A stretch of 64,000 nucleotides of DNA from a virus, in the IMG/VR virus record IMGVR_UViG_3300028801_000007, positions 1 to 64,000 of that record; one strand, 5' to 3'. Under the pieces are notes generated by a model. It ran no database searches. It was not told where the DNA came from and saw nothing but the letters and a program-made list of their open reading frames with translations. Shown here one piece after another: positions 1 to 64,000 of the stretch (position 1 is its first letter; every line of letters starts with the position of its first letter). The translations under genes and the position numbers were made by a program.

Positions 1-148
1 CTCCGCTATTTCGCGTCGATCGACGAATTTTCTTACGCCGAGGAAACCAAGTTACTCAGCTCGATATCGCCGACAGTCCTTATCGGTCAACTGCGGAAAT
101 TGCGGAAAGATTTAAGGGCAGCAAAAAGGGCGATCGACCCTGCGCCCC
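1..148. repeat. Direct repeat copy A (148 bp, extends off window)
   Basis: This segment matches 61125-61272 at all but one position by eye (G at 129 against A in the other copy, giving R against K). Both copies are in the same reading frame. The match stops sharply after 148/61272. It may continue to the left of the window. Confidence 0.95.
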
Positions 149-351
149 GCCGCATCATGCGCCCCTGCGAATACGGTCTGCTCGGTACAGTGCGCGATTT
201 GGAAACGCAGATGGGGACCGTCGAAGCCTATAACCGGCTCTGCGACGCGGCCCAGCGGTTGAAGGCAAAGATCGATGCCGGTGACGCCGAGCAGCAGCAC
301 AAGATGTGGGCGACTGATCCGAATTTTATCTACCCAGCGGAGCAGAGATGA
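1..351 (+). CDS. Partial phage mosaic protein, 5' end cut by window edge
   Basis: The reading frame is open from base 1 to the stop at 351, so the start lies outside the window. The first 49 codons (LRYFASIDEF onward) are nearly identical to an internal segment of the 466-residue gene at 60801-62201; the remaining 67 residues differ, and end in a hydrophilic, probably helical region. This looks like a modular early phage protein built from exchangeable segments. I know of no function. Its stop overlaps the next start in an ATGA. Confidence 0.75.
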   Translation, partial: LRYFASIDEFSYAEETKLLSSISPTVLIGQLRKLRKDLRAAKRAIDPAPRRIMRPCEYGLLGTVRDLETQMGTVEAYNRLCDAAQRLKAKIDAGDAEQQHKMWATDPNFIYPAEQR

Positions 352-461
352 CCGACCCCGACGACTGGGCCGAGCCCGAATACCACGACGAGCACCGCAC
401 TTGCCAGCATGGTATTGGGCTGGGTGGGGATTGTGATTGGTGTGGGGAGATGGGGGAATGA
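348..461 (+). CDS. Small Cys-rich phage protein (37 aa)
   Basis: The start overlaps the previous stop (ATGA) and its own stop overlaps the next start, which indicates translational coupling. The acidic N-terminus is followed by HRTCQHGIGLGGDCDWC, an arrangement of Cys and His residues that could bind one metal ion. No function is known to me. It is too short for usual gene-length cut-offs. Confidence 0.6.
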   Translation: MTDPDDWAEPEYHDEHRTCQHGIGLGGDCDWCGEMGE

Positions 462-517
462 GTGAAGCGATGAACGACTTACTTGCGACGACTCGCAGAT
501 TTTGGGGTTTAGAATGA
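458..517 (+). CDS. Possible 19-residue coupled peptide
   Basis: The ATG at 458 overlaps the preceding stop and the TGA at 515-517 overlaps the ATG of the DUF4224 gene. The four-gene ATGA chain is the only support. It may simply be a translational bridge to the excisionase-like gene. Confidence 0.3.
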   Translation: MSEAMNDLLATTRRFWGLE

Positions 518-699
518 TACTGAAACCGGAAGAGGTGGTGAATATCACGGGCTTGCACCAAGCCAAGCGCCAGGCCCGTTGGTTCGCGCAGCATGGCATC
601 AAGGCGACGATCAACGCCGCGAATCAGTGCGTGGTGTTCGTCAAGGATATCGAGGCGCCCGTGATCGCGCCACGCCCGCAACTGAGGTTGGCAAAATGA
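514..699 (+). CDS. DUF4224-type excisionase-like protein
   Basis: This 61-residue protein (MILKPEEVVNITGLHQAKRQ) has the layout of DUF4224 proteins: an N-terminal helix-turn-helix beginning L-x-x-E-E-V-x-x-x-T-G, then a short basic strand region. Members commonly sit directly upstream of phage integrases, and an excisionase or directionality role is presumed. Here it overlaps the integrase start by an ATGA. I chose the ATG at 514 because it couples to the upstream stop. Function is inferred from position and family resemblance only. Confidence 0.7.
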   Translation: MILKPEEVVNITGLHQAKRQARWFAQHGIKATINAANQCVVFVKDIEAPVIAPRPQLRLAK

Positions 700-1706
700 G
701 CCGTCCACGCAAAAAGCTGCGCGACCCGCTCGGCAATCTGTTGCCGCCGAAGATGCATTTTCGGCACGGCGCCTATTATCTGGCCAAGCCGGACACGCGA
801 TTTATTCACCTGGGCCGCGAATTTGCCACTGCCATGCAGCAATACACGTTGCGCGTGGCGCCGACCGGCAAAGACGCGATGCAGTGTTTGATCGAGGAAT
901 GGCGCAAGGACAAATTGCCCGCCTACGCCGAGAAGACCCGTGACGATTACGGGCGCATGTTGGACGGCATCGCCACGGCCTTTAGCGAATTCAATGTGGC
1001 CCAGGTCACGCCGGCCGACGTGTACGCGTTTTGTAGCCAGTGGAAAGATAAGCCACGCAGCGCAAATTCGTACCGCTCTCTGATGGCCATGCTATTCACC
1101 TACGGCGCAAGCACCGGCTGGCCGAATGATAACCCTGCGCGACAGTCTTTGACGTTCAAGCCCGCACCGAAACGCGATCGATACCTGACCGACAGCGAGA
1201 TTATCAAGATCAAGCACGGCGCACTGACCGGCAAGGATGAGCGGGATAACGTCAGCGGCCCGATGGTGTGCGCATTCATAGACTTGGCATTGGCGACCGC
1301 GCAACGTGTGGGCGACCTGCTGGCGCTCGACTGGTCTGACGTGAGTGATGCCGGGATTTATTTCCACCCCGCCAAGACCGTGAACAGCACCGGGGTTCGG
1401 CTGCTGATCGAGATGAGTCCGATCCTCAGCGAGATTTTGGACCGGTGCGGCCGCGCTAAACTTGGGCCGGTGATTCACCGCCAGGACGGCAAGCCATTCA
1501 CCTACAGCGGCCTACAAACGGCGTGGCGCCGAGCTCGCGATCGTGCCAAATTGCACAACGCGCACATCCACGATTTGCGAGCTAAAGCACTGACGGACAT
1601 GGAGCACGCGAAGGAGGCTCAGGCACTGGCCGGACACGCCACAGAAGGTATGACCGCGCACTATCGCAAGGCGCGAACAGTGACAAAAGTAAAGGCCGCA
1701 TTATGA
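696..1706 (+). CDS. int: Phage tyrosine integrase
   Basis: This 336-residue site-specific recombinase would insert and excise the phage at the tRNA-derived core lying 60 bp downstream. The N-terminal third is a basic arm-binding region followed by a SAM-like core-binding domain (EEWRKDKLPAYAEKTRDDYG). The catalytic domain shows the first Arg in TAQRVGDLL, the H-x-x-R box in HDLRAKAL, the second His in LAGHAT, and the Tyr nucleophile in TAHYRKAR. The ATG at 696 overlaps the DUF4224 stop; a longer upstream reading frame is rejected because it would cover that gene. Gene, core and orientation form a normal int-att cassette. Confidence 0.95.
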   Translation: MSRPRKKLRDPLGNLLPPKMHFRHGAYYLAKPDTRFIHLGREFATAMQQYTLRVAPTGKDAMQCLIEEWRKDKLPAYAEKTRDDYGRMLDGIATAFSEFNVAQVTPADVYAFCSQWKDKPRSANSYRSLMAMLFTYGASTGWPNDNPARQSLTFKPAPKRDRYLTDSEIIKIKHGALTGKDERDNVSGPMVCAFIDLALATAQRVGDLLALDWSDVSDAGIYFHPAKTVNSTGVRLLIEMSPILSEILDRCGRAKLGPVIHRQDGKPFTYSGLQTAWRRARDRAKLHNAHIHDLRAKALTDMEHAKEAQALAGHATEGMTAHYRKARTVTKVKAAL

Positions 1707-1738
1707 TCGGTTATGAACACCGATCACCATACGGCCTT
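1692..1738 (+). terminator. Inverted repeat over the int stop codon
   Basis: AAGGCCG at 1692 pairs with CGGCCTT ending at 1738, and ATCGGT pairs with ACCGAT around a 7-base loop. It overlaps the last codons of int. There is no long T-run after it, so it could be a weak terminator or retroregulator of int, or part of the attachment region. Confidence 0.5.
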
Positions 1739-1768
1739 ACGAGTACTATATAAATCAAGGGTTTAATG

Positions 1769-1810
1769 TCGGGGCGAGAGGATTTGAACCTCCGACCACC
1801 TGGACCCCAT
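1769..1810 (-). other. attP: Attachment core: 3' part of tRNA-Pro(GGG)
   Basis: Read on the minus strand this is the end of a tRNA-Pro: anticodon loop ATGGGGT, the 3' anticodon strand CCAGG, variable loop, T-arm GGAGG-TTCAAAT-CCTCT and the 3' acceptor strand CGCCCCGA. The 5' half of the tRNA is absent: the sequence beyond 1810 does not form a D-arm or an acceptor strand. Integrase lies on one side and unrelated small phage-like genes on the other, which is the attP arrangement rather than attL or attR. A further AT-rich inverted repeat lies at 1863-1898 (TTTTAA-atGGTGA against TTCACC-TTAAAA). Confidence 0.8.
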
Positions 1811-1965
1811 GCATGCAGTCTGGTATCGAGAAAATCCAGTATTTATAAGGTGCTCAAGGAAATTTTAAATGGTGATTGTTCATAATTCACCTTAAAAATA
1901 TAGCCCAAACATCCTTATATTTACTACGTACTGATCGGAATTATGAACAGTTTTTGGAGTCAAAA

Positions 1966-2193
1966 ATGAAGCGAAAAAACCCACAGATAGAAGTAGACGC
2001 GTTCAATGCAATTATGGGGGTTGGCGATCCGATTGACTACTGGGAAATTCTTGGGGAGGGTGACCCGAAGCGGTACACCACCCGAGCGCCTGCCGAAGTA
2101 TTGAGCGGGCACACGGCGGTCGTATGGGTAAATGAGAAATCCGGCTGCCTGTCGATTTCGCATTGTCTGCCGGCCAATCCAAACGCAAAATAG
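1966..2193 (+). CDS. Hypothetical protein (75 aa)
   Basis: I chose the ATG at 1966 because GGAG sits 7 bases upstream; a longer open frame starts at 1876 but lacks a ribosome site. The protein begins MKRKNPQIEVDAFNAIMGVG, is mixed alpha/beta in character and has no recognisable domain. It is the first gene to the right of the attachment core. Confidence 0.6.
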   Translation: MKRKNPQIEVDAFNAIMGVGDPIDYWEILGEGDPKRYTTRAPAEVLSGHTAVVWVNEKSGCLSISHCLPANPNAK

Positions 2194-2204
2194 GATTTGC
2201 CATC

Positions 2205-2744
2205 ATGACCAAAGAAGACTTCGAATCTGCCACCGCAGCACTCCCCGAAGGTGTGAGCTGGGGCGATCCGCTGACGCCGGAGATTGCGCGGGGGATTGGG
2301 ATGGCTTGGGCGGATAAAGCTGCCGAGACTTTCAATTCCATGCGAAAAACTGCCCGGGCCGCCGGCAATGTCGAGCGAGCGTATATTTACGCGGATGTGG
2401 TGGTACGTATTCGGGCAATTGATGCGCTAAGAGCGCGGGAGAAAAGGATGTCGGCTATAAAATTGACTTCCAGTGAGCTTCTGATTCTAAGATTCGACAA
2501 TTCAAACCCTGAGCCGCGAAGGTTTCGAGCGGATGATGTCGAAGTATCTATTGTTGCCTCAGAAAATGGGGTTGAGGGGCAGCCAGATTTACCGGCCCTG
2601 GGATTCTGCATAACAACCACTCCCGATAGTCATGGAGAGCAAATCAGGGCGATCTTCGACATCGATAGCTACGAGGAAATAGACCTCTTACGCCGCTATT
2701 GCGAGATGACGCTTGAGCTGTTCCGCGATGGAAGGCTGGATTGA
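2205..2744 (+). CDS. Hypothetical protein (179 aa)
   Basis: The predicted protein has a helical N-terminal half (about residues 1-80) rich in Ala and Arg, then a mixed strand region and an acidic C-terminal helix ending in EMTLELFRDGRLD. No known family is recognised. A start 14 codons earlier is possible but has no ribosome site. It lies in the plus-strand group that ends at the convergence with the late operon. Confidence 0.6.
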   Translation: MTKEDFESATAALPEGVSWGDPLTPEIARGIGMAWADKAAETFNSMRKTARAAGNVERAYIYADVVVRIRAIDALRAREKRMSAIKLTSSELLILRFDNSNPEPRRFRADDVEVSIVASENGVEGQPDLPALGFCITTTPDSHGEQIRAIFDIDSYEEIDLLRRYCEMTLELFRDGRLD

Positions 2745-2771
2745 TCGTCGCCACTGGCGAGAGGAGATGGG

Positions 2772-2975
2772 ATGGGCAGAAAACGTTATATGTTTGACGA
2801 ACTCGGCAGTCTTGAGAAATTGATGCGCTTAGCGGCCAACGATAAGACGGGCACGAAATTCGTGGCGGTCAACTTTTCTCGGGCAGCGGCCCTGCGATAT
2901 GCGAAGGCTATCAAAAATATTCGAGGCAAGCTGATTGATATTGCCATAACGCGAACCACCGGGAGAAATGGATAA
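2772..2975 (+). CDS. Hypothetical basic protein (67 aa)
   Basis: A strong AGAGGAG lies just upstream of the ATG. The protein (MGRKRYMFDELGSLEKLMRL) is basic and probably helical. Its TAA overlaps the next start in TAATG, so the pair is probably coupled. No function is recognised. Confidence 0.6.
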   Translation: MGRKRYMFDELGSLEKLMRLAANDKTGTKFVAVNFSRAAALRYAKAIKNIRGKLIDIAITRTTGRNG

Positions 2976-3310
2976 TGAATCTCAAGCTGCGCCGTCTATG
3001 CGAAAGAATGGCCCGCGCCAATCGCCTAAACACGCGCGGCCTGCGGTCATACCGGCGTCAGTTCGCCAAAGCTCACAAGGATCAGCATTCGTTAGTCACC
3101 CAAGTGGTATCCGGCTATGCCGGGAAGCCGCTCAATGCCGAGACCCGAGACGCGATGCTCGTCGACTTGATGAAAGCTTTGCCGCCCGCACCGGTCATGG
3201 ATTATGTGCAATCGGTATCGGTCGACGCCGACCGCAAGGCGACGTTCACGCTAACGCCCGAGTTTTCGGCGCTGCTGCGTGCGCAGGGATACGGCGATGC
3301 TGAATCTTAG
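2975..3310 (+). CDS. Hypothetical protein (111 aa)
   Basis: The start overlaps the upstream stop. The N-terminal 40 residues are strongly basic (KLRRLCERMARANRLNTRGL) and could bind nucleic acid; the rest is neutral alpha/beta. No family is recognised. Confidence 0.6.
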   Translation: MNLKLRRLCERMARANRLNTRGLRSYRRQFAKAHKDQHSLVTQVVSGYAGKPLNAETRDAMLVDLMKALPPAPVMDYVQSVSVDADRKATFTLTPEFSALLRAQGYGDAES

Positions 3311-3566
3311 TTGGATCGATCCTCGCCAAACCGTGCATCTCGAATCGGGGTACGGTCTGGATGCGATTGGCGCGATGAAAGGCATTGATCTGCCGCGCAA
3401 TAATACAGAGCCGGACGCCCTCTATCGCAATCGATTGACGATCCGCCTATGGGAATGGCGCGGCCCGACGAGCGGCGACGAAACTACCGCGCCAGCGGAT
3501 GACAGCAAGCCCCGCGAAAACCACATCCGCGATGCCATAAATGCCTCTAATGGATGGCGTGATTAA
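3297..3566 (+). CDS. Hypothetical protein (89 aa)
   Basis: This frame overlaps the previous gene by 14 bases and starts MLNLSWIDPRQTV. It ends inside the 3' end of the convergent lipase gene (20-base overlap), so the plus-strand operon and the long minus-strand late operon meet here without a visible terminator. Confidence 0.55.
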   Translation: MLNLSWIDPRQTVHLESGYGLDAIGAMKGIDLPRNNTEPDALYRNRLTIRLWEWRGPTSGDETTAPADDSKPRENHIRDAINASNGWRD

Positions 3567-4146
3567 CAGCAAGAGACGCGATCACCCGATCCATCAAATG
3601 ATCATCTACATCCGGCACCAGCCCCGCGGGTTTTCCAACCTGACGCACTACCCCGCCGGCACGCCATAGTGGTGGCACATCAGGAACCGGATCGCTTCCA
3701 TTGCGGCATAGCCACGGGTTGATCGACTTGAGCAGATCGGCAACGCAGGACGTGGGGCTGATGCGGGGCGACTCGAATCCGTAGACAGCAATAGGCATGA
3801 TGCCAGAGAGAGTCATCTCGGTAGCTGCGCACAAAGCGATAGCGGCACCGAGAGAGTGGCCGACGAGCGTAACCGGCTGGCCATTGATCGCCGCCAGGAC
3901 ATCCGTGGCGATAGACTGCCACGCATCCCAAAAACCCGCATGTACGGGACCGACGCCCATCACATCGGTGGTCAGTGCATCAAAGTCATGCAGCCACGCA
4001 TCGATATCGTCGGAGCCGCGGAACGCCACAACAAGACCCGCCGGAGTCTGTCGCACTATCGCCCGAGAGGCGCTATCTGCTATGCCGATATCGGGCGCTG
4101 CGGCATAGGCCTCCTGCGCCAGAAACGCATAATCGAGAGGAATCAT
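3547..4146 (-). CDS. Class 3-type lipase/esterase
   Basis: This 199-residue alpha/beta hydrolase carries the nucleophile elbow GHSLGAA (Ser near residue 98) and an upstream VVAFRGSDD strand-loop typical of class 3 lipases. Asp in GSDPVPDVPP and His in DDHLMDR are candidates for the rest of the triad. No signal peptide is visible. It is the last gene of the late operon and is coupled (ATGA) to a secreted small protein. It might hydrolyse phospholipid during host lysis or alter the lysogen; the sequence does not decide. Confidence 0.8.
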   Translation of the reverse strand: MIPLDYAFLAQEAYAAAPDIGIADSASRAIVRQTPAGLVVAFRGSDDIDAWLHDFDALTTDVMGVGPVHAGFWDAWQSIATDVLAAINGQPVTLVGHSLGAAIALCAATEMTLSGIMPIAVYGFESPRISPTSCVADLLKSINPWLCRNGSDPVPDVPPLWRAGGVVRQVGKPAGLVPDVDDHLMDRVIASLAVNHAIH

Positions 4147-4442
4147 TGCGGCGTGCTGTATCGCATAAGATCAGCCTGGAATCGCGCCTTTGCATCAGTT
4201 GCCTGACGAGCAACCTCAGCATTAGCTCGGTCAATGATGTGCGGGCAGTACAATGCCTCATTAACATCGCTCCAGGAAATTTCCCCCATTCCCAACGCAT
4301 TAAAATTGGATGGCGCTCGAACCGCATTTAGATTCTGATTTACACCGTCTAACACGCAGCGGGTTGCTGTGTCTTGAAGTGTGGCGGCCTGAGCGTTTGT
4401 CAGTGCGATGGCAAAAATCGCGGCAGCAAGCGTCTTCATCAT
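4143..4442 (-). CDS. Secreted small protein (99 aa)
   Basis: A clear signal peptide (MMKTLAAAIFAIALTNAQA) ends with an Ala-x-Ala type cleavage site near residue 20. The mature part has two Cys (RCVLDG and YCPHI) that could form a disulphide in the periplasm. Both ends overlap neighbours by ATGA, between a lipoprotein gene and the lipase gene. Confidence 0.65.
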   Translation of the reverse strand: MMKTLAAAIFAIALTNAQAATLQDTATRCVLDGVNQNLNAVRAPSNFNALGMGEISWSDVNEALYCPHIIDRANAEVARQATDAKARFQADLMRYSTPQ

Positions 4443-4873
4443 TGCACCTCAGGTGTTGATGCAGCGGTTGGAGCAGTCGTAACGGGCAACGCATTGATAA
4501 TCTGCGTCAGAATCGGCTGAGCTAGCGTCAAACCAAGCAGAATAGCTGGCTGATTCGGCAGGTCCGGCAGCGAGCCGACAAGCGTAATCAGCGCCGGGAA
4601 GGCCGTGGCTTGCAACGTCTGGAGGCTCGCCACATTGATAACCGCGCCGGCCGCGCAAACGGCCTTATTATCCGGGATGATCGTATTTGTCAGCAGCGAT
4701 TGCTGGCTCGCGGTCAGGAGCGGCGAGACCGATAACACGGCCAAGTCAGCATTCACAATCGGGCAAAAATCCGTCACAAGTTGCTGCGGCGTGGGGATGG
4801 ACACGGGAGCCGAGGTGCAGCCGGCGAATGCAACACAAACAGCGGCCAAGGCCGCGATAAAGATCGATTTCAT
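4439..4873 (-). CDS. Lipoprotein (144 aa)
   Basis: I placed the start at 4873 because MKSIFIAALAAVCVAFAGC is a standard lipoprotein signal with lipobox FAGC. The mature part is Ala/Leu/Thr rich and probably helical, with a second Cys pair. It belongs to the terminal cluster of envelope-directed genes. A spanin-like (o-spanin) role is possible, but its length and composition are not diagnostic. Confidence 0.7.
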   Translation of the reverse strand: MKSIFIAALAAVCVAFAGCTSAPVSIPTPQQLVTDFCPIVNADLAVLSVSPLLTASQQSLLTNTIIPDNKAVCAAGAVINVASLQTLQATAFPALITLVGSLPDLPNQPAILLGLTLAQPILTQIINALPVTTAPTAASTPEVQ

Positions 4874-4880
4874 GATTTTC

Positions 4881-5186
4881 CTAAGGTAGAGAGATTTTTG
4901 CGGCGGCACCAACGGCGCTTGTGACCGCACCGGCTACAGCACTGGCACCTGCTGCACCGGCCGCAATCGGGGCAGAGGCGCTGACACCAGCCTCTTGAAA
5001 ATGGATAGCGTAGTTGCCGTTGTTCTCGGTCGCATCGAGACTGAGTGACGTTAAATCTCGGCCGTCTTGCACTAGCGCTTCGCAGCAGACCATTTTCTTG
5101 AGATCGGCGCTGTAGAACGGGCGAACGATATAGGTCGAGCATCCGGATAGGCCAGCGAGCGCCAAGACCAACAGAGCGCGAATCAT
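4881..5186 (-). CDS. Lipoprotein (101 aa)
   Basis: The signal MIRALLVLALAGLSGC gives a lipobox LSGC. A middle section (STYIVRPFYSADLKKMVCCEA) is followed by a Gly/Ala-rich tail that could lie against or in a membrane. The start overlaps the stop of the upstream holin-like gene. Together with 4439-4873 it makes two consecutive lipoproteins after a membrane protein, which fits an envelope disruption module. Confidence 0.7.
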   Translation of the reverse strand: MIRALLVLALAGLSGCSTYIVRPFYSADLKKMVCCEALVQDGRDLTSLSLDATENNGNYAIHFQEAGVSASAPIAAGAAGASAVAGAVTSAVGAAAKISLP

Positions 5187-5410
5187 GCTGCGGGTGCGGC
5201 TGGGACGGCAATCGGAGCAGCGACGACGGCGCCGAACTTGGCTTTGATCGCCATCTGAGCGACGTGCCCGGCGGCCACTGCACCACCGACCAGAAGCGGC
5301 ATAACATCGGCCGGCACCGGATGGCCGAATCCCGTGAAAATCCACTGAATCAAGCCAGCAACCGAGCCCGAGGTGACGGCTACGCCGCCGGTGACAAGTG
5401 CGTTATTCAT
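5183..5410 (-). CDS. Small membrane protein, holin-like
   Basis: This 75-residue protein (start MNNALVTGGV) has two hydrophobic segments, about residues 3-27 and 34-55, and an Ala/Pro/Val tail. Size and topology suit a class II holin or a superinfection-type membrane protein. It is upstream of two lipoproteins and a lipase and downstream of an inserted endonuclease gene. No family motif proves the assignment. Confidence 0.55.
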   Translation of the reverse strand: MNNALVTGGVAVTSGSVAGLIQWIFTGFGHPVPADVMPLLVGGAVAAGHVAQMAIKAKFGAVVAAPIAVPAAPAA

Positions 5411-5464
5411 TGATGCTCCTATGCGGGTTGGTGAGTCGATACGGGTAACTTCAGGCAAAAAAAT

Positions 5465-5480
5465 ACCCGCCGAAGCGGGT
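5465..5480 (-). terminator. Rho-independent terminator
   Basis: On the minus strand ACCCGC-ttcg-GCGGGT is followed by a T-rich run. It lies just after the 5491-6522 endonuclease gene. Confidence 0.8.
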
Positions 5481-5490
5481 TTGTGATGGA

Positions 5491-6522
5491 TTAAGCGGAC
5501 AGTATTCGTTCGGGCGGCCATCCTCTGCTATGCCGGAAATATAGCGTTCCAGCTTTCAACCCAAGTTCGCGCGACCACTGCGCAATCGTTAGTCGTTTAC
5601 CTTGGTGCTCAATGAAAACGTTGTTGCGTTTGTTGTTCGCCTGCTCTTCATTGGTCGCCCATTTACAGTTTTCCGGCGAATATCCTTCATTCACACGCTC
5701 TCTCTCCAGTGTCAGGCCCGGCGGCCGCTCCCCCATATCTTGCAGGAAGAATTCGTAACCGCTTCGCCACCGCTCGCAAACGGCGATACCGCGCCCACCA
5801 TATAGGTGAAACTCGCGATACTTCGGGTTCTCGCATCGCGTGCGCATGTCGCGATAGATCGAATACGTACGGTTAAATGCGCTTTTCCGCGAGTGGCCAT
5901 GTTTCGCCCTTGACTGGGCGGCGATTACCTTTTGACATCCGCACGAAGCAGTATGTCCATTGCGAATGTTATCGATATTCGCAACAGTCAGGTTGCCGCA
6001 GTCGCATTGAGCCTCAACCATCCTACCGCGCGCCTGATAACCTGCGCCCCTCACAATCACCAGCTTTCCGAATCTCTGGCCGATAGGCAAAGGAAAGGTT
6101 TCCTGCACTCTTTCCTTCTGGTAGCACCCGCATGACGTCGTCTTGCCTGCGCGGAGGTCTGCGATGGCGGCAACCTTATCCGCTCCGCATACGCACGCGC
6201 ATAAAACTTTACGGCGCGCGCCACTGCCAATCACCTTTCCAGTTTTGATCGTCAATCGACCAAAAACGGATCCGGCGGAAACCGAGGCGATCTTTCCTTC
6301 ATCGGCCATCCTCAGAGCATACGCTTGGGCTGCATCCCGCCTGAGGCAGCCACAGGATTTCTTGATGCCCTTGACCAGTTGTTGGCAACTGGCCTCAGTT
6401 TCAGACCCGCAATCGCAAATGCATCGCACTCTGCGGATATGGAACTTATCGGCCCAAAATGGGCTTGTGACAACGAGCCGGGAGAACCGCGAGCCAATTA
6501 GAGTAAAATCTGACGCAGCCAT
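5491..6522 (-). CDS. Putative homing endonuclease with three zinc ribbons
   Basis: The first two-thirds contain three tandem units of about 60 residues, each starting G-x-x-F-x-R/K-L and ending in a four-Cys ribbon (CICDCG...SCGCL, CACVCG...SCGCY, QCDCGN...SCGCQ). The C-terminal part (YSIYRDMRTRCENPKY through NCKWATNEEQANNKR) is the nuclease-like region shared with the gene at 54152, followed by a short helix-turn-helix-like tail (LTIAQWSRELGLK). The ribbons probably recognise DNA and the C-terminal domain would cut it. It sits inside the lysis cluster as an independent gene, as mobile endonuclease genes do. A dedicated terminator follows. Confidence 0.75.
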   Translation of the reverse strand: MAASDFTLIGSRFSRLVVTSPFWADKFHIRRVRCICDCGSETEASCQQLVKGIKKSCGCLRRDAAQAYALRMADEGKIASVSAGSVFGRLTIKTGKVIGSGARRKVLCACVCGADKVAAIADLRAGKTTSCGCYQKERVQETFPLPIGQRFGKLVIVRGAGYQARGRMVEAQCDCGNLTVANIDNIRNGHTASCGCQKVIAAQSRAKHGHSRKSAFNRTYSIYRDMRTRCENPKYREFHLYGGRGIAVCERWRSGYEFFLQDMGERPPGLTLERERVNEGYSPENCKWATNEEQANNKRNNVFIEHQGKRLTIAQWSRELGLKAGTLYFRHSRGWPPERILSA

Positions 6523-6553
6523 CGTTTAATCTCCGAGATTAGATGGAGGTTAG

Positions 6554-6587
6554 AGGCCCACAAGGTGTTGACGCACCGAGTGGGCCT
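6554..6587 (-). repeat. Inverted repeat between endonuclease genes
   Basis: AGGCCCAC pairs with GTGGGCCT with a nested GGTG/CACC. It has no T-run on either strand. It separates the two endonuclease genes and could be a residual terminator or processing hairpin. Confidence 0.45.
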
Positions 6588-6597
6588 TGTCATTATA

Positions 6598-7104
6598 CTA
6601 TGGCTGTTTCGTGCCACGAAGCTTTTTGTCTTCGTTCTGCGCGTGGCTTACTGCTTTCGTGATTTCAATCCCAGGCTTCACGGCGCGCAGCGATAGCCAT
6701 ATCGGCAGGGTGATTTCGTGGACTCCGAGATTGACACCGCGATGGTGACCGCCGGGAACGGCGACACCCCCAACCTCATGATGACCGCACAGAACGACGA
6801 GGTTTCGGATATCGTCCGGTGACTCAATCGGCTGCTCGCCCATCTTGTGGGTGTAGCCGTACGGATCGAAGACATGCAGCGTATCCAGCATCTTGTCCGT
6901 ATCTAGCGCTGGAAACAGGCTCCACTCGAAAAGGTGATGAACCTCCCGGTTTTCGCGCGATCCGCAAATCCAGCACGGCACATCAAGCTGCTTGACCAGC
7001 AGCCTCTTGTTTTTGCGAAACTCTGAGGACTCGGTACGATCTTCGTGCGCCGGGTAAACCACGTCTTGAGTCAGGCGTTCAGATTGCTCGTGTTCTTTGG
7101 TCAT
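6598..7104 (-). CDS. HNH nuclease-like protein
   Basis: This 168-residue protein has a CWICG zinc knuckle, the catalytic-type pair REVHHLFEWS and the distal DDIRNLVVLCGHHEV, which is the H-N-H order with its metal ligands. The N-terminal 50 residues are charged. It starts by ATGA overlap with a 46-residue gene and lies in the lysis region. It may be a homing endonuclease or a packaging-type HNH protein; its distance from terminase argues for the former. Confidence 0.75.
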   Translation of the reverse strand: MTKEHEQSERLTQDVVYPAHEDRTESSEFRKNKRLLVKQLDVPCWICGSRENREVHHLFEWSLFPALDTDKMLDTLHVFDPYGYTHKMGEQPIESPDDIRNLVVLCGHHEVGGVAVPGGHHRGVNLGVHEITLPIWLSLRAVKPGIEITKAVSHAQNEDKKLRGTKQP

Positions 7105-7241
7105 GGATTTCTCTTTACTGGCTCCGTATCGGAAGGATGGGCCTGCAAGGGCGCACCAAGCTCTTCAGCCATCATCCCCTCTGCCGTGCATTGCGCGCAC
7201 GGAGACTCAAGCGGCACTTTGTGGCTGCATCTGGTTGTCAT
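7101..7241 (-). CDS. Small CxxC protein (46 aa)
   Basis: The frame MTTRCSHKVPLESPCAQC has a C-x(10)-C-x2-C pattern suited to a small zinc site. The stop overlaps the start of the HNH gene (ATGA). It is the first gene after the terminator at 7258. Function unknown. Confidence 0.55.
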   Translation of the reverse strand: MTTRCSHKVPLESPCAQCTAEGMMAEELGAPLQAHPSDTEPVKRNP

Positions 7242-7257
7242 AGTCTAGAAATAAAAA

Positions 7258-7276
7258 ACCCGGCGCGGGGCCGGGT
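7258..7276 (-). terminator. Rho-independent terminator after the endolysin unit
   Basis: On the minus strand ACCCGGC and GCCGGGT form a GC stem with a short loop, followed by six T. It closes the transcript carrying the holin candidate, endolysin and DUF6527 genes. Confidence 0.85.
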
Positions 7277-7297
7277 CAGTGAATAAGTTGAAGCGGA

Positions 7298-7591
7298 TCA
7301 GTCTTCCCAATCGGGAATTGGTACTGTCTGGCCTGCGAACTTGTGCGTGCAGTCATCCAGAAACTGGATCATTCCATCGGCGATGAACGAGTGACACACC
7401 GTGTCAGCGCCCTTCCATTGCGACGTGACCAATATGCTTGGTGAAACGGTCGGCTTATCAAGATCCCCGTTGAACGACCAGCAAGGATGACCGCCTCCGG
7501 TGATTCGAATTACGTGCAAGAATTCGCACCCAGGACACTCGAAAAGCATTGCCCGCTCACCGGTGTGATGCATCTGTTCGTGGAATTTCAT
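7298..7591 (-). CDS. DUF6527-like protein
   Basis: The protein (97 aa) holds FECPGCEFLHVIRI, then CWSFNGDLDKPTVSPSILV and HSFIADGMIQFLDDCTH, the conserved pattern I associate with DUF6527, a family frequent in phage genomes next to lysis genes. The Cys and His residues suggest a zinc site. No biochemical role is known to me. It is coupled to the endolysin gene by ATGA. Confidence 0.7.
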   Translation of the reverse strand: MKFHEQMHHTGERAMLFECPGCEFLHVIRITGGGHPCWSFNGDLDKPTVSPSILVTSQWKGADTVCHSFIADGMIQFLDDCTHKFAGQTVPIPDWED

Positions 7592-8199
7592 GCAATTCCC
7601 AATGCGACCTTCGCGGCCCCATAAAGCGCCAAGCGATGCGGATATCCCGTGAGTCCGCCATTTATCACCTTCGTGATCTGGCTAAAATTCTGCGCGTCCG
7701 CGAGTTCGTTGAGGCCGTGATTCGCCCACCACCAAGCCGCCGATAGCGCTGCATTGACCGGTTGTTCGAGTAATTCCGGGTGGGCTACCAAATCAAGGCC
7801 GAGCCCCACCGCCGCCAACGTGTAATTCGTGCGGCCGGTGATCTGAATGCAGCCTCGACCGCGGTAGAGCCATCCGTCACCGCTCGCCTGATCGCCGTTA
7901 CCATTCCGGCCGGCGTAGACGTAGTTCGCGATAGCCTCCGGCTGCCGTGCGTACTGATTGGCCTCGGGCGCATCGAAATGTGTCGGCCAGGTAGCCATCA
8001 GCCCGGCGGCTCCGTAGTTCAGGTTCTCGACCAGAGCGGTTAGACCCGCGCTCTCATGCCCGATCTGGGCCAGGAAAGCGGCTTGGCGCAGTGGTGTATT
8101 GATTTGGAAGCGATCGCAGGCCGCTTGGATCGGCGGTGCCCAGGCTTCGGCGCTGATCGATGTCGCGCCGCAGCCGACTTGAATGACTGATGGCATCAT
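7588..8199 (-). CDS. GH19-type endolysin
   Basis: This 203-residue glycoside hydrolase 19 (chitinase-like) lysozyme would cleave peptidoglycan glycan at the end of infection. The first catalytic Glu lies in AAFLAQIGHESAGL, and YRGRGCIQITGRTNY is the family signature. The C-terminal half (NHGLNELADAQNFSQITKVINGG) completes the fold. There is no signal peptide, so it needs a holin. The ATG at 8199 has GAGG 9 bases upstream and follows the holin-candidate stop by one base. Confidence 0.92.
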   Translation of the reverse strand: MMPSVIQVGCGATSISAEAWAPPIQAACDRFQINTPLRQAAFLAQIGHESAGLTALVENLNYGAAGLMATWPTHFDAPEANQYARQPEAIANYVYAGRNGNGDQASGDGWLYRGRGCIQITGRTNYTLAAVGLGLDLVAHPELLEQPVNAALSAAWWWANHGLNELADAQNFSQITKVINGGLTGYPHRLALYGAAKVALGIA

Positions 8200-8200
8200 T

Positions 8201-8605
8201 TCAATTGCCCTCGTAAATCTTGTATGCGGCCACGATCCACTTCGTCCACTCGGGCAACGAATGGAAAAAGATGTAATGAAAAACGAGATATCCAATCACG
8301 AGCGCCACAAAGCGCTTGGAGAAAATCTGCCTAACACCCCACTCCCAGCCGCGCGCAAGTCGACAAAAGAACCGCGTGGCATTTACGCCGCCATCCCACA
8401 TATCAACGATCGCTGCAGTGCGCTCGCCTTGCAGATCAATCTTTCTGCCAAGCTCAAGAGTCGCGGCGTCCTGGCGCTGCAAGTGGGCCGTTACCTTTGT
8501 CAGCCCATCCATGACATCCACGAATTTCTGGTCGCCGTGCGATAGCGCATTCTCTGCGCGCCCCATTCGGTCCCGCAACTCGTTGATCGCGTCTTGGTCG
8601 TTCAT
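8201..8605 (-). CDS. Holin candidate with coiled coil and one TM
   Basis: The 134-residue protein starts with a charged helix-forming segment (MNDQDAINELRDRMGRAENA), and has one hydrophobic span near residues 98-118 (VALVIGYLVFHYIFF). This resembles XhlA-like or class III phage membrane proteins. It directly precedes the endolysin gene. Holin is the likeliest role from position, but an alternative is the 75-residue protein at 5183-5410. Confidence 0.55.
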   Translation of the reverse strand: MNDQDAINELRDRMGRAENALSHGDQKFVDVMDGLTKVTAHLQRQDAATLELGRKIDLQGERTAAIVDMWDGGVNATRFFCRLARGWEWGVRQIFSKRFVALVIGYLVFHYIFFHSLPEWTKWIVAAYKIYEGN

Positions 8606-8627
8606 TCATCTGCTCCGAGACATAAAA

Positions 8628-8649
8628 AAAGCCGCTCGAAAGCGGCTTT
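8628..8649 (-). terminator. Rho-independent terminator
   Basis: AAAGCCGCT-ttcg-AGCGGCTTT with a seven-T run on the minus strand. It ends the acyltransferase transcript before the lysis unit. Confidence 0.85.
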
Positions 8650-8667
8650 GATGGTTGAATGATTCGA

Positions 8668-9837
8668 CTACGCAACGGTTTTTATTGCTGAAAAACTAGT
8701 ATCGCGTTTTCTCTTAGGAGTCAAAATCCATTCTTTCAATTTGATTCGGCAAGGTTTTTCTACCAATGCCCACAGGGCGAACGCCGATGCAAAACATGCT
8801 GTCCAATACGAAAAGCACTGAACCCAATCAGGAATTTCGGTCAGCGATGCACGATTCGCAGTCAGCCACATAAAAAACAGCAAGTGAATCAGATACAAGG
8901 CAAAACTTGTCTCGCCAAGCAATATCAGCGGTTTAGTTGTCAGCATCTTAGAAATCGCCCCGCGATTGAGACCGATCACGATAATGATGACCATGAATGA
9001 TGGTGCTGAAATCGCTGAATCTGAAAAATACAACCATGGCGAGCCGGTCAAAACATGCCCAACGGCGCGGCTCGGGAAGTCACCAAAACGGTGCAAAACG
9101 AAGAGAGAATAAAGCGCCGCAACTTCGATGATCGTCCACAGAACAATCCCATCCGGCAATTTTTTAGAGTTCAGCCATTTAAAGATCGACGCCCCGAGCA
9201 TCCCAAGCATGAAATTCACAATGCCGACAAACGGAGATGCAGCACCTAACCCGAACGCTGAGACCGTCATTGAATGATCATATGTGTAATTCGGTACGCC
9301 TCTGGCTGTCGCGATCGTCAATATCGATGCGCTGAAAATTAGCACGAGTAGTGTTTTCCAGTGCCATGTCGAGCGCCACTTATAAAAAAGGAACGGGAAC
9401 ATGATATAGAAAAACAACTCCATTGATAAAGTGTATGAAACCGGATTAAACGATAGCATGTAACCGTACTTCGGTATCCACGCCTGGACTAGAAATAAAT
9501 TGGCGATAGTCACTCGAAGCCGATGATCGGTTGCCTGAGTGATAAACCACTGCGCAGACGGTGTGAGCAGCAGAAAAATGGCGAAGGTGACAAGGTGCAG
9601 CGGCCAGATGCGCGCGATTCTGGCGACATAGAATGCTTTCACGTCATGCATCGCTCGAAAATCTGGATAGACGTAGCTCAGAATAAATCCCGATAAAACG
9701 AAAAAACAGATCACGCCGTAGCCATATGGGAACCACGGCATCCAGGCCGTAGCGGCGAAACCCCCTTTTGTATGCCCCAGTGCGACACACAGCGCGGCAA
9801 AAAACCGTAGAGAAGTCAGGGAATCTATTTTTTTCAT
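8668..9837 (-). CDS. Acyltransferase 3 family O-acetyltransferase
   Basis: This 389-residue integral membrane protein has about ten hydrophobic spans. It starts MKKIDSLTSLRFFAALCVAL with the family's R-F-x-A-A and the conserved His in LGHTKG; CFFVLSGFILSY and YVARIARIWPLH are also diagnostic. Such enzymes transfer acetyl or acyl groups to surface sugars, and phage copies modify O-antigen. Its place beside the tail-spike genes suggests lysogenic conversion that blocks superinfection. I chose ATG 9837 over a GTG ten codons earlier. AT content is higher than in the neighbours, a sign of separate acquisition. Confidence 0.9.
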   Translation of the reverse strand: MKKIDSLTSLRFFAALCVALGHTKGGFAATAWMPWFPYGYGVICFFVLSGFILSYVYPDFRAMHDVKAFYVARIARIWPLHLVTFAIFLLLTPSAQWFITQATDHRLRVTIANLFLVQAWIPKYGYMLSFNPVSYTLSMELFFYIMFPFLFYKWRSTWHWKTLLVLIFSASILTIATARGVPNYTYDHSMTVSAFGLGAASPFVGIVNFMLGMLGASIFKWLNSKKLPDGIVLWTIIEVAALYSLFVLHRFGDFPSRAVGHVLTGSPWLYFSDSAISAPSFMVIIIVIGLNRGAISKMLTTKPLILLGETSFALYLIHLLFFMWLTANRASLTEIPDWVQCFSYWTACFASAFALWALVEKPCRIKLKEWILTPKRKRDTSFSAIKTVA

Positions 9838-9909
9838 TATCGTGCCGTACCCAATATTATCGAGCACACGATATCAAAAAACAGATAATTTGCAAGAGAA
9901 ACCTTTGAA

Positions 9910-11337
9910 TCAGGCTGAGGCCCATATTTTTATATAATCTGCCGCCGTACTGCCTGCAACACATGGGCCACTTGCAATATTGATCAAGGTCGCGCTTACA
10001 ATATCCCCAAAATTAAGGTCGCCTAAGCCAAGTGTTGGCGATCCCATCAAATCTACGGGGCCAAAGCCCAGCGGCGTGCCATTCACCGATATGTACATCT
10101 GACCGTCGGTCACATTCCCACTATCAAGTTTGGCGGCGATTTCAGCACCTTTTACCCCGCCTGGCGCGATTATCGTAAATGTACCCTGTGATGCATTCCA
10201 ACCGGCAGCAAAATATGCAAGATCCCCAGTGGTATTTTGGTTTTGGTATTTCAAAACGGTGGCTTCCCCGTTGGGGAGTGCTTGTCCCTCAAGATTCGAA
10301 ACATCCAGAATGAGGCGATGCGAAAAATGCACATGACCAGCACCGGTGATCCCAGCCAACATCGAAGGAAAATTGGCTCCAAATGCTCCATCAGCGACAT
10401 AAATATTGCACGGACCCTGAGCATTGATCGTCGGCACTGTGCGCGGCACCGTCGAATAGATGTTGTTGCTCGCGTCAATCCGAATATCTCCGCTGAAATC
10501 AGGGTCGGTGACAATCAGCGGAACCAAATTTTGCGTGTGAATGCCGGTGCAACCTTGCATGATAATCGCACCGCCTACGGGATTTGACACATTGCTCGGG
10601 TTACTCGTGGCGATAAATGTGGATGCAATTTCCATCGTGACGCCCGTTAATGTCAGCGTCCCATATCGATTTGGATATGGAGGCGTGGCTTCGCTTTGAA
10701 TCGGCTCAAGCATCGCACCATACGACGTTGTGGCAGTCGATGAGGTTTGCAGTAGTTCGCCGTTCTGCATAGTCACATTAGCGCCCACACTCAAAATGCC
10801 GATCAGCGGCGCGTTAAGCCACGCACCCGTTCCCTCCCCGTAACTGGCAATGAGATTTGAGTCAGCAATGTGAGCTACTGTTTGGGTACCGGTCGCGCGT
10901 AACGGATTGGGGCAGCCATGCGTCGATGTGCCGGAAACATTAAGCTCACTGACTAACGCGTCGGGCTGCGAGATATCCCCGATATCTATCCCGATAGGCG
11001 CGCCGATAACATCAACACCTTCGATATCTAAAAGCGAACATCCTCCTGCAGTGTTTGCCCAAATTTTCAAACCGCTACCATAATTTGTCACATAGCCGCC
11101 GGAAATAATATTTTTCCCGTCCGTTTTTAATTCCGTAATATTGAGGACTTCTAATATTGAATTTTGTGACGATGTTGATTGGCCCAACAACACAGTGTCA
11201 CAGATAAGATGATTGATACCTTGAGGAATGGTCAATTTGCTTACTGAATTTTGAGCAGTGAGAGAATATGAATTGGCACCCGTCGATATCGCCGTTGACA
11301 TCGCGGTTTCGATTGTGGAAGCTTGATCGGTCGTCAT
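9910..11337 (-). CDS. Tail spike/fibre with beta-helix character
   Basis: The 475-residue protein is rich in Asn, Gly, Ser and Thr, with repeated short strand-turn units (for example LTIPQGINHLICDTVLLG and ITELKTDGKNIISGG). That is the pattern of right-handed beta-helix phage spikes, some of which cut polysaccharide. I see no clear catalytic signature. It lies between a fibre-assembly-like gene and the O-acyltransferase. AT content is raised at its N-terminus. Confidence 0.6.
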   Translation of the reverse strand: MTTDQASTIETAMSTAISTGANSYSLTAQNSVSKLTIPQGINHLICDTVLLGQSTSSQNSILEVLNITELKTDGKNIISGGYVTNYGSGLKIWANTAGGCSLLDIEGVDVIGAPIGIDIGDISQPDALVSELNVSGTSTHGCPNPLRATGTQTVAHIADSNLIASYGEGTGAWLNAPLIGILSVGANVTMQNGELLQTSSTATTSYGAMLEPIQSEATPPYPNRYGTLTLTGVTMEIASTFIATSNPSNVSNPVGGAIIMQGCTGIHTQNLVPLIVTDPDFSGDIRIDASNNIYSTVPRTVPTINAQGPCNIYVADGAFGANFPSMLAGITGAGHVHFSHRLILDVSNLEGQALPNGEATVLKYQNQNTTGDLAYFAAGWNASQGTFTIIAPGGVKGAEIAAKLDSGNVTDGQMYISVNGTPLGFGPVDLMGSPTLGLGDLNFGDIVSATLINIASGPCVAGSTAADYIKIWASA

Positions 11338-11338
11338 A

Positions 11339-11770
11339 TTATGTGCCAGCGGGGAATGGTGGTTTGATGGGCAAAGTGGTTAGTGTAGAATTAGTGCACA
11401 GTTCGCGCAATGCTTTGCGATACGTCATGAATGTAATCACATCGGCGTTCGTGAAACTGCAAGTGCCGAGTGACACACCTTCGTTGATTCGCTCTAATGT
11501 TACCCGTGTATCAAACAATGCAGAAATAGCAGATTGCTGCATTGCGGCAACGGCCAATGCGTTTGTGTGAGCGGCGATATCGCCGCTGCTCGGGGATTGC
11601 AAAACCCCATTGCTGACTGTGTAGGGGGGTTGTGCGGCATAAGCCGATTGCCATTCGGCATCGCTGATAGCAATCGCGCTCACGCCGGATGGTACCGGAC
11701 TATCCACGTCATCGTAGTAGCCAACAACAACTCCTGATGCGTTATATGCTGCAAATTTTTGTCCCATCAT
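11339..11770 (-). CDS. Tail fibre assembly-like protein
   Basis: The 143-residue protein starts MMGQKFAAYNASGVVVGYYD, contains ISDAEWQSA and ends with a helical part plus TTLPIKPPFP. The N-terminal residue-change motif and the EWQ motif are typical of small phage tail-fibre accessory or chaperone proteins. It is directly downstream of the long fibre gene. Confidence 0.65.
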   Translation of the reverse strand: MMGQKFAAYNASGVVVGYYDDVDSPVPSGVSAIAISDAEWQSAYAAQPPYTVSNGVLQSPSSGDIAAHTNALAVAAMQQSAISALFDTRVTLERINEGVSLGTCSFTNADVITFMTYRKALRELCTNSTLTTLPIKPPFPAGT

Positions 11771-11779
11771 GAGCCCTCT

Positions 11780-13819
11780 TTATTTTCCAATTGCCAAAAG
11801 ACCAATGCTTTGACCTGATAGACCGCCGCCGGTACTCGGATTGACTGCGAAAACTTCGAATGTCGAAACCGTTAAGCCTTCTGCGGACACGCATGCTTGT
11901 GCGCCAACTGTTAGACTAGTGGCATAAATTGCATATACAGCTGTGGGGAATGCAATAGGAAACGTACTACTAACACTCCCCCCAGTCCCCGTGGTCGCCT
12001 GGAAATTTTGAATGATCACCCCGCTTGGCAGTTTGAAATAACCATTTGTGGAGATCGACGCGTTAAACGAACCAAGATTGGACATACCGGCGGTAGATGA
12101 GCCTACTTCCCAAGCGGTGGTCGATTCTGCGATCAACAGCAAACTCTCCCCGGCAAGCGGAGAAATCGATGCACTTTGACCGGATGTGCTGTACGTGTAA
12201 GTCGACCCAGAAAATGCGACATTTGCGACATTTGCACCGAAATTAGATATGAGTACGGCATCGCCGACACGTGCTCCAATACTTGTCGGCGTGGGAATCG
12301 TCAGCGTGCTGCTGCTATTAAATATTAATTTCGCCCCCAAATCAGCGGCAGTTAAAGTGCGGGATGCTCCAATTAGTGTGATCGTTGAAAATGATACGCC
12401 ATTGGCTTTAACAAAACCTGTCGTTGCCATTTTCGTGCTGTTGTCAAGTGCGGCAACAGTGGTCAAGTTTGTTCCCGCCGCTAATTGACCGAGTTGAACG
12501 GCTTGCTCACTTTGCGCTGCCACGGAGACCTGGACCGGCGCGCCGGTACACTCGATCAGCACCCAACTCGTCAGGGTCGCGTTCCAGACAAACAGCGCCC
12601 AGCCGGTTGCAAACAACTCGCCGCCTTGCAGTGCTGCATGGGCCGACCCCAAAATCGGGAAGGCGGTACCGGTTAGATTGAGAGTGGATGCGCCGGTATT
12701 CGTGTGCGCGATCTTGATCCAGATCGGGGCGCCTGGCGTCGGCGTGGTGATTGCGGGTGCCAATGCGGCCACATAGGCGTTTGCGGCACCGGTATCTACG
12801 CCGGCAGTGCCGGATCCAGTTTGAACCTGGCCCATCTGTGCTGCATGCTGGCTGGCGGTAGCGGGGGCGACTTGAAGGGCGCCAGCAGATTGACCGATGA
12901 GAATAGCGGTGCCCGTAGCCGTGCTGTAGATCGCCTCATATTGCTTGAGCGCGATCAACTCTCCGCCCTGGAGCGCGCCGACCGCGCCAGTGAGCGAGAT
13001 GTTGCCGCCACCCGCATTAAGAGTGACCGCCCCCGTGTTGGAGTTCGCGACTTTGAAACGGATCGGCTGACCGTCGGTATAGGTGGTGACGGGAGGCGTA
13101 AGCGCGAGCGTGACAGTGTTAGCTGCAGCGCTCGTATCCACTGCATAGATCGCGGAGCCCGTCTGCAACATTTGCAGGATGTTCGTGATAAACGGCGCGC
13201 TCGAATATTGGGATATGTTGCCGGACGTGATCGTGGTTGCGCCAAACGCGACGGTCACTACCCACAGGCCGACATACCCCGAGTCAGGTGCGGGCGTCGT
13301 TTGCGTGCCGGTGGTTGCTGGGGTGCCGGCTTTGGCCTGCAGGACGACGATACCCTGGCGCTCCGTAGCATTCGAGCCGCCCAGACCGCCGGGGCCGTTG
13401 AGCGGCTGCGATACGTTGGCGCTGTTGAAGTACGGCAGCACGACTTGGGTCGTATCACTATCTTGATAGGTCGCTTCGATCAGAAAATTGACCGAAAATC
13501 CGCTCGTCGTAGGTGCCGGGCAAGAGAGCGTCGTCGTGCTGAGCTGAATCCCTTGTTTCAGGACAACGTCAGAGGTATCGGGAGGCAATACGCCATATGC
13601 CGTGCTGTCAACCTCCGCCAGCGAGTAGATCTCTCCCAAGCCTACCAAGACATTCAGCGCGGCAGGCGAATTGGGCGTACAGGCGAAGCCGTGAGCGAGC
13701 GTATTAGCGCCCAACACCGCGCTCGATAGTTTCGCCAGCCCGATCATGGCCGAGCGCATGCCGAACAGGAAGTCGGTGCTGCGGCCTTGTTCCTGCGTGT
13801 AAATAATTGGGCGGTCCAT
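11780..13819 (-). CDS. Long tail fibre
   Basis: This 679-residue protein opens MDRPIIYTQEQGRSTDFLFG, an N-terminal segment typical of baseplate-attached fibres. At least two repeats of a unit follow, one copy carrying ANSNTGAVTLNAGG and another AHTNTGASTLNLTG, with the link sequence ASQHAAQMGQV and its variant AQSEQAVQLGQL. The C-terminus (residues 580-679) is a probable receptor-binding head. It follows the baseplate genes and is closed off by a terminator upstream. Confidence 0.85.
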   Translation of the reverse strand: MDRPIIYTQEQGRSTDFLFGMRSAMIGLAKLSSAVLGANTLAHGFACTPNSPAALNVLVGLGEIYSLAEVDSTAYGVLPPDTSDVVLKQGIQLSTTTLSCPAPTTSGFSVNFLIEATYQDSDTTQVVLPYFNSANVSQPLNGPGGLGGSNATERQGIVVLQAKAGTPATTGTQTTPAPDSGYVGLWVVTVAFGATTITSGNISQYSSAPFITNILQMLQTGSAIYAVDTSAAANTVTLALTPPVTTYTDGQPIRFKVANSNTGAVTLNAGGGNISLTGAVGALQGGELIALKQYEAIYSTATGTAILIGQSAGALQVAPATASQHAAQMGQVQTGSGTAGVDTGAANAYVAALAPAITTPTPGAPIWIKIAHTNTGASTLNLTGTAFPILGSAHAALQGGELFATGWALFVWNATLTSWVLIECTGAPVQVSVAAQSEQAVQLGQLAAGTNLTTVAALDNSTKMATTGFVKANGVSFSTITLIGASRTLTAADLGAKLIFNSSSTLTIPTPTSIGARVGDAVLISNFGANVANVAFSGSTYTYSTSGQSASISPLAGESLLLIAESTTAWEVGSSTAGMSNLGSFNASISTNGYFKLPSGVIIQNFQATTGTGGSVSSTFPIAFPTAVYAIYATSLTVGAQACVSAEGLTVSTFEVFAVNPSTGGGLSGQSIGLLAIGK

Positions 13820-13840
13820 TTCGGTCCTGTAAATGAGAAA

Positions 13841-13858
13841 AGCCGCCCGAAGGCGGCT
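13841..13858 (-). terminator. Rho-independent terminator
   Basis: On the minus strand AGCCGCC-ttcg-GGCGGCT runs into TTTTC. It separates baseplate genes from fibre genes. Confidence 0.8.
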
Positions 13859-13877
13859 GGATCAATGTGTGCGGGGA

Positions 13878-14543
13878 TTACGGCGTGATGGGGTTGTTCG
13901 CTATCCGGAGCCAGACTACGGTGCCAACTGCCCGTGTAGATTCGACGGCAGCGATGATTGCGGCGTCGGTAACGCTGGTCGCTTGTGAATCAGACCAGTA
14001 TCCGTAGGCGTCGAAAGCCATCCGATAAGTGTCCCATTCCATCAGCGATTGCAGCCCACCAGTAGGCCGATACGCGGTGATAAGCGATTGGTAAGGCAGT
14101 GGGTCGCCCCACCGCCCGACGCCTGTATCCCAATAGAATTGCGCGTCCCACCCGCCCGAGTCGGTCGTATTGCTGGGCTCGAAGATGGTCGGAGCGCGCC
14201 CTGTGATCAGGGTCAGGACCGCCGACATGTTGGCTCTTGTCGGCCCCTTGATAAACAGGTTGGCGAGAATGCGCGCCTGAAATGCGCCATCTGTCTCGTT
14301 CGGCAGTCGCGGCAGGCCTGTCCCGAAAAAGTCATTCGAGATGAGGTCGAGCCAGCCGCCGGTGGCCGTCTTAATTCGCGTCTGCAAGCCCGCGAAGGTC
14401 AGCAACGCATACTGGCTGGAAAGCCCCCATGCCGCCCCCTGCAGGACCGCGTTGAGGTTGGGTGCCTGAGTGAGATCGCCAAACCAGCCGCGAGGCAGGT
14501 AAGACTGCAGGCGCGAAACGATATCGTTCTGATCACCCGTCAT
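13878..14543 (-). CDS. Baseplate wedge protein, Mu gp48/P2 gpI-like
   Basis: The 221-residue protein has QSYLPRGWFGD near the N-terminus and ANLFIKGPTRANMSAVLTLI in the middle, features of the tail-end proteins that link baseplate J protein to the fibres. Its start overlaps the baseplate J gene (ATGA), and the fibre gene follows after a terminator. Assignment rests on order plus these motifs. Confidence 0.7.
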   Translation of the reverse strand: MTGDQNDIVSRLQSYLPRGWFGDLTQAPNLNAVLQGAAWGLSSQYALLTFAGLQTRIKTATGGWLDLISNDFFGTGLPRLPNETDGAFQARILANLFIKGPTRANMSAVLTLITGRAPTIFEPSNTTDSGGWDAQFYWDTGVGRWGDPLPYQSLITAYRPTGGLQSLMEWDTYRMAFDAYGYWSDSQATSVTDAAIIAAVESTRAVGTVVWLRIANNPITP

Positions 14544-15652
14544 GAAATCACCACCGTCCCCACCACAATTGCCTGCTGCGAAGTCGCTACGAGGTCAGAT
14601 GTGGCGCCATTGATCTGGAGCGCAGTGGCCTCCTGCACGCCGGCCACGCCATATGCGACGGCGTATAGTTGCGACCAATAGAGCGTCTGCCCAATCTGGA
14701 TAGTGGCGATGAACGCCTGAATGGCAGATTGGATGGCAGCCGCGACGGTGGCATGCGTGTAGCCAGACTGGACGGTTACCGTCGCCGTGACGTTGGCCGT
14801 CAGGTTCGATGCGGCATAAACCGCGAAAGTCACGCTCAGCGGGCGGATCGCATCAATTGCCGCGTAGACAGCCGTTTGTAGCGGCGTCGTAAATGGCGAA
14901 ATCACGACATAGAAAAAGCCGAGTTGCGTGGCGCCGGCCAGTGTCTGGTTCTCGGTGAGCGTGTACTGAATGCCCTGCTGCAATCCGGCAATGGCGGCAG
15001 CAACTGCGCTCTTGGTGCCCTCGCGCAAACCCTGAATGTAGAGCGCAAAGCGCGCCTTCAGGGCCGTGTCCGATTCCGCATTGACGCCACTGGAAAATGC
15101 GTTGGCATTACTGACATAGTCAATACCGGGAATAGCGGTGCCGAGCACAGATATCGCGCCAGCGCTGACATTACCTTGCGCTCCGGAATTTTGAGCTTGC
15201 ACAGTGACCAAGCCGCTCGAAATGGTCGCGGGTATCACATAGGCATTCGCCGTTGCATTCCAGTAGGCTTGCGTCGGGTCTGCCACTACCGCGAAAGGCT
15301 GTGTGCCATCTGCTGTCTGCACCAGCGCGCCCAGCGGGATCGTGGCCGCATTGGTCGGCGTGAAGCGCGAGAACGTGACTTGCCCGATGGCTGATACGGC
15401 CGCCTCACGGGTCAAACCGAAATCAGCAACGAACGTGTCTACATCGGTTCCACTGGACGTTGACAGGCGTGTCGTCGCCAGCAATTGCAGGATCAAACCT
15501 TGAATCCAGAGGCACACTCCCGCGACGGCCTCACTAATCGCGCGCAGCACCGAGCCAATCGTAAAATCAATCAGGCTCGAAGCCGCGCCTTGGACTGCTG
15601 TCGCGAAGTTCGAGACGATCGCCGAGAACGATTGGGTATTGAGGTTTGCCAT
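14540..15652 (-). CDS. Baseplate J-like protein
   Basis: This 370-residue protein shows the usual gpJ layout: N-terminal FATAVQGAASSLIDFTIGS, VDTFVADFGLTREAAV, then FSRFTPTNAATIPLGALVQT, and ESDTALKARFALYIQG, the most conserved box. It builds the baseplate wedge of contractile tails. It overlaps the gp46-like gene by one base and the next wedge gene by four. Confidence 0.9.
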   Translation of the reverse strand: MANLNTQSFSAIVSNFATAVQGAASSLIDFTIGSVLRAISEAVAGVCLWIQGLILQLLATTRLSTSSGTDVDTFVADFGLTREAAVSAIGQVTFSRFTPTNAATIPLGALVQTADGTQPFAVVADPTQAYWNATANAYVIPATISSGLVTVQAQNSGAQGNVSAGAISVLGTAIPGIDYVSNANAFSSGVNAESDTALKARFALYIQGLREGTKSAVAAAIAGLQQGIQYTLTENQTLAGATQLGFFYVVISPFTTPLQTAVYAAIDAIRPLSVTFAVYAASNLTANVTATVTVQSGYTHATVAAAIQSAIQAFIATIQIGQTLYWSQLYAVAYGVAGVQEATALQINGATSDLVATSQQAIVVGTVVIS

Positions 15653-16053
15653 TAGTTGGACACGTCGAATTCAACAAATTGAGGCGTCGCCGTGTTGGCG
15701 TCCGTGTACTGGATGTACGAACTCACCGCGCCTTGTACCTGCGTGAGCGTGATCGACGGCGCTGGCTGTCGAGCAACGGCTGATTCAAGCAACATCTGCC
15801 CGCGAATCAGGGCGCGCGTCACCGGCACGTTGCCTGGCGAGCCCACCTTGCGCGGCACGCCCGCGCCGTAGGTCGGATGCCAGGTGTAATCGGGCGATGC
15901 GACTGGGTTGCCGGCCGAATCCGAAAGTGCCGGATTGGTCAGCAGGCGGCGATAGACGCGCTGCGTTCCAGTCGTAGGCTGATCGGCGAGCAATAGGTCG
16001 CCCGAAGCGGACGCCGAAAGGTCGCCGCCGTACCAATGCATAACGTCTGGCAT
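15652..16053 (-). CDS. Baseplate protein, Mu gp46-like
   Basis: This 133-residue protein lies between spike and gpJ genes, where Mu gp46 (equivalent to P2 gpW/T4 gp25) is expected. The section TQRVYRRLLTNPALSD fits, as does YTWHPTYGAGVPRKVG. It would anchor the sheath to the baseplate. Confidence 0.75.
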   Translation of the reverse strand: MPDVMHWYGGDLSASASGDLLLADQPTTGTQRVYRRLLTNPALSDSAGNPVASPDYTWHPTYGAGVPRKVGSPGNVPVTRALIRGQMLLESAVARQPAPSITLTQVQGAVSSYIQYTDANTATPQFVEFDVSN

Positions 16054-16072
16054 AAATTCGATGGCAATAAAA

Positions 16073-16093
16073 AAGCCCGCGCATGGCGGGCTT
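16073..16093 (-). terminator. Rho-independent terminator
   Basis: AAGCCCGC pairs with GCGGGCTT, with TTTT following on the minus strand. It comes after the interrupted HNH genes and before the gp46-like gene. Confidence 0.75.
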
Positions 16094-16112
16094 GATTGTG
16101 TGAGGGGGCTTC

Positions 16113-16571
16113 CTATAAGAGGAAACCTCGCGACTGCATGAATTCGATTGGATCTCTGGCTTGCTTGCTACAGTTGCATATTGGGTGCAGCAACTGAGCG
16201 TTTGTTAATTCATTCGTGCCACCTTTTACCAGAGGAACAATATGGTCTAGGTGGTATTTTTTGCCCAATTTCTTTCGGCATACAGGGCACTTCCCTCGCT
16301 GCTTTCCGATTAGGAACTTGATATCTGCGGCAGTAATGACACCCGGCACATTGCGCATTCTTGCTCTGCGCTTATGCCCATTCACTCGTTGGTTCAGGGC
16401 GTGACGCTCTTTATTATTCTTGCGCCATTCGCGGGCAGTCGCAGCGAAATGTTCTTTGCGCTTTGCATAGCGCATCCTATCTCGCACGCGCTCAATCTCA
16501 AGATTCTTGCGCCTATACTCCCTGTCATATTCCCTTAGGCGGGGTCTATTCTCCCTCATCCATTCGCGCAT
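16113..16571 (-). pseudogene. HNH endonuclease, C-terminal part of a split gene
   Basis: The 152-residue frame has a basic helical region (REYDREYRRKN, EWRKNNKERHALNQ) then the HNH box: CPVCRKKL, YHLDHIVPLVKGGTNEL and NAQLLHPICN. The full-length relative at 28911-29669 carries both an N-terminal zinc motif and this HNH domain on one chain. Here the N-terminal part is in a different frame at 16556-16843, with a 16-base overlap. It could still be translated on its own from the ATG at 16571. Confidence 0.65.
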
Positions 16572-16843
16572 ACCTCATGCTTATCGACGCGGTACCGCGC
16601 CATATATTCGCGCTTATAGGCGTCGACGGCATCTCGGTTCTTCTCTATCCACTTTTGTGTGTATGCGAGAGACTTTTCGGGATTTTCTTTGCGCCACGCC
16701 GCGCCTTTTGCATTGCGACATACCTTGCAGTTACTGTAAGGCTTCCCGGTGTTACGCCCGGACTTGTACGTATAGAAGCCGTTCAGCGGCTTTTCTTCGC
16801 CACAATCCTTACAAACACGCGTGATATGATCGTCATCAGCCAT
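16556..16843 (-). pseudogene. HNH endonuclease, N-terminal part of a split gene
   Basis: The 95-residue frame begins with a four-Cys zinc motif (VCKDCGEEKPLNGFY then CKVCRNA) and the WRKENPEK helix unit, matching the start of the complete HNH protein at 28911-29669. It runs out of frame at VDKHEVCANG, where the other frame continues naturally with REWMRENRP. One base gained or lost near 16570 would explain this; a programmed shift is less likely, since no slippery run is seen. Confidence 0.6.
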
Positions 16844-16941
16844 CTGTCGTTCTCCGAGAACGGTGGTTGGTCAGGGAGCCGGCACGTGTTGGTAGCACTG
16901 CCGGCTTCCGCTATTTTAGCTCAGTTACTTCGGATTGCGTA

Positions 16942-17643
16942 CTAGCCGCCTGATACGGTAGAGGTAAGCTGCCCACTGCCCATTGTCTGGTTCGGAATGC
17001 TCGTCGGCGTGCCCGGTGTTTCAGACGTGTGCGTATGGCTATTGAAGAAGGCAACCATCGCCGAGGTAACGAACTGAAGAAGCGTTTGACCGGTTGCGCC
17101 CATCTTGATTGCTGGCGCCGTGATGGTCGCTGTGCCAGAAGCCGTCACACTGGCATTCGTGGCCGTCGTGCTTGAATTCCCCGTCACATTCGCCGTCATG
17201 TTTCCGGTCACCGTCGCATTCAGGTTGCCGGCGGTGTTCACGTCGATATCGCCATTCGTGACAAGCTTCACGAAGCTGCCCGTCTGGTGAACCGCCCAAA
17301 TCTCGCCGCTCGGCACCGCGATGGCCTGCTGCGCGACGGAAAAATAACGCCCGACGATGCAACCGGAACTGAAGTCTCCGTTTTCGTAGACGACCAGCAC
17401 CTGATCGTTGATCTGCGGGCCGACCGCGACGCCCCAGCCACCACCAATCCCGATCGCGCCCAGCGGCATCCAGTTCGATTCCTGCGGGCCAAGTTCAGGG
17501 TCAACCGGCTGCAACTGCACCTTGACCGCGTGATTCGATGCGTCGTAACTGGTGATGGTCGCGAGCCGCGGCAGCGAGTAGTCGTTCGTCGACATGCGCG
17601 CCTGCTGGCGGATCGCATTCGATAGTGCGTGTGCGCCCCTCAT
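16942..17643 (-). CDS. Baseplate spike, Mu gp45/P2 gpV-like
   Basis: The 233-residue protein has an OB-fold start (LPRLATITSYDASNHAVKVQ, then GVAVGPQINDQVLVVYENGD) and a C-terminal Asn/Thr-rich triple beta-helix (GNLNATVTGNMTANVTGN). It ends with HTHTSETPG, a His-x-His iron-binding tip motif of central spikes. It would puncture the outer membrane. Overlaps the hub gene start by ATGA. Confidence 0.88.
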   Translation of the reverse strand: MRGAHALSNAIRQQARMSTNDYSLPRLATITSYDASNHAVKVQLQPVDPELGPQESNWMPLGAIGIGGGWGVAVGPQINDQVLVVYENGDFSSGCIVGRYFSVAQQAIAVPSGEIWAVHQTGSFVKLVTNGDIDVNTAGNLNATVTGNMTANVTGNSSTTATNASVTASGTATITAPAIKMGATGQTLLQFVTSAMVAFFNSHTHTSETPGTPTSIPNQTMGSGQLTSTVSGG

Positions 17644-18758
17644 ACGACCACCTGCGAGTCGGGCGCATGGTTCTTGGCGGTGACCGTCATTGAGTAGCCG
17701 CCATCGAAGCTCATGGAACGATTGATGTTGTCGGGGAAATATTGCTGATCGAACGCCGTGCCGGTGCCGCCGAACTGGATGATCGAGGTGATGTCCAGAT
17801 CGTTGTCGCCCGGCATCGTGAGCCCTTCAAGCTTCATCTCATGCGCGACGAGCTGCTTGTACCAGTTCTGCGCCGCTTGCAGCGCCTGGTCCTGCGTCAG
17901 GTTGGCGACGGTCTTCGAATAGACTTGGCCGCCGGCTCCAATCGAGGACGATCCGACCTTGATCGTTTTGGCGCTCGTCGGATACGCGACCGTGAAGCCC
18001 TTCGCAAACTTCTTGTTCCACGAGCGAACCTTGACCTGAATGCCGCGCGAGACTGTGAGCGCGCGCTGCATCTTCAGGTTTTCGAAGTTGGCCTTCGGCC
18101 CGCTGCTCGTCGTGGCAACCTGATAGACAATTTGATAAGGCGTCGTGTTGGCGGGAACTGGCGCCGGCTGAAAATAGAGCGACTGGCCGCGCACCCAGAC
18201 CTTGAATCCTTCGAGGTCTGCCAGGTAGTTCAGGATGTCCCACTCCGAGCGCTCATCGGCCATGTTGACGTGGTCGATCTCGTAATACTTGCCGACCATG
18301 GTCGTGGTCGCGGTGACGACCGGCGTCAGGCTGTGCTTTTGCGCAAGCGCGGTCGCAATCTGGCTCGACGTCTGATTCGGCCACTTCTGCGTGGTCTTCG
18401 CGTCAATAAACACGCGCGTCAGGTCTCGCCCGTCGACTTCGATCGTGTACGTGACCGGGTCAATCTCGATGTGGTCGACCTGTCCGTAAATCCAGCTTTG
18501 AAGATCGGACGCGCTGTAATTCGACGGGTCAGACGGGAAGCCGATGAACAACTCGACAAACATGTCTTGCTGCTGCGAGAACCATGCCGCATTACGGTCG
18601 GTCGGCAGCAGCCCGCCAGCAAACCTGCAGCGAAAGGTGTCGGCCGAGTAGAAGCTGTTGTTATCGAGCTCGAAATCGATCCACCCCGTAATCAGCTCGC
18701 CATTGACCTTCACCGCCCCGCGCGGTTGCCGCCCGGTCGGAGTCAGAAATGCAGTCAT
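17640..18758 (-). CDS. Baseplate hub, Mu gp44/P2 gpD-like
   Basis: At 372 residues it matches the tail hub of contractile phages. GQVDHIEIDPVTYTIEVDGR is the typical hub strand pair, and EWDILNYLADLEGFKVWVRG is the central conserved helix. It sits between the LysM protein and spike genes, as in Mu-like tails. It would hold the spike at the tail tip. Confidence 0.82.
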   Translation of the reverse strand: MTAFLTPTGRQPRGAVKVNGELITGWIDFELDNNSFYSADTFRCRFAGGLLPTDRNAAWFSQQQDMFVELFIGFPSDPSNYSASDLQSWIYGQVDHIEIDPVTYTIEVDGRDLTRVFIDAKTTQKWPNQTSSQIATALAQKHSLTPVVTATTTMVGKYYEIDHVNMADERSEWDILNYLADLEGFKVWVRGQSLYFQPAPVPANTTPYQIVYQVATTSSGPKANFENLKMQRALTVSRGIQVKVRSWNKKFAKGFTVAYPTSAKTIKVGSSSIGAGGQVYSKTVANLTQDQALQAAQNWYKQLVAHEMKLEGLTMPGDNDLDITSIIQFGGTGTAFDQQYFPDNINRSMSFDGGYSMTVTAKNHAPDSQVVV

Positions 18759-18764
18759 AGCGCT

Positions 18765-19727
18765 TTAGGAACTGAGGATGCCGCCACTGGTGCCGTTGTT
18801 ATACGGCGGGATGATAAGCGTCGAGATACCGGCAAGCGTCGGATCGCTCAGGTTGTTCGCCTGCGCAATCTGCGTCCATGCGCTCGGGTCGCCATACTGT
18901 TTCGCCGCGATATCGAACAGGTTGCCGCCGCCGACCGTGATTGTCCGGCCGCTCGAATTGATCTGGCCGAGGTTGGTCGACATGCGCCCGAGCAGCCCGC
19001 TCACTTGAAGCAATTGCGGCTGCAACCCGGACGCGTTGAGTTGCGACGTGAAGACCGCGACGTTCGCCAGGATCGGCACCGAAGGCAACACACCGGCCGG
19101 CACGCCGACGCTCGCGAGCGTTGCATCGGTCGACGTGATGAGCGCGCTCACGCGCTGGGCCGCAGCGTTGATCGGCTGCAGGACGGACGCGACCGTGCTC
19201 AGCGACGCGCCAACAAAGGTGGACACCGAACCGACCGCGCTCGATACGGTACCCATGAGGCCGGACAACGTGCTGTCGCCAATGCTCGACGTCAGCGAAT
19301 TCGCCGAATTCAGATCGCCATTGATTAGATCGTCCGCATCGGGGCCGGCATCCCCATACACGGGCGCCGTGAGATCCTGCAGCACCTCGCAAACGATCTT
19401 GTACGGGATGCGGCCGAACCGGTAATCCGGCTCGAACGTCCTGATGTAGACCATCAGATACAGCTCATCCCACGACAGCGCGATAGGCTGCGCCGCGTTC
19501 TTCATGCCTTCGAGCGTCAGCGCGCGATCAAGCGCCGATTGGCCATCTTGCGTCGGGAAAAAGATCCCCGACCATTCGAGTGGACGGGGATCCGGTCCCA
19601 ATGCCTGAATGTCGCGCACCCCGCCGATCATCTTCTTGATCGCGAGCCGCTGATCGCCACCGAACCCGATGGACTCGGGGACCTCCATGTCCTGAAAGAC
19701 GAAATCGCCCAGCGTGAGTGTCGTCAT
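18765..19727 (-). CDS. Tail protein with C-terminal LysM-like domain
   Basis: This 320-residue protein has an N-terminal segment (QDMEVPESIGFGGDQRLAIK, then DPRPLEWSGIFF) like phage baseplate-tail connector proteins. Its last 50 residues (GGGNLFDIAAKQYGDPSAWT to LIIPP) form a LysM-type peptidoglycan-binding fold. Its function is probably the same as T4 gp53 or P2 gpX/gpU-type initiators. It lies between tape measure and hub genes. Confidence 0.75.
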   Translation of the reverse strand: MTTLTLGDFVFQDMEVPESIGFGGDQRLAIKKMIGGVRDIQALGPDPRPLEWSGIFFPTQDGQSALDRALTLEGMKNAAQPIALSWDELYLMVYIRTFEPDYRFGRIPYKIVCEVLQDLTAPVYGDAGPDADDLINGDLNSANSLTSSIGDSTLSGLMGTVSSAVGSVSTFVGASLSTVASVLQPINAAAQRVSALITSTDATLASVGVPAGVLPSVPILANVAVFTSQLNASGLQPQLLQVSGLLGRMSTNLGQINSSGRTITVGGGNLFDIAAKQYGDPSAWTQIAQANNLSDPTLAGISTLIIPPYNNGTSGGILSS

Positions 19728-19728
19728 A

Positions 19729-21657
19729 TCAGTATTTCAGTCCCGGCATCGGCAGACTTACGCCAGTGTCGACGCCGCCCGTGCTAGTGGAGAGTCCAGT
19801 TTGTTGCGCGATGTACGGAGTCACGGCTTGGGCTACTTTCTTGCCGTCGATGTTGATCGTGGTATGGACGAGCCCGTCGTTTTTGCCTTTGGTTGCGAAT
19901 GCGGGTGCACCTCCTAGCGGGCCATTCCCTCTCGGGGCGGCGCTAGGATCCTGGGTGGTTCCGCCGCCCGGCAGCAGGCTACGGAACCACGCCCACTTGG
20001 ACGAGAACCAGTCGACCAAGGCGCCAAATGCAGTTTGGATACCGGACCACACAGCTTTCACCTTCGGTCCAATCACATCCCAGTTGCGATAGATCAAATA
20101 CGCAGCGCCAGCGATCGCCGTCAGCGTGAGGCCAATCGGGTTCATCAGCAGCGCGCGGCCCACCCACATGATCGCAGGAGCGAGCATCCGGAACGCGCCA
20201 ACCGCGATGCCGGCGACGCGTCCGAAGGTGAAGCCCAGCCAATACAGTGGGGCCGTGAATCTCATGGCGACCGACATCGCGAGCAACGCGCCGCGGAACA
20301 GCAGAATGCCGCCAGCCGCGATCGACAACACCGAAAAGATCGCGAGACCTTGTACGAGAAACTTTGTCAGGCCGGGGTTGTCCTTGGCGAACTGCGTGAT
20401 GCCCTTGATCGTGCTGATCAGTGCTGTGATACCACGGATTGCGAGCGGCAAAACGGAGTCACCCAACTGCAGCATCAGGTTTGCCCACTTCGCATGCAGA
20501 TCCACTTCCTTTCCGTCCAGCGTGCCGCCTGCGGCTTTCACCGACGCATCGATCCCGAGCGTCTTGCGCTGAGCTTCCACGGAAGCGTGGATATTCGGCA
20601 ACTGCCGGTCGATCAGCGAGAACATCGCGCCACCTGTACTGCCGAAGATCATCGCGTTTTCGCGCGAGATCTGCGCTTGGCTGGCGATGCCGAGCTTCGC
20701 GTACATGGGCTTGATCGTTTTCTCGTAGAACTCGACCGGATCGCTCGCGAACTGCGCCTGGTTGACGAGAGGATTGCCCTTGAACGACTTGATGCCGCCC
20801 TGGCTATTCCAATCGATCTGTTTGTTATCCCACACACCCGAATTTGCGAGTTCGTGCGCGACCTGATTCGGCAAACGGATGATGCCGTTCAGTCGGTTAT
20901 AGGCGGTGCGCAGCGAGAAGCCTGCTGTGCTGCCCTTCATCTCACCGATGACCGGCTCAAGCTTGCCGAACAGCGCTTCGTCTGATAGGCCCTGTGCCGC
21001 GACGCCGCCGCGCGCCATGAACTGGCGATATTGCGACCAGTCGACGTTGCCGCCCGACGAGCGCATGGCTTTCCAGCCTTCGTCCGCGATCCGGTTGAAG
21101 TCGGTCGGTGATTTGAGTCCACCGCGCATTTCAATGAAGCGCAGCATGTCCATCGAGGACGTGCGGTATTTGGCCTTCGAGTCCTCGTCCATAGAAGACG
21201 TGGCGAACGCGATCTTGGCGAGCACCGGAGCCGCCAGCTTGGCGCCCTCAAGTGCGGCCGATCCGCCCAATCCTGATTCCCGGAAGACGCCCTGAGCCTC
21301 CGTCATCAGCTTCATGTTCTCAGTCGCCGACGAGCCCATGACGTTCATCGCTTTCGCGAATTGCGCCGCTTCGTTGTTCGTCTTTTCGCCCAGTCCATAG
21401 AGCGAGAATTTGGCGAGTTCGGTCTGGAACCGCTTCGCTTCGTCAAGCGGCGCCTGCAGTGCCTTCAGCCCGAAAACGCCCACGCCCACCATGGCGCCCC
21501 CGGCCATCATGAGCTTCTGGATTTGGCCTATACTGCGCTGGAGTTGCTGCGCGTTTTTGTTCGCTGCCATGAAGTGGCGCGAGAGCCCGAGCAGGCCCGC
21601 AGACACGGTTTCGACCAGCGAAAGTTTTACCGCGACACGATAGGCCTCAAATGCCAT
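19729..21657 (-). CDS. Tail tape measure protein
   Basis: The 642-residue protein has helical N-terminal residues 1-150, the TP901-like core, and a hydrophobic block near 420-530 with several membrane-like segments (FLVQGLAIFSVLSIAAGGIL, LTLTAIAGAAYLIYRNWD). It sets tail length and is injected with DNA. Start ATG 21657 lies inside the 3' end of the GIY-YIG gene, which overlaps it by 11 bases. The length fits a tail of roughly 95-100 nm if the usual 1.5 angstrom per residue holds (inference). Confidence 0.9.
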   Translation of the reverse strand: MAFEAYRVAVKLSLVETVSAGLLGLSRHFMAANKNAQQLQRSIGQIQKLMMAGGAMVGVGVFGLKALQAPLDEAKRFQTELAKFSLYGLGEKTNNEAAQFAKAMNVMGSSATENMKLMTEAQGVFRESGLGGSAALEGAKLAAPVLAKIAFATSSMDEDSKAKYRTSSMDMLRFIEMRGGLKSPTDFNRIADEGWKAMRSSGGNVDWSQYRQFMARGGVAAQGLSDEALFGKLEPVIGEMKGSTAGFSLRTAYNRLNGIIRLPNQVAHELANSGVWDNKQIDWNSQGGIKSFKGNPLVNQAQFASDPVEFYEKTIKPMYAKLGIASQAQISRENAMIFGSTGGAMFSLIDRQLPNIHASVEAQRKTLGIDASVKAAGGTLDGKEVDLHAKWANLMLQLGDSVLPLAIRGITALISTIKGITQFAKDNPGLTKFLVQGLAIFSVLSIAAGGILLFRGALLAMSVAMRFTAPLYWLGFTFGRVAGIAVGAFRMLAPAIMWVGRALLMNPIGLTLTAIAGAAYLIYRNWDVIGPKVKAVWSGIQTAFGALVDWFSSKWAWFRSLLPGGGTTQDPSAAPRGNGPLGGAPAFATKGKNDGLVHTTINIDGKKVAQAVTPYIAQQTGLSTSTGGVDTGVSLPMPGLKY

Positions 21658-22327
21658 TTTGTTGCCTATATGCAAGTCCGCGCTTCGTGATTACACGGTG
21701 CGCCGTCGAAACCACGCAACCGAACTCTTTTGCGATCCGCTCATAACTGAGCCCTGCATTTCGCATTTCGTGCATGCGCCCAATTTCTTCTTCGCTGAAC
21801 TTCCGAAGCGATATAGCCATGCGCCCAGACCATTCACCTGGGCGCTTTATCCCACGCTTCGCGGCACTGATTTTCGGCCCAGCGTCAGGGGATTTGGCCT
21901 TTCCTCTTTGCGAATCACCGATCGCCTGCTTATGCGCTTCTGAAAGGCTTTTGCCTAACTGACTCTGCCTTATGCGCTCGACAGCTTCGGGGCAAAACTT
22001 CATCCCTAAGTTGCTATGAGCGATAGCGCGCCGGTTGTAGCCATTCGCCGGGTCGCACGCGGCGAAGTAATCGATGTAGTGCTGCTCTCTTTCAATCAAA
22101 CGGCTCGGATCCTCAACCACCTCAAGTATCTCGAATGCGAAAGCTTCGCCGCCATGTTTAAGCCATCCCGACTGAAGGTGCTTATTGACGTGGTAGCCGC
22201 CTCGCAGCATCCTAAAGTGATCTTTTCTGCGCCTTTCAATGCAACTTGCGGAGCCGACGTATAATTTCCCGTCGACTAGGTTTCTAATGGCATAGATGCC
22301 GCCGACGTAAGGAGGCCTATTAGCCAT
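21647..22327 (-). CDS. GIY-YIG homing endonuclease
   Basis: The 226-residue protein begins with the GIY...YVG pair (GGIYAIRNLVDGKLYVGSAS), conserved Arg in CIERRRKDHF, and the catalytic Glu in RLIEREQHYIDYF. C-terminal NUMOD/HTH-like segments (MKFCPEAVERIRQSQLGKS, then a helix-turn-helix with GLSYERIAKEFGCV) bind DNA. It is a free-standing gene inserted exactly before the tape-measure start and its stop codon reads into that gene. AAGGAA precedes its ATG. Confidence 0.92.
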   Translation of the reverse strand: MANRPPYVGGIYAIRNLVDGKLYVGSASCIERRRKDHFRMLRGGYHVNKHLQSGWLKHGGEAFAFEILEVVEDPSRLIEREQHYIDYFAACDPANGYNRRAIAHSNLGMKFCPEAVERIRQSQLGKSLSEAHKQAIGDSQRGKAKSPDAGPKISAAKRGIKRPGEWSGRMAISLRKFSEEEIGRMHEMRNAGLSYERIAKEFGCVVSTAHRVITKRGLAYRQQNGI

Positions 22328-22559
22328 GCAAAATTCCTTTTCCCGCGCTCAAGAATGGTTGGCAGACCGGGTTTCGTTCGTTCAATACCCGCGCGTCCGG
22401 CGGATAAAGCCTAGAACCGTGGCCGATCGAGGACCGAACCAGCTAAAGCTCTGGGAAGGACTCTGGCTGATCTGGTTCGGCGTCGTCGTGATGGCTGTGT
22501 CAGGCGCACTGCTGATCTTCATGGGCCTGTTCTTCTGGCACTTCATCACGGGTTCGTGA
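22326..22559 (+). CDS. Possible small membrane protein on opposite strand
   Basis: This 77-residue frame has a basic N-terminus and one strong membrane segment (residues about 46-72, WLIWFGVVVMAVSGALLIFM). AAGGAGG lies 10 bases before the ATG. The same CATG holds the minus-strand GIY-YIG start, and its 3' end overlaps the convergent gene by 14 bases. It is the only plus-strand candidate within 20 kb of late genes; without it 218 bases would be empty. The ribosome site also encodes RPPYVG of the endonuclease, so it may be chance. Confidence 0.45.
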   Translation: MQNSFSRAQEWLADRVSFVQYPRVRRIKPRTVADRGPNQLKLWEGLWLIWFGVVVMAVSGALLIFMGLFFWHFITGS

Positions 22560-23043
22560 TGTGGGACACACGGATCTGGTCAGGCAACACATGCCCGCCT
22601 GCCAGCCCTATCACCGCCGCCCTCCCCAAGATCTCCATGATCTTGTCCTTGCTGCTGAATGCAGCCGTGCCGAGAACCGGCCGCGCTGGCATCTTGCTGG
22701 TACCGAACTCGTGATAGACCATCACGTCGCTTGTCGAGCCGATTGCGACTTCCAAACCCGCCGATTCATGGCTGATTGAGTCGCGCAACTCGCCCGTACG
22801 TAGCAACGGATCGTTTTCCGAATAACCTTGACGCACCCGGTCGTCTTTCGTGGCTTGCGCCAACTCCGGCCACGCCTGAAACGGACCAACTGCCGGCTGG
22901 TATTCGCCGATCTCTTCTTTCGCACGCGCTTCAACGAGCGCGCCAACGGCACTCATGCCACTGTGCATCGCCAACACAAATCCGCCAGCCGACAGCATCA
23001 CCAGATGCTCGGCGAACTTGGCCATACTCCCGAATTCTTTCAT
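22546..23043 (-). CDS. Minor tail/neck protein, HK97 gp10-like
   Basis: This 165-residue protein contains LRTGELRDSISHE and VYHEFGTSKMPARPVLGTAAF, the hallmark pair of gp10/tail-completion proteins. The location after the tail chaperone and before tape measure is unusual for gp10 but seen in Mu-like tails. Its ATG overlaps the stop of the frameshifted chaperone extension (ATGA), which supports translation of that extension. Confidence 0.7.
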   Translation of the reverse strand: MKEFGSMAKFAEHLVMLSAGGFVLAMHSGMSAVGALVEARAKEEIGEYQPAVGPFQAWPELAQATKDDRVRQGYSENDPLLRTGELRDSISHESAGLEVAIGSTSDVMVYHEFGTSKMPARPVLGTAAFSSKDKIMEILGRAAVIGLAGGHVLPDQIRVSHITNP

Positions 23044-23213
23044 TCTTGCTTCCTGAAACTCATCGTCTCGAAATCAAACTTCTGCCCTTCGATCTCGGAA
23101 AAGATGATTGAGTAAGCGGCCCGGGTTACATCGTCCAAACTGAATGCCAAATCGAGGTCAACGCCGTGCGAGACAAGCCATAACGCCTCGCGAATCGGCG
23201 CCGACGTTACGAT
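23040..23213 (-). CDS. Frameshift extension of the tail chaperone (57 codons)
   Basis: Entered by -1 slippage at the A-AAA-AAA run (23219-23213) of the upstream gene, this frame continues IVTSAPIREALWLVSHGVDL and ends FRKQE at 23040. It has no start codon of its own near the shift. A G-T-type extension between tube and tape measure genes is a standard feature of long-tailed phages. Confidence 0.8.
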   Translation of the reverse strand: MVTSAPIREALWLVSHGVDLDLAFSLDDVTRAAYSIIFSEIEGQKFDFETMSFRKQE

Positions 23214-23584
23214 TTTTTTAGTTCTTCGCGGTCGGCCTCCGCCGTGGATTCGCCGAAGTGTTCGTACACGCCTTTGTGCACTGCCGCGACGCCTTCATCG
23301 TCCAGCCGAACGATCAGCGCTTCCACATGTTTCTTCTGCTCCAGCGGAGGCACGATGATGCCGTCGATCGATGCGACGAAGATCAGCGGCATGACCATAG
23401 CCATATAACCCTGATTCGTTGACGAGTTGCCGACCGCTTCGGCGAGCCGAAACTGAGCCAGCGCGCCCGGCTTGCGCAGCACGATCTTGCGGCCGTTTGC
23501 GTCGACGACCTCCGCTTCCTGGGTGGCCCGCGCGATCAGTTGCTCGGTCGGGGTCTGAGTCCGATTTACGGTAACTTTCGTCAT
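23207..23584 (-). CDS. Tail assembly chaperone (short form)
   Basis: The 125-residue protein lies between tail tube and tape measure genes and ends EELKKS*. The sequence CTA-AAA-AAA-TCG at the 3' end has the canonical slippery heptamer A AAA AAA, from which a -1 shift makes a product of about 180 residues. The short and long forms together would coat the tape measure during tail assembly, as with lambda gpG and gpGT. Confidence 0.85.
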   Translation of the reverse strand: MTKVTVNRTQTPTEQLIARATQEAEVVDANGRKIVLRKPGALAQFRLAEAVGNSSTNQGYMAMVMPLIFVASIDGIIVPPLEQKKHVEALIVRLDDEGVAAVHKGVYEHFGESTAEADREELKKS

Positions 23585-23588
23585 CGAA

Positions 23589-24035
23589 TCAGACTCCGAT
23601 CGTCAGCGGGATCTTCTTCGATGCGCGCCAGCCGACTTTGGGGTTGATCTTGTCCAGCCCTTTCCACGTGCCGGCGTCGGTCAACTTCAATTGCACGCCG
23701 GTATATTGGAACTGCGTGATCGACCCATCCAATTCGTTGATGGTCTGCGTGATGGCGGCGGTCGGAGGCGGGAGGCCAGCGTAAAAGTTCGCTTCGGCCT
23801 GCGTGAAATAGGCTTCCACGCTCGAATCCTGCCGGTCGAACTCGAAGGTGCCTTCGTGACCATTGGGCACATTGCGAAAGATCGTGTTGCCGGTGATCGT
23901 TTCGCTTTCGAGTTCTTTCGTGCGCGCCTTCGCGTCGAAGGAAATCGTGCCGTTGAAATTGACTTGCCCTGCGACGGAATCGAAGATCGTAATCTGTGAT
24001 CCGTCACGGCCGATGTTAAAACTGTTATCGCCCAC
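23589..24035 (-). CDS. Tail tube protein
   Basis: This protein of about 148 residues follows the sheath gene, as tubes do in contractile phages. It is strand-rich (NGTISFDAKARTKELESET, TFEFDRQDSSVEAYFTQAEA). I prefer the GTG at 24035, which has GGAG 9 bases upstream; a TTG at 24050 is the alternative. It polymerises into the inner tail tube. Confidence 0.75.
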   Translation of the reverse strand: MGDNSFNIGRDGSQITIFDSVAGQVNFNGTISFDAKARTKELESETITGNTIFRNVPNGHEGTFEFDRQDSSVEAYFTQAEANFYAGLPPPTAAITQTINELDGSITQFQYTGVQLKLTDAGTWKGLDKINPKVGWRASKKIPLTIGV

Positions 24036-24058
24036 GATGTGCGGCTCCAAAAAAGGAA

Positions 24059-24079
24059 AAGCCCGCGCGCGGCGGGCTT
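24059..24079 (-). terminator. Rho-independent terminator between sheath and tube
   Basis: AAGCCCGC pairs with GCGGGCTT, followed by TTCCTTTTTT on the minus strand. It may be a partial stop that sets tube to sheath ratios. Confidence 0.75.
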
Positions 24080-24099
24080 AGGGATACAGAAGGGATCGA

Positions 24100-26091
24100 T
24101 TAACCGGGCTGGACCGTCACGTTCACGGTGCCGCCGCCTTGCAGCGAGATCACGAACACGCGCACGATCGACAGGTATGTGACCTTGACGAGCGTCTGCA
24201 TCAAGCCGAGTGCGACCTGGCTGCTCGGGTTGTTCGCGGCGTTCGTCTGGACCGAGAACGGAACCTGCGTCGGCGCATTCACGTTGCCGATGTACCCTAG
24301 GTTCAGCCAGAGGTTCATGAGGAACCCGGTGATGGCGTCATTCACATCGCCGCGCAAGTCGGTCGTCTGCGGATTACCCACCACCCAGCCGAAGTTCGAC
24401 GCGAGTGTCAGCGCTAGGAAGTTCGTCATCGACGTGTAGGCTTCCGAATTCGTCGCCGCGTACGTCGAGCAGTTCATATCCGTCTGGAAGGCGAAGTAGT
24501 TGCCGCCCGGTGCCGGGTTCGCCAGATAGTCGAGGCGCCCTTGAACGGCGGCCAGCGCTTCGGAGTCGGCATATAGCAGGTTCTGGACGGAACGTTGCGT
24601 GCCGATGATGCCGTTGACGGGTTTATTGAGCGTCGACTGGTTCGGTGCGAGGTTCGCGCGCATCGCCGCCCAGAAGGTTGCCGGTCCAAGCAGGCGCTGC
24701 ACGTTGTTGACGGTGTCCTGCCAGTACACCCAATCGCCGACCAGATCCTTGAAGCTGTAGTTGTCGACGCCTGCTGATGCGAGCAGTGAAGCGGTGCTAG
24801 CCACTGACGAGCCGACCGCGGCTTGACCCGCGCCGAAGATGCCGTAGGTGATGCCGAACTGCGCCATCGTGCTCCACTGCGACGGCGTCGAGTGGTCGAT
24901 CAGGTTCATCGTCAGCACGTTCGCGTTTTGCAGCGCGTACATGCCGGTCGGCGGCGTTGCGTTGGTGCCAACCAGCGTTGCGTCGACCACGCCTGCCGCG
25001 CCATCGGTGCCGCCTGAGAAGGCGTAGGTCGCGAGCGCCGGGGCTGCCGCGGACGTGCCGACGGTCGCCACCACGATTTGCGACGGACCACGAACGCCAG
25101 ATTGACCGTTGTTGATGGCACTGACGAGATTCGTCCAGCAGCCCACGCCGAGAGCGATCGTGCCCGGAGTGCCTGCGCCGCCACCTGTGAGCGTCGCGGT
25201 GGCCGTGGTGTAGCCAGAGCCCGGCTGCACCACGAGCGGCGTGCCGAGGCCCCACACGAGGTTGATGATGGCGCCAACACCGACACCGGACGTCTGGATT
25301 TGGGTGTTGCCGGCCACGGGCGCTGTACCGCCGCCGAGTGAGCCGGCATTCGTGACCGTCAGAGCGGTGATGATGCCGGAGGCTGCCGTGACCGTCAGCA
25401 CGACGCCATTGGCCAGCGTGATCGTGTCAGCGGTCACATAGCCGCTGCCGCCCGATCCACCGCCGCCCGTGATATTCGCGGACAGGACTTTCAAGGTAGC
25501 CTGAACGATCGCCTGAACGCCGCCCGCGGTTTGCGGTGCGCTCGTCGCGACAGCCGGAACCGAGGTGTAGCCTGTGCCCGGAACGACGGTGCCGAGGATC
25601 ACGCCCACGCCAAGGTTGTCGTAAATCTCCGACAGGAAACCGGGCAATGCAACCGTGCATTTGAACGTCGCCGGCTTCGTTCCGTTGGCGAGCGTCGCGG
25701 TGAGCGTGTTACCGACCACGCCGGTATAGAAGCCCGTAAGCGTCGCGCCGGTCGCGGCTGAGCCATCTTTCAGCGCGGATGTCGCTGCGGTGTCTGTTCC
25801 GTCAGTCACGCGCACAGCCGTGTTGTTCGTCTGGCCGAGCATGAAGTTGATCGCCATCGCGGTCGCGAGGTCGTACTTGCGGGCGTTCACGGGACCGAGC
25901 ATGAGACCGGCGATCTGCGGCGAACCCACGCCATAGGCGCTATTGACCGGACCCCACGAAGCGACACCGACCTCGCCGAGGCCATTGCTGGCGACACCTT
26001 GAACGACGGCAGGCGGTGCGACCACCTGGACATATGCGCCCGGCGGCAATTGGCCGGCGAGATTCAAACTGCCTGATTGGTAAATCGGCAT
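24100..26091 (-). CDS. Tail sheath protein with inserted repeat domain
   Basis: At 663 residues it is longer than usual sheaths (about 480-500). The N-terminal part (PGAYVQV, VGVASWGPVN) and C-terminal part (residues 330-663: NYSFKDLVGDWVYWQDTVNN, GNYFAFQTDMNCSTY, NPSSQVALGLMQTLVKVTYL) are typical of sheaths. Residues about 165-310 are a Gly/Thr-rich insert with three PGTGYT/GSGYVT/PGSGYT repeats, probably exposed on the outer surface. It contracts to drive the tube through the envelope. Confidence 0.9.
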   Translation of the reverse strand: MPIYQSGSLNLAGQLPPGAYVQVVAPPAVVQGVASNGLGEVGVASWGPVNSAYGVGSPQIAGLMLGPVNARKYDLATAMAINFMLGQTNNTAVRVTDGTDTAATSALKDGSAATGATLTGFYTGVVGNTLTATLANGTKPATFKCTVALPGFLSEIYDNLGVGVILGTVVPGTGYTSVPAVATSAPQTAGGVQAIVQATLKVLSANITGGGGSGGSGYVTADTITLANGVVLTVTAASGIITALTVTNAGSLGGGTAPVAGNTQIQTSGVGVGAIINLVWGLGTPLVVQPGSGYTTATATLTGGGAGTPGTIALGVGCWTNLVSAINNGQSGVRGPSQIVVATVGTSAAAPALATYAFSGGTDGAAGVVDATLVGTNATPPTGMYALQNANVLTMNLIDHSTPSQWSTMAQFGITYGIFGAGQAAVGSSVASTASLLASAGVDNYSFKDLVGDWVYWQDTVNNVQRLLGPATFWAAMRANLAPNQSTLNKPVNGIIGTQRSVQNLLYADSEALAAVQGRLDYLANPAPGGNYFAFQTDMNCSTYAATNSEAYTSMTNFLALTLASNFGWVVGNPQTTDLRGDVNDAITGFLMNLWLNLGYIGNVNAPTQVPFSVQTNAANNPSSQVALGLMQTLVKVTYLSIVRVFVISLQGGGTVNVTVQPG

Positions 26092-26111
26092 TGCGTAACT
26101 CCAAACGAAAA

Positions 26112-26129
26112 AGCCACCCGAAGGTGGCT
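26112..26129 (-). terminator. Rho-independent terminator
   Basis: AGCCACC-ttcg-GGTGGCT with TTTTTC on the minus strand, placed between the 58-residue gene and the sheath gene. Confidence 0.8.
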
Positions 26130-26152
26130 AGGCAAACTGGAATAAGGGGGAA

Positions 26153-26329
26153 TTACTGCGGAGCTACGCGATGCACGTGATGTTTGTTTTCGCCATCCAT
26201 GACAGCTTGAATCTCGCCAGCATCCGAAATCGGATCGCCGCGGCGATACTCGCCAAACGGATGCACCACGACGAGCATGAAATCGGGCTTTGCCACTTTC
26301 GGGGCCGTCACAACAGTTTCTTCAGCCAT
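26153..26329 (-). CDS. Small protein upstream of sheath (58 aa)
   Basis: The frame reads MAEETVVTAPKVAKPDFMLV and ends HHVHRVAPQ. It is similar in size and start to the 65-residue gene at 28643-28840 (MAESKK...), and both look like small virion or completion proteins. A conserved FGEYRRGDPIS motif is typical of small phage proteins next to sheath genes. Start chosen for the spacing to the upstream stop. Confidence 0.65.
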   Translation of the reverse strand: MAEETVVTAPKVAKPDFMLVVVHPFGEYRRGDPISDAGEIQAVMDGENKHHVHRVAPQ

Positions 26330-26337
26330 GTCGGCTC

Positions 26338-27180
26338 CTAATAGGTTCGCGAGGCGAGCGGATCGCCCTGCATGTCTTCAAAAATGAGTTCTGCAGCAAC
26401 CACGGTGGCAATCTGCTGCGTCACGGTGGTGGCGTATTCGACGAGGTAGAACAGATCGCGCCGATACGTTTTGGCCTTCTCCAGCACGTCTGACAGCAGG
26501 CTTCCGGCCGGCTTGATGTTCGAACCGTAGCCATCTGGCATCGTGAGATTCGATATCTGCGCGAAAGCGGTCTTGATCGCGGCCGATACTGCGGTGCGCG
26601 TGGTCGGGTCCGGCGCCCAGACGGTGATCTGGATACGCTGGTCTTGCCGCTCCCATTCGGTGGAGATCTGGCCTGACGTGCCCACGCGTGCGGCTGTTAC
26701 GCGGACACCGGCAGGCAGCGTGATCACTGTGCCAGAATTGACCGTGCCGGGATACTTCGCGGCGATCAGTGCGCTGAGGCCGGTCGCGATCGAGGTCAGC
26801 GTGTCGCTCGCCTGCACCGGGTAGATGAAAGCCTGCCCCGCGATCAGCGCGGCGACGTTATGCAGCGTGAAGGGTGAAGGCATTGCGCCGCCGACCGTGA
26901 GCGTCGAGCCGGCGGACACGAGGGTTATCGTTGCTGCTGCAACCGACATCACGCTTTGCTTGGGTCGATACCGCGTCGTATTGCGCTCCTGCCCGGCCGG
27001 GAAAATACTCACGTTGACCGTGCCCGCCTGCAGATCCTGGTCGAGCGAGGATGCCGTCGGCCAGCCGGGATAGACCTTGACCATCGAGCCGCACACGGAC
27101 GGCTGGCTCGTGCCATTGGGATAGACGAAGGCGCTGCATTGCGCGGTGAGAACATTGAGGACGTCGGAAATATCGCTCAT
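26338..27180 (-). CDS. Tail completion/connector protein (280 aa)
   Basis: It lies between the gene at 27177 and the sheath, and starts MSDISDVLNVLTAQCSAFVY. The section TLHNVAALIAGQAFIYPVQA and the end FEDMQGDPLASRTY are strand-rich. Order suggests a neck or tail terminator role. I recognise no diagnostic motif. Confidence 0.6.
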   Translation of the reverse strand: MSDISDVLNVLTAQCSAFVYPNGTSQPSVCGSMVKVYPGWPTASSLDQDLQAGTVNVSIFPAGQERNTTRYRPKQSVMSVAAATITLVSAGSTLTVGGAMPSPFTLHNVAALIAGQAFIYPVQASDTLTSIATGLSALIAAKYPGTVNSGTVITLPAGVRVTAARVGTSGQISTEWERQDQRIQITVWAPDPTTRTAVSAAIKTAFAQISNLTMPDGYGSNIKPAGSLLSDVLEKAKTYRRDLFYLVEYATTVTQQIATVVAAELIFEDMQGDPLASRTY

Positions 27181-27818
27181 GTCTCGGCCTGCATCGCGGT
27201 GATTCTCCACCCGAGGTCAGTTTTTTCCGCGCTGCTGATGATGAACCGCCGATCGATATCGTCGGTGATGATGTCAGCGCTGCGCAACGTGACACCGGGG
27301 AACGCCGGCAACAGGATCGCCCACCATGGCAGCCGAACGTCGCCGGGCAGCACCGCGCCATCCTTCTCGCCCTTCGCACCCTGCAGAACAGAAGCCGGCC
27401 ACGCCGTCATCAACTCGGTCTGGTTTTCGTCGACCGTGCCACCGTAAGGATTGGCGCCCGGCAACGTCTGCTGCTGCGGCCGATAGATATTCAGCGTGTT
27501 CGTGCACTGCACCGCCAGGATCGGCAGCAGGGGCTGCATTGCTGCGATGAAAAACATCTGATCTGCGCTTTGCAGATAGTCGCCGACAGCCGTCTGCGTG
27601 CCGTCCACCAGCGCATACCACAGCGGCTTGGCGTACGGATTGGGCTTGCTGTACTTCATGTCCTGCGCGTTGAAGCTGGCAAGGAGCGTGGCTATCGGGC
27701 CGGATGCGAACGGGTTTATCGGCGTGGTCGGGCGGAACTGGTTGAACGCGGTGCCGATGTATTGGGCCGATTTAGCGTAGCCGTAATAGATTTTCGACTG
27801 CAGGAACTCGCCATTCAT
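27177..27818 (-). CDS. Head-tail joining protein candidate (213 aa)
   Basis: The start MNGEFLQSKIYYGYAKSAQY has a plausible position after the hydrolase-like gene. The middle (ALVDGTQTAVGDYLQSADQM, FIAAMQPLLPILAVQC) resembles neck proteins of myophages that contact the neck collar. It overlaps the next gene by ATGA. Evidence is mainly position. Confidence 0.55.
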   Translation of the reverse strand: MNGEFLQSKIYYGYAKSAQYIGTAFNQFRPTTPINPFASGPIATLLASFNAQDMKYSKPNPYAKPLWYALVDGTQTAVGDYLQSADQMFFIAAMQPLLPILAVQCTNTLNIYRPQQQTLPGANPYGGTVDENQTELMTAWPASVLQGAKGEKDGAVLPGDVRLPWWAILLPAFPGVTLRSADIITDDIDRRFIISSAEKTDLGWRITAMQAET

Positions 27819-27819
27819 A

Positions 27820-28248
27820 TCACAGCTCCATAGCGTCGATGCCCATGCCACACGACGAACACAAATCGCAAGCCACCTGACAAGCAGCGTAAGCATCGAG
27901 GCCGAGGTGCATCGCAGTCATTGCATAGTCTTGCCCACTGCCGATCGCTACATGCTTCCCAGCGAACAGAATGCCTTGGTCGCTGTTCGCATACACAAAC
28001 GGAATACCATCTGGGCGCACGACAAGCATCCGCGCAAATTCGTCGCCAATAACTGCAGGAAGATCACCCGGCACGAAGCCATTTGCAGCCCATGCGTACA
28101 TAACGAGCGCACGATTCGTGTCGCCTGCGGTGCCGATGAGGGTCCCGTCAGGGAGCGCTCCGATTTTCTTCATGGCGAACTTGCCGCCATTCATTTCGCA
28201 TTGCCGATCGGCAGCCAAGGTCTTTCCGTCAAAACAGATGACCGTCAT
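27820..28248 (-). CDS. Proteasome/HslV-like Ntn hydrolase
   Basis: The 142-residue protein starts MTVICFDGKTLAADRQC, so Thr2 would be N-terminal after Met removal, as in proteasome beta-subunits. TLIGTAGDTNRALVMY and GSGQDYAMTAMHLGLDAY are the second strand pair and the helix of this fold. It is placed in the head-tail module and coupled (ATGA) to the connector gene. It may be a maturation protease or a structural relic; a head role is inferred only. Confidence 0.75.
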   Translation of the reverse strand: MTVICFDGKTLAADRQCEMNGGKFAMKKIGALPDGTLIGTAGDTNRALVMYAWAANGFVPGDLPAVIGDEFARMLVVRPDGIPFVYANSDQGILFAGKHVAIGSGQDYAMTAMHLGLDAYAACQVACDLCSSCGMGIDAMEL

Positions 28249-28643
28249 CAAACCACCAATGAATTTGAAGGACCGCCGAAGTTCGGGCCGGGAGGAACGC
28301 CGAGGAAGTTGCACAGCCGGCGGCGCCATGAGTCGAATAGGCGATCACGGTCTTCTTGCTCGCGGGGGTTGTGAGTCCATACCGCAGCGACGGATGTATC
28401 GAGGTTCGCGCTTGTCCCTGGGATCGCAGACTCCAGCGTGTACAGGTTCGTTAGATACGTATTCGCGACTACGGCGCCCTCATTGGCGCTCATGTGCTGC
28501 AGACGATATTCAAGCGCGAGGTATTGACGCATGATCCACGGAAACGGGAACACGACATTTCCGTCTCCCATCGCCGGGTAGCCGCAAAAGCGCCGGACAT
28601 CGGTCAACTGCGCGTCAGTGAAAACGTACGGAACGAACGCCAT
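28248..28643 (-). CDS. Head-tail connector protein (131 aa)
   Basis: It begins MAFVPYVFTDAQLTDVRRFC and is mostly helical with FPFPWIMRQYLALEYRLQHM; NLDTSVAAVWTHNPREQEDR lies near the middle. Size and order (after capsid and the 65-residue gene) suit an adaptor of gp6/gp15 type. Motif evidence is moderate. Confidence 0.65.
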   Translation of the reverse strand: MAFVPYVFTDAQLTDVRRFCGYPAMGDGNVVFPFPWIMRQYLALEYRLQHMSANEGAVVANTYLTNLYTLESAIPGTSANLDTSVAAVWTHNPREQEDRDRLFDSWRRRLCNFLGVPPGPNFGGPSNSLVV

Positions 28644-28840
28644 TACTGATGCTCAATAATTGCACCGGATTGCGCCAGAGCGAAGACGATTGCGGCATCT
28701 TTGACCGGGTCAAACTCGGTTCCGGCGGCATAGAACGCGTGTGAGCGGCCATGCTTGGTGATACCGTGGTTCTTCACCAACACGACGACATTGCGGAATT
28801 CTGGCTGCTCGGCTGGCGCTGCTTTCTTTGACTCGGCCAT
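28643..28840 (-). CDS. Small head protein candidate (65 aa)
   Basis: The protein reads MAESKKAAPAEQPEFRNVVV and ends QSGAIIEHQ. It has a C-terminal alpha/beta half resembling the N-terminal domain of head completion or gpFI-like proteins. It follows the inserted HNH gene after a terminator, and overlaps the connector gene start by one base. Confidence 0.6.
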   Translation of the reverse strand: MAESKKAAPAEQPEFRNVVVLVKNHGITKHGRSHAFYAAGTEFDPVKDAAIVFALAQSGAIIEHQ

Positions 28841-28867
28841 TCGGGCCTCCTGAATTTGGGCAATAAA

Positions 28868-28890
28868 AAAGCCGCCTTAGTGGGCGGCTC
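28868..28890 (-). terminator. Rho-independent terminator after the HNH gene
   Basis: GCCGCC pairs with GGCGGC over a short loop, with a six-T run on the minus strand. Confidence 0.8.
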
Positions 28891-28910
28891 TCAAAATATT
28901 CGGTTACGGC

Positions 28911-29669
28911 TTAAGCTGCCTTCGGCAACGCGAACGGAATCATCGCCAATCGATGAATCTCTGCCGCCCTGTCGGGTGAGAATTCTTCTGCAGTCTTGTG
29001 CTTCTTTTTCAGATTGCACTTCAAGCATGCTGGCGCAATGTTTCCAGCCTTGTTTCTGCCGCCTCGCGCAAATGGCGTGATGTGCTCAATGGTCATTCGG
29101 CCGGGCTCACCGCAGTAGCAGCACTTGTGACCGAAGACATGGAGAATAGCTTCCCATGCGTCGTGGCCTAGCTTGTGGCCATCATCGTCATAGATCGCGC
29201 GATCTTTTGTGAACGCGTGGTAAAGGCGCGAGTGATCCATGCAGCGTTCTCGGCGCCCGGGCTTTGTCCAGTAATGCTTCTGCTGATGCGCCTTATGTTT
29301 TTCCGGGTTCGCCTGACGCCAACTTTTCCAATATGCATTGGCGTGCTCCCGGTTGGCTTCCGCCCATTTCCGCATGCGCCGGGCGGCTATCGATGGGTCC
29401 GCAGCGTGGCGCTCCTTGGAGCGGACGGCATGTTTGGCTTTTGCTTCGGGCTTTAGACCCTGCTTGCGATCCTGCGCGGCTTTCTTTTCTGGATTAGCCT
29501 TTTGCCACGCAATGACTTTTTCTTTCGTGCACGGAATGCAATACCCAGCCCACACAGGTTTTCCAGCGCGATTCTTGGTCTTGTAGAAATTCCCCGCGGC
29601 AATCTTGGTTTGTTCGCAACGCGGGCACCGTTTTTCTTCGGCACACGGTTCAAGTGTGATGGTTTTCAT
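28911..29669 (-). CDS. HNH homing endonuclease, full length
   Basis: I chose ATG 29669 (AAGGAA 4 bases upstream), giving 252 residues. It carries an N-terminal four-Cys motif (RCPRCEQTK, YCIPCTK), several repeated W-x-x-A-N-P-E/R-x helix units, and the HNH core CCYCGEPGRMTIEHITPFA followed by NIAPACLKCNLKK. This is the same architecture as the split gene at 16113-16843. It is inserted right behind the major capsid gene with its own terminator. Confidence 0.9.
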   Translation of the reverse strand: MKTITLEPCAEEKRCPRCEQTKIAAGNFYKTKNRAGKPVWAGYCIPCTKEKVIAWQKANPEKKAAQDRKQGLKPEAKAKHAVRSKERHAADPSIAARRMRKWAEANREHANAYWKSWRQANPEKHKAHQQKHYWTKPGRRERCMDHSRLYHAFTKDRAIYDDDGHKLGHDAWEAILHVFGHKCCYCGEPGRMTIEHITPFARGGRNKAGNIAPACLKCNLKKKHKTAEEFSPDRAAEIHRLAMIPFALPKAA

Positions 29670-29775
29670 GCTTTCCTTGACTAGAGGAGACCGTTGAAGT
29701 GCTTGGAAACTGGCGGTCAAACCAGCTTGTCGGGTGCCCCCTATCCAAGCCCTTTAATTGTAACCCTAAATCAGA

Positions 29776-31137
29776 TTACAAAGACTCTAAGAGTATGCCC
29801 CGTTTGAAAGCGGAACTGTTGGCCGTCGGCACGGTCGCTGCGGTGGTGGTGATATCGCTGGGCACAACAAAGCCGCCGATGTACGACCACGTCTGCGTCA
29901 CCACCTGCTTGAGCGCATCCAGCGGTTCGCGCGTCACGTGCGCGATGCCTTCCACGATGGTGATCAGTTCGTCTTTGTCCACCGTCGCCAGCGCTTCGGC
30001 GTATGCCGTGTTGGTGAACTCGCCCTCGACCAGCGCGCCTTGACCGCACAGCAACGCGCGGCGAACCGTACCCACACCAGACAAAGTCTGAACCGGGTTT
30101 AGATTCGTTTCCTGCAAGCGCACGCCGAGCATTTCGGCGATGATGCCGCGCCGATACTCTTCAGTCGTCACCTGACCGCGGAAGAATTGCTGGAACGCCG
30201 GGTCGCTATACAATCCGGTCGCCTGAATCGGATCGATGTACAGGTTGTACATGCCCGAGCTGTTGCCCACCGGAACGCCGTTGGCCGACATCGTGGCCTT
30301 CGCGTTCAGGATCATGTTCATCGTCAACTTGCCGTTGTTGATGTCGCTGGACGACGAGATGGCGGCCGTGGTTGCAGCCATCACATTGCCACTCGACGTG
30401 CTGGGACGCAGTACGTACGGCGCGACCGCAGACACGACCGGCTGAGCCAGCGTACCGTCTGCCACCGTGACGTTCGTCGAGAACGTCAGCGTGCCCGACA
30501 CACCGCCAGGCGATGTCGACACGTTCGAGCCGTCAGCAGATGAACCGGTCAGCGAGTAAATGTCGCTGCCCACCGTCACGTTTACCGGGAACGAGCTCGA
30601 CACCGGCACCACCTGGCCGAGCGTGTTGAACGTGTTCTGGAAACCGCGGATGTCATCGACCGAGATCGTCGGCCCCGTCGAGCCCAGCGTCACACGAACG
30701 CGCGTGTTGCCGCCGAGATACGTGTTGAACAGCGTTTGCTGCGCGAGCGTATCGACCGAGCGGAATGCTTGTTCGCCAAGCGTGTACGCGTTGCGCAGAT
30801 ACAGATCGGCAATCGCAACCTTTTGGGTCACGATGTTGATCTGCATGTTCGCTGCGTACTGCGCGATCGCCAGCACATACTGCTCGACCGAGTAGTTCTG
30901 CGGGGTCAGTCCACTGGTGATGTCGCTATTGGCAGCGGGCGACATCGGCGTGGTGTTCGCCGGCAGCAAGCCCGTGCGGGTCTTGGTGATGGTTTCACCG
31001 ATGTTGGCCGTGAACGGCTCGCGATCGGCGATGTCACGGAAGCCGAGTTTGGCTTTGAGCGGCAGGTTGAACTGATGTTCAAGCAGGCCCGTTTGGATCA
31101 CGCTTTGCAGCGCGGCCGGGAGGTTATTGATAGACAT
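29776..31137 (-). CDS. Major capsid protein
   Basis: This 453-residue protein follows a scaffold-like gene and is the expected size. NLPLKAKLGFRDIADREPFT is near the start, and RGIIAEMLGVRLQETNLNPV near the end is a conserved capsid segment. Its central part (SGTLTFSTNVTVADGTLAQP) is strand-rich and may be an insertion domain. It would form the shell hexamers and pentamers. A ribosome site of type AGGA precedes the ATG. Confidence 0.85.
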   Translation of the reverse strand: MSINNLPAALQSVIQTGLLEHQFNLPLKAKLGFRDIADREPFTANIGETITKTRTGLLPANTTPMSPAANSDITSGLTPQNYSVEQYVLAIAQYAANMQINIVTQKVAIADLYLRNAYTLGEQAFRSVDTLAQQTLFNTYLGGNTRVRVTLGSTGPTISVDDIRGFQNTFNTLGQVVPVSSSFPVNVTVGSDIYSLTGSSADGSNVSTSPGGVSGTLTFSTNVTVADGTLAQPVVSAVAPYVLRPSTSSGNVMAATTAAISSSSDINNGKLTMNMILNAKATMSANGVPVGNSSGMYNLYIDPIQATGLYSDPAFQQFFRGQVTTEEYRRGIIAEMLGVRLQETNLNPVQTLSGVGTVRRALLCGQGALVEGEFTNTAYAEALATVDKDELITIVEGIAHVTREPLDALKQVVTQTWSYIGGFVVPSDITTTAATVPTANSSAFKRGILLESL

Positions 31138-31226
31138 AGCGTGAGTCCTGTTAAAACGAGGAATGAAGGGGGGAATCGATTGCTTTCCCCTCGTCGTCAG
31201 GACTCACGGGGTAGTGCGGGTACGGC

Positions 31227-31844
31227 TTAATGCGTTTTGATCTTCACGCCGAGTTCGCGCGCTTTTGCCTGAAGTTCGGCATCCGTTGCGGTCTTGGCGT
31301 CGAATGGCTTCGGCTTTTCCTTGGGAGGGACCGGATCGATGCTGCTGCTGCTCGATGCTTCCTTGAAGAGATACGGCTTGGCTTCTTTCAGTGCCTTGAG
31401 CATGTCTTCGGCACCCACCACTTCGCCCTTCTCGTCAAGCTTCACGGTCGACAGATCGGCCAGTTTCAGCCCGTCCAGATCAACCATGCCAGCCTTGATG
31501 GCTTCGGCCTTGAGTTCGGCCCGAATGATGCGTTGCTCGGCGGCCGTGTGCGTTTCCTTGACCTTGGCATCTGCATCCGTTGCGGCTTTCGTCGCACGGG
31601 CTTCGGCTTCGGTCTGCGCGAGCGTCGCTTTGTCGACGGCTTCCTGAGCCTTCTTCTCGGCTTCGTTGGCGCGCGTGCGGTATGTGGCGTTTTCTTGCCG
31701 CAATTCCTGCACGTATTCGCGGGAGAACGTTTCCTTGCCTTGAACCGGAACCACAGGCGCTGTCGGCGCCACGTGCGTGGCATCGTCGCCTTCTGGCGAC
31801 ATCAAGCGGTTCTGCATCATCATTTGGCGCAACAGGGTAGGCAT
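31227..31844 (-). CDS. Scaffolding protein
   Basis: The 205-residue protein has a long charged coiled coil (residues about 40-110, RANEAEKKAQEAVDKATLAQ), low complexity linkers (EASSSSSIDPVPPKEKPKP) and no hydrophobic core. It lies between portal and capsid genes, as scaffolds do. A protease domain is not seen. Confidence 0.8.
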   Translation of the reverse strand: MPTLLRQMMMQNRLMSPEGDDATHVAPTAPVVPVQGKETFSREYVQELRQENATYRTRANEAEKKAQEAVDKATLAQTEAEARATKAATDADAKVKETHTAAEQRIIRAELKAEAIKAGMVDLDGLKLADLSTVKLDEKGEVVGAEDMLKALKEAKPYLFKEASSSSSIDPVPPKEKPKPFDAKTATDAELQAKARELGVKIKTH

Positions 31845-31925
31845 CTAGCCCTCACAAATAGAAATAGCCGCATCGAGCGGCTGTAGTTGATATCCGGCAT
31901 CGAGCCGGGGTAATGCGGGAATTAT

Positions 31926-33386
31926 TTACTCGGCGATCTTCGCCTGGACCTGCGCGGCTGCATTCCGCTCGGCCATGTCCGCATCTGCAAGCAGCTTCTC
32001 AGCGGCGGGGTTCTCAATGTCGTATTTCGCAGCCAGAACCTTGATCGCCGTTTCGCGGCTCAACAGGCCGGCATTGCAGAGTTGATGAAGCGTATTCGCC
32101 TCCATCTGCATGTCCGACATCGTTGGCGGGAACCACTCGGGCCAGCGCAATGAAATGCCCTGTTTGTGATCGATCTTGCCGACCTTCTCGCCATCCTTGA
32201 ACACGAGCGCGAAAGCCTGAGACGCTTTGGCGATCATGCAAATGAGTTCGAGCAGCGCGCCCTCGCCGTAGCTGATGCGCAACCGGTCAGCGAGATTGAT
32301 CAGCGCTCCCTGCATGATCTCCATCGCGCGGCCGGACTGAGCCGTGGCCATCTTTTCGGGGCTCGTCTGATTGCCGTGCATCGTTTCTAGCGCTATCTCG
32401 CGCAGATGCTTGACGTATTCGAGGACGGCAGCAGCGCCTGTGCCGTTGATCTCCAGCAGCTTGGCATCGCCTTGCTCGCTGACGATCAGCGCATTGGCAG
32501 CACCCTTCACGGTCGCGCCTTTGTTGCCAAACAAAGGCTCTTTGATGAGCAGCGTCGGGTCGGACGTGTACTTCAGTCCTCGCCCAGCTTGCGACAGCTG
32601 ATAGTCGATCTCGATCTGCGTCTCGATCGCTTCGTTCGGGAACGTCGGAAGTCCATCGATGGCGTCGCCGCCTGGCAGATTCTTGATCCATACGACCGGC
32701 ACGAAGCCTAAGTCATGCTTGACCGTGCGCTTCTTGTCAGGCTTGGGAACAACCGGCTTCAGTTTGGCCTCAGCCACCTTCCATGGCGTGAACCATGTTT
32801 CAGCAGCCTGATCCCACACGCGCTGGAACCAGAAATCGGCCTTCAGATCATCGTCGGCAATCGTGTAACCGGTCGCTCGGAGGCTTGCGCCTGAGACCTT
32901 GTACAGTTCCGTGACGGCTTGCAGCGTGTCAGGTGCCTTCGGGTTCCATGTCGGCGTGAGATACGATGTATCCATCACCTCGAAGAACACGCGCTTGCTC
33001 AGTACCTTGAACAGGATGGCCGCGCTGCCCACGCTTCCGTGCGTGGCTGCATCAATCATCACCTGATTCAACGCAGACTCTTTGATCAGCTTCTGAAGCG
33101 CTTTCTTCTGACCCTCGTCCTTGAGCTCAACCGAAGGGAAATGCGCTTCGGAGAACAGCAGCGAGACCGAATCGTCAACTACCGTGCGGCACAGATTCGA
33201 GCGGACGCTCGGCCGGCGCTCACGTAGAGGGATGTATTCCTCGGCGTCGTTCTTCTCTTTGCCGAATGCGTGCTGGAGTTCGTCGTACAGCGTGCCTGCC
33301 AGGACGCGCTGAAGGACCTGGATTCGGAATGCGCGCTCCGGGAAATCCTTGTCCTGATTGAACGTTTTTTGGAGGGTCTTGAACAT
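31926..33386 (-). CDS. Portal protein
   Basis: The 486-residue protein follows the large terminase. PLRERRPSVRSNLCRTVVDD, LKHDLG-type strand (VKHDLGFVPVVWIKNLPGGD), QIEIDYQLSQAGRGLKYTSD and MHGNQTSPEKMATAQSGRAM are typical of the SPP1/phage portal families. It forms the dodecameric DNA channel. Confidence 0.88.
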   Translation of the reverse strand: MFKTLQKTFNQDKDFPERAFRIQVLQRVLAGTLYDELQHAFGKEKNDAEEYIPLRERRPSVRSNLCRTVVDDSVSLLFSEAHFPSVELKDEGQKKALQKLIKESALNQVMIDAATHGSVGSAAILFKVLSKRVFFEVMDTSYLTPTWNPKAPDTLQAVTELYKVSGASLRATGYTIADDDLKADFWFQRVWDQAAETWFTPWKVAEAKLKPVVPKPDKKRTVKHDLGFVPVVWIKNLPGGDAIDGLPTFPNEAIETQIEIDYQLSQAGRGLKYTSDPTLLIKEPLFGNKGATVKGAANALIVSEQGDAKLLEINGTGAAAVLEYVKHLREIALETMHGNQTSPEKMATAQSGRAMEIMQGALINLADRLRISYGEGALLELICMIAKASQAFALVFKDGEKVGKIDHKQGISLRWPEWFPPTMSDMQMEANTLHQLCNAGLLSRETAIKVLAAKYDIENPAAEKLLADADMAERNAAAQVQAKIAE

Positions 33387-33413
33387 TGGCGTGTCGGAAG
33401 CCGCGCACGGCCG

Positions 33414-34745
33414 TTATCGAATCATGTGTGGAACGTGGGCACCATGCGTCGCAATACCCTTAATGCTCGGCCATTCGACGTCCACGCAATACCCGATGGC
33501 GGTCGTAATGTGCTGGTACTTGTTCTTTTGGTCTTCCTGAAACGTCGATCCTTCCTGCAACTGGACCGTTGCCAGACCTTTGTCGCACCACTTAGCGGTC
33601 GTCGGATTGACGAACAGGCTGCGCATGCCGTCTGCGGTGCGAATCTTCGTGCGCACCGCGTTCTGCCGATCCTTGATGGCCGGCGCAGCAGGCTTGACCT
33701 TGCGCACGAACCGCCAGTTATGCGCCTTCAGCACGCCTTCGATATCGGTGTAATCCGATGCGTGACCGTGTTTCTCACCAGCTCGCCCAGCAGGATCGCC
33801 ATAGATCAGCACTTCGCGATTCTGGTGATTGACAAACTTCTCGACAAACTCCATGGCCGATTGCTTGGAAATGGCGCTCGTCAAAACGATTTCATCGAGC
33901 AGATAAAGCCCGTTGTCGCGCCGCACGCCAATCGCGGAGGACAGCGGCGTAAAGTTCTGGTCATGCATCCACAGCAACTGTTCGTGCGGCTGAATGCGCG
34001 CGTCCGTGTGGTTTGTGCGGTCGTAATCCTCGTAGATGCGGCCCGTTGCACCCTCAAAGCTAGCCTCGTATTCCTGTTTGTACTGCTTGGCCGACATCTG
34101 GCGCTTTGCCGCGGCGATCGTGTCAGCCGGCAGGATTTCCGCACTCTTCCAGTGGAATAGCTTCCAGTCCGGATCGTTGCCCGACTCGGCGTACTGCGCC
34201 ATGTCGTAATAGTGATTCAGCCCGTCAGGAACGCCGATGAGCCAGCACCATGCCTTGTATTCAGGGCGAGTAGGATTGAACGTGTCCAACGCAGGACGGA
34301 TGTTCGCCTCCCACGCTTCAGCTTTCACGTCGGCGATTTCGTCAATCACGCCACCCGACCAGAACACGCCTTCGATGCGCTCCGGACGATCCAGGCCGAT
34401 CAGTTGAACCTGCGTGCCGTTGTCCAGATAGATCGTGAGCTCTGTCTCGGACGGCGCCTTGGAACATAGGCTCGTCAGGCACAGCTTCTTCATGTCCGCC
34501 CAGTAGATCTTTTTTACCTGATCTCTGGTAGGCGCGGCAATGAAGTACATCTCGCCGGCATTCTTCATCGCCATCTTGGCAACGAAGCGCTTGGCTCGTT
34601 CAGTTTTGCCTGATCGCCGGCCAGCAGGAACAACCGGGAAGCGAACGCCGTTCTCTACGGCATGAATCAGTTCCGTCTGCACCGGATGGTCAATCAACTT
34701 GTACCAGCGGGCCAATTCACGCTGTGTTTGCAGGTTGAGTGCCAT
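33414..34745 (-). CDS. terL: Terminase large subunit
   Basis: This 443-residue packaging motor has Walker A VVPAGRRSGKTERA, a Walker B-like VFWSGGVIDEIADV with the catalytic Glu, and a C-terminal RNase H-type nuclease with YGDPAGRAGEKHGHASDYTD as the first Asp site. The ATG shares a base with the stop of the small subunit. Confidence 0.93.
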   Translation of the reverse strand: MALNLQTQRELARWYKLIDHPVQTELIHAVENGVRFPVVPAGRRSGKTERAKRFVAKMAMKNAGEMYFIAAPTRDQVKKIYWADMKKLCLTSLCSKAPSETELTIYLDNGTQVQLIGLDRPERIEGVFWSGGVIDEIADVKAEAWEANIRPALDTFNPTRPEYKAWCWLIGVPDGLNHYYDMAQYAESGNDPDWKLFHWKSAEILPADTIAAAKRQMSAKQYKQEYEASFEGATGRIYEDYDRTNHTDARIQPHEQLLWMHDQNFTPLSSAIGVRRDNGLYLLDEIVLTSAISKQSAMEFVEKFVNHQNREVLIYGDPAGRAGEKHGHASDYTDIEGVLKAHNWRFVRKVKPAAPAIKDRQNAVRTKIRTADGMRSLFVNPTTAKWCDKGLATVQLQEGSTFQEDQKNKYQHITTAIGYCVDVEWPSIKGIATHGAHVPHMIR

Positions 34746-35365
34746 CAGTCGGGGAGGTGAGCCGCAATCTCCTTTAGAAGTTGCGCGTTGTCTTTGACAG
34801 GCTGCGCCGCCGCCTCAGCGATGCCGTATGCCTCACGTTCGAGAGCGACCAGCACCTTAATCGTGTCGGCCATCTTCTTCATGCTGTCGATTCGGCCAGC
34901 ACTGGAAATGACCTTCTGATACAGGTCGTTGCGCTTGTCTTGTCCCTTGTCATCCTCGGCCCTGAGCATTTCGCCCAGTTCGTGGAACAAGTCAATGCTT
35001 CCCGTTTCAGCTTCCAACTCGGCAAGCAGCGACATCGCAAGCGTTCTGGCACGGGCGATATCTTTGCGCTGGGTGAGTTTGACCGTCGCAACAGTCTCGG
35101 CCCCCGCGTCGATCAGTTCGCGCTCCGGGATCGCACCTTCTGTGCGAACCTTGCTGCGAACCTCTGCGGTGCGAACCAGTGCGTCTGCCTTGGCCTGTAC
35201 CTTTGCGGCAAGGTCTCGAACCCATCCGTCACGCTTGGCACGCTTGCGGATTGCGGTATCGGTAATGCCTTGCGATGCGGCGATCTCGCGTATGGATAAG
35301 ATGCCGACCCGGTAGTCGGCTTCGATCCGCTCCCAGTCCGGCGCCGCTTTATCTGGCTGCGCCAT
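34745..35365 (-). CDS. terS: Terminase small subunit
   Basis: The 206-residue protein has an N-terminal helix-turn-helix (YRVGILSIREIAASQGITDT, AIRKRAKRDGW) and a helical oligomerisation core. It would select the packaging site. It is the first gene of the late virion cluster. Confidence 0.85.
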   Translation of the reverse strand: MAQPDKAAPDWERIEADYRVGILSIREIAASQGITDTAIRKRAKRDGWVRDLAAKVQAKADALVRTAEVRSKVRTEGAIPERELIDAGAETVATVKLTQRKDIARARTLAMSLLAELEAETGSIDLFHELGEMLRAEDDKGQDKRNDLYQKVISSAGRIDSMKKMADTIKVLVALEREAYGIAEAAAQPVKDNAQLLKEIAAHLPD

Positions 35366-35449
35366 TGCTTGCCTTTGAGTGATTATTTTCTTGTGGCTCG
35401 GGCGACGTTGGAGAAATCTACTCAGAAACTGCGCATCCCCGCCGCCATT

Positions 35450-35466
35450 CCCTGGGGAGGCCCCAG
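35450..35466. repeat. GC hairpin upstream of terS
   Basis: CCTGGGG-agg-CCCCAGG is a perfect 7-bp stem in the 287-base gene-free stretch 35366-35652. A second inverted pair (GCCTGGGC/GCCCAGGC, 35513 and 35547) lies downstream. It could be a packaging site element, a late promoter region or a terminator; there is no T-run. Confidence 0.5.
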
Positions 35467-35652
35467 GAGCGCCACGTGATGCGCTGCGCCGGTTGTTTCA
35501 GGCACTCAGCGCTTGCCTGGGCAGCGGGCGCAATGATTAGCCTATGCCCAGGCGGGCGGAGCGGCTGAAATGCGCCGGTGCTGCGCTTGTAAAAAAGCCC
35601 GCTCTAGGCAGGCAATCCGGCGGCTCTCGCCAACTGGAGGAGATTTGGTTTC

Positions 35653-35910
35653 TTAATCTACAGAGGCGCGCATGTGACCGCCGGGGATCAAGCGGTCCGC
35701 CTCTACGACCGCAGCGAGCACATCACGCGCCCATGCCATGCCTTTTGTGCAAACAATCCGGCAACTACCGCCGTCAGCGAACTCAAACCCCTCTACGGCG
35801 ATCTCAACGCCCTTAGCCGTGTAATCGATGGTCACGCGCCCGAATTTTTTCAGGTCGGTGTAATCAATGTCGGCGGCGGGAAGCACCATGCCGGGAAGTG
35901 ATTTGATCAT
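35653..35910 (-). CDS. Hypothetical protein (85 aa)
   Basis: The protein begins MIKSLPGMVLPAADIDYTDL and has Lys-rich strands (KKFGRVTIDYTAKGVEIAVE). An AGAGGG precedes the ATG. It is the most promoter-proximal minus-strand gene before terS, with the start facing the divergent promoter at 35935. Function unknown. Confidence 0.65.
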   Translation of the reverse strand: MIKSLPGMVLPAADIDYTDLKKFGRVTIDYTAKGVEIAVEGFEFADGGSCRIVCTKGMAWARDVLAAVVEADRLIPGGHMRASVD

Positions 35911-35934
35911 GCGCCCTCTAAATGCAAAAACATC

Positions 35935-35962
35935 TTGACGTTACGCGCGTAACGTATATAAT
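35935..35962 (+). promoter_or_regulatory. Strong sigma70 promoter with 18-bp palindromic operator
   Basis: TTGACG and TATAAT are separated by 16 bp. The spacer and part of the -35 box form ACGTTACGCGCGTAACGT (35938-35955), a perfect 18-bp palindrome. A repressor bound there would block polymerase. It drives the small gene at 36007 and its partner. Confidence 0.85.
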
Positions 35963-36006
35963 AGATTCATGGGTTCAGCAAAACCCGCAACCAACCGGAG
36001 ATTAAA

Positions 36007-36231
36007 ATGAACAACGTCTCGATCAACACCACTGTCACGACTACTCCCGATTTCAGCGGTTTCAAGTTTTATGTTGAGGCTGGTCAGGCATTCGATGCCG
36101 ATGACTATGCTGAATATACAAGACTGAACCGCGCCGATCTGAACGCGCGCGACGTTCACGCTGCGCAGGATGCCGCATCCCAGTTGCGTGACGGCGAATG
36201 GTTGGAAATTTCTCACGAAATCGGCGATTGA
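36007..36231 (+). CDS. Small protein of duplicated cassette 1 (74 aa)
   Basis: It follows the strong promoter by 45 bases with CCGGAG as ribosome site. The protein (MNNVSINTTVTTTPDFSGFK) is acidic, has an N-terminal Thr-rich part and a helical C-terminus. It occupies the same slot as 36733-36972 in cassette 2, though the sequences differ. Function unknown. Confidence 0.7.
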   Translation: MNNVSINTTVTTTPDFSGFKFYVEAGQAFDADDYAEYTRLNRADLNARDVHAAQDAASQLRDGEWLEISHEIGD

Positions 36232-36252
36232 CCTTATTAAGGAGGAAGCACC

Positions 36253-36639
36253 ATGTCCAAATTTGCCGTCATCATCGCCGACCTTAACAGCAGCGAGCTC
36301 GGCTACATTGTGAGCACGCATCGCAGCGAGGGCGCAGCCATCAAAGCACAACCTGACGCGCCGGGCGCTTATGTCGCCCACCGCAAGCCGGATGGTGAGT
36401 GGGAGCGCTATCTTGATGCTCGTGATCGCCGCGAAACTCCACCCGCTTTCACTGCCGCTCAACGCGTCCGAAAATCCGAATCTGCTCTGCGTGAGCGTGG
36501 CGGTCGCCGGCTTCCGGGCGGCTCACTGCAACCCGACGCCGCCGCAGCACTCGATACTCTGCAGCGATCCGGCTATGCAGCTAGCGCTACTGCGGTCATT
36601 GCGCGCGCGCTGCTCGAAGCAGCAAGCAAATATTTTTAA
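36253..36639 (+). CDS. Paralogous protein with C-terminal RHH-like region (1)
   Basis: AAGGAGG precedes the ATG. The first 60 residues (MSKFAVIIADLNSSELGYIV, STHRSEGAA, GEWERYLDARDRRETPP) match the protein at 37230-37574. The C-terminal 45 residues (LQPDAAAALDTLQRSGYAAS) look like a ribbon-helix-helix DNA-binding unit. It may bind the palindromic operator upstream. Confidence 0.7.
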   Translation: MSKFAVIIADLNSSELGYIVSTHRSEGAAIKAQPDAPGAYVAHRKPDGEWERYLDARDRRETPPAFTAAQRVRKSESALRERGGRRLPGGSLQPDAAAALDTLQRSGYAASATAVIARALLEAASKYF

Positions 36640-36659
36640 TATTTATACACACAAATATC

Positions 36660-36687
36660 TTGCATTCTTGTTTTGTGTGTATATAAT
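36660..36687 (+). promoter_or_regulatory. Sigma70 promoter of cassette 2
   Basis: TTGCAT and TATAAT are 16 bp apart. The downstream leader (TAATAGAGTCATGGATGCAGC) resembles that after the 35935 promoter (TAATAGATTCATGGGTTCAGC), so the two promoters are duplicates that have lost similarity in the operator. Confidence 0.75.
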
Positions 36688-36732
36688 AGAGTCATGGATG
36701 CAGCGAGGTCCACAACAAACCGGAGAGACGAA

Positions 36733-36972
36733 ATGACCAAACTTCAAGCCCTTACCGCCGAATTTCCGATGCTCGCGGTCTTCACCGAATGCGCTGAATT
36801 CACCAGCAGCACCACTCCTGAAGCAGCAGTCGAGGCACTATCTGAGCAAAGCTTTGGTTTTCTTCGTAGCCGCTTGACTCGCCTCGCCGCGGAAAAGACC
36901 AAGCCGAAGTTCGTAGAAGCCATGTACGGCGCACCCACCCGCATCGCCGCAGACCATCAAAACGACGAATAA
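36733..36972 (+). CDS. Small protein of cassette 2 (79 aa)
   Basis: The ATG has CCGGAGAG upstream, the same leader as the cassette 1 gene. The protein (MTKLQALTAEFPMLAVFTEC) is helical and acidic, then basic in the middle (RSRLTRLAAEKTKPKFVEAM). Function unknown. Confidence 0.7.
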   Translation: MTKLQALTAEFPMLAVFTECAEFTSSTTPEAAVEALSEQSFGFLRSRLTRLAAEKTKPKFVEAMYGAPTRIAADHQNDE

Positions 36973-37007
36973 CACCGGCCCTCCGGGACTCCCACTGGGG
37001 AATCAAA

Positions 37008-37220
37008 ATGACCATTCGCATCGCACACGCAGGCCATGAAATCGTTGTCGTGGATGAAGACCAAACTATTTCCAATCAATGCAGTCCAGGCGATACCGCA
37101 ATCACCAGACAAGAAGGTGGGTATGTAGTCTCGTTTGTGGGAGAAGACGGCGAAGTGAATAGCTGGGAGGATGTCTTCGACGCGGTTGAAGAAGCAATTC
37201 ACGCCATAAAAAGCATCTGA
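37008..37220 (+). CDS. Hypothetical acidic protein (70 aa)
   Basis: It begins MTIRIAHAGHEIVVVDEDQT and ends with a helical EDVFDAVEEAIHAIKSI. The strand-then-helix layout suggests a small alpha/beta fold. It lies inside cassette 2 before the paralogous regulator-like gene. Confidence 0.6.
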   Translation: MTIRIAHAGHEIVVVDEDQTISNQCSPGDTAITRQEGGYVVSFVGEDGEVNSWEDVFDAVEEAIHAIKSI

Positions 37221-37229
37221 GGCATAAAA

Positions 37230-37574
37230 ATGTCTAAATTTGCCGTAGTGACCTTCGACCCTAACTCGGATGCGTTCGGCGACATCATCAGCACGCATCG
37301 CACCGCAGCTGCCGCCGAAAAAGCGCTCAATAAGATTGATTATGCCCGTTGGATATACATCGCACGCCAAAAAGTGGGCGGCGAGTGGGAAAGACCCGGC
37401 GAGGCACGTGATCGCCGCGAAACGCCGCCGTCACTCGGACGCCCCCCAGAAATGACGGGGGGAAAGCGTGTGAATGTCTATCTTGATGCCGCTAGCGTCG
37501 CTAAAGCGCTAAAGCGCGGAAACGGCAATCTCAGCGAGGGAATTAGAATTGCCCTCGCTGATCCACTCACTTGA
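37230..37574 (+). CDS. Paralogous protein with C-terminal RHH-like region (2)
   Basis: MSKFAVVTFDPNSDAFGDII, STHRTAAAAEKAL and GEWERPGEARDRRETPP align with 36253-36639. The C-terminal part (GKRVNVYLDAASVAKALKRG, NGNLSEGIRIALA) is a good ribbon-helix-helix candidate. The homology of two neighbours and their promoters indicates a tandem duplication. Confidence 0.7.
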   Translation: MSKFAVVTFDPNSDAFGDIISTHRTAAAAEKALNKIDYARWIYIARQKVGGEWERPGEARDRRETPPSLGRPPEMTGGKRVNVYLDAASVAKALKRGNGNLSEGIRIALADPLT

Positions 37575-37865
37575 TTCAAATTCATGGCTGGCATCGGCTT
37601 CGACTGACGCAAAATTCCGCTCAGTACCAAAAGTTTTCCCCGATGCCATGCATGAATTTTGAGCCAGCCGTTCGTAAATCTTTTCAACTTCCGCAGAATG
37701 TGCCATTCTTAGCGTTTCTGCGATGCGATTACAGCTAGTCACGTCTGAATCGGCTTCATTCAAGCGTCCTGGACAACGATTATTGCCCATCCACTTCTTC
37801 AGCATCCGCTGAAAATAGCGCTTTGATGCTCGATGGACGCAGAGCGACTTTCTCAAAGTCATCAT
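37509..37865 (-). CDS. Doubtful frame (118 aa)
   Basis: From ATG 37865 the frame reads MTLRKSLCVHRASKRYFQRM on the minus strand with a helical section (CNRIAETLRMAHSAEVEKIY). It overlaps the 3' end of the plus-strand gene by 66 bases and has no clear ribosome site. No family is recognised. It lies in the otherwise gene-poor stretch 37575-38432, which also holds an inverted repeat, a tRNA and one weak frame. Confidence 0.3.
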   Translation of the reverse strand: MMTLRKSLCVHRASKRYFQRMLKKWMGNNRCPGRLNEADSDVTSCNRIAETLRMAHSAEVEKIYERLAQNSCMASGKTFGTERNFASVEADASHEFESSEWISEGNSNSLAEIAVSAL

Positions 37866-37943
37866 TCCGGCACCACGGATTTTTTCTCGGTACATGAGCT
37901 ATCTAGCGGATTCCGGCATATTCTTTTGCCTCGTTGCCGGCTC

Positions 37944-38010
37944 TCAAGGAAACGCGCCGACATGCGACTGCGCACAAAGTCGTCGGCGCAAGTACTGTGC
38001 GCTTCCTTGA
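37944..38010. repeat. Nested inverted repeats beside the tRNA gene
   Basis: TCAAGGAA (37944) pairs with TTCCTTGA (38003-38010), and inside CGCCGAC (37955) pairs with GTCGGCG (37982-37988). It is just 10 bases from the tRNA end and could form a stable RNA hairpin or processing signal. Confidence 0.6.
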
Positions 38011-38020
38011 AAGCCCTCGG

Positions 38021-38092
38021 CATGGGGTGCTGGATTCGAACCAGCACTGCACGGTTTTGGAGACCGGCCGGCTACCGTTGCCACAACCCCAA
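38021..38092 (-). tRNA. tRNA-Trp (anticodon CCA)
   Basis: On the minus strand the sequence folds as a cloverleaf: acceptor TTGGGGT/ACCCCAT, D-arm TGGC-AACGGTA-GCCG, anticodon arm CCGGT-CTCCAAA-ACCGT with anticodon CCA, variable loop GCAGT, T-arm GCTGG-TTCGAAT-CCAGC, discriminator G as in bacterial tRNA-Trp. The first acceptor pair is T-T and the first anticodon-stem pair is C-T. The 3' CCA is not encoded. It may be slightly degenerate. Confidence 0.8.
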
Positions 38093-38110
38093 GCGGAAAG
38101 CCCTCGTTTC

Positions 38111-38380
38111 GTGAGGGGCCGGCCGCGCAGCGCTACGCGAGCACCAATTAATTACACACCCGACTTTACGGGCACCTTGATCGCGGTGTTGAAGAGAGAA
38201 TCCCCTATCGCCGCCGTTATATGGCTGATGCGCTTGACGGGGCGGACTACGGTGGTTCCGTTGCAGGTGAAGCCTCACCACGCACAGAGGCCGTTTGGCA
38301 ATGTGCTGACGGGTCAATCCGTGGCGCTGTCGCTCTCACGACTAACCCCGCTTCCACCATCACCCCCAAGAGGTTCTTGA
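38111..38380 (+). CDS. Doubtful frame with GTG start (89 aa)
   Basis: From GTG 38111 the frame reads RGRPRSATRAPINYTPDFTG then AAVIWLMRLTGRTTVVPLQV. It has no clear ribosome site. The middle has the look of small Icd-like proteins of phages, but I cannot prove it. The antisense frame is also open. Confidence 0.3.
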   Translation: MRGRPRSATRAPINYTPDFTGTLIAVLKRESPIAAVIWLMRLTGRTTVVPLQVKPHHAQRPFGNVLTGQSVALSLSRLTPLPPSPPRGS

Positions 38381-38432
38381 GGCTCAGTAAGCAGAATCAT
38401 GCGTGAAGGCTGCCGCTACCGGCGGCAAATCG

Positions 38433-38621
38433 CTAATGCTTCGGCCCAAACACCGCGTCGGCGGCATCGATCGGGTCGATATCGGCTTTAAAATAGGCCT
38501 CCATGCGGACCAGAATCACATCGCATGGACTCCATGGTGGTGTGATGTAGCCTCGATCTACCGCCCAGTCAAAGACGCTGTGCGTCCATGCATGCAGCTT
38601 TTCTTCTCTGGCTGTAGGCAT
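38433..38621 (-). CDS. Hypothetical protein (62 aa)
   Basis: The protein MPTAREEKLHAWTHSVFDWA continues WAVDRGYITPPWSPCDVILV and ends DAADAVFGPKH. Trp-rich and acidic, it looks like a real small phage protein. It follows the endonuclease terminator on the minus strand. Function unknown. Confidence 0.6.
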   Translation of the reverse strand: MPTAREEKLHAWTHSVFDWAVDRGYITPPWSPCDVILVRMEAYFKADIDPIDAADAVFGPKH

Positions 38622-38643
38622 GGATCATGACCGGTAAACGAAC

Positions 38644-38672
38644 AAAGCCCCGCGCGGCGAACCTGCGGGGCT
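38644..38672 (-). terminator. Rho-independent terminator
   Basis: AAGCCCCGC pairs with GCGGGGCTT over an 11-base loop that itself contains CGCC/GGCG. It ends the HNH-AP2 gene transcript. Confidence 0.75.
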
Positions 38673-38690
38673 TGATATTCAACATATGAT

Positions 38691-39176
38691 CTAGCGTTGG
38701 TAAGCGAACTCGCCGTGAAACAGCAATGCTGCCGCTCGATATGCTTCGCCAGCTTCAGCCGCAGATCTGAATGTGCCAAGGTGTTTATTCTTTGGCCCAA
38801 CACTTATGCGCGCGTGCCACCTTCTATCGCGCTTATTCCAAGTCACACCCTTAAACCCGGAAGAATTATTGGCTTGCGCCCCGCGGTTCTGTAAGTTCTG
38901 AGAGTTCGAGCAGACTCGGAGGTTCGCGCGTTGATTGTTGAGCTTATTGCCATCGATATGATCAACAACACGAACATCGTCGTACGATAGCCCAGCTAAA
39001 ACACGATGCATCGAAATCCGAATTACTTTTCCGGATCCTGCCGATCGCTGCTCCGCTGCGGACGCGGTGCTGCTCGCGTATCCGTTATTGAGGTGCCATT
39101 TCCACACCGACAATATATTGAAGTCTTCGTCGTCGATTAGCGCAAATTTGCCTTGGGTAAGAGGTATTTCGCGCAT
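38691..39176 (-). CDS. HNH-AP2 homing endonuclease
   Basis: The 161-residue protein has the HNH motif VRVVDHIDGNKLNNQRANLR followed by CSNSQNLQNR, and a C-terminal AP2 DNA-binding domain (SSGFKGVTWNKRDRRWHARI, LGTFRSAAEAGEAYRAAAL). This is a common free-standing phage homing endonuclease. It lies between the leftward early operon and the regulatory island, with its own terminator. Confidence 0.92.
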   Translation of the reverse strand: MREIPLTQGKFALIDDEDFNILSVWKWHLNNGYASSTASAAEQRSAGSGKVIRISMHRVLAGLSYDDVRVVDHIDGNKLNNQRANLRVCSNSQNLQNRGAQANNSSGFKGVTWNKRDRRWHARISVGPKNKHLGTFRSAAEAGEAYRAAALLFHGEFAYQR

Positions 39177-39326
39177 CTTTACTATTCACTCAAGGCATTC
39201 ACGGCAACGTTACGAGACTCGTGCATCCGCTCAATATTGCGGTCGGTTTTTCATCCATATCGCGCTCACGTTATTCGCGGGCGCAACTTGGCTACCCCCA
39301 AAATGTACCGGTTTCCGTCCCGGTTT

Positions 39327-39623
39327 TCACGATATTTCTGAAAGTTCATGTCCCGCTTTTTGTGGCACCGGTGGGGCGGGTTGATTTGCTACCACCTCGC
39401 GCCATTGATACAAGGTTGATGCACCGTTGACCGCGTGCGGCGGCCAGCGCTTCACCGAGCCGCAGTCAACTAGGGCGGCGATTGCTCGCTGAACGCTCTT
39501 TTTGACTGCGGCCCGCTCGCGGCCCAATGCTTGCGGTGCAACGTAGCGGATGATTTCACGCATCTTGAAATCGCGGCCAGGGTACGGCGCCATCAACTCT
39601 ATAATCTCACGAGCAAATTTCAT
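39327..39623 (-). CDS. Winged-helix-like protein (98 aa)
   Basis: From ATG 39623 the protein starts MKFAREIIELMAPYPGRDFK, with a winged-helix pattern (EIIRYVAPQ, ERAAVKKSVQRAIAALVDCG, then a strand turn). It overlaps the upstream gene by ATGA. As the last gene before the endonuclease it may be a regulator of late expression. Confidence 0.6.
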   Translation of the reverse strand: MKFAREIIELMAPYPGRDFKMREIIRYVAPQALGRERAAVKKSVQRAIAALVDCGSVKRWPPHAVNGASTLYQWREVVANQPAPPVPQKAGHELSEIS

Positions 39624-40006
39624 TCGAACTCCGAGGCGATGCGCTGGCGGGCGCGGTAGATCATGCTTTCGTATGCCTGCACGGTCACATTGGCGTAACT
39701 GGCGGCGCAACACAGGCCGTTGGGTGTCCAGCGCTTCGATTCGTAGGTGGCCACGTATTCGGCCTTCACCACGCGGCGCTCGACGATGGAAAGCGTCGTA
39801 TAGATGCGCTGCACCTTGAGCGCGTCGTCGATGTGGATCGGCGGGGGCGGCCTATCGTCCGGGTCCGTGGCCCATAGCCCTTCCGGGATATAGTCACTCT
39901 CCAGCGAACCGCACTGAGGCGGCAGCGGCCCCGGCGCCGGCCCAGATCGGCACCAGCGCACCCAGTTGTAAATTACGTGATCCAACCAATTGCGCGGCTT
40001 TTCCAT
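39620..40006 (-). CDS. Late regulator/antiterminator Q candidate
   Basis: This 128-residue protein has a C-terminal segment (LSIVERRVVKAEYVATYESK, CCAASYANVTVQAYESMIYR, ARQRIASEF) like sigma region 4/antitermination proteins of lambdoid phages. It ends the leftward early operon just before the late cluster on the same strand, which is the usual place of Q. The family is not proven. Confidence 0.55.
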   Translation of the reverse strand: MEKPRNWLDHVIYNWVRWCRSGPAPGPLPPQCGSLESDYIPEGLWATDPDDRPPPPIHIDDALKVQRIYTTLSIVERRVVKAEYVATYESKRWTPNGLCCAASYANVTVQAYESMIYRARQRIASEFE

Positions 40007-40008
40007 TG

Positions 40009-40257
40009 CTATCCCCTTTCCGAATACAAATCACAGCGCCTTGACCGATGATCCTCAAGCCAATATTTCTTCTCATCGAGCTTGCAAGTCGTGTAGCAGA
40101 TATCCGCCACGCGTCGCTCGATATAGCTTGCGCAACCGATGCATGTTCTTCCGCGTGCCGACATTTCTTCCTCTTGCCGGCGAATCGCTACGCTTTCGGC
40201 TGATTGGCTGCGCTCCCATTCGCGGTTACCCCAGTCATCGCGGCGGTTGAAAGTCAA
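40009..40257 (-). CDS. Small Cys-rich protein (82 aa)
   Basis: The protein has CIGCASYIERR, ICYTTC and a distal RRCDLY, a possible zinc ribbon. It starts MTFNRRDDWGNREWERSQSA. The stop and start codons overlap neighbours. Function unknown. Confidence 0.6.
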   Translation of the reverse strand: MTFNRRDDWGNREWERSQSAESVAIRRQEEEMSARGRTCIGCASYIERRVADICYTTCKLDEKKYWLEDHRSRRCDLYSERG

Positions 40258-40568
40258 GTGCGCACTCCAAGTTTTCGTTGCGTCGCCAGCGCCTTCTCAC
40301 ACGACTTGCAGCGCGGGTAATTACCAGGCAGGAAGAGCGCGGCTTCCGTCGCTAGTACGCGGGTGCACAATGACTGCCGCATCCCTGCATACTCATCGCC
40401 GAACCAGTGAACCTTGTCCCCAGCGAAGATCTTCTTGGCCCACTGTGGAAAGCCACGACCCTCGGCCGCGCCTCCCCCGATGAATCCCTCGCGAATCTTT
40501 CCGTCGACGAACACGACCGGCTGCATTTCGCCGGGGATAATCGGTGTCAGGCGAATGACTCCTTTCAT
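40254..40568 (-). CDS. Hypothetical protein with zinc knuckle (104 aa)
   Basis: I chose ATG 40568 (MKGVIRLTPIIPGEMQPVVF). The last part has YPRCKSCEKALATQRK. It shows VDGKIREGFIGGG in the middle. In the leftward early operon, overlapping its neighbour by 4 bases. Confidence 0.6.
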   Translation of the reverse strand: MKGVIRLTPIIPGEMQPVVFVDGKIREGFIGGGAAEGRGFPQWAKKIFAGDKVHWFGDEYAGMRQSLCTRVLATEAALFLPGNYPRCKSCEKALATQRKLGVRT

Positions 40569-40569
40569 C

Positions 40570-40755
40570 TCAACTCCCGCAATGGTTGGAGTCGGCCGGC
40601 GCACCACACGCGAGACACTGCCGAACCTTGGTCGTGTCCGGATGGAACGCCGCACAAGCCTCATCGCCGCCAGTCGTCTGGAATCGCGGACTGCTGCGAT
40701 TCAGGCAATCGTCGTTGAAGCTGTCGAAGTATTCGCAATCGCCGCAGGTTTTCAT
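40570..40755 (-). CDS. Small zinc-ribbon protein (61 aa)
   Basis: MKTCGDCEYFDSFNDDCLNR and CLACGAPADSNHCGS give two CxxC pairs, and fit a small phage zinc protein. The start overlaps the previous stop. Confidence 0.6.
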   Translation of the reverse strand: MKTCGDCEYFDSFNDDCLNRSSPRFQTTGGDEACAAFHPDTTKVRQCLACGAPADSNHCGS

Positions 40756-40928
40756 GCCACCACCCCAAAGAATCCGCCATCATAAAGCAGCCACGCGAGC
40801 ACGGCGATATCGAAGCATTTAAACCAGGCGCTATGCAGGCCGCGCGGCTTACCGTGTCTTGCGGCGGCGATTCCAAGCCCGATCGAGCAGAGGATGATGA
40901 GTGTGATTTGTGGCCAGTGGAATGTCAT
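40752..40928 (-). CDS. Small membrane protein (58 aa)
   Basis: From ATG 40928: MTFHWPQITLIILCSIGLGI shows a membrane span, and LAWLLYDGGFFGVVA a second hydrophobic end. Overlaps both neighbours by four bases. Confidence 0.6.
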   Translation of the reverse strand: MTFHWPQITLIILCSIGLGIAAARHGKPRGLHSAWFKCFDIAVLAWLLYDGGFFGVVA

Positions 40929-41533
40929 GCTGCCTCCATAGATGGATGGTTGCGGGACTCGGCGCGCGGCACCATTAGCCACTCGTAGTCGAATAGATAG
41001 TTGTGTGCATTGCCCTGTAGGTTGTAACGACTCCGCGATATCGACACCTTTGCGAAAGTGCGCATACCCGGTTCGATCTGGGCCGGGGGCCGGTGGACAA
41101 CGGTGCCGTCCAGTCGCAGCAACGTGTGTTCGCCGTAGGTACAGATATTCTCTGACTTGGCCTGCGCCTCCATCTGTGCCATCGATTCGTCGCAGTCGTC
41201 GCTCAATTCGAATGGCTGCACGCAGAATTCCGTAGGCGCGCGGTCGCACCAGACATAGTTAATATCGTCGGTGCCAAAACCGTCCGCATGCCAGCCGGGT
41301 CGATTAAAGCACCTGTCGCGGTCAACATGAAGGTGCTTGGCCGTTAGATAAACATGTTCGTCTGGATGCGCAAACATGCATGCGACCTCAACCATGGGAT
41401 AGAAGCACTTCAGGTTAGGCGGCAAGCGAATATCTGACCCCGGCATGCGAACCGGCATGTACTGCACGAACAACATCTCCGGCGGCTCAATAACGACTCT
41501 GCCCATAACATCCGGCGCGTTACCCGCGATCAT
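40925..41533 (-). CDS. 2OG-Fe(II) oxygenase-like protein
   Basis: The 202-residue protein has an H-x-D pair in RPGWHADGFGTDD, a distal His in GTVVHRPPAQ and an Arg ten residues later in GMRTFAKVSIS. That order fits the iron facial triad and the 2-oxoglutarate-binding Arg of this superfamily. Fold is otherwise unrecognised. It lies in the leftward early operon. A target might be nucleic acid or protein. Confidence 0.5.
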   Translation of the reverse strand: MIAGNAPDVMGRVVIEPPEMLFVQYMPVRMPGSDIRLPPNLKCFYPMVEVACMFAHPDEHVYLTAKHLHVDRDRCFNRPGWHADGFGTDDINYVWCDRAPTEFCVQPFELSDDCDESMAQMEAQAKSENICTYGEHTLLRLDGTVVHRPPAQIEPGMRTFAKVSISRSRYNLQGNAHNYLFDYEWLMVPRAESRNHPSMEAA

Positions 41534-41811
41534 GGCCGCGCCCTTTCGAACACGTACATCATCAGTTCCATCTGCACGAAAATGGCGCCACAGCCCAGAT
41601 AGCGATATTCCTGCAAGATGTCGATAGGCATCTCTGCGCCGGTCTTGAACAGGTAGAACGTGCGATCCTCAGTCGGGGCCGTCGTCTCGACAATCGCCCA
41701 CGCCCAAAGCGCTCCATCGAGGCCATCGATACGGATAATTTCCGCTCCGCATGGCAAATCAATAGTCGAGACTTCCATAAACGGAATGCGGTACTTAAAG
41801 ATTTTCTTCAT
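41530..41811 (-). CDS. DUF7352-like protein (93 aa)
   Basis: MKKIFKYRIPFMEVSTIDLP followed by GAEIIRIDGLDGALWAWAIV is the pattern of a small phage family (DUF7352 in my memory). Function unknown. Overlaps both neighbours by four bases. Confidence 0.65.
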   Translation of the reverse strand: MKKIFKYRIPFMEVSTIDLPCGAEIIRIDGLDGALWAWAIVETTAPTEDRTFYLFKTGAEMPIDILQEYRYLGCGAIFVQMELMMYVFERARP

Positions 41812-42407
41812 GCGACCTCCATCTCAGGTTGATTGATTGCCGCCTTCTTGAGCTCCCGAACCTTTGCTCGGTAAAAAGCTTTCATTTCCAATATCTCCGC
41901 CAAGGTGAGTTTCAGCGGCGGATGGTCTTTCTCCAATTCCTCGACCGCCTCCAAACCGATTCGCTTGATGAGGTTGATGCGATAAGAAATCGGCGAGCCA
42001 TGCTGGTACAGATTGCATTGCCGACATTGGAGCCAGCAATTATTTGGCATGAAGCGGGTGGCGGCACTCGACCCAACCGATCGGTAATGCCCGGCTTGCA
42101 TATCCTGGCCAAACCGGCCACACGAGATGCAAGGCTGCCCCGCGTCTCTTGCGCGCACCCAACCATTGAACGCCGCCTGCAACTCCTTCAAATGCGCGCC
42201 GCGTGTCTTCGCCTTCTCCAGCGCCTCGCGGAGTGATTTTCGCTCGGCGCGGTTCGCTCTCGCCGCCTTTTGCGCTGCGAGCTTTTTGGCCCAGGCTACG
42301 GCGCACGGAACGGAGCACGCGGACTGCATCGACCGCGCCGGGACGAAATTGCTTTTGCACACGCGACATGCGCGGGGCTTTAGGTCGCTTTTGCGAGTCA
42401 GAGGCAT
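41808..42407 (-). CDS. ninG: NinG-like recombination protein
   Basis: From ATG 42407 the 199-residue protein starts MPLTRKSDLKPRACRVCKSN, with CSVPCAVAWAKKLA, a Lys/Arg helix and CISCGRFGQDMQAGHYRSVG, then FMPNNCWLQCRQCNLY and YQHGSPISYRINLIKRIG. This is the NinG/Rap family that assists RecA-type strand invasion or Holliday junction processing. Confidence 0.92.
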   Translation of the reverse strand: MPLTRKSDLKPRACRVCKSNFVPARSMQSACSVPCAVAWAKKLAAQKAARANRAERKSLREALEKAKTRGAHLKELQAAFNGWVRARDAGQPCISCGRFGQDMQAGHYRSVGSSAATRFMPNNCWLQCRQCNLYQHGSPISYRINLIKRIGLEAVEELEKDHPPLKLTLAEILEMKAFYRAKVRELKKAAINQPEMEVA

Positions 42408-42610
42408 TTCGCGACCTCGATCCATACGGTGCGCAGAATGTACGCACTGACGAAGACAAGAAGCGTCCATTCACGCGCCCGGTCCCAACGGGTGCGCCGC
42501 AGCTCATCATGCATATCGATAACCTCGATCGCACAACGCATCAACCCATCGTCTTGATAGGTCTCGGCGATTTCGGCGATGCGCACTGCTAGGGGCTTTT
42601 TGGGGGTCAT
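42398..42610 (-). CDS. Small protein with C-terminal TM (70 aa)
   Basis: MTPKKPLAVRIAEIAETYQD is followed by a helical part and LLVFVSAYILRTVWIEVAK, a membrane segment. It overlaps NinG by 10 bases. Confidence 0.6.
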   Translation of the reverse strand: MTPKKPLAVRIAEIAETYQDDGLMRCAIEVIDMHDELRRTRWDRAREWTLLVFVSAYILRTVWIEVAKCL

Positions 42611-43077
42611 TGCGAACCTCCCGCCTTCTGCCCAAACTGCAACCACTTCGAAAATGGGATGCGGAACTTATCGTGGAAAATCTGTGCCGCTTCCGGGTTG
42701 TGGTCGAGTTCTGCGCACGATACGACACCGCAAACTGTGCGGATAATCCTAACGGCGTCTTCCTCGCACTCGCAACGGCACCATTCCCAAAACTTCGGAT
42801 CGTTGCGCCACAGGCCGGTCAGCTCCGCAAGTGCACCGCCCTTCTGTTTGTCTTCCGGTTGCTCGGGTTGCACCGGAAGTTCGTCATCACCGATCTCGAC
42901 GAGTGCCGCCATAAAGCGATGGCCAGCAGTATTTCCTTTGCGCACAGTCAGCGCGCGGAAGGCTTCGAGCTCGGCGGCGTCGGGCAGCCAGAACGTGACC
43001 TTGCAGCCGCCGTTGTGCGTCTCGCTCCAGCCCGCGAGCTGCAACTCACCTTGAAATGCTGTCTGGATTTCGCTCAT
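42607..43077 (-). CDS. Conserved phage protein with Cys pair (156 aa)
   Basis: The start MSEIQTAFQGELQLAGWSET leads to CKVTFWLPDAAELEAFRALT, then KQKGGALAELTGLWRNDPKF and WCRCECEEDAVRIIRTVCG. The pattern is that of an early phage protein often found near ninG; no function is known to me. Confidence 0.65.
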   Translation of the reverse strand: MSEIQTAFQGELQLAGWSETHNGGCKVTFWLPDAAELEAFRALTVRKGNTAGHRFMAALVEIGDDELPVQPEQPEDKQKGGALAELTGLWRNDPKFWEWCRCECEEDAVRIIRTVCGVVSCAELDHNPEAAQIFHDKFRIPFSKWLQFGQKAGGSQ

Positions 43078-43283
43078 TTCGGCTCTCCGGTAATCAACCA
43101 ACCGATGTTCGTGCCCGGCAGCGCATTGATAATCACGATCAGCGTGTCGAGACCTGGCTTGCGCTGGCCGGTCAGGATGTGAGAAAGGTTCGGTAGCGAA
43201 AATCCCGTCCGCCGCGCGAATTCGCTCAGCGAGATTTCATGATGCTGCGTGATCGCAACGCGAAGACGATTCCCGAAGCTCAT
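43074..43283 (-). CDS. XRE-type helix-turn-helix protein (69 aa)
   Basis: From ATG 43283: MSFGNRLRVAITQHHEISLS, EFARRTGFSLPNLSHILTGQ is the helix-turn-helix, and PGTNIGWLITGEPK is the typical end. Could regulate the early operon. Coupled by ATGA on both sides. Confidence 0.8.
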   Translation of the reverse strand: MSFGNRLRVAITQHHEISLSEFARRTGFSLPNLSHILTGQRKPGLDTLIVIINALPGTNIGWLITGEPK

Positions 43284-43468
43284 TCGATCACCCTGTACGC
43301 AACGATGTCGCTCGAATGGTTGGCGTGGTGCCAGTGCCAGGTCGACGCCTCGTAATCTTGGCCGAAGCTGCCGTCGCGAAACTGCACTTGGTGCTCGATG
43401 CCATCCGCAATCGGACATTCCCCGCCACTCCAAGGGATCCAGCCGTCTGTGTTTTGGGGGTTGGTCAT
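43280..43468 (-). CDS. Small Trp-rich protein (62 aa)
   Basis: MTNPQNTDGWIPWSGGECPI, then DGSFGQDYEASTWHWHH. The W-I-P-W start and the His-rich end resemble small phage proteins of unknown function. Confidence 0.6.
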   Translation of the reverse strand: MTNPQNTDGWIPWSGGECPIADGIEHQVQFRDGSFGQDYEASTWHWHHANHSSDIVAYRVIE

Positions 43469-43923
43469 TGATCGCATCCTCGCCCGACTTGCCCGGGATC
43501 ACCGGCAGCCGTGAATTTCTTCCAGTGGATAAAACCGGTCGGACAGAGGAATCCCCACTCGCGCACGCGCGGCCCAGTTACGAATAGAGTCCAGCAGTCG
43601 CCGTCAGTGAGCTCGACGCGGTGCGCCGCAGCGCCCCACCGGAATTTGACGTCGCCCGCGTTACGATCAACAAAGTCGGCCGCGCCGTCACCGAACCATT
43701 CGCGATACCGGCTACGTAGCAGCCAGCTCAGATTGAAGAGCCAAGGATGCGTATGCCGGGCCCGGTCGTCGTCGCTGCGTTTGAAGCAATGCAAGTAGAC
43801 GTTGAAGAACCGATTGCGCGGGATGATCCACCAGCGCAGCAGGTACGGATTCTCCGCACCGCCAATGATGAAATCCGGCTCCCGGCGCGTTACGCGTGCG
43901 ATCAACCGTTCAGCGGCGCTCAT
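43465..43923 (-). CDS. Cupin-like phage protein (152 aa)
   Basis: RARHTHPWLFNLSWLLRSRY and WGAAAHRVELTDGDCWTLFV contain the H-x-H and later His of a small cupin. GPRVREWGFLCPTGFIHWKK completes it. This protein is common among phages of this type; metal binding is likely but no substrate is known. Confidence 0.7.
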   Translation of the reverse strand: MSAAERLIARVTRREPDFIIGGAENPYLLRWWIIPRNRFFNVYLHCFKRSDDDRARHTHPWLFNLSWLLRSRYREWFGDGAADFVDRNAGDVKFRWGAAAHRVELTDGDCWTLFVTGPRVREWGFLCPTGFIHWKKFTAAGDPGQVGRGCDQ

Positions 43924-44252
43924 CGCGCACCCCGCCCAAGCCGCGCCAACTCCTGAAACTCCCGATTGCGGCGGTCATACCCCGTCAACTCGCCAACCTG
44001 CCAGCGATGCACTTGCGGCGCTTTTTCCTCGACCTTTTTCGGCTCAGTTCCCGCCACGTAATATCGCGTCGAAATCTTGTAGCCGTCGCCGATCTTCACG
44101 CCGACGATCTGCTTTGTCTGCATGGCTGCCGTGAGCGTCGGTGTAACGCCCTTGGCGTTTGTGCCGAAAAGCTTCCCGAGCTCGGTCGTCGTGTACGACT
44201 TGCCGCGCGTCATACGCTCGACTAGGCTGCCTGCGGATAGATCAGCGTTCAT
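43920..44252 (-). CDS. Winged-helix-like protein (110 aa)
   Basis: MNADLSAGSLVERMTRGKSY followed by TTTELGKLFGTNAKGVTPTL, TAAMQTKQIVGVKIGDGYK has the pattern of a helix-turn-helix with a wing. Probably a DNA-binding early protein. Confidence 0.6.
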   Translation of the reverse strand: MNADLSAGSLVERMTRGKSYTTTELGKLFGTNAKGVTPTLTAAMQTKQIVGVKIGDGYKISTRYYVAGTEPKKVEEKAPQVHRWQVGELTGYDRRNREFQELARLGRGAR

Positions 44253-44740
44253 GCTGCGACTCCCATCGTGAGTTGGTTGACCAGGGCGGCAAATCGATGC
44301 GACGGCTCAATCACTGGACGACGCGAGATCGCTCGGACCGGGACATACTTCACGTCAGCCAAGTGCCCAAGCGCCCAAAGAGCGGCCGGTTTGCGTGCGG
44401 TAACGCGCCAGCCCTTCACATACACGCCGTGGCCGTGGTGCAAGTCGATCAGGCGTGTGCAAGTTGCCTTCGCGCATCCGGTCTCCGCCACTAGGTCGTA
44501 AATCGACATGCCGGGCTTAGCCGTTAAAGCACGGTGTATCGCAGTCCAAGACTTGCACTCGCGATATGGCACGAACCAAGAAGGTCTACTCACCCCAAGT
44601 TTCTCGCGATGCTTCCTGATTGCATCGAGCGAATGGCGCGGGATCTTTGCGGCGATGTCGATCATCTGGTCGCCGGCTTCCCACCGCTCGCGCAGTATTT
44701 TTTCTTCGCTGACCAACCAAGGTAGCTGCGGCTTAATCAT
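44249..44740 (-). CDS. DNA-binding protein with two HTH segments (163 aa)
   Basis: From ATG 44740: MIKPQLPWLVSEEKILRERW is a Myb-like helix start (EAGDQMIDIAAKIPRHSLDA), and SIYDLVAETGCAKATCTRLI is a second helix-turn-helix. It is probably a DNA-binding regulator of the phage. Overlaps its neighbours. Confidence 0.65.
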   Translation of the reverse strand: MIKPQLPWLVSEEKILRERWEAGDQMIDIAAKIPRHSLDAIRKHREKLGVSRPSWFVPYRECKSWTAIHRALTAKPGMSIYDLVAETGCAKATCTRLIDLHHGHGVYVKGWRVTARKPAALWALGHLADVKYVPVRAISRRPVIEPSHRFAALVNQLTMGVAA

Positions 44741-44933
44741 GATTTGCTCCCTTTGCAGGATCGGATGCGAGGCCGCGCCAATAGCGGTTTTGCAAAGTGC
44801 AGTCGAAGCTATTTCCGGCATTTCTCCAGGCGGAGCCGTTCCAATACCAATTAAGGTCACTCCATTTGCATTCGTATAGCCCGATCCTGGCCGGCTTGAT
44901 CTCCGGCGGGAACCACCCCGTCAACTTACCCAT
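44733..44933 (-). CDS. Tandem paralogue 1 (66 aa)
   Basis: MGKLTGWFPPEIKPARIGLY, WYWNGSAWRNAG and RYWRGLASDPAKG align with the neighbour at 44926-45153. Small Trp-rich fold, function unknown. Confidence 0.65.
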   Translation of the reverse strand: MGKLTGWFPPEIKPARIGLYECKWSDLNWYWNGSAWRNAGNSFDCTLQNRYWRGLASDPAKGANHD

Positions 44934-45153
44934 GATTCACCTCCGGCTTAGTCGCCAGCCCGCGCCAGCGTTTGTTTTGCGAGCCAATACCCTCACTTCC
45001 GGCGGCTATAGCCTTGGAAAGGTACTGATACCTCCAATGCACTCCGTCCCAGCGCGAATAACCGAGATCACCGCGACCGGCAGCGAACTCGGTTTGGTAG
45101 ACGCCAGAATGAACTGGCTTGATGTCCGGCGGGAACCAATCGGTCATTTCCAT
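44926..45153 (-). CDS. Tandem paralogue 2 (75 aa)
   Basis: I prefer ATG 45153 because AAAGGAG is 6 bases upstream; ATG 45198 overlaps the dnaB stop and is the alternative. MEMTDWFPPDIKPVHSGVYQ, RWDGVHWRYQY and KRWRGLATKPEVNHG match the previous gene. The pair arose by local duplication. Confidence 0.65.
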   Translation of the reverse strand: MEMTDWFPPDIKPVHSGVYQTEFAAGRGDLGYSRWDGVHWRYQYLSKAIAAGSEGIGSQNKRWRGLATKPEVNHG

Positions 45154-45194
45154 TGCGTCTCCTTTGACGGTTTGATTGGGGGTGGGGTTGGTGG

Positions 45195-46562
45195 TCATGC
45201 CTTGAACCCTCCGCGAGACTGTTTTTGCTGCGGCGCTTCAGGCCAGTAACCGACGTGATCACCGAAGCGCACGAACTCGCCGGCATAAGTCAGGCCAACA
45301 TCGGTTGTTCGGCCATGCCGGAATTTGGCGATGCGCAGTTTGGCAAATCCTCGGAACTGGTCGCCGCACTCGGGGTTAGCAATTTCCTCGCGGTGCAAGA
45401 ACATCACCACATCGGCATCCTGCTCGATCGCGCCTGAGTCGCGAAGGTCGGATAGCTTCGGCAGGCCCGGGCGATCCTCGGCTTTGCGGTTGAGCTGGGC
45501 CAGCACCAGGATGGCGATACCCAGCTCTTTGGCGAGCGTCTTGAGCCCGCGTGAAATGCCTTCGATCTCGGTATTCCGATTCGCACCGTCGCCGGACATA
45601 AGTTGGATGTAGTCGATCACCAGCAAGTCAAGCCCGCTCTTGCGTTTGACGAGGCGCGCCTTGGATCGCACATCCAACAGGCGTAGGCCCGATTGGTCAT
45701 CAATAAACAGATTCAGGTCTTTGATGGAGCCGCACGCCTTGGTGACGCGCTCCCAAAACTCGGTGTCGCCCTCTGGGGCTTGCATTACCTTGTCGAGTGC
45801 AACTTTGCCGAGCGATGCGATGTTGCGATCGTGCAACTCAGATTCCGGCATTTCCATCGACAGGAATAGTGAACTGTGATCGATCGCCACGTGGTCGGCA
45901 ATGTTCAGCGCGAGGGCCGTTTTACCCATCGCTGGCCGAGCTGCCAGCACGACCACCCAGCCAGGACGCAGGCCGCCGTTCAATGCTTTGTCGAGATTTT
46001 CCAAGCCGGTAGAGATGAGGCGCTCCGACCGGTTAGACCGGCGTTCGAGCAAATTCAGGTGCTCGGACAGACCGACCGACGCGCGGCGGGGTTCGGATTT
46101 TGTCTTGACCTGTGTGAGCGCTTCGATTTTTGCCGCGGCACGGTCCACAAGGTCTTCGGCCGAATCAGCCGAGGAGCCGACCGAATCCTCAATCTCAGAA
46201 GCCGCTGTGAGCAGCCAGCGCTTCTGCGCCCTATCAATCACGATCGATGCATAACGTGCGATATTTGCCGAACTCGGCGTGTTGTGCGCCAAGCTGTGCA
46301 GGTATTGCAAGCCGCCCATATCATCGGCTTTGCCCTTGGCCGCCAAGCGCTCAAGCAGCGTGATCGGATCGGCACCAATGCCACCGACGATCATTTCAAG
46401 CAGCTCGGCAAAAATGGTGCGGTGATCGAAGCGGAAAAAATGATCCGCTTTCAGGTCGCCGATACGGTCGATCGAATCGTTGTCCATCAGCAGTGCCCCG
46501 AGTACCGATTGCTCGGCTTCGGCGCTGTGCGGTACGGTGCGTAGGTTGTCTCTTGCGCTCAT
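45195..46562 (-). CDS. dnaB: Replicative helicase, DnaB family
   Basis: This 455-residue helicase has the DnaB N-terminal domain (VPHSAEAEQSVLGALLMDND), Walker A VVLAARPAMGKTALALNIAD, Walker B LDLLVIDYIQLMSG, and QLNRKAEDRPGLPKLSDLRD with the Arg finger region. It unwinds the fork with the O-like initiator encoded just upstream; the two frames overlap by 4 bases. Confidence 0.95.
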   Translation of the reverse strand: MSARDNLRTVPHSAEAEQSVLGALLMDNDSIDRIGDLKADHFFRFDHRTIFAELLEMIVGGIGADPITLLERLAAKGKADDMGGLQYLHSLAHNTPSSANIARYASIVIDRAQKRWLLTAASEIEDSVGSSADSAEDLVDRAAAKIEALTQVKTKSEPRRASVGLSEHLNLLERRSNRSERLISTGLENLDKALNGGLRPGWVVVLAARPAMGKTALALNIADHVAIDHSSLFLSMEMPESELHDRNIASLGKVALDKVMQAPEGDTEFWERVTKACGSIKDLNLFIDDQSGLRLLDVRSKARLVKRKSGLDLLVIDYIQLMSGDGANRNTEIEGISRGLKTLAKELGIAILVLAQLNRKAEDRPGLPKLSDLRDSGAIEQDADVVMFLHREEIANPECGDQFRGFAKLRIAKFRHGRTTDVGLTYAGEFVRFGDHVGYWPEAPQQKQSRGGFKA

Positions 46563-47392
46563 GCTGCGTCCTGATGTTCACGTTGCACCTGAATTCCTCG
46601 GGTGGTGAGGGAAAAGCCATCGTCTTTTTCAAACCAAAGGCGATACCAGTTTTCGCGGACAGCATTGCGAAAGTGAGCGCGCCAGTCTTTTTGCTTCTTT
46701 CCGCCCTCGATGCTTTTTCGCCTGAACTCAAGCCATGCATACCGAACAAAACTCATCGGAAGTTTTTGCTTTTCGGCATAGTCGAAGATCGGATCGTCTT
46801 CACGAACCAAGTCCTCGCCAGCCGCTTTGCAGGAAGCAACCCAGTCGACAAATAAAGCCTCGGTCCGAGCGACGCGAACTTTCTTTTGAGTTTCTTTTGA
46901 AAGGTTTTCTTTTGTGTGTCCTAAGTTGGGACTACCGACCTGTCCTAAGTTGGGACTATCTTTGTCCTGATCTGGGACTAGTCCCGATTTAGGACTACTC
47001 AACTCCTTGGGTAAAACGACAGGGTCAACACTATCCTTGGTAGTACCGATTCGGGACAGGGTGTCCTTTTTTGGGACTACCTTTGCCCAGCTTTTATGGT
47101 TTTTGTTGATACCGAGTGTGAGTCCGAATATCCCTGGCGCACGGGTGAGCACATTCAATGCAACAAGCTGCCCAATCACCTCGGTAACGTGATTGCGACC
47201 CGTGTTGCAGATCTGCCCTATTTGTGCCGCTGACATGTCGTCCTCTTTTTTTCCATACCCGTACGTCTTGCGAAGCACGGTCAACAAAACCAAAATCTGT
47301 CGTTGCGTGAATCCATAACCCAAAACCGCCTCGAAAAGCTCGTTAGCGATCCGGGTATATCCGTCTTCGAGTTGCGGGGAAGCATCTTGCAC
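46559..47392 (-). CDS. Replication initiator, lambda O-like
   Basis: The 277-residue protein has the N-terminal winged-helix of phage O proteins (LEDGYTRIANELFEAVLGYG, QILVLLTVLRKTYGYGKKED, then MSAAQIGQICNTGRNHV). Its middle is low complexity with repeats of SPNLG and variants that are coded by the DNA iterons at 46918-47079. The C-terminal half is helical and probably contacts DnaB, whose gene follows. This is the lambda O-P layout with a helicase in place of P. Confidence 0.88.
   Translation of the reverse strand: MQDASPQLEDGYTRIANELFEAVLGYGFTQRQILVLLTVLRKTYGYGKKEDDMSAAQIGQICNTGRNHVTEVIGQLVALNVLTRAPGIFGLTLGINKNHKSWAKVVPKKDTLSRIGTTKDSVDPVVLPKELSSPKSGLVPDQDKDSPNLGQVGSPNLGHTKENLSKETQKKVRVARTEALFVDWVASCKAAGEDLVREDDPIFDYAEKQKLPMSFVRYAWLEFRRKSIEGGKKQKDWRAHFRNAVRENWYRLWFEKDDGFSLTTRGIQVQREHQDAA
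46918..47079. repeat. Iterons, candidate replication origin
   Basis: Five 17-bp elements of the form GTCC-N9-GGGACTA or its near variants occur at 46918, 46942, 46964, 46981 and 47063; a degenerate one in inverted sense is near 47042. Each has GTCC...GGAC dyad symmetry, like lambda O-binding iterons. They are inside the O-like gene, as in lambda ori. An O dimer at each site would open the adjacent DNA. Confidence 0.85.
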
Positions 47393-47405
47393 GGCGCGCC
47401 TTGGC

Positions 47406-47567
47406 TCATTTGCTCTTGATCATACGAATCAGCGCTTGGCAAAGAAGATGCGCTTGCTGCCGTTTAGCTTTTTTGTCGCGGAGCCGCCCGATGTTCTCGG
47501 CCATGCGATCAAGATTGGCGTCTTCAAGAGAGCGCTGTTTAAAAAGGTCTGGCGTACGATCGTTCAT
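47406..47567 (-). CDS. Small basic protein (53 aa)
   Basis: From ATG 47567: MNDRTPDLFKQRSLEDANLD, RMAENIGRLRDKKAKRQQAH. Helical and basic. Its start overlaps the methyltransferase stop (ATGA). Confidence 0.6.
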   Translation of the reverse strand: MNDRTPDLFKQRSLEDANLDRMAENIGRLRDKKAKRQQAHLLCQALIRMIKSK

Positions 47568-49000
47568 GCGATCTCCAATGCAAGGCCGGGCTGGCGCAAT
47601 CTGTCGCGCTGCAGCGGCTCGTAAGCAGAATTCAGCTCGCAACCAATCCAGTGGCGCCCGAGCCGTTGCGCAACTGATCCGGTAGTGCCGCTGCCAAAGA
47701 AGGGGTCAAATACGATGTCGCCGGGCCGACTGCCGGCCATTACGCACGGCTCGACCAGGGTTTCTGGGAATGTGGCGAAGTGCGCCGCAGCGTATGCTTG
47801 AGTAGGTATCGTCCAGACACTGCGCTTATTGCGTGTCAGCACGTCCCAATCGCTTTCCACTCGGTCGGGCCGATGTGTGCCGACAGATTGGCCGGGAATA
47901 GCGGAAGCTCGCTTGCTATTATCGCGCTTGAAACTATCGCGCTTGCTGCGGCCGCGCTGTTGGATCCGCTCGGGGCTATCAAATCCATGCCCAAAGCCGA
48001 CGCCCGATGGTGTCGCGCCGAATGATGCTGGCTCTCTAATAGCCTCAAAATTGGAGAAGTACTGTTCCCGCTTGCTCAGGAAGAACAAGTACTCGTGCGA
48101 CTTCGTGCAGCGGTCCTTGATGGACTCCGGCATCGGGTTTTTTTTCGCCCATACGATGTCTTGCCGCAGGTAGAAACCGGGCTCAAAAAGAGTGGGCGGC
48201 GCAGGGTAGTCCACATCTGTCGCAATGCCGTTGTGCAAGTCCATCATGGCTTGATGCGCAGTCGCCCCAGCCTCTCCGCTTGACGGGCAGTTATAGATGA
48301 GCCGAGCTTGCTGGCGCTTCCCAACCAGATGCGGATAGACCTCGCGAGCCAGAATCTTCACCTCGTTCGGGGCGAGCCTCCACCGATAAATGGTCTGCTT
48401 GCGCCGATTGTTTTGCGCGGGGCTTTGTGTGGTCATGGTGCCGAACCCTGCAATCTCCTGAACGCGATCGATGATCGCTTTCTGTGTGTTGCATATCTCC
48501 AACCCAACCCCGTAGGTGTCAACCTTGCGAACATAGTTCGCTTCCGTGCCATCGGCGCGGGTGAACCGAGAATGTGCGCTGGATCCAGCCTTTCGCTTGT
48601 GAATGAAAAAGCAGCCTTCCCCGTCGATCATCGCGCCCAACCACGCGCGGTCGGCTTCCCTCTTGATCTTGCCGGCGTAGTAGGGCTCCTGCAGGGCAAT
48701 CGCGAGCCGGTGAGGCTGAACCGCCAACTGCTTGTTTTCCAAATACGAATCGCCCATGTTGACCCACATCGTTCCGTCGTCGGCGAGCACTTCGCGACAG
48801 AGCCTGAAAACCTCGACCATGCCGGCGATGAACTCGCGCAACGTCGGCTCCATGCCGATCTGCCCGTCAACGCCGTAATCCCGAAGGCCCCAATACGGCG
48901 GCGACGTAACGATCGTTTGCACCTTCACGCCATCAGCGATCATGCGGCGCATCGTGTCGCGGCAATCGCCGAAGTGACATTTGTCGAGCCAATCGCTCAT
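47564..49000 (-). CDS. N4/N6-type DNA methyltransferase with LAGLIDADG-like insert
   Basis: The 478-residue protein has the beta-class order: motif IV TSPPYWGLRDYG (residues 32-43) first and motif I FDPFFGSGTTG (431-441) last, with GFYLRQDIVWAKKNPMPES between. Residues about 105-273 are an extra segment with AWLGAMIDGEGCFFIHK, a single LAGLIDADG-type motif, then about 130 residues before the methyltransferase resumes. It adds methyl groups to cytosine or adenine of phage DNA, probably against restriction. No intein splice blocks are visible. It may be active as a fusion, or have lost function. Confidence 0.88.
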   Translation of the reverse strand: MSDWLDKCHFGDCRDTMRRMIADGVKVQTIVTSPPYWGLRDYGVDGQIGMEPTLREFIAGMVEVFRLCREVLADDGTMWVNMGDSYLENKQLAVQPHRLAIALQEPYYAGKIKREADRAWLGAMIDGEGCFFIHKRKAGSSAHSRFTRADGTEANYVRKVDTYGVGLEICNTQKAIIDRVQEIAGFGTMTTQSPAQNNRRKQTIYRWRLAPNEVKILAREVYPHLVGKRQQARLIYNCPSSGEAGATAHQAMMDLHNGIATDVDYPAPPTLFEPGFYLRQDIVWAKKNPMPESIKDRCTKSHEYLFFLSKREQYFSNFEAIREPASFGATPSGVGFGHGFDSPERIQQRGRSKRDSFKRDNSKRASAIPGQSVGTHRPDRVESDWDVLTRNKRSVWTIPTQAYAAAHFATFPETLVEPCVMAGSRPGDIVFDPFFGSGTTGSVAQRLGRHWIGCELNSAYEPLQRDRLRQPGLALEIA

Positions 49001-49164
49001 GAATCCATCCCTTTCGACGCAACAATAAGTAACGCGCTCATCAGCGTTTTATCAACAGCCGCGGCGAGCGCGACCTCTTGCCGAACGTCATCCGGCGACC
49101 GACCCGGCTTGGCCGCGCGCGCGAAAGCTTCAGCGCAAATGCGCTTGGCCTCGGCATAGTTCAT
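48997..49164 (-). CDS. Small protein (55 aa)
   Basis: From ATG 49164: MNYAEAKRICAEAFARAAKP, GRSPDDVRQEVALAAAVDKT. Helical. Coupled to the methyltransferase by ATGA. Confidence 0.6.
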   Translation of the reverse strand: MNYAEAKRICAEAFARAAKPGRSPDDVRQEVALAAAVDKTLMSALLIVASKGMDS

Positions 49165-49532
49165 GCGCTTTTCCTGGCGTCGAGAACCTCTTCCATCAGC
49201 GTCAGTTCGACTTGGCGCACCAGAAATTGCGTGATCGCGCGGTTGCCGAGCTCGCCCTCGCTGACCGCGATTTTCTCGGCCGGAAGTGAGCGGCGCGCGC
49301 GACCGTCGGCGTGCGTATCGGTTGGGCTGAAATAGTCCGTGACGTGCGAGGCGTACAGCCCGCAGCGCTCGGCAAAGGTCGCTTTCGTCATGGCCTTGAT
49401 GCGGCGATGGCGCCACGCAAGGCGCACCGCATCACGGAACGTCACGCATTCCTTGATCTGTGCGTCCGGCAGGAAGGCCGGGGAGCGCATCATTCCGCCC
49501 ATCATGTGAAGCTCGTCGTTACTGGGGCTCAT
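49161..49532 (-). CDS. HTH protein, CII-like position (123 aa)
   Basis: From ATG 49532: MSPSNDELHMMGGMMRSPAF, then a helix-turn-helix candidate in KATFAERCGLYASHVTDYFS. C-terminal QFLVRQVELTLMEEVLDAR is helical. It lies second or third after Cro, the CII-like position. Role is inferred. Confidence 0.6.
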   Translation of the reverse strand: MSPSNDELHMMGGMMRSPAFLPDAQIKECVTFRDAVRLAWRHRRIKAMTKATFAERCGLYASHVTDYFSPTDTHADGRARRSLPAEKIAVSEGELGNRAITQFLVRQVELTLMEEVLDARKSA

Positions 49533-49546
49533 ATAAAAATCCAATC

Positions 49547-49570
49547 GAATTACCTGTTGAATTACCTGTT
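49547..49570. repeat. Tandem 12-bp direct repeat
   Basis: AATTACCTGTTG occurs twice in succession. It contains the TTACC half-site of the operators at 50322-50385, in front of the CII-position gene. It may be a regulator binding site. Confidence 0.55.
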
Positions 49571-49630
49571 GGGCTAGGAGCCAAATAAAGGGGCCGAATA
49601 ACCAGCCCCTCAGAAAACTTAATGCCCTAC

Positions 49631-49912
49631 TTACCCCACCAACCGCCAAACAGCATCAGCCGGAAACATCGAGGCAACCAGGGCAAACAAAACGACCAGC
49701 TCGGCGAACGTTTCCAGATCCACTGCATAGAAGAGCGCGCTCCAGAAGATGGCCCCGAGCACCGCGACGAAGCCAGCGATCAGCGCCCAGTCCGCGAGTG
49801 GCTTCGCTGGGCGAGCCTCGCCGACCTCTCGCGCTACGTCGGGGACCAAAGCGCCGAATCCACCGATGGATTGGCGGGTAACGTCCTTGCTCATGTCCTT
49901 TACTTGAATCAT
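49631..49912 (-). CDS. Membrane protein (93 aa)
   Basis: MIQVKDMSKDVTRQSIGGFG precedes two membrane spans (ADWALIAGFVAVLGAIFWSA, FAELVVLFALVASMFPADAV). ATG 49894 is an alternative start. It is close to the immunity region, where superinfection proteins are common, but function is not known. Confidence 0.65.
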   Translation of the reverse strand: MIQVKDMSKDVTRQSIGGFGALVPDVAREVGEARPAKPLADWALIAGFVAVLGAIFWSALFYAVDLETFAELVVLFALVASMFPADAVWRLVG

Positions 49913-49969
49913 CGTGGCGGTCCTCGTGTCAGCTTTTAAGCAAAACCGGTGGGAATTATGAAATTAGTA

Positions 49970-50308
49970 CTACTTAGGGGTGTCTTCGTCGATTTCGCCA
50001 GCGGTGGGCGGCTGTGCGTCATCCGAGGCGATCGCGCTATCTACAGCGTCCTTCCCTTTGATTTCACGATCCTTGTTTGGCTCGTAAAAGAAAGCTATCA
50101 AGTCAGCTTTGCTAAACTGCGCGCCGAACTGAAGGCAGGCCTGGTGCAACCACTCCATTCTCGTCGGGCTAGGAATTTTTCTGGCGTAGACCAGATGCGT
50201 TTCGATATACCGAACAGTAGTTTTGGCCGCCTCGGCAAAGGGTTTCTTGGCGGAGGCGTCTAGTGAGCGGTAAAAGCTCTTGAAATTGGCGGGTTCGGTC
50301 GGTCTCAT
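49970..50308 (-). CDS. Cro-like repressor candidate (112 aa)
   Basis: From ATG 50308: MRPTEPANFKSFYRSLDASA, AKTTVRYIETHLVYARKIPS, PTRMEWLHQACLQFGAQFSK. The sequence resembles the small Cro-type proteins of Burkholderia phages. It is divergent from the CI-like gene across the operator cluster. Confidence 0.6.
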   Translation of the reverse strand: MRPTEPANFKSFYRSLDASAKKPFAEAAKTTVRYIETHLVYARKIPSPTRMEWLHQACLQFGAQFSKADLIAFFYEPNKDREIKGKDAVDSAIASDDAQPPTAGEIDEDTPK

Positions 50309-50321
50309 GACCAAAATATAT

Positions 50322-50385
50322 ATTACCCGTACGGTAGTTGCAAGCGGATTTTACTACCCTGCTGGGCAATTTACCTATTGGGTAA
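50322..50385. promoter_or_regulatory. Operator cluster between cro-like and CI-like genes
   Basis: Three imperfect dyads with TACC/GGTA arms lie in the 96-base intergenic region: TTACCCGTACGGTAGT (about 50323), CTACCCTGCTGGGCAA (about 50354), and TTACC-TATTG-GGTAA (50371-50385). They are like lambda OR1-3 in number and layout. Divergent promoters are expected here; I do not see perfect -35/-10 pairs. Confidence 0.7.
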
Positions 50386-50404
50386 CAAATGGCCTAATAT
50401 CGAC

Positions 50405-51169
50405 ATGAAATCAAATGAAGAGGTGCGCCGCGAAAACCTGCAAAAGGTGATCCGAGAGCGCTACGAAAACAGCCAAACTGCCGCGTCTGACAAGCTCGGG
50501 TACGACCGGCCGACCCTTGTGAATCACTGGATAGCTGGGCGCAAGGCGATCAGCACGGCGTCAGCAAGGAAAATCGAGAAAGCTTTTGGGCTGCCTGACT
50601 TCTGGATGGACTCTGACCATAGTTCAGGGAAATTCGATCCGCCAAACATAGGGCGTAACCACGGCATAATTAAAGAAGCGCTTAATTCGCCCGGGGATAC
50701 GCTAGATAAACACGAACGAAAAAAGTTCGACAAAAACGTAGACCCGGCGCCGCTGGGTAAACGCGAAGTACCGGTCATAAGCTATATACAGGCGGGGATG
50801 ATGACCGAAGTTGTTGACCCTTACGCCTTGGGCGACGGGTTCGAAAAAATCATGACGGACGCGGACGTTTCGGAGGGAGCATTCGCGCTCGTTATCAAGG
50901 GGCTATCGATGGAACCAGAGTTCCGCGAGGGCGATAAGGTCATTATTGACCCTGCGGTGGCGCCCCTACCCGGCGACTTCGTGGCGGCCAAGAACGGCCA
51001 TGAAGAGGCCACTTTTAAGAAATACCGCCCGCGCGGATCCAATGAGCACGGAGACCAGGTATTCGAGCTGGTGCCGTTAAACGAGGACTTCGCCACCCTG
51101 CAGAGTGAGCGTGACAAAATGCATATCATCGGCACAATGGTCGAGCATCGGAAGTATCGGAGGCGTTGA
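50405..51169 (+). CDS. CI-like repressor (S24 peptidase family)
   Basis: The 254-residue protein (ATG 50405) has an N-terminal helix-turn-helix (NSQTAASDKLGYDRPTLVNH, WIAGRKAISTASARKIEKAF) and a C-terminal LexA/CI-like domain with the cleavage bond in VISYIQAGMM, catalytic Ser in IKGLSMEPEFREGD and Lys in VAAKNGHEEATFKKY. It keeps lysogeny, and can be cut after DNA damage through RecA. Confidence 0.93.
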   Translation: MKSNEEVRRENLQKVIRERYENSQTAASDKLGYDRPTLVNHWIAGRKAISTASARKIEKAFGLPDFWMDSDHSSGKFDPPNIGRNHGIIKEALNSPGDTLDKHERKKFDKNVDPAPLGKREVPVISYIQAGMMTEVVDPYALGDGFEKIMTDADVSEGAFALVIKGLSMEPEFREGDKVIIDPAVAPLPGDFVAAKNGHEEATFKKYRPRGSNEHGDQVFELVPLNEDFATLQSERDKMHIIGTMVEHRKYRRR

Positions 51170-51242
51170 GGCTGCGCAACCAACTAAGCCAGTTGTGTCT
51201 CGCCAGGAAGTGGTGTAGGAACACGTCACATCACTATAAAAA

Positions 51243-51270
51243 GTTGTGTATCATGGTGAATATACGCAAC
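51243..51270 (+). promoter_or_regulatory. Candidate operator of the toxin-antitoxin pair
   Basis: GTTGTGTAT and ATACGCAAC are inverted copies with one mismatch and a 10-base spacer. They lie 24 bases upstream of the antitoxin start, where Phd-type proteins repress their own promoter. Confidence 0.6.
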
Positions 51271-51293
51271 ACCTACACTAACCGGAGAGCCAT

Positions 51294-51467
51294 ATGAACA
51301 CCAAAAACGCGAAGAGGACTTTCGTCGGTGATTCTGCTCGTCCGATGATCACCCCCAAAAACATCGTGCGCGTCGCAAGCGAGTCCGATCGCCGCATGGT
51401 CGTCACTGCGGCCCGCGCCGTCATCAAAGAGCATCACGACGTAATCAAGGCACTCGCGAAGCGCTAG
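51294..51467 (+). CDS. Phd-like antitoxin candidate (57 aa)
   Basis: The protein MNTKNAKRTFVGDSARPMIT, PKNIVRVASESDRRMVVTAA ends in a basic helix. ACCGGAGAG precedes the ATG. It stands immediately before a Doc toxin gene (3-base gap), and so should be its antitoxin. It is a little shorter than P1 Phd (73 residues) and lacks an evident typical N-terminal Phd fold. Confidence 0.75.
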   Translation: MNTKNAKRTFVGDSARPMITPKNIVRVASESDRRMVVTAARAVIKEHHDVIKALAKR

Positions 51468-51470
51468 CGC

Positions 51471-51842
51471 ATGTTAGACGCGGATTTTGTCCTGCAAATC
51501 CACGACGAAATATTGCGCGACGAACCAGGGCTCAAAGGTTTCGCTGGGCCGGGATTTGCTGGTCTAGAGAGTGCTTTGCTGCGTGTGGATAACTGGGCCA
51601 CCTATGCCGACCTCACAGACGTCTTCGGGGTCGCATCAATATACGCGGTCGCCATATCGCGAGGGCACATTTTCAATGACGCCAACAAGCGCACCGGCCT
51701 CGTAGCCGCCCTCACCTACCTCAAGCTCCAGGACATCAATGTTGAGCGAAACGAGGGCCTTGAGGATTTAATGGTTGAGGTCGCAGAAGGCGCGCTAGAC
51801 GTTCAGACGTTCGCGAATATCCTTGCGGAGATAGCTTTGTAG
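51471..51842 (+). CDS. doc: Doc toxin (Fic family)
   Basis: The 123-residue protein carries HIFNDANKRTGLVAALTYL, the Doc form of the Fic motif (H-x-F-x-D-A-N-K-R). N-terminal LQIHDEIL matches Doc (helix 1), and the length is close to P1 Doc (126). Doc phosphorylates EF-Tu and blocks translation. The pair can stabilise the prophage by post-segregational killing. Confidence 0.92.
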   Translation: MLDADFVLQIHDEILRDEPGLKGFAGPGFAGLESALLRVDNWATYADLTDVFGVASIYAVAISRGHIFNDANKRTGLVAALTYLKLQDINVERNEGLEDLMVEVAEGALDVQTFANILAEIAL

Positions 51843-51878
51843 GCCGGTAACTACGGCGAGAGCCAACCCGCAACACCT

Positions 51879-51903
51879 AGCCCGCCCCGAGCGGGCTTTT
51901 TTA
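51879..51903 (+). terminator. Rho-independent terminator after doc
   Basis: AGCCCGC-cccga-GCGGGCT followed by six T on the plus strand. It ends the repressor/toxin transcript, so the early operon from 52078 has its own promoter. Confidence 0.9.
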
Positions 51904-51953
51904 CGCCAATTCCAGCAGACCCGCCGACCGCGGGTATTTTTTTATCTATCGCT

Positions 51954-52027
51954 ACTACCCTGGCAGTAGAAATAATTCATCGACTTTATTACCCTAAGGG
52001 GCTATCGGAATTGCTACCCGTGGGGTA
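51954..52027. promoter_or_regulatory. Second operator cluster, upstream of rightward early operon
   Basis: Three dyads with the same TACCC/GGGTA arms: TACTACCCTGGCAGTA (about 51953), TTACCCTAAGGGGCTA (about 51989) and TACCC-GTG-GGGTA (52015-52027). This echoes the 50322-50385 set. The 52078 gene starts 50 bases after. A repressor could silence both early operons, perhaps with a DNA loop. Confidence 0.7.
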
Positions 52028-52077
52028 ATATTATTTCCATCAGCAGCACACATCGCTGCATCCAGATGGAGTGAAGA

Positions 52078-52272
52078 ATGCAAGCCACTGTCACCAACAA
52101 CATCGAAGAAGCCGCTAAAGCATTTGCCGCCGGCCGCATCGTGCTCGGCGCATTCGAGGGAAGCAAGTTGGTTGACTTCGTGAAGTTCGACAAAGAGTCG
52201 GACATGCGTGCCATGAAGTCGCATCTGGAAACGAATTACCCGGGTTGCGTGATTCGGCGCAAGACTGCCTGA
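52078..52272 (+). CDS. Small early protein (64 aa)
   Basis: MQATVTNNIEEAAKAFAAGR, LGAFEGSKLVDFVKFDKESD. First gene of the rightward operon. Acidic then basic, alpha/beta. Function unknown. Confidence 0.65.
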   Translation: MQATVTNNIEEAAKAFAAGRIVLGAFEGSKLVDFVKFDKESDMRAMKSHLETNYPGCVIRRKTA

Positions 52273-52279
52273 GTCCGCC

Positions 52280-52369
52280 ATGACCCTTATCGACCAAATA
52301 GACGGAATCCTCGCAGCACTCGTTTTTGCTTTGATGCTGGTCGAGATGGTGCGTGGGTTGAAGTTTTGA
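52280..52369 (+). CDS. 29-residue membrane peptide
   Basis: The frame MTLIDQIDGILAALVFALML ends VEMVRGLKF. It has one TM span. Start follows the previous stop by 8 bases. Small host-takeover peptides of this kind are common in early operons. Confidence 0.4.
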   Translation: MTLIDQIDGILAALVFALMLVEMVRGLKF

Positions 52370-52405
52370 TAATTGCGGCATGGTGCCGCTAACTAGGGGA
52401 TAGGA

Positions 52406-52750
52406 ATGACCATAAGACCCATCACGGACACCCTGCGCCATATCGGCGGTGGCGTGTTCATCGATACAGCCAGCGACAAGATGAACGAGTTGGTTTCGGC
52501 TGTTGATGCCAGCGGCAAAGCCGGAAAGCTCACGCTTGAAGTGCTGGTCAAAAAAGCTACGCGCGGTGGCGCCATGCACATCACTGGCAAGGTCACGCTG
52601 AAAAAGCCGGCCGAAGAGCCCTTCGAAGTCATGTTGTTCGCCACGCCCGAAGGCAACCTGATCGCTGACGATCCGCGCCAATCCAAGCTCGATTTGAAGC
52701 GCGTCGAAGGCGCTTCCGATGCAGCGCCGTCCGCCCTGAAAACGGCATAA
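52406..52750 (+). CDS. Early protein (114 aa)
   Basis: MTIRPITDTLRHIGGGVFID, MNELVSAVDASGKAGKLTLE, TLKKPAEEPFEVMLFATPEG. Strand-rich basic middle. It precedes the DUF2303 gene as in other phages of this type, where it is of unknown function. Confidence 0.7.
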   Translation: MTIRPITDTLRHIGGGVFIDTASDKMNELVSAVDASGKAGKLTLEVLVKKATRGGAMHITGKVTLKKPAEEPFEVMLFATPEGNLIADDPRQSKLDLKRVEGASDAAPSALKTA

Positions 52751-52779
52751 CTTTTTACAGACACTAGGACTGACCACCC

Positions 52780-53628
52780 ATGGACCACGAACAAGAAAAC
52801 TTAGCTCAAACGCTCGCCCAAGAAATGAAGGCGCCGACAGAGCTAGTCAGCAATCAGACGCAGCGGCGCGTTGCGCTGCCGCCGAACTGGTTGATCAAAG
52901 AGTTTGACGACGCCGCATTGCAGCCTGCGCCGTTGCGCAAAAAGGCCGTCGTCTCCCTGCGCGACAGCGACAGCTTTATCAGCTACGTGAAGCGCCACGG
53001 CTCGCTGACTGACAGCACGGTTTGGTGTACCGCCGACTACACGAACGGCAAGGTCGACTTCACCGCGATCATCAACGATAACGGCGAAGACCCGGAAAAA
53101 GCAGCGTGGCGCGATCACAAAGCATTTTTCTCGCCCGAGTTCAGTGAAGAGTGGCGCCGCTGGATCGGCAAGAATAAGCATCCGTTCACGCAAGCCGAAT
53201 TTGCCGCGTTCATTGAGGAAAACCTCAAAGATATCGCATCGCCCGATGATAGCGGCTTCCCAGCCGGCTCCGCGATGCTGGAAATGGCAATGTCGTTCGA
53301 AGCCAACCAAGACATGCGCTTCAAGAGCACGATCCGCCTGCAGAACGGCGGCTTGAATCTCCAATTCGTGCAAGACGATGACGCTCAGACGCTGCAGAAA
53401 ATGCAGGTGTTCGAGCGGTTCGCGATCGGCATACCGGTTTTTTGGGGCGGCGATGCGTACCAGATCGATGCACGCCTGCGTTATCGCGTTCGAGACGGCA
53501 AGCTCGCGTTCTGGTTTGAGCTTATCCGCCAGGACAAAGTGCTCGAAGCGGCCGCCATTACCGTAATCGACCTGATTAAGGAAAAGACCGGCAACCCGTT
53601 CTTTTTCGGCAAGCCGTTTTTCGGCTAA
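52780..53628 (+). CDS. DUF2303 family protein (YfdQ-like)
   Basis: The 282-residue protein (NWLIKEFDDAALQPAPLRKK, TVWCTADYTNGKVDFTAIIN, AWRDHKAFFSPEFSEEWRRW) is a clear member of DUF2303, frequent in the early region of phages. AELS-type helix and PFTQAEFAAFIEENLKDIAS follow. Function unknown; probably DNA metabolism. Confidence 0.85.
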   Translation: MDHEQENLAQTLAQEMKAPTELVSNQTQRRVALPPNWLIKEFDDAALQPAPLRKKAVVSLRDSDSFISYVKRHGSLTDSTVWCTADYTNGKVDFTAIINDNGEDPEKAAWRDHKAFFSPEFSEEWRRWIGKNKHPFTQAEFAAFIEENLKDIASPDDSGFPAGSAMLEMAMSFEANQDMRFKSTIRLQNGGLNLQFVQDDDAQTLQKMQVFERFAIGIPVFWGGDAYQIDARLRYRVRDGKLAFWFELIRQDKVLEAAAITVIDLIKEKTGNPFFFGKPFFG

Positions 53629-53727
53629 GACGTAGACAAGGCAATCGCAGTACTCAGCGACTTCAACGAGGTTGCTGACTAAAGCGATTTAGTAGTACCC
53701 GCACCCGCCAGAGGCGGAATTGCGAAC

Positions 53728-53739
53728 GGTCTTTAACAA
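53728..53739 (+). promoter_or_regulatory. boxA-like antitermination element
   Basis: GGTCTTTAACAA resembles the rrn/lambda boxA (CTCTTTAACA). It lies between DUF2303 and small genes in the early operon. A nut-like role is inferred; no clear boxB hairpin is seen, although CCGCC-aga-GGCGG is 15 bases upstream. Confidence 0.45.
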
Positions 53740-53805
53740 TCGATTATGCAGCGGCCTCCCGAGAGGGACTCGCCCTGCCGGCCTTATCAGGTCGTTAGTT
53801 GGGAG

Positions 53806-53982
53806 ATGCACCTCACGCTAGGCCGAATTTTGGCTACTGAGCAGATGCATCGCCGCCCAACGAAGAGCGCAGCGGACCCGGAGCCGATTCAATTCGGGTG
53901 TCGCCAGGACGCTGCGCTGATTCACCAGATTCCATTCTATTTGAGTGGGATGCGGTTAGTCATCCTAATAACGGGAGCCTGA
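53806..53982 (+). CDS. Doubtful small protein (58 aa)
   Basis: Starts at ATG 53806 with TGGGAG close upstream: MHLTLGRILATEQMHRRPTK and a hydrophobic end (LSGMRLVILITGA). Its frame is open upstream as well to 53746. No family. Confidence 0.35.
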   Translation: MHLTLGRILATEQMHRRPTKSAADPEPIQFGCRQDAALIHQIPFYLSGMRLVILITGA

Positions 53983-53983
53983 A

Positions 53984-54130
53984 ATGCGCACCATTCTGAT
54001 TCTGCTATCGCATGCGTACATGGAATACGTCACATGGCCGCATCAAGTTTGGAGCGAGCGGCTCGGGCGATATGAGCAGCCTTCGATTTACCGAAGAAGT
54101 GTTTCGTACGAACAAATCGTGTGGTGTTGA
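53984..54130 (+). CDS. Small protein (48 aa)
   Basis: The frame MRTILILLSHAYMEYVTWPH has GGGAG upstream. A short hydrophobic start, then a Tyr/Arg-rich part. It ends 21 bases before the inserted endonuclease gene. Confidence 0.45.
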   Translation: MRTILILLSHAYMEYVTWPHQVWSERLGRYEQPSIYRRSVSYEQIVWC

Positions 54131-54151
54131 ATTTCCAGTAGCTGCATAAGG

Positions 54152-54817
54152 ATGAACTTAATCGAGATCGAAATGAGAGTGCGAGTCAAGGATCTAGCGG
54201 GGCAAAAATTCGGCCGCCTCTTGGTTGTCGGGTTTGATCGAATTGATGAAAAGCAGAACGCGCGTTGGTTATGCGAATGTGAATGCGGGAAGTCGGTGGT
54301 GATGCGCGGAGCGACTTTGACCGGCGGGAGATCGAGGTCGTGCGGGTGTCTGCAGCGAGAAGCTGCCTCGGCCATGAACACAACGCACGGCGCCACTGCC
54401 GGTGGAAGAAAGGTCAAAGAATACTCGGTGTGGGCATCAATGTTTGCTCGATGCCGAAACCAAAGTGACCCGGCCTATAAGGATTATGGCGCCAGAGGAA
54501 TAGATGTATGTGCCGAATGGGCTAGTTTCGAGCAGTTCATTGCAGACATGGGGCCGAGGCCTTCCGGCGATTATTCAATAGACCGAATCGACAATGATCT
54601 TGGTTACTGCAAAGCGAACTGCAGGTGGGCTACTAGGGCACAGCAGGCAAGAAACAACCGCAGAAATCGTTTCATAAATACGCCATGGGGCGTGATGGTT
54701 CTGACGGACGCCGCCGCTTTGGCTGGAATACATGTGGGGGCCGTGCGAAGCCGGTTGCGTCGTGGGTGGGCTGAGAGCGATTTGCTTAAACCTGTCGAAA
54801 CCAAGCGCAGCACTTAA
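54152..54817 (+). CDS. Zinc-ribbon homing endonuclease (single ribbon)
   Basis: The protein (221 aa; ATG 54173 is an alternative start) has one G-x-x-F-G-R-L...CECECG...SCGC unit and a nuclease-like region (YSVWASMFARCRNQSDPAY, YGARGIDVCAEWASF, YSIDRIDNDLGYCKANCRWA). It ends with a short helix-turn-helix-like segment (LTDAAALAGIHVGAVRSRLR). It is related to the three-ribbon protein at 5491-6522. It stands alone in the early operon. Confidence 0.8.
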   Translation: MNLIEIEMRVRVKDLAGQKFGRLLVVGFDRIDEKQNARWLCECECGKSVVMRGATLTGGRSRSCGCLQREAASAMNTTHGATAGGRKVKEYSVWASMFARCRNQSDPAYKDYGARGIDVCAEWASFEQFIADMGPRPSGDYSIDRIDNDLGYCKANCRWATRAQQARNNRRNRFINTPWGVMVLTDAAALAGIHVGAVRSRLRRGWAESDLLKPVETKRST

Positions 54818-54868
54818 AGAAAACGACCGTCTGGTCTGGTGCTGATTTAACAACCATAAGGAGTAGTC

Positions 54869-54952
54869 ATGCAACAGATTCAACCGCCTCCGCTTGCCGA
54901 CGGCGAAATCCTTCTCTTCTCCATCGCCGACCATCGCGGTGAACTATCGTAG
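54869..54952 (+). CDS. 27-residue peptide
   Basis: AAGGAG is 6 bases before ATG. MQQIQPPPLADGEILLFSIA ends DHRGELS. It may be a small gene or a remnant of a gene cut by the endonuclease insertion. Confidence 0.4.
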   Translation: MQQIQPPPLADGEILLFSIADHRGELS

Positions 54953-54961
54953 GAGGATCAA

Positions 54962-55303
54962 ATGAACCTCGCCCAAACCGAATCAGCCGCTGACTACGCC
55001 AGCGAGGCAATTTTCGCTGCCGCCGAGCGCACGAATGCGTTGATTGAAGCTTATGACACAGAACATGACCGACTTGTCAGGGCTGAATTCTTTCGGCTGA
55101 TGTCAGCGCCTACAGTCCAGGACTTGCAGATCGCGATGGAGTGCTGGGGCCTGACCGAGGCCATCGTGTTTCATGCAGGTTATACGAGCTTCGGTCACGA
55201 CATCGGCACGCTTGTGATGCCGGTTGGTGAGATGTTCAAGATTTCGTTTCAAAAAATGGCTGACGCGAAAGCAACGGCAATTATGGATGCGAGGTTGACA
55301 TGA
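54962..55303 (+). CDS. Hypothetical early protein (113 aa)
   Basis: GGAGG precedes the ATG. MNLAQTESAADYASEAIFAA is helical, EAIVFHAGYTSFGHDIGTLV follows. The stop overlaps the next start (ATGA). Function unknown. Confidence 0.65.
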   Translation: MNLAQTESAADYASEAIFAAAERTNALIEAYDTEHDRLVRAEFFRLMSAPTVQDLQIAMECWGLTEAIVFHAGYTSFGHDIGTLVMPVGEMFKISFQKMADAKATAIMDARLT

Positions 55304-55602
55304 AAAAATTTCCAGTCGGAACAATCGCCATCTTGCAGCGCGGCAAAACAGCGCAAGCGGCGTATAACGGCACGCAATGCAAGATCGTGATCGGCTATGG
55401 CGTACATAAAAAGATTCATCAAAGTACGGGCGAGGAATTTACGTGGCTCGGCTACGGCATTGAATCATGCGATGGGCGCATGTTTGCTGTCGAGCCGCAT
55501 CATTTGCGCGAGCCGCTGCCGTCTAGATTTGATCGCCTGATCGATCAGATTGTGCCTTGGGATGATCAGGTCCGGGCGATTGCGCATGGGGTGTCATTGT
55601 GA
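55300..55602 (+). CDS. Hypothetical early protein (100 aa)
   Basis: MKKFPVGTIAILQRGKTAQA begins an SH3/KOW-like strand-rich fold (GYGVHKKIHQSTGEEFTWLG). Small beta-barrel proteins of this form are common in phages. Coupled with both neighbours. Confidence 0.65.
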   Translation: MKKFPVGTIAILQRGKTAQAAYNGTQCKIVIGYGVHKKIHQSTGEEFTWLGYGIESCDGRMFAVEPHHLREPLPSRFDRLIDQIVPWDDQVRAIAHGVSL

Positions 55603-55868
55603 GCGATATTTTCGATGCCGCCTTGCTTCGTGAGCCAATCCCGTTGCATCCACTAGAGCAGCACATGACGGCAATAAAGCGGCGGGAGATTGAATCGCGT
55701 CGAGCAGCAGATGAAATCGAGCGGCTGCGCACGAGCAATGCTGATCTGATCAGCGCCTGCCGGAAGGCCATTGTCGCGATCAAAGGTCGTGAGCATACGG
55801 GATTTTTGACTGAGGCAATTGCTCGCGCGTCAATATTGACGAATCAATTCAATGAGGTGAACGCATGA
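55599..55868 (+). CDS. Hypothetical protein with GTG start (89 aa)
   Basis: GTGA overlaps the previous stop. A long helix (IKRREIESRRAADEIERLRT) suggests a coiled coil. Ends ATGA into the next gene. Confidence 0.6.
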   Translation: MSDIFDAALLREPIPLHPLEQHMTAIKRREIESRRAADEIERLRTSNADLISACRKAIVAIKGREHTGFLTEAIARASILTNQFNEVNA

Positions 55869-56020
55869 ATCTCTCTCCTAACGTCGATCTGAAACGTATC
55901 CGCCCGAGCTTGATTTACCGCTTCAACGCTTGGTGCGATAAGCACCCGAAAACCTCCATCGGCATGGGCATTGTCGCCTGCTTCTTGATCCTAATTTTGA
56001 AGAAATACGTGCAGCATTGA
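55865..56020 (+). CDS. Small membrane protein (51 aa)
   Basis: MNLSPNVDLKRIRPSLIYRF is followed by a membrane span (GMGIVACFLILILKK). ATGA overlaps the previous gene. Confidence 0.6.
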   Translation: MNLSPNVDLKRIRPSLIYRFNAWCDKHPKTSIGMGIVACFLILILKKYVQH

Positions 56021-56082
56021 AAGCCGTTCTGCTTCTATCGGCGCTTTGGATTGTAGTGCTGGCTTGGTGGATTTTTCAGTAG
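56017..56082 (+). CDS. Possible 21-residue membrane peptide
   Basis: TTG overlaps the TGA of the previous gene (TTGA). The frame KAVLLLSALWIVVLAWWIFQ is one hydrophobic span. TTG starts are rare, so this is uncertain. Confidence 0.3.
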   Translation: MKAVLLLSALWIVVLAWWIFQ

Positions 56083-56201
56083 GTGAATGTGAGTCGACCG
56101 GACATCTCACTAACAACTTAGGGGATCGACATGCGAATGCAACCGTCCAAACTTTTGAATATCTGAGCCTGCATCGGCGGCCTGAATGGCCTTGTAAAGG
56201 C

Positions 56202-56429
56202 GCGCTGTAGTGATATCTACAGCGCCACGAAAAGCAAGAAAGCGACATGCCGCTTTAGCATGGACTGAGAGCGGCCCGGAGCGCTGATCCTCCGGGACTT
56301 TCAGGGCTGCGCAGCGTGGAGCTTAGGGTCAGCGCGAAAAATCCGGGGTGCGTCGCTGGATAACTGATCCGATCTGAGAAGCGCTTTAAATCCTGCGGAC
56401 ATGACAGGCCGCAGGACGCAGCCCTGAAA
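56202..56429 (+). ncRNA. Candidate structured RNA in early operon
   Basis: The 377-base gene-free stretch 56083-56459 is full of perfect stems. They are GCGCTGTAG-N6-CTACAGCGC (56202-56225), AAAGCG-N6-CGCTTT (56239-56256), CCCGGA-N10-TCCGGG (56275-56296), CCTGCGG-N10-CCGCAGG (56392-56415), and TTTCAGGGCTGCG (56299-56311) with CGCAGCCCTGAAA (56417-56429). The loop of the third stem (GCGCTGA) is complementary to TCAGCGC at 56329-56335, which would form a pseudoknot. No open frame explains it. It could be an sRNA, a leader or a ribozyme. Confidence 0.65.
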
Positions 56430-56459
56430 GCATCACCCAAACAACGATAGGAGAAGGAA

Positions 56460-56765
56460 ATGAAGATAGTCATTCGCGGATGGCTGTATGCACAGCCGAA
56501 CATATTTAACCCGGACGAGCCGCAGATCAGTTTCTGGAGCGGCACGGAAACAAAGTTTTGGGTCTCGGAAGGCTATGTGCCGCTGTGCCAGCACACCATC
56601 GAAGTCGATGCGCCCGATGTCGATATTGTCGAAGGACAAGTGCAATGCTTGCTTGCCAAGCGCGACAAACTGGTTAAGGAATTCGAGGCATCCGCCGCCA
56701 AGATCGACGATGCGCTGTCGAAATTGAAATGTCTGACGTTCGACGCAAGCGGGGTGGCAGCATGA
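56460..56765 (+). CDS. Hypothetical protein (101 aa)
   Basis: AGGAGAAGGA precedes the ATG. MKIVIRGWLYAQPNIFNPDE, then a helical coiled coil (QCLLAKRDKLVKEFEASAAK). First gene after the structured RNA. Function unknown. Confidence 0.7.
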   Translation: MKIVIRGWLYAQPNIFNPDEPQISFWSGTETKFWVSEGYVPLCQHTIEVDAPDVDIVEGQVQCLLAKRDKLVKEFEASAAKIDDALSKLKCLTFDASGVAA

Positions 56766-57034
56766 GCACCACTACGCCGCAAATCGCAATGGATGCCGTC
56801 AAGTCGTCGCAAATCCACAGCATCGGCCACGATGCAGAAACGCAGACGCTAGCCATCCGTTTCAAGAACAAGGACGGTGCGCCAGCGGGCTTGTATCACT
56901 ACCGCAATTTCACGACCGACGATCTCAGCCAGTTCAAGAGTGCCGAGTCGATCGGATCGCATTTCTATCGCGCAATAAAACCGAACAAAGAAAAATACCC
57001 TTTCAGGAAGATCGATGAAAGCAAAGAAGATTAG
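56762..57034 (+). CDS. KTSC domain protein (90 aa)
   Basis: SSQIHSIGHDAETQTLAIRF, PAGLYHYRNFTTDDLSQFKS and SIGSHFYRAIKPNKEKYPFR form the KTSC domain, with a role in DNA metabolism suggested for relatives. Overlaps the previous stop by ATGA. Confidence 0.85.
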   Translation: MSTTTPQIAMDAVKSSQIHSIGHDAETQTLAIRFKNKDGAPAGLYHYRNFTTDDLSQFKSAESIGSHFYRAIKPNKEKYPFRKIDESKED

Positions 57035-57048
57035 GGCCGGAGTTTATT

Positions 57049-57168
57049 GTGATCGAGGAATACATCCACTTGCGCCATGGCTGGGAAGACTTGACCCGCG
57101 AGCTGCAAAGCTTTCTGTTCGAGAAGCTTGTCAGTGTCGGAGAGGAGTTGGTCGGCGCACCGCTGTAG
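57049..57168 (+). CDS. Small protein with GTG start (39 aa)
   Basis: CCGGAG is 6 bases before the GTG. The frame IEEYIHLRHGWEDLTRELQS, FLFEKLVSVGEELVGAPL is helical and acidic. Function unknown. Confidence 0.5.
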   Translation: MIEEYIHLRHGWEDLTRELQSFLFEKLVSVGEELVGAPL

Positions 57169-57177
57169 GAGGTTCTT

Positions 57178-57408
57178 ATGGACACGGGCAATGGAGCAGA
57201 TTGGCGGCAACAGGAAGAGCTAGACGAGCAATTTCAATCAAACAAGGAATCAGAAAATGAGCATCGCAACCTTAATCATCGGCGAGAGCGGGACCGGCAA
57301 GACGACCAGCTTGCGCAATCTGGACCCGAGCCAGACCCTTTTGATTCAGGCGGTGAAAAAGCCGCTGCCATTCCGATCTGGCGCATGGAAGCCAATCGTC
57401 AAGGGTAA
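57178..57408 (+). CDS. Overlapping small frame (76 aa), uncertain
   Basis: TAGGAGG is 7 bases before the ATG, a strong site. The frame MDTGNGADWRQQEELDEQFQ runs on 152 bases into the next gene in another frame. The first 26 residues look natural; the rest may be a by-product. It may be real, for coupling translation of the ATPase. Confidence 0.4.
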   Translation: MDTGNGADWRQQEELDEQFQSNKESENEHRNLNHRRERDRQDDQLAQSGPEPDPFDSGGEKAAAIPIWRMEANRQG

Positions 57409-57919
57409 GGGTGGTTCTGTCTACGTGACGGATAACAGCGCAAACATCGTGGCCGCCATGCAGCGCACCGAAAAGGAAATCATTGTGCTTGATGATTTTC
57501 AATACTGCCTCGCCAACGAATTTATGCGGCGTGTGACGGACGTTGAGACGGGTAATGGTGCGTTCGCCAAGTACAACGAAATCGCCCGCCATGCCTGGGA
57601 CATCCTCATGGCGGCGAGCTCGTTGCCGGATCACAAGCGCGTGTACATCCTCAGTCATACCAGCACCGACGACTTCGGAAAGACCAAGATCAAGACGATT
57701 GGCAAGCTTCTGGACGAGAAGATCGTCATGGAGGGACTTGTCACTATCGTTCTACGCACTGGCGTGACGAACGGCGAGTACACGTTCAGCACCAGGAACA
57801 ACGGCCAGGACACAGTAAAGAGTCCGCTGGGCCTTTTCGAATCCGACCATATCGAGAATGACCTCGCGATGGTGGATGCAGCCATCACGGCTTATTACGA
57901 CCTCAAGCAAGCAGCCTAA
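57257..57919 (+). CDS. Sak4-like ATPase, recombination
   Basis: The 220-residue RecA-fold ATPase has Walker A IIGESGTGKTTSLRNLD, Walker B EIIVLDDFQYC and SSLPDHKRVYILSHTSTDDF with a Gln/His sensor. It follows the family of phage Sak4-type annealing proteins. Together with the next SSB-like and exonuclease genes it is a recombination module. Confidence 0.85.
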   Translation: MSIATLIIGESGTGKTTSLRNLDPSQTLLIQAVKKPLPFRSGAWKPIVKGKGGSVYVTDNSANIVAAMQRTEKEIIVLDDFQYCLANEFMRRVTDVETGNGAFAKYNEIARHAWDILMAASSLPDHKRVYILSHTSTDDFGKTKIKTIGKLLDEKIVMEGLVTIVLRTGVTNGEYTFSTRNNGQDTVKSPLGLFESDHIENDLAMVDAAITAYYDLKQAA

Positions 57920-57931
57920 AGGAAATCAGAC

Positions 57932-58603
57932 ATGTATCAACTCGACAAGCAAGCCGCGATGAATGCCGACTCCACCGGCAAGTGGCTCAACGAAACTGGC
58001 AAGTACATCGGCAAGATTCTCTATGCAGAGGATATCGAGGCACAGACGGGGACGCGCGGCATTGTCCTTAACCTGCAAGCCAACGATGGCCGGGAGACTC
58101 GCCAGTACGTCTATACGATGAAGAAGGACGGCGAAAAGCTGTCTGGCTATGACCTGCTGATGGCTCTCATGACGTGCCTGAAGCTGCGCGGCATCAAGCC
58201 TGTTCCGGGGCCGGTGAAGCGCTGGAACAAGGATACGAAGCAGGAATACACCGAGCAGGGCCAGGTGTTTCCTGAGCTGGCCAACAAGCCAATCGGCTTC
58301 CTGCTTCAGAAGACCGAAGAGGAAAGCCGCAAAAATAAAGGTCAGACGGCATGGACCGCGAAACTCGTCGGCGTGTTTGAGGCTGGCACGGAACTGGTGG
58401 CGGCCGAAATCCTGAACGGCAAGACGAAGCCTGAGGCGCTTGCATTGCGGGTTGCGCAGCTCGCTGACCGCCCGATGAAGAAACGTCCCGCTGCGGCATC
58501 CCATCAAGATTACGACTACGGCGATCCGCCAGCAGACGCAGGCTTCAATGATGACGTGCCATTCGCCCCGGCTTACGCGCGCGCAGCCTGGTCAATCATT
58601 TAA
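57932..58603 (+). CDS. ssDNA-binding-like protein (223 aa)
   Basis: The N-terminal half (TGKYIGKILYAEDIEAQTGT, RGIVLNLQANDGRETRQYVY) has OB-fold character, and the C-terminal end has the acidic segment NDDVPF like SSB tails. It lies between Sak4-like ATPase and exonuclease. DUF669-type phage SSB is a good alternative name. Confidence 0.7.
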   Translation: MYQLDKQAAMNADSTGKWLNETGKYIGKILYAEDIEAQTGTRGIVLNLQANDGRETRQYVYTMKKDGEKLSGYDLLMALMTCLKLRGIKPVPGPVKRWNKDTKQEYTEQGQVFPELANKPIGFLLQKTEEESRKNKGQTAWTAKLVGVFEAGTELVAAEILNGKTKPEALALRVAQLADRPMKKRPAAASHQDYDYGDPPADAGFNDDVPFAPAYARAAWSII

Positions 58604-58613
58604 GGAGGCGATA

Positions 58614-59399
58614 ATGAATGTGACTCTGGACATCGAGACCATACCCTCGACCAACCCCGCCGTGCTCGAAGCCATTCGCGCCGATCTGCGCGAGAACTTC
58701 AAGGCCCCGTCCACGCTGACGAAGGAAAAGGCTTGCGCTGACCTCGGCATGACTGACGCGGACAAGATCAAGTACACGTCGAAAGACAGCGCGATTGCAA
58801 TGTGGGTGGAACGCTTCCGCGATGAAAAGCTCGAGGAGTCCGCGCAAGAACAGTGGCGCAAGACCTCATTCGATGGCGGATCCGGTCAAATCGCCGTGAT
58901 CGGCATTGCACTGGACGACGCCGAGCCGGTCACATTCTATTCCGAAGACTGGGCGCATGACGAAGCCAAGGTGCTGCGATCCGCATTCGACGCGATCAAG
59001 GATGTGTACACGCCAAGTTCCGACCGTCGCCCGGTGTTTATCGGCCATTATGTGACCGAATTTGATCTGCGCTTCATCTTCCAGCGTGCGGTCGTGCTGG
59101 GCATCAAACCGCCGTCAATCATCCCGTTTCACGCACGCCCCTGGGACGATTACGTTTTCGACACCATGACGCGATGGGCCGGGTTCAAGGGATCAGTGGG
59201 GCTTGACCGGCTCTGCGACGCGCTGGGCATTCCCGGCAAGACTGACGGTGTGGGCGGCTCCAAGGTATGGGATATGGTCGCTGCCGGCCGTATCGCCGAA
59301 GTGGCCGAGTACTGCGCAAACGACGTGCGCATGGCTCGCGCCGCATACAAGCGACTGACGTTTCAAGACACCGCCCACCTCGAAGCCGAACACGCCTAA
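58614..59399 (+). CDS. DEDDy 3'-5' exonuclease
   Basis: The 261-residue protein starts at ATG 58614 with AAGGAGG upstream. It has exo I LDIETIPS, exo II FIGHYVTEFDLRF and exo III YCANDVRMARAAYKRL (Y-x3-D). This is the family of phage predicted 3'-5' exonuclease/PolB-like proofreading domain (DUF2303-associated module). It would trim DNA for annealing. Confidence 0.88.
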   Translation: MNVTLDIETIPSTNPAVLEAIRADLRENFKAPSTLTKEKACADLGMTDADKIKYTSKDSAIAMWVERFRDEKLEESAQEQWRKTSFDGGSGQIAVIGIALDDAEPVTFYSEDWAHDEAKVLRSAFDAIKDVYTPSSDRRPVFIGHYVTEFDLRFIFQRAVVLGIKPPSIIPFHARPWDDYVFDTMTRWAGFKGSVGLDRLCDALGIPGKTDGVGGSKVWDMVAAGRIAEVAEYCANDVRMARAAYKRLTFQDTAHLEAEHA

Positions 59400-59442
59400 C
59401 CCCTTCGGCGCGCAGTGTGGCGCCTCTTATTGAGAGAAGAAA

Positions 59443-59649
59443 ATGGATCTCGCCCACTACATCGCCCTCACTTTCTGCCTCCTAGCTGCCGCAGTCGTCA
59501 TCTATGCAATCAAACAAGCGCTTAAACATCCGCGATGGGACTTGATACAGGCTGGCGACGCGCACGAGGAATTTGTAGCGAGGAAGGCAATGCATCCGGT
59601 AGCGAGCGGGGATTCTATGGAAGATTTGGTACGGGGAGAGGTTAAGTGA
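59443..59649 (+). CDS. Small membrane protein (68 aa)
   Basis: MDLAHYIALTFCLLAAAVVI gives an N-terminal TM followed by YAIKQALKHPRWDLIQAGDA. GTGA overlaps the next start. Confidence 0.65.
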   Translation: MDLAHYIALTFCLLAAAVVIYAIKQALKHPRWDLIQAGDAHEEFVARKAMHPVASGDSMEDLVRGEVK

Positions 59650-60023
59650 GTTGCTCTTGTGATTACGACGAATATGCGGCCGTTTATGTTGCAAAACGCA
59701 TTATTGCGCGCAAGCAGCATAAGTGCAGCGAGTGCAGCACGCCGATCCTGGCGGGCGAGCAATACGAGCGCGTTGGATCGTTCTTTGATGGCGCGTGGGG
59801 CACCTATCGAACTTGCTCGCGATGCTTGGCGTTGCGCGACTTTGTAGAGGCGCATGTGCCATGCATGTGCTGGCAACACCACAGCATGAGAAGCGACGTT
59901 ATCGAAACGGCTCGCGAATATGCGCACGAAGGACCGGGGCTGTTGTTCGGCGCATATCGGCGAGAGGTCCTGATCAAGAGAGCAAGATTGCTCGCTCAGT
60001 CGGCGGCTAAGGGAGGTGCGTGA
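59646..60023 (+). CDS. Zinc-binding protein (125 aa)
   Basis: GTG start by overlap. MSCSCDYDEYAAVYVAKRII, HKCSECSTPILAGEQYERVG, and CSRCLALRDFVEAH contain CxxC pairs, then CMCWQHHS. It fits a zinc finger-type protein common in phages. Confidence 0.7.
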   Translation: MSCSCDYDEYAAVYVAKRIIARKQHKCSECSTPILAGEQYERVGSFFDGAWGTYRTCSRCLALRDFVEAHVPCMCWQHHSMRSDVIETAREYAHEGPGLLFGAYRREVLIKRARLLAQSAAKGGA

Positions 60024-60604
60024 TGAAACTGACTCGATCTATCGAGCGTTGGGCAAAATGCTCACCCGATGTCATGAGCGAAATGTCCACCGCTGCGATC
60101 TGCTTTGCCTTTAAGGATGCGAAGCATGATATTGCCGCCCTCGCCGCCTCGCATGCAGCACTACTAGCAGCGCTTGAGCGAGTTCGCCAGAATATTCCGG
60201 ACACGCAAATTTGCTGCGAGTGCCCAAGGGCAGATGGTTTCGATATGGAGCCCCAGTGCTGCAACGAGCCCGACAGACTGCATGACGTGATCGACGCTGC
60301 CATTAAGGCTGCGAAGGGGTTGGGATGGATGAGCGAAGAAGTTCTGACCGTATCGGACCTGCGAAGGCTATGGCACATGCTCGGTGCTGGTCCTGATAGA
60401 CCGATGCGGAACTGGGGTTATCGAAACCACTACGCGTCAGGGATTGTTGGCGAGGCATACGAATCGATGTGCCGGATGGAGCGCCTCGGTCTGGTTGTGG
60501 CGGCCCAGCGTGACGGCAGCATGACGTTCTTTCACGCGACTGAGGCCGGGTGCCGAGAAGCCGGTCTAGACGCGAAGCAGATTAAACGCGCACTGGAGGA
60601 TTGA
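60020..60604 (+). CDS. Hypothetical protein with C-terminal winged helix (194 aa)
   Basis: The N-terminal half is an early-protein helix with CCECPRADGFDMEPQCC. The C-terminal half (YESMCRMERLGLVVAAQRDG, TFFHATEAGCREAG) is like a winged helix. Possibly a fusion. Confidence 0.6.
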   Translation: MMKLTRSIERWAKCSPDVMSEMSTAAICFAFKDAKHDIAALAASHAALLAALERVRQNIPDTQICCECPRADGFDMEPQCCNEPDRLHDVIDAAIKAAKGLGWMSEEVLTVSDLRRLWHMLGAGPDRPMRNWGYRNHYASGIVGEAYESMCRMERLGLVVAAQRDGSMTFFHATEAGCREAGLDAKQIKRALED

Positions 60605-60605
60605 G

Positions 60606-60788
60606 ATGCTGAACTTTGATGCTTGGTTGCGCCAGCCGATAACGACAGAGACCACAGAAGAAGACGTTCTGTACTTGCATTGCATCGGCTGTGGCAAAGA
60701 CGAAATGGTCACCAAGAAAGCTTTAGAAAACGGCGATGCCTGGGCCACCGAAGAACTGTGCGGCGGCTCGCATCTGTGCTGTCCATAA
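60606..60788 (+). CDS. Small Cys-rich protein (60 aa)
   Basis: MLNFDAWLRQPITTETTEED, then LHCIGCGKDEM and GGSHLCCP. A zinc ribbon is likely. Function unknown. Confidence 0.6.
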   Translation: MLNFDAWLRQPITTETTEEDVLYLHCIGCGKDEMVTKKALENGDAWATEELCGGSHLCCP

Positions 60789-60800
60789 AAAGGAACAATC

Positions 60801-62201
60801 ATGAGCAACGAACTTAGCGATAGCCGCGAGGCGTTTGAAAAAATCGAAGCGGCATCGGAATTGTCGCGTGACGAAACCGGCGATTACTCGAATCCTTGCG
60901 TTCAATCTGCATGGGAAGGGTGGCAAGCCGCTCTCGCCCACAAGAGCGAGGGGGCTGTGCCCGTCGCTGCGCCGGTAGATGCGAGCAGCGAGCAGGCGAC
61001 CAGCACCGGGTGGGTGCCCGAAATCTTGGAGGGGCCGGGTGAGAATGTTTGCTACACGCAAGACAACACTCCGCGCGCCGAGCGCAAGGAAATGGTGGTG
61101 ATTTCAGCGGCAGACCACGACAGACTCCGCTATTTCGCGTCGATCGACGAATTTTCTTACGCCGAGGAAACCAAGTTACTCAGCTCGATATCGCCGACAG
61201 TCCTTATCGGTCAACTGCGGAAATTGCGGAAAGATTTAAGGGCAGCAAAAAAGGCGATCGACCCTGCGCCCCATAGCGGTGAGGCTGCGCCCGTGGTGGC
61301 AGATGCGCAAGCCGAGGCGGATTTGAACGCCGTGTACGACGTTTTTGCCATCGGGGCGAAGGCGCGCACGATTTCGACGCTACTTGTGAACTGCCAGAAC
61401 GCCTCGCGCCGTTCAGGTTGCCTATCGGCGATCGAGCGTGAGTTTTTCACGACGGAAGCACCTGCCGAAGACCCCGAAGAAGAAGGCGATACTATCGAGG
61501 TGTGCCCGCTGAGCTGGGGCTCCAACCGGACTGAGTACGTTGAACAGATGCGCGGCGCGCTCGCAGAACGCGAAAGGATTGCGGTCGAAGCATTCAAAGC
61601 CACCGCCTCATCGCAGCACGTGGCTGTGAGTGATCCGGTCGGCCACTTCATCGATGATGCAGCGGACGGCGAGAAACCCCACTATTCGCAGGTCGCCGAG
61701 GTGTTCAAGAGCGCGGCCGATGTGATCCCGCTGTACCGTGCTCCCCTTCCTCGCGCCAGCGATGCGCCTATCGGTGAGGCTGCTGTTTCTGACGACAGTG
61801 CGCGCATCCAAGATTATGCCGAGCAGAACATGCTCACGCTTGAGGAAGCAGCCGACGAATTGCGAGCAGCGCCACGGCATGACCGCGCACCTGCTATCGG
61901 TGAGGCAGGGGGAGTGGTGGCGGAGGAAGTACTAGCTGCCATAAAACTGGCATGTGAATCACGGGATATTGAATTTAATGCCGACACGCCGCGCGCAACC
62001 GTTGGGAGTCTATTTCTCTGGGAAAGAGACAACGCCGCCCAGCCGCAAGCAGCGCCGAGCGGGCTGAGCATGGACCGCATGCGTGAGCTAGCACGCGAAA
62101 CGCTAGACGAAGGGTTCTCAGGCGGATTCTACGAGGAAACGTTGACCCGGCTTATCGGTCGAGCTATCGCTGCTGCTCAGGCTGCCGGGAGCGGAGCGTG
62201 A
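60801..62201 (+). CDS. Long mosaic early protein (466 aa)
   Basis: The N-terminal part has the phage motif SAWEGWQAALAHK. The section 108-157 is the copy shared with the gene at window start (LRYFASIDEFSYAEETKL). Segments are joined by recurring SGEAA/IGEAA/IGEAG linkers, which suggests assembly from modules. QDYAEQNMLTLEEAADELRA is acidic. Function unknown; it resembles Ead/Ea22-like early proteins only in style. Confidence 0.7.
   Translation: MSNELSDSREAFEKIEAASELSRDETGDYSNPCVQSAWEGWQAALAHKSEGAVPVAAPVDASSEQATSTGWVPEILEGPGENVCYTQDNTPRAERKEMVVISAADHDRLRYFASIDEFSYAEETKLLSSISPTVLIGQLRKLRKDLRAAKKAIDPAPHSGEAAPVVADAQAEADLNAVYDVFAIGAKARTISTLLVNCQNASRRSGCLSAIEREFFTTEAPAEDPEEEGDTIEVCPLSWGSNRTEYVEQMRGALAERERIAVEAFKATASSQHVAVSDPVGHFIDDAADGEKPHYSQVAEVFKSAADVIPLYRAPLPRASDAPIGEAAVSDDSARIQDYAEQNMLTLEEAADELRAAPRHDRAPAIGEAGGVVAEEVLAAIKLACESRDIEFNADTPRATVGSLFLWERDNAAQPQAAPSGLSMDRMRELARETLDEGFSGGFYEETLTRLIGRAIAAAQAAGSGA
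61125..61272. repeat. Direct repeat copy B
   Basis: It matches 1-148 in the window with one difference. In this copy it is inside the open reading frame from 60801; upstream of 61125 the comparison cannot be made because the other copy begins at the window edge. Confidence 0.95.
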
Positions 62202-62722
62202 GCGACGTAGCCGAAAAGACAATTCTCGACCCGTGCTGCGGTGGACGAATGATGTGGCTTGACCGCCAGCACCCGAGCGTGATCTTTGGCGACCAGCGTC
62301 ACGAGGTGCTGACCGTTACTGACCGCTCGCATGGTAACGACAGCGGCACGCGCACGCTCCGCATTGAGCCTGACGTGATGCTGGATTTCCGTGCTTTGCC
62401 GTATTCGGACGGCGCTTTCAAACTGGTTTCGTTCGATCCGCCGCATTTGGTGCGTGCTGGAGCCAAGAGTTGGTTGGCAGCTAAGTATGGCCAACTCGGT
62501 CCCGACTGGCGCGACGACCTACGCAGAGGCTTCGCAGAGTGCTTTCGCGTGCTCTCCGTGGATGGCGTTTTGATCTTCAAGTGGAATGAAACGCAGATCA
62601 AGGTGAGTGAGGTTTTGGCGTTGGCTGAGGTCAAGCCGCTCTTTGGCCATCTAAGCGGCCGCAAAGGGCTCACACACTGGCTCGTCTTTATGAAGACCGC
62701 TGCGCATGGAGATAAATCATGA
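62198..62722 (+). CDS. SAM-dependent methyltransferase-like protein
   Basis: GTG start overlaps the previous stop. Motif I TILDPCCGGRMMWLDR and motif IV VSFDPPHLVRAG mark a class I methyltransferase; FRVLSVDGVLIFKWNETQIK follows. It may be a DNA modification enzyme; the target is unknown. 174 residues is compact. Confidence 0.8.
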   Translation: MSDVAEKTILDPCCGGRMMWLDRQHPSVIFGDQRHEVLTVTDRSHGNDSGTRTLRIEPDVMLDFRALPYSDGAFKLVSFDPPHLVRAGAKSWLAAKYGQLGPDWRDDLRRGFAECFRVLSVDGVLIFKWNETQIKVSEVLALAEVKPLFGHLSGRKGLTHWLVFMKTAAHGDKS

Positions 62723-63045
62723 CCACCCCAACACCCAACCCCACAGTAGCGCCAACGGTCGAGCAGGTTATGCTTTTGGCCTTTGAATGCGAGACCCTGG
62801 CAATTCCTCTGATGGGCTACGTTCCTGGGGCTGATTCCAAAAAGCACCGAGAAGCAATAGCGAAACTCCGCTCGGCGGTCGAGGCGCTAGCAGTTGATGC
62901 AGAGCGGTATAGGTGGCTGCGCGATAAGAGCGAGCCGGGGATATGCGCATTCTACCTTTCAGTGGGAAAGGCATTCCATGGCGTTAAGTTCAAGCCGGAA
63001 ACCGTAGACGAAGCTATCGACGCTGCCCGTACCAAAGGATCTTGA
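62719..63045 (+). CDS. Hypothetical early protein (108 aa)
   Basis: MTTPTPNPTVAPTVEQVMLL, then VDAERYRWLRDKSEPG, a motif frequent in phage early proteins. Coupled by ATGA. Confidence 0.65.
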   Translation: MTTPTPNPTVAPTVEQVMLLAFECETLAIPLMGYVPGADSKKHREAIAKLRSAVEALAVDAERYRWLRDKSEPGICAFYLSVGKAFHGVKFKPETVDEAIDAARTKGS

Positions 63046-63046
63046 A

Positions 63047-63244
63047 ATGGAAAACAAACTCGCGAATTTTACGGTCTCCGAACTAGAGATGGAATTGGCT
63101 CGGCGGCGGAATTTTGAAGACTTCATGGACCACAACCGCCATTGGGGTGGCCTATATACCGTGCAATCGCCAGAAGATATGCAGCGTGTGCAGAACCAAG
63201 GGCAGCAAGCTGGGCCTCCTTATTACGGAGCAGACCCGAAATGA
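63047..63244 (+). CDS. Hypothetical protein (65 aa)
   Basis: MENKLANFTVSELEMELARR starts with a helix and is followed by NRHWGGLYTVQSPEDMQRV. ATGA overlap with the next gene. Confidence 0.6.
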   Translation: MENKLANFTVSELEMELARRRNFEDFMDHNRHWGGLYTVQSPEDMQRVQNQGQQAGPPYYGADPK

Positions 63245-63537
63245 AACCCCACATCCAAGCTGCAGGCTGGCACTACAACTCGCTGGTCGGGATGTTCAAC
63301 TGCAACATAGGCGGCGGAGTGCTTGAGTGCACAATCCCCGGCGATGATGTTGTAGGTACGGGCAGCACAGCCGTCGAAGCCTACGCTGCCTGGAAGTTGG
63401 CGAAAGAGCGGCGTGGTGATCACGAGACTTGGGAAAAGCGGCGCGCTGAAACGTACGCCAAAGACGACCGAATTTACACCTTCGTTAGATTGGGCTTGTT
63501 CGCCCTGCTGGCGATACTTATATGCTGGGTACTATGA
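63241..63537 (+). CDS. Phage protein with C-terminal TM (98 aa)
   Basis: From ATG 63241: MKPHIQAAGWHYNSLVGMFN, the strand-rich part has DVVGTGSTAVEAYAAWK (RNase H-inhibitor-like HicB fold in style). RLGLFALLAILICWVL is a membrane segment. Function unknown. Confidence 0.6.
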   Translation: MKPHIQAAGWHYNSLVGMFNCNIGGGVLECTIPGDDVVGTGSTAVEAYAAWKLAKERRGDHETWEKRRAETYAKDDRIYTFVRLGLFALLAILICWVL

Positions 63538-63632
63538 AATTCTGTAAAGATTGAATTTACTACAAAGCGTCATCATCAGGCGATGGCGGCATTCTACTCC
63601 CAGGTTTCGCATTTTTCGTCGCTGCGCAATGC

Positions 63633-63806
63633 ATGAAAAATCCTACCCCTGTGACCTATAATCCTGTCGATGGAACTAAGCGTGGTGGCTTATATGAAAC
63701 ATGTGATCAGCAGCGACTCGAGCCGAAGAAATGCGGCATGGAAGCAAGGTATTTTAAGCCGGCTAATCTGGATGGCCGGTTGGCAATGCTGCCACAAGAT
63801 GTCTGA
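63633..63806 (+). CDS. Small protein (57 aa)
   Basis: The frame reads MKNPTPVTYNPVDGTKRGGL, YETCDQQRLEPKKCGMEARY, ending LPQDV. Composition is natural for a small phage protein. The 95 bases before it (63538-63632) hold no gene that I can see. Confidence 0.5.
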   Translation: MKNPTPVTYNPVDGTKRGGLYETCDQQRLEPKKCGMEARYFKPANLDGRLAMLPQDV

Positions 63807-63818
63807 AAAGGGACTCCT

Positions 63819-64000
63819 ATGAAAGACGACGCAGAGCTATGTATCGGTAAGGTGCCCTTCGAATCGCTCGAAGCAGCGAAGAAGGTCACAAACCGCAGCA
63901 AGCACCGGATCCATAGCCTGCGCCGCGTGCCATATCGCTGCCACGTCTGCGGGAAGTACCACCTTGGCACTAAGACCAAGGTGACTAAGACCAACCATCG
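63819..64000 (+). CDS. Partial protein with zinc knuckle, cut by window end
   Basis: GGAC lies upstream of ATG 63819. The frame reads MKDDAELCIGKVPFESLEAA, then YRCHVCGKYHLGTKTK. The Cys pair is of a short zinc knuckle. The frame is open at the end of the window. Confidence 0.65.
   Translation, partial: MKDDAELCIGKVPFESLEAAKKVTNRSKHRIHSLRRVPYRCHVCGKYHLGTKTKVTKTNH

Follow-up and report, generated by a model that had tools for sequence, protein, structure and literature searches.

Three tandem cysteine ribbons preceding an HNH-like nuclease in a phage lysis cassette, and a one-ribbon relative in the same genome

Three-ribbon gene and its one-ribbon relative

The window (the whole stretch of 64,000 nucleotides of viral DNA analysed here) carries on its minus strand a gene for a 343-aa protein, in which ribbon and nuclease HMMs built in this analysis revealed the order R-R-R-nuclease, followed by C-terminal helices, and on its plus strand a gene for a shorter protein with one ribbon. 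The HMM matches spanned residues 7-64, 82-138 and 146-199 for the ribbons and 207-316 for the nuclease. The features of the two genes are as follows.

5491..6522, minus strand: three-ribbon endonuclease gene, 343-aa ORF recognised by the ribbon and nuclease HMMs
6325..6504, minus strand: ribbon unit 1, residues 7-66, located by HMM, with C36, C38, C57 and C59; AlphaFold2 pLDDT mostly >79
6103..6279, minus strand: ribbon unit 2, residues 82-140, located by HMM, with C110, C112, C131 and C133
5914..6087, minus strand: ribbon unit 3, residues 146-203, located by HMM, with C173, C175, C194 and C196
5608..5907, minus strand: nuclease domain, about residues 206-305, with the motif [DE]R...Y...NCxWAT..EQ..N
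5494..5607, minus strand: C-terminal beta hairpin and two to three helices, HTH-like, about residues 306-343, from the AlphaFold2 secondary structure
54152..54817, plus strand: one-ribbon relative, 221 aa, with the ribbon at about 54191-54370 and the nuclease at about 54383-54709

By profile match, the three-ribbon protein was assigned to PHROG 374 'HNH endonuclease' (E 1.2e-78, in three stretches comprising ribbon and nuclease), and no model in Pfam or NCBIfam recognised it. The protein encoded at 54152 also matched PHROG 374 (E 3.2e-66), and the nuclease regions of the two proteins were 35% identical over 135 aa (E 7e-23). Scanning the window in six frames revealed exactly four CxC...CGC motifs, three of which lay in the 5491-6522 ORF and the fourth in that at 54152; among 20,000 shuffles of the protein, one such motif occurred in five and three motifs in none. 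The single motif and the nuclease identity of the 54152 gene were in good agreement with the initial annotation, which had ascribed to it one ribbon and the same nuclease region.

Homology and predicted fold of the ribbons

The ribbon unit is a C4 module of approximately 57 residues, of which the three-ribbon protein contains three homologous copies. When units 1-3 and the 54152 unit were compared pairwise by the Smith-Waterman method against shuffles with the Cys residues fixed in place, z values of 5.5-8.6 were obtained, and none of the 500 fixed-Cys shuffles matched any observed inter-unit score. The four units are therefore homologous beyond their Cys residues. In the set of 255 ribbons, conservation reached 99-100% for all four Cys in C-x-C-G...S-C-G-C and 87% for the extra first Cys of CxCxC; unit 3 lacks only this less conserved residue, having A171 in its place.

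The AlphaFold2 model of the ribbon array (mean pLDDT 85) showed a strand-strand-strand-helix-helix (βββαα) arrangement in all three units, with a pTM of 0.51 that leaves their relative orientation uncertain. Unit 2 had remained unmodelled in the first whole-protein model because the alignment was thin there, and its structure was obtained only with a multi-ribbon alignment. In the whole-protein model, the C-terminal hairpin and helices were predicted with pLDDT >90. Foldseek searches of the PDB with the whole-protein model and with the ribbon array gave no meaningful match. The initial description of three tandem units in front of the nuclease was thus supported in concert by the ORF, the four-motif scan, the shuffles, the HMMs and the array model, and the three copies share one predicted ribbon fold. 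The 'beads on a string' repeat-domain homing endonucleases likewise have a series of homologous C4 modules on the N-terminal side of a single nuclease.

Nuclease domain

The nuclease domain of the three-ribbon protein keeps E273-R274, Y281, N285, C286, W288, Q294 and N297, and the R, Y and N of the motif were found in 100% of the PHROG 374-type members (n=194). AlphaFold2 predicted a ββα arrangement with strands at 271-274 and 286-289 and a helix at 291-296 (pLDDT >93). The sole match of the nuclease-family profile among the PDB sequences was I-HmuI (1U3E), which aligned weakly over the motif (E 0.25). In 194/194 family members, Arg stands where HNH enzymes have their canonical His, the catalytic residue of the D-H pair; because [DE]-R takes the place of D-H in all of them, we refer to the domain as HNH-like rather than HNH. 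A His-Gly pair upstream of the motif was well conserved across the family where it could be aligned.

The first motif position is D in 80% and E in 18% of the 194 members, the three-ribbon protein having E273; its R276 occupies a position at which 93% of the members have D or N. A dead nuclease, suspected from ERER instead of DRID, was not supported: with E in 18% of the members, and with the invariant residues retained, the domain is not plainly dead.

Origin of the array

The initial annotation had described the ribbon as internally triplicated. No sign of duplication in situ was found: the best match of each unit in the 255-ribbon set was a ribbon in another protein, the units being closer to ribbons of unrelated proteins than to one another, and the same-protein units, which are 32-40% identical, ranked only 92-160 of 254 for each other. 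Self-comparison of the DNA of the three-ribbon gene detected no repeat between the units. These ranks, together with the absence of a DNA repeat, argue against a recent internal triplication. The array thus appears to be either old or put together from different ribbons, and its three units probably go back to a pool of ribbons that phage nucleases exchange, having either been collected from this pool or diverged inside it.

A true duplication in situ can look different. On plasmid2 of Calothrix sp. NIES-4105 (AP018292; L301 1486-2274), four places matched the ribbon, and a 262-aa protein is built entirely from four ribbons that are visibly alike. When 244 cyanobacterial genomes were searched for long arrays made of ribbons alone, just two matches were obtained at E 1e-10, both on the scale of a single unit.

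Unit numbers and partner domains in relatives

Consensus proteins served as search queries. Relatives were found in 1021 phage records. The nuclease family is very common in phages, the usual number of ribbons being one and three being uncommon. In IMG/VR nuclease frames selected by the nuclease alone, no ribbon was present in 9/75, one in 63/75 and two in 3/75, and the pooled sample comprised 185 R-N, six R-R-N and one R-R-R-N protein, the last being the three-ribbon gene itself; these proportions are rough because the samples depend on the search patterns that shaped them. Four ribbons precede a PHROG 374-type nuclease in gp083 of Vibrio phage qdvp001, and two were found in Rhizobium phage RHph_N3_2, C. 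difficile phage phiCDKH02 and Enterococcus phage EfV12-phi1. The same nuclease can therefore carry from zero to four ribbons among the relatives. In phiCDKH02 (L299 1489-2316), the two-ribbon endonuclease is annotated as a dUTPase, a label shared by other matching records.

The ribbon HMM also identified one to four ribbons preceding other domains. One of these is a Vsr-like PD-(D/E)XK domain (L031, L036, L038, L041, L081 and L042), which was assigned by its motif, with a weak match to Pfam DUF2726. The others are Endonuclease VII (L053, Pfam E 8.7e-21), an HNH_3 domain followed by AP2-like tails (L061), a different HNH recognised by motif (L045) and an AP2-like domain whose match was below the cut-off (L074), and ribbons also occurred alone, i.e., without a catalytic domain. 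One protein carries a fused pair, R-N-R-N (L017 58-1341). Since zero to four units occur on one nuclease and other domains stand behind the ribbon, the ribbon is an accessory module shuffled among phage nucleases, and its partners include five or more other domains, catalytic or DNA-binding; the modular form suggested in the initial annotation was in this respect upheld.

The first nuclease motif of the fused protein is divergent, with CVLVPLHNH replacing CRWATxxEQ. Members of the nuclease family are scattered over many genomic positions, one of them being downstream of a major capsid gene. In E. coli phage U1G (L304 1501-2157), a one-ribbon member is flanked on either side by a gene annotated as 'DNA polymerase I', which is a typical position of a homing endonuclease.

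Genome and lysis cassette

The 101,250-bp record to which the window belongs resembles two joined phages: bases 1-148 occur again at 61125-61272, the part at 62166-101250 is bounded by another 148-bp terminal repeat, and short stretches of homology are common to the two parts. The first genome is closed at ~61.1 kb by an independent contig that spans the first junction. Both ribbon genes lie inside this genome, which rules out that they belong to different phages of a fused record. The 100% identical locus L004/G001 was rejected as independent evidence, being the same phage in another assembly, and was used solely for showing genome closure. A third relative with ribbon and nuclease, in a 170-aa frame, was found in the second phage of the record (G000 69750-70160; L003).

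The three-ribbon gene resides in a lysis cassette in the order endolysin, small gene, PHROG 8048 HNH, three-ribbon gene, holin-like small gene and lipase-like gene. The features surrounding it are listed below.

7588..8208, minus strand: endolysin, the lysis-cassette marker (PHROG 181, E 1.4e-85)
6598..7104, minus strand: PHROG 8048 HNH protein, the upstream flank, with relatives in L255 and L270
6519..6587, minus strand: two hairpins upstream of the three-ribbon gene, the second pairing the GGAG ribosome-binding site and the start codon
5465..5480, minus strand: intrinsic terminator ACCCGCTTCGGCGGGT-ATTTTTTT, 11 bp past the stop codon of the three-ribbon gene
5183..5410, minus strand: small downstream gene with the start AGGAGCATCAATG, holin-like by position, the same start being found in L255 and L268

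The small gene had no PHROG match. The PHROG 8048 HNH protein is a steady member of the cassettes of L255, L270 and the 64-kb stretch, at very low identity. On the strand of the three-ribbon gene, no sigma-70 promoter for it was detected. The upstream hairpins had a minimum free energy of -30.3 kcal/mol (z -3.68; none of 200 shuffles was as stable), and the predicted hairpin over the ribosome-binding site and start codon suggests that translation may be timed. Control of translation by a hairpin occurs in some T4 homing endonucleases.

The three-ribbon gene is missing from three related cassettes. In L255, 9 bp separate the end of the PHROG 8048 relative from the conserved AGGAGCATCAATG start; the matching place in L268 holds an ORF that runs into this same start; and the L270 cassette lacks the gene as well. 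The flanks of these empty sites have diverged, with 63-76% amino-acid identity for the holin-like gene. For the HNH relative upstream, identity is about 25% in L255 and L270, and in L268 this relative is recognised by position only. Because of this divergence, the insertion point appears approximate rather than exact, and the direction, gain or loss, is not fixed. The 54152 gene is likewise missing beside the phrog_210 gene in two relatives whose upstream genes are 72-86% identical. Since each is absent from the corresponding place in relatives, both ribbon genes appear to be patchy insertions, as expected of free-standing homing endonuclease genes.

Proposed role and rival explanations

We consider it fairly probable that the three-ribbon gene is a free-standing phage homing-type endonuclease gene situated between an HNH-like gene and the following small gene of the lysis cassette. 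Its absence from the matching site of diverged relatives, the terminator of its own and the hairpin predicted over its start speak for this reading. Published work on related modules is the ground for assigning the ribbons a putative role in DNA binding, and recognition of a longer site through the three ribbons, the extended recognition envisaged at the outset, is plausible. Each ribbon would bind one zinc via the Cys residues of C-x-C-G...S-C-G-C and contact a short stretch of DNA, and three ribbons on short linkers would jointly anchor the protein over a longer site. Most likely, the ribbons would hold the protein near its target in the lysis region of a gene-less phage, where the C-terminal nuclease would nick or cut nearby; repair would then copy the three-ribbon gene into the cut phage.

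The main rival to this homing role is that the ribbons serve as a spacer or ruler, fixing how far the nuclease stands from a C-terminal DNA-binding part and contributing little sequence specificity, as has been described for the zinc finger of I-TevI, which acts as a linker regulator and not as a DNA-binding domain (PMC10448857). The predicted C-terminal helical element could indeed be the main DNA reader, and most relatives have one ribbon or, in 9/75 nuclease frames, none. The ribbons are, however, N-terminal to the nuclease and not between the nuclease and the HTH, and the four-unit protein of the Calothrix plasmid is free of a nuclease; the existence of nuclease-free ribbon proteins suggests that the ribbons have a function of their own. 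On balance, a spacer role seems unlikely.

We regard it as less likely still that the protein is a domesticated regulator, i.e., a repressor or activator near lysis genes whose nuclease has been weakened or lost. Such an origin has a precedent in CapR, which was domesticated from endonuclease DNA-binding domains (PMC10448857), and it would fit both the location of the gene directly upstream of a lysis-cassette gene and the E273 and R276 substitutions in the nuclease motif. Yet E is found at the first motif position in 18% of the members, and R274, Y281 and N285, the invariant residues, are all retained; moreover, since the gene is followed by a terminator of its own and related cassettes lack the gene, lysis control appears to be independent of it. 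HNH-type phage proteins encoded near terminase genes take part in DNA maturation and packaging in other phages, and a packaging-associated HNH protein of the HK97 gp74 type, serving DNA maturation instead of homing, would be another reading. It is very improbable for a gene that lies in the lysis cassette, is absent from relatives and belongs to a family scattered over many positions.

Implications for ribbon arrays

One ribbon versus three with the same nuclease in a single phage genome provides a clean natural comparison of unit number and site length. A broader reading, which we put forward with considerable reserve, is that the ribbon may be a general phage DNA-reading module unrecognised by Pfam, whose unit number would set the length of the site, ribbon-only arrays being nuclease-free readers. 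If so, such arrays (e.g., the four-unit Calothrix protein) would constitute a natural array system of possible use in engineering. The ribbon is common to several unrelated phage nucleases, yet it has no Pfam model of its own, and many such genes are therefore labelled hypothetical or misnamed.

Comparison with known systems

Phage homing endonucleases with repeated zinc-finger DNA-binding domains have been described before (PMC10448857; PMC12350094), and the idea is thus not new. The T5orf172 homing endonucleases contain repeated CapR/DUF723/DUF4379 zinc-finger domains arranged as 'beads on a string', and it is through zinc fingers of the CapR type that homing endonucleases, and likewise the ICP1 capsid repressor CapR, bind DNA (Barth, Dunham, Seed 2023, PMC10448857). 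The three-ribbon protein resembles this system in having several Cys zinc-finger modules of ~60 aa in tandem, N-terminal to one nuclease, as well as in the variable unit number, the swapping of modules between phage genes and the occurrence of free-standing genes near essential genes. It differs in the nuclease, which is GIY-YIG in T5orf172 and PHROG 374 HNH-like here, and in the Cys spacing, CapR being CxxC...CxC (PMC10448857) and the ribbons CxC...CxC.

Pfam CapR PF21817 did not match the three-ribbon protein, reached E 0.043 with the 54152 gene, short of the cut-off, and had no match in four genomes carrying the ribbon family; nor was CapR found in 299 Pseudomonadota genomes at E 1e-5. With hhalign, no profile-profile relation was found between the ribbon and DUF723-like repeats, and one comparison with the ICP1 CapR domains gave E 0.0084 but a probability of 4.8%, the Cys register being similar, so that a relation of the ribbon to ICP1 CapR is only suggestive.

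In phage introns, three to five CapR-like domains accompany Vsr-like (EDxHD/Vsr) homing endonucleases (NAR 2025 gkaf761, PMC12350094). These domains, of ~60 aa and followed by one nuclease, were proposed to be NUMOD-like DNA-binding modules, and ribbon plus Vsr-like proteins of this type were detected with our ribbon HMM (L031, L036, L038, L041 and L081). They differ in their nuclease domain and in being intronic, whereas the three-ribbon gene is intergenic. The same ribbon and the same nuclease are shared by the PHROG 374 / 3377 'HNH endonuclease' proteins (Pseudomonas phage D3 orf78, U1G gp49 and qdvp001 gp083), which, unlike the three-ribbon protein, mostly have one ribbon. The HNH homing endonuclease I-HmuI (1U3E) aligns over the nuclease motif but has D-H where the family has [DE]-R. 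Finally, eukaryotic C2H2 zinc-finger arrays showed no sequence relation to the ribbons, which are CxC...CxC and predicted to be beta-rich, but both embody the idea of small zinc modules placed in series.
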